DNA of 16,957 bases from Cytauxzoon felis (lineage: Eukaryota > Apicomplexa > Aconoidasida > Piroplasmida > Theileriidae), in the NCBI GenBank assembly GCA_020283715.1, contig JAIQCW010000065.1:1-16957 (forward strand). The letters are read 5' to 3'. Positions 1-16,957 of the stretch are shown in pieces (positions within the stretch are counted from its first letter, which is position 1; each line of letters opens with the position of its first letter). Made by a program: the position numbers and the translations under genes. Under the pieces are notes generated by a model. That model was not told the DNA's origin. It saw nothing but the letters and a program-made list of their open reading frames with translations, and did not search any database.

Positions 1-159
1 TTTTTAAAATGTTTAATTTTGTGCCAAAAGTAGGCAATTCTAATCGAAATTTGTATAATTTGTCACTTGTAACTTAATGTTAATATTTTAATAACTCTAT
101 ATTCATATTTATCATATACATACATAAAGATCTCCATCTGAAATCCAATGCAATGCTCT

Positions 160-253
160 TCATCCTGCCGTCAGCTCTTCTATTTACTTCCCCTTCCAGC
201 TCCCGTAGATCGCTTACAGGTATTCTACTTGAGGTCTCCACTTGAGGTCAATC
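160..253 (-). repeat. Dispersed repeat, module B (copy 1, left part)
   Basis: Read on the minus strand this encodes the repeat's second conserved block, approximately TSSRIPVSDLRELEGE, followed by VNRRA. It matches the block inside the methionyl-tRNA synthetase insert and in the UTP25 introns. The end at 242-253 is the short AGGTC/GACCT-type terminal motif seen at other copies. It is separated from its partner module A by about 340 bp of AT-rich DNA, unlike the compact copies. Confidence 0.8.
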
Positions 254-596
254 CATTAATAATATATAAATTAATTGAATTAAATGCAATAATTATCTTC
301 TCTCAATCATTTATAACTCACGTATAATATTATATTAATTTTATGAAATGTAATTATTTATATAAATCTATTACTATCGTATAATGTAGTATACTTTAAT
401 TCATGTTACTAGTAATATAGTATATATATTATAATAATTATTTATATTAATACTTATATATCATCATATATCTATACTTCATCCTTCAATTGTATTATTA
501 TACATGTATATATTATAGTAGAAGAGAAATCATCAATAGACTGTTAAGAAGTAGTGTGAATGGTGTTTATTACCCCCGAAAACCCCCTATTACCCC

Positions 597-721
597 ATCG
601 CCACGATCTCCGGGAGTGGCTATACTCTTTAGAGATAGGTAATTGGAAGAGGCCTCCACGGCGAGTGGAACAAAGTTGGATTGGACCTCAAGTGTAGAGC
701 TGTCTGCAAGACGAAGGAAAG
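597..721 (-). repeat. Dispersed repeat, module A with inverted module B end (copy 1, right part)
   Basis: The minus strand of 597-673 encodes the first conserved block, SSNYLSLKSIATPGDRG. Immediately beyond it, 675-721 on the plus strand carries the ending of module B (GAGCTGTCTGCAAGACGAAG) next to a GGATTGGACCTC motif. This mixed orientation shows that the family is mosaic. Confidence 0.8.
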
Positions 722-780
722 GTGGAGATGTAATGATCATTGATTGATTATATTACGACATTTTGTATATTTATATGATT

Positions 781-2625
781 TCATTCAACGTATGGTTGTA
801 GTATCATTAATTCGTATTTGAACTCTTCTTCATCGATCATGATCCAATTACCATCATCTTGTTTAATAAAATAAATGTTATTACTGTTTTGTTGATTGAT
901 TTGTATAAATATATGTAATAGTTTGGGTGTATCATGATTATAATATATGATAACATTTGAACATTTGGGTTGATTTATAATATCGATATCACCACTACGC
1001 CATATAATTTGATTATGATCTTTAATTGAGCTAAGGAAAGTATCTTCTTTAATATAATATGTGCATGCATTATGATTATTAACAGGTGAATCATTAATAA
1101 TAACAAGATGATTAAAATATTTAAAATTAATATCTAATATGAATTCATTTTCGACATTAATTAATATATTTTTGAACATATATTCAGGTATACGTACCCA
1201 CATATCTATTATCCATTTATAATAGATTGATATATTATTTCTATTACGTCCCATTATATGTAATAATAATTTATTATTATATCTAATATATAATATACAA
1301 CCTAAAAATAAATAATCTGTAGTATTATTATTTTTCCATAAACATTGTATACCATCTATAACATTAATAATAGTAACATGTGGTAATGGTTCAAATATAT
1401 ATTTAATAGTATCAACATGATTAATATATCTTTGTACATTAATATTATTATCAACATTAGATATATCAAATATATATTCATTTTTTATTTTAATTAATGT
1501 ATTATTAAAATTATGTTCATCAACTTCAACCCAAGTATAATTAGCATATTTCCATAAATAAATTGTACTAACAACACCATAATGTATTATTCTTAATATA
1601 ACTAATCTTGGTTTACCATCTTTATAATAACATCTAACATCTAATATATATTCCATATTATTTCTTGATATCCATACTACATTATTATGATCTATTATTT
1701 CTGTTGTATATATATCATTCTTACTTCTAATTATTAATATAGTCATTACTTCATCTATATCATTCATTACATGATAATTATCATTCTGTAATACATTATT
1801 TATATATGTTATATCTAATGATGATTCATTACGTATTATATTCTCTAATGCTTCAAATTCATCATTTAAACATTGATTCCATGAATGATCTAATTCTCTT
1901 TTAAAATAACAAACTTCTAATCTATCATCATATAATACATCTATTTTTAATAATTTCATAACATCTCTACGTTTAATAGCCCTTGCTCTTATTAATCTAC
2001 CATCTACTTCTGGTAAAAGCTCCCATATAGGTGTACCATTACATTCTATCCATACTACTTTACTATCCTCACTCAAGGTTATACTTATTATTTTATTACC
2101 AAATTCTGTATTATATACTACATTATCATCATCATTCAAATCCATTAAATCCAATAATATATGAGTTTCTATACCATCCATAAATGGATCATCTACATGA
2201 TACCATGGTGTAATATCATCCACTCTACGTAATTTTACATTCTCTACATTACCATTCATATATACACGCATTGTTAATGTCATATGACCACAATTATCTT
2301 TACAATAATTTACATTTTTTACAAAACTACCACCCATCGTACGCCATGCTATATCACCTAATTCATCCCTTATCATTATTATCTTACATGGACCAGTAGC
2401 TATATATGATTTACAAACTGTATCCATTAGATCAAATGGATATATCAATATACCAGCTACCTTAACAGATAAGCCTAAAGATAATGGTATATCTGTTGAA
2501 TATATCACATGCTTTGCCAATATGACAAAAATAATTATAGTAAACACATTTATATTATATACATTAAATATTACATTCATCATAATAACAATATTATTAC
2601 AATTTTGGATATAATGCAAATCCAA
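781..2625 (-). CDS. Secreted protein with about five FAINT-like (DUF529) repeats
   Basis: A single-exon ORF of 614 aa. An N-terminal hydrophobic stretch (about residues 26-37, core NVFTIIIFVIL) looks like a signal peptide. Met15 (2583) or Met16 (2580) would place it closer to the start, so translation may begin there. The rest divides into about five units (residues ~50-162, 163-265, 270-378, 382-490, 494-608). Each has a buried Trp strand (AWR, VWIE, VWIS, CLWK, IWRS), a hydrophobic strand and a second Trp motif such as YTWVEVDE or GNWIMIDEEEF. That pattern is typical of FAINT domains, which are greatly expanded in Theileria and usually found in secreted or host-exposed proteins. The exact domain call is from memory of the family. 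Repeats 4 and 5 are Asn-rich. No transmembrane or GPI signal is visible at the C-terminus, so the product is probably secreted. Substrate or host target is unknown. Confidence 0.72.
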   Translation of the reverse strand: MDLHYIQNCNNIVIMMNVIFNVYNINVFTIIIFVILAKHVIYSTDIPLSLGLSVKVAGILIYPFDLMDTVCKSYIATGPCKIIMIRDELGDIAWRTMGGSFVKNVNYCKDNCGHMTLTMRVYMNGNVENVKLRRVDDITPWYHVDDPFMDGIETHILLDLMDLNDDDNVVYNTEFGNKIISITLSEDSKVVWIECNGTPIWELLPEVDGRLIRARAIKRRDVMKLLKIDVLYDDRLEVCYFKRELDHSWNQCLNDEFEALENIIRNESSLDITYINNVLQNDNYHVMNDIDEVMTILIIRSKNDIYTTEIIDHNNVVWISRNNMEYILDVRCYYKDGKPRLVILRIIHYGVVSTIYLWKYANYTWVEVDEHNFNNTLIKIKNEYIFDISNVDNNINVQRYINHVDTIKYIFEPLPHVTIINVIDGIQCLWKNNNTTDYLFLGCILYIRYNNKLLLHIMGRNRNNISIYYKWIIDMWVRIPEYMFKNILINVENEFILDINFKYFNHLVIINDSPVNNHNACTYYIKEDTFLSSIKDHNQIIWRSGDIDIINQPKCSNVIIYYNHDTPKLLHIFIQINQQNSNNIYFIKQDDGNWIMIDEEEFKYELMILQPYVE

Positions 2626-2832
2626 ATTACACTACTGTACACATGGGGCATGAATTTAAACTAATGCAACAAGGTGTAATAAGACAAATAAAATTATCAA
2701 AATAAACTATGGATCATTATAAACAAATTGTTTATTATACATTTTTTTAATCGAAATATATTTTTTAAAATATATTTTACGATACATAATCCAACTAGAT
2801 CTAATAACATATATAGATTAATATTAATAGAT
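2626..2832. other. Short spacer between two co-directional genes
   Basis: About 200 bp of AT-rich DNA between the 3' end of the methionyl-tRNA synthetase gene and the start of the FAINT-like gene, both on the minus strand. It presumably holds the terminator of the former and the promoter of the latter. I see no gene or repeat copy in it. Confidence 0.5.
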
Positions 2833-4854
2833 TTATGTCATTGTCTTTTGATGTATTGGTTTAAATATATACTTGTATTCCTTCAACATATCAAATTTGA
2901 TCCCATTATATTTTATAACTTCCCCTTTGATAATCGGATTTATTGTAGTAATAATCGATTCACATAATCTAGGCATTATCGGTGATGCAACTATTGATAT
3001 GTAAAATATTGCCATTGTAGCAGTCCATAATAATCCATTAAATTTATCATCAGCGTCCAATTCCCATATTCTATTTTCTGTCAAAAATTTATTTAATTCC
3101 ATCGACATCTCATTAAGTATTTTTATATATCTATCAATTCTACAATTGTTTACTATAGAATCCAATAAATCAATTTTTCCATTAAATTCATTTATCATCT
3201 CATCTATATAATTAGGGGGTTCTAACATGAGGATACCATGGATATCTAATATACCCGTTATTCTATAACATGTATTCGCATAGTTATTAATTATCAAATT
3301 GTGAATATTTTTAATCATATCATTAGTATACATAAAATCATTAGCAAAATATCCAAGAGACATTAAAGTAAAACGATAAACATCAGATGTATAATCTAAT
3401 GGTAATGCAGGAATAATATTACCGAATGATTTAGACATCTTATTACCATCACTATTCAATATCCAACCATGAACTATCAATCGTATTCTAGGCTCAATAC
3501 CCAATGACATCAATAATGATGGCCATAATAAACCATGAAAATTTAATATATCCTTACCTATCACATTATACGTCATCGATGGTATATCCATATCGCTATA
3601 CAATTCAATTGATATTTCTTTTCCATTAGGAGTTCCATCTGAGGTTACATTGCTGCCGTCTCCACCTGAGGTCGTCCTGCAGACAGCTTCTTTATTTAGT
3701 TGTCCCTCCGCTTCCCTGAGATCAGCTGCGGGTAATCCACTTGAGGTTACATCCAACACATCCTTAGCACCATCTTCCATCATTCCCATGATGGATGATC
3801 CATCACTACCTTCACCACGATCTCCGGGAGTGGCATTACCGTTTACGGGGAGGTAATTGGAAGAGGCCTCCACGGCGAGTGGAACATAAGTTGTAACCTC
3901 AGGTGGAACGCCGTATAGACTTGTAGTAGATAGAGGTTCTCTAGTTGTTGTCTCTGGAGAACTATTCATATTGATCATATGATATAGGTAGCATAACAAT
4001 GCATCGAACCATACGTAAATGTACTGATTCTCTTCGACTTTGATGCCTAATTTACAATTGGATCTCGTAATGGCAACATCGAATAAATCATCATTCAAGA
4101 TGTTTAACAGTTCATTCTTTTTATTATTTGGCAATATAACATCATTTTTAGTATAAAAATCGATAAGTTTATCACGCCAAGTACTTAATTTAAAGAAATA
4201 TGCGGGTTCTGCTATGGGTATCACATCGAAACCATTGGGTGATTTCCCATTAATCAATTGTGATTCAGGATAATATAAATCCTCCTTTGGTGAGAAGAAC
4301 CCTTTATGTATTCCTTTGTATATGTGACCAGTACTTAATAATCTATTGAATATCCCAAGTACAAACTCCTTATATTTATGCTCACTTGTATGAACATTGA
4401 TGTCATTATCGATGTTATATGCTTTAAACATATCAATAAATCTTCTTCTAACATTAATTATATGATCATAGACATTAATACCTAGAGCTTTTGATGTACT
4501 CTCAATCTTGGTTCCATGCTCATCTGTACCAACCAATGTGTAGACTCTATGACCATTTAAATTATAATACCTCTTCAATACATCCGATAAAACTACAGTA
4601 TAAGCATGACCCAAATGTGGATCACCATTTAAATAATACAAAGGTGATGTTATCAAAATTTTACCGTCGTCATTGACTCTTATAAAATCATCATCAATCT
4701 CAACTGCATTATGCCTATGTCTAATAGACTTTATTAAAGAATTTAAGCCTAAAGTAGAATTTACTATACGAAATGAGATTATAAATTGTAGTTGCGATAA
4801 AATTATAAAAAATATCAAATTTATATACAAAATGTGATAAATATATAGAATCAT
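2833..4854 (-). CDS. Methionyl-tRNA synthetase, organellar (apicoplast) type, with in-frame repeat insert
   Basis: A single-exon ORF of 673 aa. It is a class I aminoacyl-tRNA synthetase that charges tRNA-Met. The HIGH motif is HLGH at residues 80-83 within LYYLNGDPHLGHAYT. The core motif VWFDAL is at 281-286, and KMSKS is at 472-476 within KMSKSFGN. The anticodon-binding helical domain follows to the end. The first ~28 residues are very hydrophobic (IYHILYINLIFFIIL) and are followed by a basic, hydroxylated stretch up to about residue 60. This fits a bipartite apicoplast leader (signal peptide plus transit peptide). The connective region has YYPESQL and lacks zinc-binding Cys pairs, as in shorter bacterial/organellar enzymes. 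Residues ~297-414 are foreign to the family: they sit between WFDALLCYLYHM and NVIGKDILNFHG, where homologues have only a short link, and they are encoded by the dispersed repeat. The gene is divergent from UTP25, with about 90 bp between start codons, which suggests a shared promoter. Confidence 0.9.
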   Translation of the reverse strand: MILYIYHILYINLIFFIILSQLQFIISFRIVNSTLGLNSLIKSIRHRHNAVEIDDDFIRVNDDGKILITSPLYYLNGDPHLGHAYTVVLSDVLKRYYNLNGHRVYTLVGTDEHGTKIESTSKALGINVYDHIINVRRRFIDMFKAYNIDNDINVHTSEHKYKEFVLGIFNRLLSTGHIYKGIHKGFFSPKEDLYYPESQLINGKSPNGFDVIPIAEPAYFFKLSTWRDKLIDFYTKNDVILPNNKKNELLNILNDDLFDVAITRSNCKLGIKVEENQYIYVWFDALLCYLYHMINMNSSPETTTREPLSTTSLYGVPPEVTTYVPLAVEASSNYLPVNGNATPGDRGEGSDGSSIMGMMEDGAKDVLDVTSSGLPAADLREAEGQLNKEAVCRTTSGGDGSNVTSDGTPNGKEISIELYSDMDIPSMTYNVIGKDILNFHGLLWPSLLMSLGIEPRIRLIVHGWILNSDGNKMSKSFGNIIPALPLDYTSDVYRFTLMSLGYFANDFMYTNDMIKNIHNLIINNYANTCYRITGILDIHGILMLEPPNYIDEMINEFNGKIDLLDSIVNNCRIDRYIKILNEMSMELNKFLTENRIWELDADDKFNGLLWTATMAIFYISIVASPIMPRLCESIITTINPIIKGEVIKYNGIKFDMLKEYKYIFKPIHQKTMT
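3635..3906 (-). repeat. Dispersed repeat inserted in frame in the methionyl-tRNA synthetase (copy 2)
   Basis: The copy is bounded by near-perfect 15-bp inverted repeats at 3635-3649 and 3892-3906 (CCATCTGAGGTTACA against TGTAACCTCAGGTGG, one mismatch after reversal). On the minus strand it encodes module A (ASSNYLPVNGNATPGDRG) and module B (VTSSGLPAADLREAEGQLN), joined by a unique acidic, Met- and Gly-containing linker. The frame is open throughout and continuous with the enzyme on both sides. The flanks 3615-3634 and 3907-3966 also look foreign to the enzyme. The codons here use C and G in third position far more than the rest of the gene. Confidence 0.88.
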
Positions 4855-4943
4855 CCATTTATTATTTACTGATTATACGGTTTACTTAGGAATCATTGTG
4901 TAAAGTCATTTTTTATTTAATTATTTTTATTTCTACAATAATA

Positions 4944-7900
4944 ATGTCAAATAAAAATGACAAGGAATCAAATTTAGACAAATTATTAAAATTAATAGAT
5001 GAACGCGAATATAAAAAAAGAAGATTAAAGTCAGATTCCAATGTTAATGACATAAATGATGATGATTTAGAAGATTTACTCTATACAAACTCAGAAGATG
5101 AGGATGATGAAGGGGAAGATGAAGAATCTATAGATGGATTTATCTGTAATGATAACTACAGTACATTCAATGATGATTATATGAAATATACAGAGTCAAA
5201 TAAGGTTATTAAGGAAAATATAACATTTGAACATCCATTATTTAATAAATTTACTATCGAAAATGTTACACCTATACTATCAAACATAGTAGGCAAGAAT
5301 GCAGTTCCAGATCCGATATCAAGCCCAGAAGAGTATAAAATAACGAAGCAATTAATTAAAAGGATACAAACATTGTGTAAAAATGGCAAATTATCAGAGG
5401 TTTCTAAGGATCTGAGATATTTATTTAATTGTATTAATAGTTATGTCGATGTATATTATGTCAATAATCGTACCAGTATATTAAATAACATCAGATTAAT
5501 ATACACCATCCATATCGCAAATCATATAATTAAAACACACTTGATGAAAAAAGATAACATTGAAGGTGAAGAACCTGCAAGAACTGATGGATTTACCAGA
5601 CCGAAAGTACTAGTCATATGCGGGTTAAGATGTATAGCCAGAGAAGTCATTAATCACCTATTATCACTCATACCCGCCGCCAAACATGTAGGTTATCAAT
5701 GATAATATCGAATTATATGCTTGTAATTGAAGGTTACTATCAGCCTGAAGTTATAACTCTTCTTCCACTTCCATCGAGGTCCAATCCACCTATGTTCCAC
5801 TCGCCGTGGAGGCCTTCTCTATTTAGTTGTCCCTCCGCTTCCCTGAGATCAGCTGCGGGTAGTCCACTTGAGGTTACATCCAGATTAGCTTCAACATCGT
5901 CACGATCTCCGGGAGTGGCATTACCGTTTACGGGGAGGTAATTGGAAGAGCTGACGGCAAGACCTCGAGTGGGACGCCGAGTGGAAGAAGAGTTGGATTG
6001 GACCTCGATGGAAGTGGAAGAGAAGTAGATGAGTATTAAATTGTATATATAATATAAAATAGGATGAGAATTTGGATCGTTTTGAGGTTGATTTTTCATT
6101 ATTGGAGGAGGATTTGGAGGAGCAGAATAATTCATTTATAAAGACTCGTAAATCGATGGATTATGTAAATACATTTAGTGGTAATCAAGACGATGCTTTT
6201 AAAATTGGTATACGTTATCAATCGGGATTATTACATTTGTATAGTTCATTTTATTCTAGTGATATTATTATTGCATCACCATTAGGGTTAAAATCTACGC
6301 TTGGTACTATTGTTTGTTGATAATTATTTATATTTAATATCAACTTTTAGAAAGATAAAGATTCAGATTATGATTTCCTATCATCCATTGAAGTTGTTAT
6401 ATGTGATCGTATCGATATTATCAAATTCCAAAATTGGAAAATATTCTCTGACCTTTATCAGGTAATTTTACACGATATAGAAAATCTTTCATTCACCACC
6501 ACCTGAGGTCAATCTTTTCCATTGCATGGAGCTTCTCTATTTACTTCCCCCTCAAACTCCCGTAGATCGTTCTCGGGTATTCCACTTGAAGTCCAATCCT
6601 CTACACCTCCATCATCGCCACGATCTCCGGGAGTGGCTCTACTCTTTAGAGATAGGTAATTGGAAGAGCTCTCTGCAGGAGAACGCGAGGTTGTAACCTC
6701 AGGTGGAAGTGGAAGAATAGGTGGATTGGACCTCAGATTTACTTCAATCTGTATATAGTTGATCATTTGTAGTGCTTTTTCATTTATATTGATATATAAT
6801 TTATAGTTTATAAATTTGCCATTATTGAAGTGGCGTGATGGAGATATAAATAAGATACGTATGAGTGTGATAGATGGTCAGATAATGGAATACAGGCAGA
6901 ATATAATGTTATCATGTAGTAATAATATCATTATTAATTCATTATTTAAAAAGAGTAAAAATAAAAGAGGATTTATTCGACTTGTTAGACCATATACTAA
7001 CGATTATATATTACTCGGGTCGAAATGTAAAATACAACAACTATTTGTCAAAGTACCATCAAATAATATCAAAGATAGCACACAAGTAAGTACATGCTTC
7101 GATACACATACAATGAGGTTCAATCCTGCCGTCAGCTCTTCCATTTACTTCCCCCTTCGCTTCCCTGAGATCAGCTACGGGTTCTCCACCTGAGGTCATA
7201 TTCACTAGTTCCACTACTTCATTTTCACCCCCAAAATTTGAAGGAAATCTTGAATTTCTGGGGAAACTACTGAAGATAACTAAATGACTATTGAATGTAT
7301 CTCTGATCTCAATACTTCATTGAAAAGGAATTTGATGATTCTATTGAGTTTACTCAACATCACTTCATTCCAATATATATTGACTGAGATATCCTTCAAA
7401 CATGAATTCCGTCACTTTATCCTTATCTCGTCGAGATCAGAAATTATACCTGTAAGCGATCTACGGGAGCTGGAAGGGGAACTAAATAGAAGAGCTGTCT
7501 GCAAGACGAAGGATGATAATGATTGGACCTCAAGTGGAGAAAATAATATAATATCCAATTTCTATAGGATGTATTGACGTATTTTATAAAGAATGTATTG
7601 AATATGATTCAGGATAAGATTGGTGTATTGGTTGTTTTGGGTGACTATACACATTATTTGCGGTGAGTATTGTAAAATTGTTAATAAAAAATTTTTATAG
7701 GATATATAAAGAGTTAAAAATATCGAACATTAATTATTTGACATGTCATGAATCTAATAATAATAGACAGATTTCATATGCTCGTCAGCAATTTCATAGT
7801 CGTATGTTTATAATGTGTAGCGATTAAAATAATTTGTATATAGAGAATGTACCTATACTTATAACAACATATCGTTATTTATTTTTTAAACGTAATATAA

Positions 7901-8112
7901 TAAAGGGTACAAGATTAATATTATTATTACAACCACCAGAGTATATACCATTATATAAAGATTACTTGAAGATGTTATTGAAAGTAGAAGATGGTACATT
8001 AGTTTGTTATTATACTAGATATGATGCTATATTACTTGAACCATTAGTTGGTAATAATAGATTAGTTAAATTATTAGATGCTAGTGATACAAAAATAACA
8101 CAATTTCATTAA
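4944..8112 (+). CDS. UTP25: UTP25 (DEF/DUF1253), U3 snoRNP-associated small-subunit processome protein, seven exons
   Basis: Exons: 4944-5687, 6063-6311, 6351-6461, 6807-7085, 7568-7662, 7701-7801 and 7844-8112. All joins keep phase and use GT...AG, giving about 615 aa. An upstream in-frame ATG at 4896 would add 16 hydrophobic residues, which do not suit a nucleolar protein, so I chose 4944. UTP25 is a degenerate DEAD-box-like protein needed for 18S rRNA processing. The N-terminus is charged and acidic (DEDDEGEDEESIDG). The diagnostic blocks follow in family order: RPKVLVICGLRC, NTFSGNQDDAFKIGI, FYSSDIIIASPLGL, YDFLSSIEVVICDRIDI, IIKFQNW, WRDGDINKIRM, IGVLVVLGDYTHYLR, QQFHSQNVPILITTYRY and the C-terminal region ending near TQFH. 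The DEAD tetrad is replaced by DRID. An apparent in-frame TAA at 7825 lies inside the 42-nt intron 6, so the gene is intact. Introns 1, 3 and 4 are 375, 345 and 482 nt and all contain the dispersed repeat. The others are 38-42 nt. Confidence 0.88.
5761..6021 (-). repeat. Dispersed repeat in UTP25 intron 1, with 27-bp terminal inverted repeats (copy 3)
   Basis: Perfect 27-bp terminal inverted repeats lie at 5761-5787 and 5995-6021 (core GGATTGGACCTCGATGGAAG). Between them, on the minus strand, are module A (SSSNYLPVNGNATPGDR) and module B (VTSSGLPAADLREAEGQLN), the same subtype as in the methionyl-tRNA synthetase. The host intron is 5688-6062 (GTAGGT...AAAATAG). The copy is antisense to UTP25 and its own frame is open along its length. 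I could not identify a target-site duplication. Confidence 0.9.
6499..6734 (-). repeat. Dispersed repeat in UTP25 intron 3 (copy 4)
   Basis: The minus strand carries module A (SSSNYLSLKSRATPGDRG) and module B (WTSSGIPENDLREFEGE). An 11-bp inverted repeat, CCACCTGAGGT at 6499-6509 and its complement at 6696-6706, flanks the modules. A further GGATTGGACCTC motif is at 6723-6734. The host intron is 6462-6806 (GTAATT...TTATAG), so the copy makes up most of it. It is antisense to UTP25. Confidence 0.88.
7114..7199 (-). repeat. Dispersed repeat, module B, in UTP25 intron 4 (copy 5)
   Basis: A module B segment without module A. It begins 28 bp after the intron donor (GTAAGT at 7086). It is antisense to UTP25 and faces copy 6 in the same intron as an imperfect inverted pair. 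Read on the minus strand it contains VADLREAKGE-type residues and ends with the CCACCTGAGGT motif. Confidence 0.82.
7447..7539 (+). repeat. Dispersed repeat, module B, sense orientation, in UTP25 intron 4 (copy 6)
   Basis: The plus strand encodes VSDLRELEGELNRRAVCKTK followed by a WTSSG motif. It lies near the 3' end of intron 4 (7086-7567). About 245 bp of AT-rich, repeat-free DNA separates it from copy 5, which points the other way. Confidence 0.85.
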
Positions 8113-8221
8113 ATAAATTTAATTTATAAATGGGGGATTTAATTTAATTATTTTTTTTATAAAATTTTATATTATATTAATTAAGATTCTATAAATTTAT
8201 ATTATTTAAATATTAAATTAA

Positions 8222-9562
8222 ATGTTAGGATCATCTACTGAATATCGCAACAATCCAGCATATTATTATTGTCATGTATGTAATGCTAAAAGAACACAAT
8301 CTCAAGTATCATTAAGTGATACAGGTGATATATTATGTTTATCATGTCAAAGTTTTGGTTTTGTAGAAAAGGTATTCATTATTAATATAATAATTTTCAT
8401 TATTTATAGGTTACATATGAAGATAATGATCAACCATCAACATTTTATTCAAATTTAGATACAACAACTACCAGACATAATGTAGATCCATTCACATCTG
8501 ATCCTTTTGCATCCGTATTTGGTGTACCTTTAAATGTTTTCATACAAGATGCACTTCGTGGTACTTTATCTAGTCATTTTACAAGTAATGTACCATTTAA
8601 TACACAAAATACATCATCAAATACATTAAATATCGGATTCAATAATAATGAATTCCATAATATGTTCCAAAGAACATTATTTGGACCATTCACCAATATA
8701 CCCAGACGTAATAATGGAAGGCTACAATTTTTTCAAGGAGATTTCTCCAGAATCATCAATTCATTCATCAGTAATCCTTTCGATGAACATGCCATGAACC
8801 AAATTTTACAATATGTCATGGATAATGATCCAAATAGATACGGACCACCACCCGCTGCAAAACACGTCATCGATACACTCGAAGAAGATACCATCGATGA
8901 CGATCTTGCCAGTATGTTTATCACATTCACATTATATTGAAGTTCATCCTATTCCACTCGAGATTCAATCCAACTTATCTTCGTCTTGCAGACAGCTCTT
9001 CTAATTACTTCCCCCTCCGCTTCCCTGAGATCAGCTACGGGTACCACTTGAGGTCCAATTACTACACCTCCGCCACGATCTCTGGGAGTGGCTATACTCT
9101 TTAGAGATAGATAATTGGAAGAGGCTCCACGCCTAGTGGAAAGAAGAGGTGGATTGGACCTCGAGTGGAGACGAGTGGGATCATTGGTTGTAACTTCAGG
9201 TGGAGTGGATTGGACCTCGGTGGAGAATATTACATGTTTGTGTATTCTACATCATGAATATTATAGAATCATTGGAGAGTTGTGCGATATGTACGGAGGA
9301 TTTCAAGGTTGGTGAGCGTATACATTGGATAGAGCGTGACAAGGCGTTATGTGGTCATGCATTTCATGTAGATTGTATAATACCATGGTTGAAGCAGCAT
9401 AATACATGTCCGGTATGTAGGTATGAATTACCTACGGACGACGAATTGTATAATAAGCAGAGGGAGTATTTGAGATCGAGATTAACGGAGGAGGTTCAGC
9501 GTAATGTGGGTAGTACACAATCATCTATGGGAGATTTGAATTCACCTGGTAATAATCAATAA
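8222..9562 (+). CDS. RING-H2 E3 ubiquitin ligase, RNF126/RNF115-like, three exons
   Basis: Exons 8222-8371, 8410-8911 and 9267-9562 give 315 aa. Intron 1 is 38 nt (GTATTC...TTATAG). Intron 2 is 355 nt (GTATGT...TTATAG) and holds a repeat copy. The N-terminal zinc ribbon has CxxC pairs at C17/C20 and C39/C42, as in the RNF126/115 family, where it binds ubiquitinated clients or chaperone adaptors. The middle is a low-complexity Phe/Asn/Thr region. A conserved YGPPPAAKHVIDTL motif precedes the C-terminal RING-H2 domain, whose ligands are C223, C226, C246, H248, H251, C254, C265 and C268 (C3H2C3), with IPWLKQHNTCPVCR. The exon 2-3 join is supported because the GPPP...IDTL block must be followed by the RING, and phases 1 and 2 fit. 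The product probably transfers ubiquitin from an E2 in the cytosol. It lies 109 bp downstream of UTP25 in the same orientation. Confidence 0.9.
8955..9227 (-). repeat. Dispersed repeat in intron 2 of the RING ligase gene (copy 7)
   Basis: A 17-bp inverted repeat (15 of 17 matching) lies at 8955-8971 and 9151-9167. Between them the minus strand keeps one open frame through module A (SSNYLSLKSIATPRDRGG) and module B (VADLREAEGE, then RRAVCKTK). Extra terminal motifs (TAACTTCAGGTGG, GGATTGGACCTCGGTGGAG) follow up to 9227. The host intron is 8912-9266 and the copy is antisense to the gene. Confidence 0.88.
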
Positions 9563-9637
9563 ATAATTAAATATATTATTTATTATATTATAAATTAATA
9601 TAGTTTAAATTGAAATAATAAATGTAATTTAAAATAG

Positions 9638-9708
9638 GGCTGCTCCGGGAATCGAACCCGGGACCTCTCGCACCCAAAGCGAGAATCATACCACTAGACC
9701 AAGCAGCC
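9638..9708 (-). tRNA. tRNA-Pro (anticodon UGG)
   Basis: 71 nt on the minus strand. Acceptor stem GGCTGCT/AGCAGCC, anticodon stem CTCGC/GCGAG with loop TTTGGGT (anticodon UGG), T arm CCCGGGTTCGATTCCCGG with a canonical B box. No intron. The transcript runs into TATTTT just downstream, a Pol III stop signal. CCA is not encoded. Confidence 0.95.
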
Positions 9709-9799
9709 TCTATAAAGGTGCCAAATTTATATATTATATAGACGGATTATCAATAAACAGATGGTAGCGAATATAAATTAATATAATAATAATATATTA

Positions 9800-10629
9800 T
9801 CATGATAATTTTGTATGTTCATACGACTTTGCCAAATTGCGCCATGCCCATACAAAGAATTCCGGGTTTCGTTTAATAATACGACTACCAGATTCCTCAC
9901 CAGTGACCTATTAGACATTAATATCTGTATATATAATCACACTTACTATAACACATTCATCATTTATCAAATTCTCAATCAAACTCGAGTACAATAGATT
10001 CAAATTTTTCAAACTCTTTTCATTCTATAATTAATATCATCAAATAGAAATAAAATATTAAAGGACTCGCAACTGAGTTACCATCCTTCCCAACTATTAC
10101 TACCTCTACATTCTACACCAACCTCTGTTCACACACCTGATGTCTTCCACTAGGCGTAGAGCCTCTCCACCTGAGGTCGTCTTGCAGACAGCTCCTTTAA
10201 TTATATATCTCTAAAGAGTATAGCCACTCCCAGAGATCGTGGCGATGATAGAGGTTAAAATGATGTAACCTCGAGTGAAACCCGTAGCTGATCTCGGGGA
10301 AGCGGAGGGGGAAGTAAATAGAGGAGCTGTCTGCAAGACAAATGAACGGTGGAATGGAAGAAAGGGTGTAATAAATTGAACCTTTGGTACCAACGTTTCA
10401 ATGACTGCTCCACTTGTCTAAACATACTTGTGGGAATAGTCTACTGAACTGGTCAATATACCTATGAATTAATAATGTGTAATGTACAAGCGTACCAATC
10501 TACGATAGCCTTTTCATTACAGGACTCTGTATCGCGCTTTTGCATTAAATATTTACCGACATTGTATGCAAAATGGACATACGCGTCATATTCTAGGGTT
10601 TTGTTGTTTTGTACCTCTAGATTACTCAT
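9800..10629 (-). CDS. Unrecognised small protein gene, four exons, 117 aa
   Basis: I do not recognise this product. Exons on the minus strand: 10629-10496, 10461-10428, 10024-9947 and 9907-9800. All joins keep phase with GT...AG introns of 34, 403 and 39 nt (GTACGC...CATAG, GTATGT...TTATAG, GTAAGT...TAATAG). The predicted soluble, helical-looking protein has no signal peptide, membrane segment or long Asn runs. It contains EYDAYVHFAYNVGKYLMQ, AIVDWYIDQFSRLFPQ and FFVWAWRNLAKSYEH. Such Trp- and Tyr-rich, ordered composition in short spliced frames is unlike the AT-rich noncoding DNA around it. Intron 2 contains repeat copy 8, matching the pattern in neighbouring genes. The gene lies between two tRNA-Pro genes. 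The weakest point is intron 1. An unspliced read-through of exon 1 would stop at 10462. Confidence 0.6.
10167..10352 (+). repeat. Dispersed repeat in intron 2 of the 9800-10629 gene (copy 8)
   Basis: Perfect 17-bp inverted repeats lie at 10179-10195 and 10323-10339 (GTCTTGCAGACAGCTCC and its complement). These are the ends of module B in opposite orientations. Between them the plus strand carries module A (SLKSIATPRDRG) and then module B (VADLGEAEGE). A frame change and stops separate the two, so this copy is not fully open. It is antisense to the minus-strand host gene. Confidence 0.85.
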
Positions 10630-10739
10630 TTAGACAAATTTTTTACATTAAATTAAATTAATCACAAAATGTGTAACAAATTTTATACTGTGTTAAAATA
10701 CATTTATTTTCAATTTTAATATACAATTTATACTAAATG

Positions 10740-10810
10740 GGCTGCTCCGGGAATCGAACCCGGGACCTCTCGCACCCGAAGCAAGAATCATCCCACTAGA
10801 CCAAGCAGCC
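10740..10810 (-). tRNA. tRNA-Pro (anticodon CGG)
   Basis: 71 nt on the minus strand and nearly identical to the UGG gene. Anticodon loop TTCGGGT gives CGG. The anticodon stem CTTGC/GCGAG contains one G-U pair, and the D arm has a G (GTGGGATG) where the others have T. The A and B box regions are intact. The first TTTT run on the RNA strand comes only some 45 nt downstream, so termination is less tight than for the other two. Confidence 0.93.
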
Positions 10811-11089
10811 GTATCAAAGGGCTCGAATTTTCTAGTCATACATTGCAACATCTGATGACGCTAATTGTAATAAATAAGTGCTCTCAACATATATATTAAT
10901 TTATCAATGTTAATTCATGGGTGTTATAAAAGGCATAGAAACCCGATGGGATGTATAGAATCTTACATGTGTTCAAGGTTGTTGCAGTAATTTAATAAAT
11001 TGAAGAGAATGGTTGAAATAAAAGTAGATCGAGTATGAGATTTAATTAGAAGCAATAATATAATGGAGAGAATTGGACCTTCTGGTACT

Positions 11090-11160
11090 GGTTGCTTGGT
11101 CTAGTGGTATGATTCTCGCTTAGGGTGCGAGAGGTCCCGGGTTCAATTCCCGGAGCAGCC
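11090..11160 (+). tRNA. tRNA-Pro (anticodon AGG)
   Basis: 71 nt on the plus strand. Loop TTAGGGT gives anticodon AGG (expected to be edited to IGG). The acceptor stem has one G-U pair (GGTTGCT/AGCAGCC) and the T loop has TTCAATT instead of TTCGATT. TTTT follows one base after the gene. It starts 280 bp from the CGG gene and is divergent from it. With the other two it completes the proline-decoding set. Confidence 0.95.
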
Positions 11161-11242
11161 CTTTTCTCCAGACGTGATTAAAATTTATTAAAAATTAAGA
11201 TATTGCTTTAGATAAAATTAATATTTAATTTATTATTTAATA

Positions 11243-12167
11243 ATGTCACCGGAATCTGATGGCATCGATGAGAATACTAAGCGTATGTTATTGGCTTATG
11301 GGTGTGAGTTAATTCAGGTATAGAATGATATTGATGGTTTAAAATATATAATTTTTACAGAAGGGTGGTATATTATTGCAGTTAAATGCTGTAACTATCG
11401 CATCAGCTCAATCAATATTGCATAAATTTTATAAATGTAGGAGTTTGAAAGAGTTTAATATACGTGTAAGTAGAATTGAGGTTTAATTCATATATTATTC
11501 AGCCAACAGCTGCAACAGCATGTTTTTTATCATGTAAAGTTGAAGAGAATCATCGTAAAGTGGATCATATTGTAAAGGTATTTGATTTTCTGAGGTACTT
11601 TGAAGATAAAAAACGTGAATATAAATCAACAACCAATGATGAGTCGGTATGTTTCAATTTATGGAATGAGGATTTATATAAATACTACAGAAATTAAAGG
11701 ATAAAATTTTAAAGACGGAGATGGATATTCTGATAGAATTTGCATTCAGATTGGATAAGATTATTGTATGCCCTCATAAATTTGTTCTACAATATATTTA
11801 CGCACTATTCCGCAATTTACATGAATATACATCACATAATGTTAATACATTAGCCCAAAGGGCATGGGAATACCTAAATGATAGGTTGGTAATGGTTGAA
11901 ATGATTTTTATATTTATAGCATGAGGACCTCATTATGTTGTGATGTAGATTCTGAAGTTATTGCTGTCGGATGTATATACTTGGCTGCAACATCATTAGG
12001 TATTCCATTGAAGAAGGTATGTCTCTAATATCAACGCACTCAATACGCATTAGGAAACACAGTGGTTTATAATCTTCAACGTATCTTGGGAAGATGTCGT
12101 CAAGGTTTGCAAGGAAATGTCAATCCTATACTCCATGGGCGCTGTACACTATATCGATGTCATGTGA
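11243..12167 (+). CDS. Cyclin L-like transcription/splicing cyclin, six exons
   Basis: Exons 11243-11317, 11361-11465, 11503-11646, 11691-11884, 11920-12016 and 12054-12167 give 242 aa. All five introns are 35-44 nt with strong donors (GTATAG, GTAAGT, GTATGT, GTTGGT, GTATGT), and phases agree. The protein follows the L/K/T cyclin box closely: ELIQKGGILLQLNAV, SAQSILHKFY, ATACFLSCKVEE, HIVKVFDFL, HKFVLQYIYAL, LAQRAWEYLNDS, VIAVGCIYLAATSLGIPL, and a final block with TQWFIIFNVSWEDVVKVCKE. Such cyclins partner CDK11- or CDK9/12-type kinases that act on RNA polymerase II or splicing. It is about half the length of animal cyclin L and lacks an RS tail, so it is essentially two cyclin folds. It starts 82 bp after the tRNA-Pro(AGG) gene. 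Confidence 0.87.
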
Positions 12168-12252
12168 ATCTATGATCCCAGTGAATGAGGAAGGGATGTA
12201 CTGAATATAGTGAGGATTATGGACAGTAGTGAGTGCTAAGATTTCATCACCG

Positions 12253-12708
12253 TCACCCTTCTGTAAATATGTTGCCTACGCGGGTAAAGTCATTTTTCCA
12301 GGAGTTGATGGCGAGGATATCTTCAAACCACGATGTGTTTGAAAGTCCAACAACTGAATATAAATAATTTTTCAAGAATAAATCTACCTTCATTGCGATA
12401 TGTTAATGTTATTTCTATAGGCGTCAGTGAGAGTATAAAAGTAGAGACTTACTGGTAGAGCATTGAGGTCCGGAGTAGTAGTGTGTAGATGTTATAGTCG
12501 TTGAGCAATCACATATGAGCTCTATATTTTCATCATTGACAACTTTGAATAGACATTGTGATCCATTCTTACAATAATTCAGTATACCTTCATGTTCCTC
12601 AGTAAGTATATTACAAGATGGGTAGGATGATAAGTCGTCTTGTAATGTCATAATCTCATCTCCATACACACTGATTATAATATTTAATATTAATAGCGTA
12701 CGAATCAT
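12253..12708 (-). CDS. Small secreted EGF-like protein, three exons
   Basis: Exons on the minus strand 12708-12453, 12414-12388 and 12353-12253 give 127 aa. Introns are 38 nt (GTAAGT...CTATAG) and 34 nt (GTAGAT...TTCAG), in phase. The N-terminus MIRTLLILNIIISVYG is a clear signal peptide. A single EGF-like module spans residues ~32-83 with cysteines at 32, 46, 52, 66, 68 and 83 in C-C-C-CxC-C order (YCKNGSQC, CDC, YYSGPQC). The tail has no cysteine and no membrane anchor. Without splicing, exon 1 alone reads on to a stop at 12424 (94 aa); the strong GTAAGT right after the last EGF cysteine argues for splicing. Intron 2 is less certain, since read-through stays open for a short alternative tail. 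It converges with the cyclin gene, 85 bp between stops. Function unknown; a secreted or surface adhesive role is inference. Confidence 0.62.
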
Positions 12709-13084
12709 TTATATATAGCCAGAGTATATGAGAGGTATAAGATGTGTAAATAATTGTTCTATATATAAAATAATACAGGTATTAAATAGACAAATCCTAT
12801 AGTACAAGCGCGTCAATCCTACACGAGCAACACACTTTCGGGAAATAACTAAAAATACACTAATTTATACGTGTAAGCCTAATATTATTTTATAAAATAT
12901 TTTTATATTATAAAATTGCATTCAAATTATCATGAACTTCAATAGACAATGATAATTTAAAAATTGACTCGGCCGACCCATACAACCATTGTCTAATTTA
13001 TGTAAATGACGTTTCCATCCTTAAAATTTTAAAGTTTTATTCAAATAAAAAATTTACTCGTAATAATATATGGAATTATCCCAA
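12709..13084. other. Gene-poor spacer
   Basis: About 375 bp of AT-rich DNA upstream of the EGF-like gene and downstream of the small membrane ORF. I see no ORF, tRNA or repeat copy. It is the likely promoter region of the EGF-like gene. Confidence 0.5.
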
Positions 13085-13258
13085 TCATTTGTTTTTATTT
13101 ACAACATCAGGTTTGAATGACGCGAACCCCCGTGTATGTCTCTTGTCTTCTTCTTTTTTATTACATTTTCTAGAGAAGTAACATAATAATCCACCTACAA
13201 CAAGAGTACATGCGCCTAAAACAAGAGTTAGATAGAGATATCTATTATTCTGTAACAT
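13085..13258 (-). CDS. Putative 57-aa single-pass membrane protein
   Basis: The ORF starts at an ATG at 13258 and ends with TGA at 13085-13087. Residues ~7-28 form one strong hydrophobic helix (YLYLTLVLGACTLVVGGLLC), followed by a basic cytosolic-type tail (SRKCNKKEEDKR). An in-frame stop lies upstream of the ATG, so it is complete as read. A clean membrane segment with positive residues on one side is unlikely by chance in this AT-rich DNA. I cannot assign a function or family; small mitochondrial or ER tail proteins look like this. It is divergent from the 13265 ORF, with only 6 bp between start codons. Confidence 0.45.
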   Translation of the reverse strand: MLQNNRYLYLTLVLGACTLVVGGLLCYFSRKCNKKEEDKRHTRGFASFKPDVVNKNK

Positions 13259-13264
13259 TTGGTC

Positions 13265-13435
13265 ATGGAAATGTTAATGATCGTGTATGACTATTTAGAT
13301 ATAGAAATTAGCCTAAAACTAGCACAATTTTACATAAAAAAATTCGATTATATATATTCTTTGAATGAACATTACAATGGTGATAAATTAAGTGATTTAA
13401 TTATCTGTTATACAATGGGGAATCACACTAAATAA
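13265..13435 (+). CDS. Short ORF of uncertain reality, 56 aa
   Basis: ATG at 13265, TAA at 13433-13435. The peptide (MEMLMIVYDYLDIEISLKLA, then QFYIKKFDYIYSLNEHY) has amphipathic helical character and few Asn runs, unlike random AT-rich translation. It could be a small gene or the first exon of a spliced gene, but I found no convincing continuation. Its start codon nearly abuts that of the minus-strand membrane ORF, so at most one of the two may be real. Confidence 0.25.
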   Translation: MEMLMIVYDYLDIEISLKLAQFYIKKFDYIYSLNEHYNGDKLSDLIICYTMGNHTK

Positions 13436-14212
13436 ATGTTGATTTCTCGATGTCTTTGTTAATGTTTCTTGAAATTAAGATAATGGTATTGAATTTTAGA
13501 ATGAATGATATTATGTGTGTAAGTATTCATTATATATTCTCCTGAAATATCTCAAGTCGATATTCCATACACACGAAGTCTACTTTTTTATATACTGACC
13601 ATGTCTTATATAACATTATACTATCATTGAATTGGTAGATGTTATATTATTGTCGTCCATGTATTAACCTCTATCAAACAACTGATAGTATATCTCTATT
13701 GACATGAATCTCTATAATGTGTAGTAGAATATCTTCATTCATTGATGAAATTTGTTAGTGGCATATCCTAGTACTGACATTCTTTGTATATGCTTGGATA
13801 TAATTATATTCTCACTCTATACATCTCTTTTATGGTAAATATACACTCCATCATCCATCACTCATTGAAATTCTAAACGTATTACAATCTATACTTGATA
13901 GAGACTTCTAACAACTAGTATAACATTCTTTTGGTTATATAATGATTAAACTTGATGGAGATATATACTTTTACCAGTACCCTACAATAGCCACACATTA
14001 TATACTACCCCATAATATAAATATGGCAATATATAATATATTTAAATACAATCATCTAATAATTATACTTTAAAACATCTAAATACATTACTCAATAAAA
14101 TTGAGGAGATTATTATAATATATATACTATATATATACAAACATGAACTGAAGCTACTATACTAACTATATTATACTAGTAATAATATATATATATATAT
14201 ACTTCTATAAAA
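13436..14212. other. Long gene-free spacer
   Basis: About 780 bp of very AT-rich sequence downstream of the minus-strand membrane-protein gene. Stops occur in all frames. TA-rich simple-sequence tracts occur at about 14110-14210. No tRNA, repeat copy or supported exon is visible. Tiny exons cannot be excluded. Confidence 0.5.
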
Positions 14213-15382
14213 TTAATTATTACTTTCCAATAGTGTGTAATCGTCGACTTTATTATATTTATAAATAATCAAGTTACATATGACTACAATTAATATTATA
14301 ACTATAATTGCTGTAGATATAGCAATCTTTGTATAGTTATACCTGATATATCTATCATCTTCTAATGATTCTTCATCATATGTAATACTACATGTATTTG
14401 TATTTGATGTATTATCACTATCATTTATACTTTGACATGAATATAATTGTCTACTAGAAATAAGTTTTTGTTTATTATTAATATGATTTAATGAATCTGA
14501 TCTATAACTATCACATGCATATAATTTTTTATCATGTAATAATTCATTATATTTACCAAGTATAGATTTTATATGTTTATTAGTAAATTTACATTTAATA
14601 CTATTCTCTTGTTCCCATTTATTACCATTAATATATTTAAAATATATATAATCAATACCATCAGTATTAATAATTTTAATAGTAAATAATAATGGTATAG
14701 ATATATTATTAATATTTTTACCATAATATATAACAATCTCTTCAACATTATTTATATTATAAATATTATTATAATACATTATTAAATTTAATGGTTGATT
14801 ATTACATCTAATCTCTTTCAAATTAAATGTTACACCATCATTAATATTTTTTATTTTAAATGTATCATATTTATTCTCAAATTTATCAACTATAGATATT
14901 ATAGATTCTATAACAATATAATTTATATATACGTTATGTAATTTTATAAGATCAATTATTATACTCTTACCAGTCAATATATCCAAATATTCTTTAATCT
15001 TATCATTACATAAATCTGGTTTTAAATTTAATTCTATTATCTTCATCCATGTATTATAACGTCTATATTGATAATAATTATAACTACCATTCTTATATTC
15101 AATACATAATATTAATGGTGTAATACGCTCCTTATTATCAAAAAATATATAAAATTTTATCATATCATCATAATCTATACCAACTTGACGTTTATCATTG
15201 TATGCTAATATATATTGATACTTTACATTTGTATTCAATGTATATGTATATCTTTTATAACCAGATGATGGATTATTATGAGTACTATTTATATTCACCT
15301 TTACATCATTTTTAGGACCCGTTATGTAACTTTTACTACCTCTTTTACCAAAATCTATCACAACTCCATACACGTTACCCAT
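14213..15382 (-). CDS. Membrane-anchored lineage-specific surface-type protein with two repeat units
   Basis: A single-exon ORF of 389 aa. Two diverged units of about 130-140 aa are visible (residues ~5-136 and ~140-282). Each has a IDFGKRG- or IIIDL-like start, a central strand plus a PLI/PLLF block (KERITPLILCIEYKNG and NISIPLLFTIKI), a YY/YFKY strand with Trp (YNTWMKI, GNKWEQE) and a terminal amphipathic helix (DKIKEYLDIL, KHIKSILGKYNELL). An acidic Ser/Asn stalk follows, then a transmembrane helix at ~352-374 (AISTAIIVIILIVVICNLI) and a short basic/acidic tail. No N-terminal signal peptide is visible. The architecture resembles large hypothetical families that I associate with Theileria equi; this is from memory and unverified. 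A host-facing or membrane role is inference. Confidence 0.65.
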   Translation of the reverse strand: MGNVYGVVIDFGKRGSKSYITGPKNDVKVNINSTHNNPSSGYKRYTYTLNTNVKYQYILAYNDKRQVGIDYDDMIKFYIFFDNKERITPLILCIEYKNGSYNYYQYRRYNTWMKIIELNLKPDLCNDKIKEYLDILTGKSIIIDLIKLHNVYINYIVIESIISIVDKFENKYDTFKIKNINDGVTFNLKEIRCNNQPLNLIMYYNNIYNINNVEEIVIYYGKNINNISIPLLFTIKIINTDGIDYIYFKYINGNKWEQENSIKCKFTNKHIKSILGKYNELLHDKKLYACDSYRSDSLNHINNKQKLISSRQLYSCQSINDSDNTSNTNTCSITYDEESLEDDRYIRYNYTKIAISTAIIVIILIVVICNLIIYKYNKVDDYTLLESNN

Positions 15383-15758
15383 TTATTACCAGTATATATA
15401 TCTTGTGATGGAATCTATTCAACTTTGTCTCACTATGTCTGGAAAAAACCCCATATTTAGATGATTGATGTTAGGTTTTAAATACCTGAATATTGAGGAC
15501 GCTATGATGCAAACTGTACGAAATTTAGGGTATATACAACTGTATATATTCATTAATTATAGAGATTCTTGAGTTTAATACGGACAATGTAGTACCCGTC
15601 AATGACCATCTACTCTGAACAATGTAATGTCACGTTGAGGCATATATAAACCTTTTAATACATTATAAACCACTTTAATAATGATATCTTATCATTTACA
15701 ATGTAAATATTCGATTGAATAAATTTATTCTATAAATTCCCGCTAGTAAGAGTTATTA
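15383..15758. promoter_or_regulatory. Divergent intergenic region, probable promoter area
   Basis: About 375 bp between the divergent starts of the membrane-protein gene (-) and the cysteine-rich gene (+). It must carry the control elements for at least one of them. I see no recognisable core motif beyond AT-rich tracts and no repeat copy. Confidence 0.35.
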
Positions 15759-16957
15759 ATGTGTGGACATCAAGATAGTTTACATGTATATCTAACTATA
15801 ATCATATTGTTAGGCAGATCAATATTATAAGTTGAGTATAGGTATAGAGGATACAGATGACTGTGATGGTCTACTATCTGATGTAATCTCCATGATTTCT
15901 CCTCTTGTTAAGGCTGAGGATTATAGATCTGTAACTCTTAAGACTCAGACATCTGATGACAAAACGAAGAAAAAAGATATTGAGGCGGAGTTGAAGGAAG
16001 TTAATGAGAAGAAGGCTCAGCTTAATAATGTAATTCAGGGTATTAATGGAAAGTCTAAGTGTGATGGGACTGCTGCTGATTCTGCAGAGACGTCAAATGG
16101 CGCTACTTGTGATAGTTGTTCTGAAACTCAAGCTGCTACTACTTCTGGTTGTGGTGGAAACATTGAAGCAGCATGTAGTAAATATATCAATGACAACGGA
16201 GCTACCACTGGTTGTACTGACTCTGCTCCTAATCAACGCAACTGTGGATGTGCAGCTTGTGAAAATGGTAAAGCAGGAGAATGTTGCTGTTTCTGTAAAG
16301 ATACTCATAATTCAAGTTATGATAATAATATTAAATCGTGTCTTATGAGTTTGGTTAAGAAATTGAACGCGGATGATATTAAATGTAAACATAGTAGTGG
16401 TGGTAGTAATGGTAAGGATTCGTTAATGTGTTATTTGTGTGTTTTAAAGTGCAGTATTTGTAAATTGAAGACTGCATGTACTGTTAACTCTGGTACTTCT
16501 AGTGATAATGGTAATGGATATAATTTTGATCAGACATTGAAGGAGTTGCCTAAGAATATTGAAGATGTGGTTGATAAGATATGTACCACTGCTCAGGAAT
16601 GTTGTAAGAATTGTATTAAAGATGGTAATTGTTCTGGAGATGGAACTTGCTCGTGCAAGGGCAACGGAAATTGCTGCAAGGTCAACGATCGCTATTCCAA
16701 CTTTACGAAATTTTTATTAGGGACGAATGATACTTGTTCTTCTACTGAAACTTCTAATAATAAATGTAAGACTATTGCGAAAACATTGACGGATTTGAAT
16801 AAGACGTTGAAAACTTTTGTTGAGGGGAATGGTGCGAGTGGTGAGAGTACTACTCAGTGTAAATGTACTAATAACGGAGGCTCTAATACCTGCGCTGGAA
16901 AATGCTGTTGTGGCTTAGAGAATTGTACTGAAAACGGGTGTACAGGTACAGAACCAG
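15759..16957 (+). CDS. Cysteine-rich protein of an expanded-family type, 3' end beyond the window
   Basis: Exon 2 is open from 15818 to the window edge. An in-frame TAG at 15811 shows that the reading frame cannot simply extend upstream. The best model is a 19-nt first exon (15759-15777, MCGHQD plus one base) joined across a 40-nt intron (GTTTAC...GGCAG) in phase, giving at least 386 aa. There is no signal peptide. After a charged coiled-coil-like segment (KKKDIEAELKEVNEKKAQLN) come many cysteine clusters, e.g. CGCAACENGKAGECCCFC, CYLCVLKCSICKLKTAC, CCKNC, CSCKGNGNCC, CKCTNN and KCCCGLENC, spaced by Ser/Thr/Gly/Asn-rich stretches. Codons are visibly richer in G and C than in the neighbouring membrane-protein gene. 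Cys-rich proteins without N-terminal signals recall variant erythrocyte surface antigens of Babesia, but I see no motif that proves kinship. Confidence 0.6.

Follow-up and report, generated by a model that had tools for sequence, protein, structure and literature searches.

Cytauxzoon felis carries a nuclear family of GC-rich mosaic elements of about 200 bp with small hairpins, apparently selfish, which have probably been spread and reshuffled by copying, with the exonic members kept in sense orientation and almost all in frame. Copies would be made and rewritten by homology-directed copying in tracts of about 10-20 bp, either through ectopic gene conversion or through a switch of template at hairpins while DNA is replicated or repaired, and no transposase cut-and-paste would be involved. 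We infer mobility because the copies are dispersed and orthologues lack the insert. For the window (the whole stretch of 16,957 nt analysed here) an earlier note had proposed a MITE-like family, with recombination or gene conversion as a second option for its spread; the second option fits better than a strict MITE.

Abundance and architecture of the repeats

In the 8.6 Mb genome the core B motif occurs 2,876 times and the core A motif 2,676 times. The core B pattern, allowing up to three mismatches, gave 1,455 + 1,421 matches (reversed pattern 0 + 0), and the core A pattern gave 1,326 + 1,350 (reversed control 0 + 0). The total copy number is estimated at about 3,800, occupying about 9% of the genome. 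The earlier claim of a compact, dispersed family of repeats bearing inverted repeats in this piroplasmid is borne out, at high copy number, and the copies in the window are a tiny sample. That claim did not extend to the location of copies within genes, the translation of exonic ones or a scale of thousands. The GC content of the elements is 50%, compared with 30-34% for the contigs. Outside the host, the exact core B pattern was found in no viral contig and in a single prokaryote contig (a Gemmatimonadetes record), which is likely a chance match. When the element ORF was searched against small predicted proteins, 15 candidates came back, none of them a hit at 0.01.

Contigs totalling 210,334 bp, about 1.8 times richer in copies than the genome as a whole, were examined by module scan and yielded 164 module clusters with a median span of 212 bp. 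A single slot order, p/q - X - b - B - p'/q' - A - e - X' - p'/q', holds across copies, where slot X is filled by any of five alternative modules and p/q is an outer repeat. Both cores are present, B before A, in 96 of the 164 clusters, and half copies are frequent. The inverted ends read TCCAC...GTGGA. Covariation in the hairpin amounts to 27 double-change cells against 6.4 in shuffles (reached in 0 of 500), a result based on few module types and with two of five measures not above shuffles. Module k, p, q and cores A and B folded no better than their shuffles, and flanks past the ends of 217 copies showed no excess complementarity of the kind that outward palindrome growth would leave.

BLAST recovered eight clusters in the window at the positions reported earlier. 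The module scan counts nine, because the block at 160-721 consists of two half copies with AT-rich DNA between them: one at 133..211 (minus strand, with coding-sense orientation on that strand; A core, e, k', p'; module scan) and one at 599..721 (minus strand; l, p, c, b, B core; BLAST clusters and module scan, the latter placing it at 599-712). A full copy at 3634..3934 (minus strand; module scan and ortholog comparison) lies in sense inside the reading frame of the methionyl-tRNA synthetase (metRS) gene, a 673 aa open frame at 2833..4854 on the same strand, recognised by Pfam and PDB relatives. The UTP25 gene (4896..8112, plus strand; Pfam), with UTP25_NTPase-like and Utp25_C matched in consecutive pieces, is interrupted by four copies. 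Two of these are full copies on the minus strand, antisense to the gene. The first, at 5761..6021, has a 27-bp perfect terminal inverted repeat and sits in intron 5688-6062, whose flanking exons join as ...IPAAKH/DENLDRFEVDF; the second, at 6499..6741 (module scan), sits in intron 6462-6806, whose flanking exons join as ...FSDLYQ/FINLPLLKW. The other two, also from the module scan, are half copies: the A core side at 7114..7203 (minus strand), apparently between UTP25 exons, and a variant A core at 7447..7539 (plus strand), in the opposite orientation to its neighbour. Another full copy, at 8953..9227 (minus strand; module scan), is antisense in intron 8912-9266 of a RING-H2 gene, where the exons join as ...DDDLA/KSLESCAICTEDF. 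The last, at 10145..10352 (plus strand; module scan), is a full copy (d, l, B, q', A, e, l') between tRNA-Pro genes.

The inverted repeats reported for these copies are exact as claimed: 27/27 at 5761/5995, 17/17 at 10179/10323, 15/17 at 8955/9151 and 14/15 at 3635/3892. The 10179/10323 pair, whilst perfect, is not an element end as had been supposed, but the subterminal module l/l'. The reported absence of copies from 10.4 to 17 kb holds, core A, core B, p and q having no match past 10,400, but this gap is not meaningful because the genome as a whole has about one core in every 3 kb. Rfam returned only three tRNAs above threshold in the window; the 5761 copy has a weak match to an unrelated miRNA family (score 32.8 vs a gathering score of 230).

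Module reassortment and the search for a transposase

Variants at different slots are in linkage equilibrium. Left and right X modules are independent (chi-square, p = 0.28, 86 copies), and none of the 21 slot pairs tested passes Bonferroni correction (lowest p = 0.014). The seven-slot index of association is 0.023 (p = 0.28), with 67 distinct genotypes among 72 copies; simulations, run as single draws, put the detection limit near 200 clonal families (p = 0.06). Linkage disequilibrium (r2) is 0.34 at 1-3 bp, 0.11 at 9-20 bp and 0.012 at 21-57 bp, against a baseline of 0.014 (70 copies). Siblings of at least 150 bp were sought within the sample, and of the 134 top ones none was found at 95% and two at 90%. 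An identical partner exists for four core B copies; one of these pairs arises from a duplication within a single ORF. Local duplication was considered as the main route and rejected, core B similarity being 0.834 within 1 kb (36 pairs) and 0.831 with other contigs.

The equilibrium could partly come from independent saturation at single variable sites, but the alternatives at X, p/q and A/a differ by several bases and are hard for point mutation to interconvert. We advance more tentatively the possibility that the family is panmictic, its dispersed copies freely swapping modules of 10-20 bp as one genome-wide parts pool, an ongoing, transposase-free rewriting that would also edit proteins, the surface antigen cf76 among them. 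The family would also be a case in which linkage statistics reveal a mode of spread by copying and recombination, not transposition.

MITEs are small elements of high copy number with inverted termini and no transposase coding capacity, and the C. felis repeats are alike in these respects. Their size of about 200 bp, high copy number, unique flanks and inverted ends, with the perfect 27-bp terminal repeat at 5761/5995, would suit a non-autonomous DNA transposon moved in trans by an undetected or lost transposase. However, p/q is found at both ends in only 35 of the 96 two-core clusters, where left and right types do not necessarily match, and neither linkage between left and right modules nor subfamilies (by the index of association, 72 copies) were seen. 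Among 40 genomic candidates scored against the 5761 copy, the best match apart from itself is just 87% over 194 bp, the top identity among long matches in the same set being 94% over 121 bp. The earlier note had named target-site duplications as a check; none was detected in 80 copies with both ends at lengths of 2, 3, 4, 5, 6 or 8, all falling under the 95% level of permutation maxima. Genome-wide domain searches found no DDE_3, MULE or Y1_Tnp transposase, with positive controls working, and a PiggyBac search gave no match, though its control gave no signal either. A survey published in 2022, covering 64 apicomplexan genomes, reported C. felis to be free of transposable elements and the phylum to be free of class II elements, its MITE candidates having been dropped as probable false positives (PMC9141347). 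Set against that report, one family makes up an estimated 9% of the C. felis genome and adds peptides to housekeeping enzymes. These results do not support a strict MITE, and movement by a transposase appears unlikely.

REPIN/RAYT and BIME systems of bacteria are also dispersed mosaics of small palindromes, like the C. felis repeats. Unlike them, the C. felis family comes without a Y1 transposase in the searches above, is found in exons as well and has a length many times that of one REP. A SINE-like retroposed structured RNA, with mosaics produced by template switching of a reverse transcriptase, is a considerably weaker candidate than a MITE. Module reassortment and small hairpins would be expected from such switching, but the 80 copies lack target-site duplications, no A-rich tails were seen (by eye, uncounted) and Rfam found no SINE in the window. 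Moreover, RVT_1 was matched at a single locus, where two matches stand side by side in a frame of 1,010 aa, and this could be telomerase.

Placement relative to genes

Copies are found between genes and within introns in both orientations, and the splice sites belong to the host. In exons all 22 of the copies scored as exonic, in 16 ORFs, are in sense (p = 5e-7), and 21 of the 22 share one stop-free frame; they are therefore read through as inserts. Insertions that break a reading frame would be removed by selection, leaving only sense, in-frame copies in exons. In ORFs of at least 600 nt, core B is in the SSNYLPVN frame 20 times and in the other five frames combined twice (of 113), and core A is in the ADLREAEG frame 17 times and in the other five six times (of 122). 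The exception among the 22 lies in another frame beside an exon of an E1 gene, at the end of the ORF, and may be intronic. Two antisense copies partly overlap ORFs scored weakly as coding.

Introners, too, are small repeats that occupy a great many sites inside genes and have inverted ends with GT/AG, and the C. felis repeats look alike: by eye, GT and AG stand in splice-like context at the inverted ends on both strands. Such elements would bring their own splice sites (TGAG/GT ... CTCAG/G) and create introns on insertion. This identity, first suggested by those ends, was rejected and is the least credible of the alternatives, as in the cases read the splice sites are external and the phases mostly differ. 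In all five introns read (two in UTP25 and one each in the RING, DEAD-box helicase and Cpn60-like genes) the GT and AG that join the exons are external to the element, and donor and acceptor phases differ in eight of nine exonic copies with both candidate sites. The cf76 cDNA retains its copies (PMC3748084). Between same-strand ORFs, only 2 of 65 non-exonic copies have an ORF no more than 60 bp away on each side. Those two are the DEAD-box helicase and Cpn60-like introns, with splice sites outside the element.

It is also improbable that the repeats serve the cell as a regulatory, chromatin or replication element, or as a peptide domain, kept by selection rather than mobility. In favour of such a role, parts of the cores are near-invariant (rare variants at 0.9-1.4% per site where a column has no common variant), one hairpin covaries and the same cores recur across the whole genome. 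However, orientation is unbiased in gaps flanked by ORFs of one strand, with 27 copies in sense and 36 in antisense, and gap type is not strongly preferred, with 38 convergent, 34 divergent and 63 same-strand copies for gap lengths of 31.8 kb, 39.4 kb and 53.8 kb respectively. Coding ORFs are depleted of copies, holding 22 of 164 against about 39% of bases. A codon-position signal is also absent from non-exonic copies. There, protein-level selection as the cause of core conservation was rejected because the three codon positions vary alike (positions 1/2/3: core B 0.177/0.151/0.176, 96 copies; core A 0.243/0.239/0.237, 77 copies). Copies in long ORFs are mixed (core B 0.180/0.119/0.227, 20 copies; core A 0.231/0.230/0.182, 19 copies). 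In-frame stops occur in 9 of 96 non-exonic core B copies, against 19 (sd 3.8) expected under random mutation and 9.7 under column shuffling, and in 15 of 77 core A copies, against 24 and 12.6. Set beside both expectations, the stop counts therefore add no evidence for coding selection.

Exonic hosts include metRS, DXP synthase (DXS), a CAF1-type nuclease and the vaccine candidate cf76. The insert of about 100 aa in metRS, a conserved gene, is mostly element sequence and is missing from six piroplasm orthologues. In DXS, the element sits where the plant enzyme has just 9 residues. An AlphaFold model of metRS, built on a shallow alignment (7 sequences), gave pLDDT <50 at residues 296-437, which include the insert, with means of 23-28 in most blocks; residues 457-491 and 501-509 are also low, and pLDDT is 70-88 over much of the domain preceding the insert. 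The model weakly suggests that the insert is unstructured.

Known repeat systems and the cf76 antigen

Rickettsia palindromic elements (RPE) are short, about 150 bp, and present in dozens of copies, many in frame and translated; the C. felis family resembles them in placing inverted-repeat elements in unrelated genes as an in-frame peptide, while the host protein is otherwise conserved (PMC10969869). Unlike RPE, it resides in a eukaryotic nucleus in thousands of copies, lies also in introns and intergenic DNA, has a median span of 212 bp and has alternative-module slots in linkage equilibrium. The host is an apicomplexan, and homology to RPE was not found on the basis of the exact core B pattern in prokaryote contigs. 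To our knowledge this would be the first RPE-like in-frame palindromic family in any eukaryotic nucleus. Yeast mitochondrial GC clusters, described with AG target-site nucleotides, are likewise GC-rich palindromic units in an AT-rich genome, with constrained stems, merging and shuffling (PMC4478555). Unlike them, the C. felis copies are nuclear and longer, have a fixed multi-slot order, are translated in genes and lack target duplication. The family behaves like RPE or these GC clusters, though in a eukaryotic nucleus, and has apparently been spread and reshuffled by ectopic copying.

The surface antigen cf76 carries two copies. Its 2,172-bp ORF was amplified from cDNA and is described as a single exon (PMC3748084); this published cDNA, containing both copies, is direct evidence of exonic copies reaching mRNA, for cf76 only. 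One copy lies within the part of the protein reported there as strongly seroreactive (PMC3748084). The element peptide of cf76 recurs in many further open frames, so that antibodies to it may cross-react. Two cf76 alleles differ at 61 alignment columns, 46 of them within the N-terminal copy region; residues 1-117 and 306-723 are free of differences. With allele differences centred in this way, module exchange could generate antigen diversity. The practical bearing is that a vaccine candidate holds two copies of the repeat, one at the centre of the differences between these alleles and the other in the seroreactive part.

Modular anatomy and abundance of the repeat

The blocks reported in the earlier note were evident in repeat searches of the window; its coordinates and all four inverted-repeat counts proved exact on recount, and the region from 10.4 kb onwards, from which it had described the blocks as absent, gave zero core, p or q matches. 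Read in the coding sense, the modules of this dispersed repeat are ordered as outer p/q, slot X, b, core B, inner p′/q′, core A, e, inverted X′ and outer p′/q′. The outer repeats p and q are TCCACCTGAGGTCCAATCC and TCCACTTGAGGTTACATCC respectively, and slot X is occupied by k, l, m, c or d. From their sequences, b-B and A-e look like diverged inverted arms of one another.

The assembly (8,623,106 bases in 181 contigs) contains 1,455 + 1,421 sites for core B and 1,326 + 1,350 for core A at up to three mismatches; the reversed patterns of both cores, searched genome-wide as a control, gave zero matches. Close reading covered the window and contigs C9 and C105 (210,334 bp in all), the latter two chosen because they gave strong matches in a genome-wide search with the full window copy at 5761..6021 (-). 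This sample held 164 module clusters spanning 32,429 bp (15.4%), of which 96 had both cores in B-then-A order, and half copies were frequent. Core density in the sample was 0.585 per kb (123 matches), 1.8 times the genome mean of 0.334 per kb, and scaling by this density gives an estimated genome total of ~3,800 clusters, or ~9% of the genome.

X modules l, m, c and d folded beyond ~95% of shuffles; k, p, q, core A and core B, each taken alone, folded no better than shuffles. A small hairpin 5′ of core B occurs in the versions CTC/GAG, CCG/CGG and CCC/GGG. Among 58 distinct sequences (every second one of 118 copies), hairpin cells with both sides changed numbered 27 against 6.4 in shuffles (reached in 0/500), a signal that vanished when the partners were slid by one column. 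The counts of doubly changed pairs (3 against 2.0, 65/500) and of pair types (6 against 6.0) were unexceptional, because few module types take part.

The linker between B and A is often occupied by a second repeat with a degenerate ~22-bp unit, found in the forms AACCCGGAAGAACA, ACCCCTAAGAACA and ACCCGGAGGAAC (e.g. C9:24643-24844 and C9:121690-122175). The first form has 306 + 364 = 670 genome sites at up to one mismatch, and within exons the repeat is translated as NVNPEEQ or PLRTGNLPGG.

Placement in genes and introns

ORF and codon scoring placed 22 of the 164 clusters in exons and another 2 partly in exons. Of the others, 63 lay between ORFs on the same strand, 38 in convergent gaps, 34 in divergent gaps and 5 at edges. 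Coding ORFs account for 39% of the sample (82,086 of 210,334 bases) but for 13% of copies. All 22 exonic copies were in the sense orientation, and both partly exonic copies were antisense to ORFs that barely exceed the score cut-off; copies between same-strand ORFs were divided into 27 sense and 36 antisense. A common reading frame was found in 21 of the 22 exonic copies. The exception, 3′ of an E1-enzyme exon, sits at its ORF's end in a different frame and may be an intronic copy. With no codon score applied, ORFs of at least 600 nt spanned core B in the common frame 20 times and in other frames twice (113 copies), and core A 17 and 6 times (122 copies).

Five introns holding copies were read, and in each of them the GT and AG that join the exons are located beyond the element. 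These are two introns of UTP25 (5688-6062 and 6462-6806), one of a RING gene (8912-9266) and two on C9, in a DEAD-box helicase and a Cpn60-like gene, both names being read from translations alone. Where exonic copies had both candidate splice sites, the phases were mismatched in 8 of 9.

The exonic copies fall in 16 ORFs, 13 of which were scanned for protein families, the other three crossing a tile edge; two of the 13 had no family match. The hosts include metRS, DXP synthase (DXS), Saf4/Yju2, a CAF1B/HIR1 propeller, a kinesin, an E1 enzyme, CAF1-type ribonuclease (two ORFs), a gamma-tubulin complex protein, an MFS transporter and a FAINT protein. The metRS insert is missing in all six orthologs compared. 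In the alignment with the plant enzyme, a step from 534 to 715 in DXS corresponds to one from 523 to 533 in the plant chain, and the DXS element, at ~residues 552-645, falls by its coordinates within this gap. Two exonic ORFs, L043:827-2422 and C9:27338-31258, have internal duplications and carry half elements twice.

Mode of spread

Among the 80 copies that have both ends, no target-site duplication of length 2-6 or 8 was found. The X modules on the left were independent of those on the right (p = 0.28, 86 copies), and none of 21 slot pairs was significant once corrected (lowest p 0.014, 0.022 and 0.036). The seven-slot index of association was 0.023 (p = 0.28), with 67 genotypes among 72 copies against a permuted mean of 65.9. 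Simulated clonal sets, as single draws, were detectable at 10 or 50 families (p 0.01-0.04) and marginal at 200 (p = 0.06). Linkage disequilibrium fell from an r2 of 0.34 to the 1/n baseline within ~20 bp (70 copies), and in columns without common variants rare variants made up only 0.9-1.4%.

Among top-scoring siblings of at least 150 bp in the sample, 0/134 reached 95% identity and 2/134 reached 90%. An identical partner for core B was found for 4 of 118 copies, two of them in one ORF's internal duplication. For the 5761..6021 copy, the best 40 of 2,814 genome candidates gave a top other match of 87% over 194 bp and a shorter one of 94% over 121 bp. With few rare variants, unlinked slots and no sibling at 95% in the sample, the copies therefore look like fresh combinations from a limited pool of parts. 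The family has probably spread by homology-directed copying or template switching. The genome search gave no DDE_3, MULE or Y1_Tnp domain, and RVT_1 was confined to a single locus (G000 C56:73693-74436, within a 1,010-aa frame), which is possibly telomerase. PMC9141347 reports no TEs in C. felis, and no published description of the family was found in the open-access literature searched.

cf76 and other window features

Residues 308-402 of the metRS ORF, within the insert, were used as a protein query and gave two matches among 221 candidates, both to the surface antigen cf76. This protein (723 aa) aligns end to end with the assembly at 100%, and a module scan placed two element copies in it. 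According to PMC3748084, the 2,172-bp cf76 ORF was amplified from cDNA and is described as a single exon; its copies are thus retained in mRNA. With cf76 as query, 81 of 95 matches listed lie in open frames of at least 300 aa, in a list biased toward coding copies.

Alignment of two cf76 alleles shows 61 differing columns, of which the N-terminal copy region (175-275) holds 46, the stretch directly upstream (118-174) 11 and that directly downstream (276-305) 4, with none outside 118-305; the region limits were drawn by eye. In the genome allele the k′-q′ module pair (~33 bp) occurs twice in the N-terminal copy region. PMC3748084 describes a 30-bp sequence that is in tandem in 10 of 11 samples and single in the eleventh, and we read the doubled pair as this repeat.

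Three tRNA-Pro genes with different anticodons (TGG, CGG and AGG), at 9637-9708, 10739-10810 and 11090-11161 in the window, lie within ~1.5 kb of one another. A FAINT-domain ORF (Pfam DUF529, 614 aa) occupies 781-2625 (-). A Cys-rich ORF at 15832-16956 (+), without a Pfam match, extends past the window end; by eye it resembles a Babesia VESA-type surface protein.
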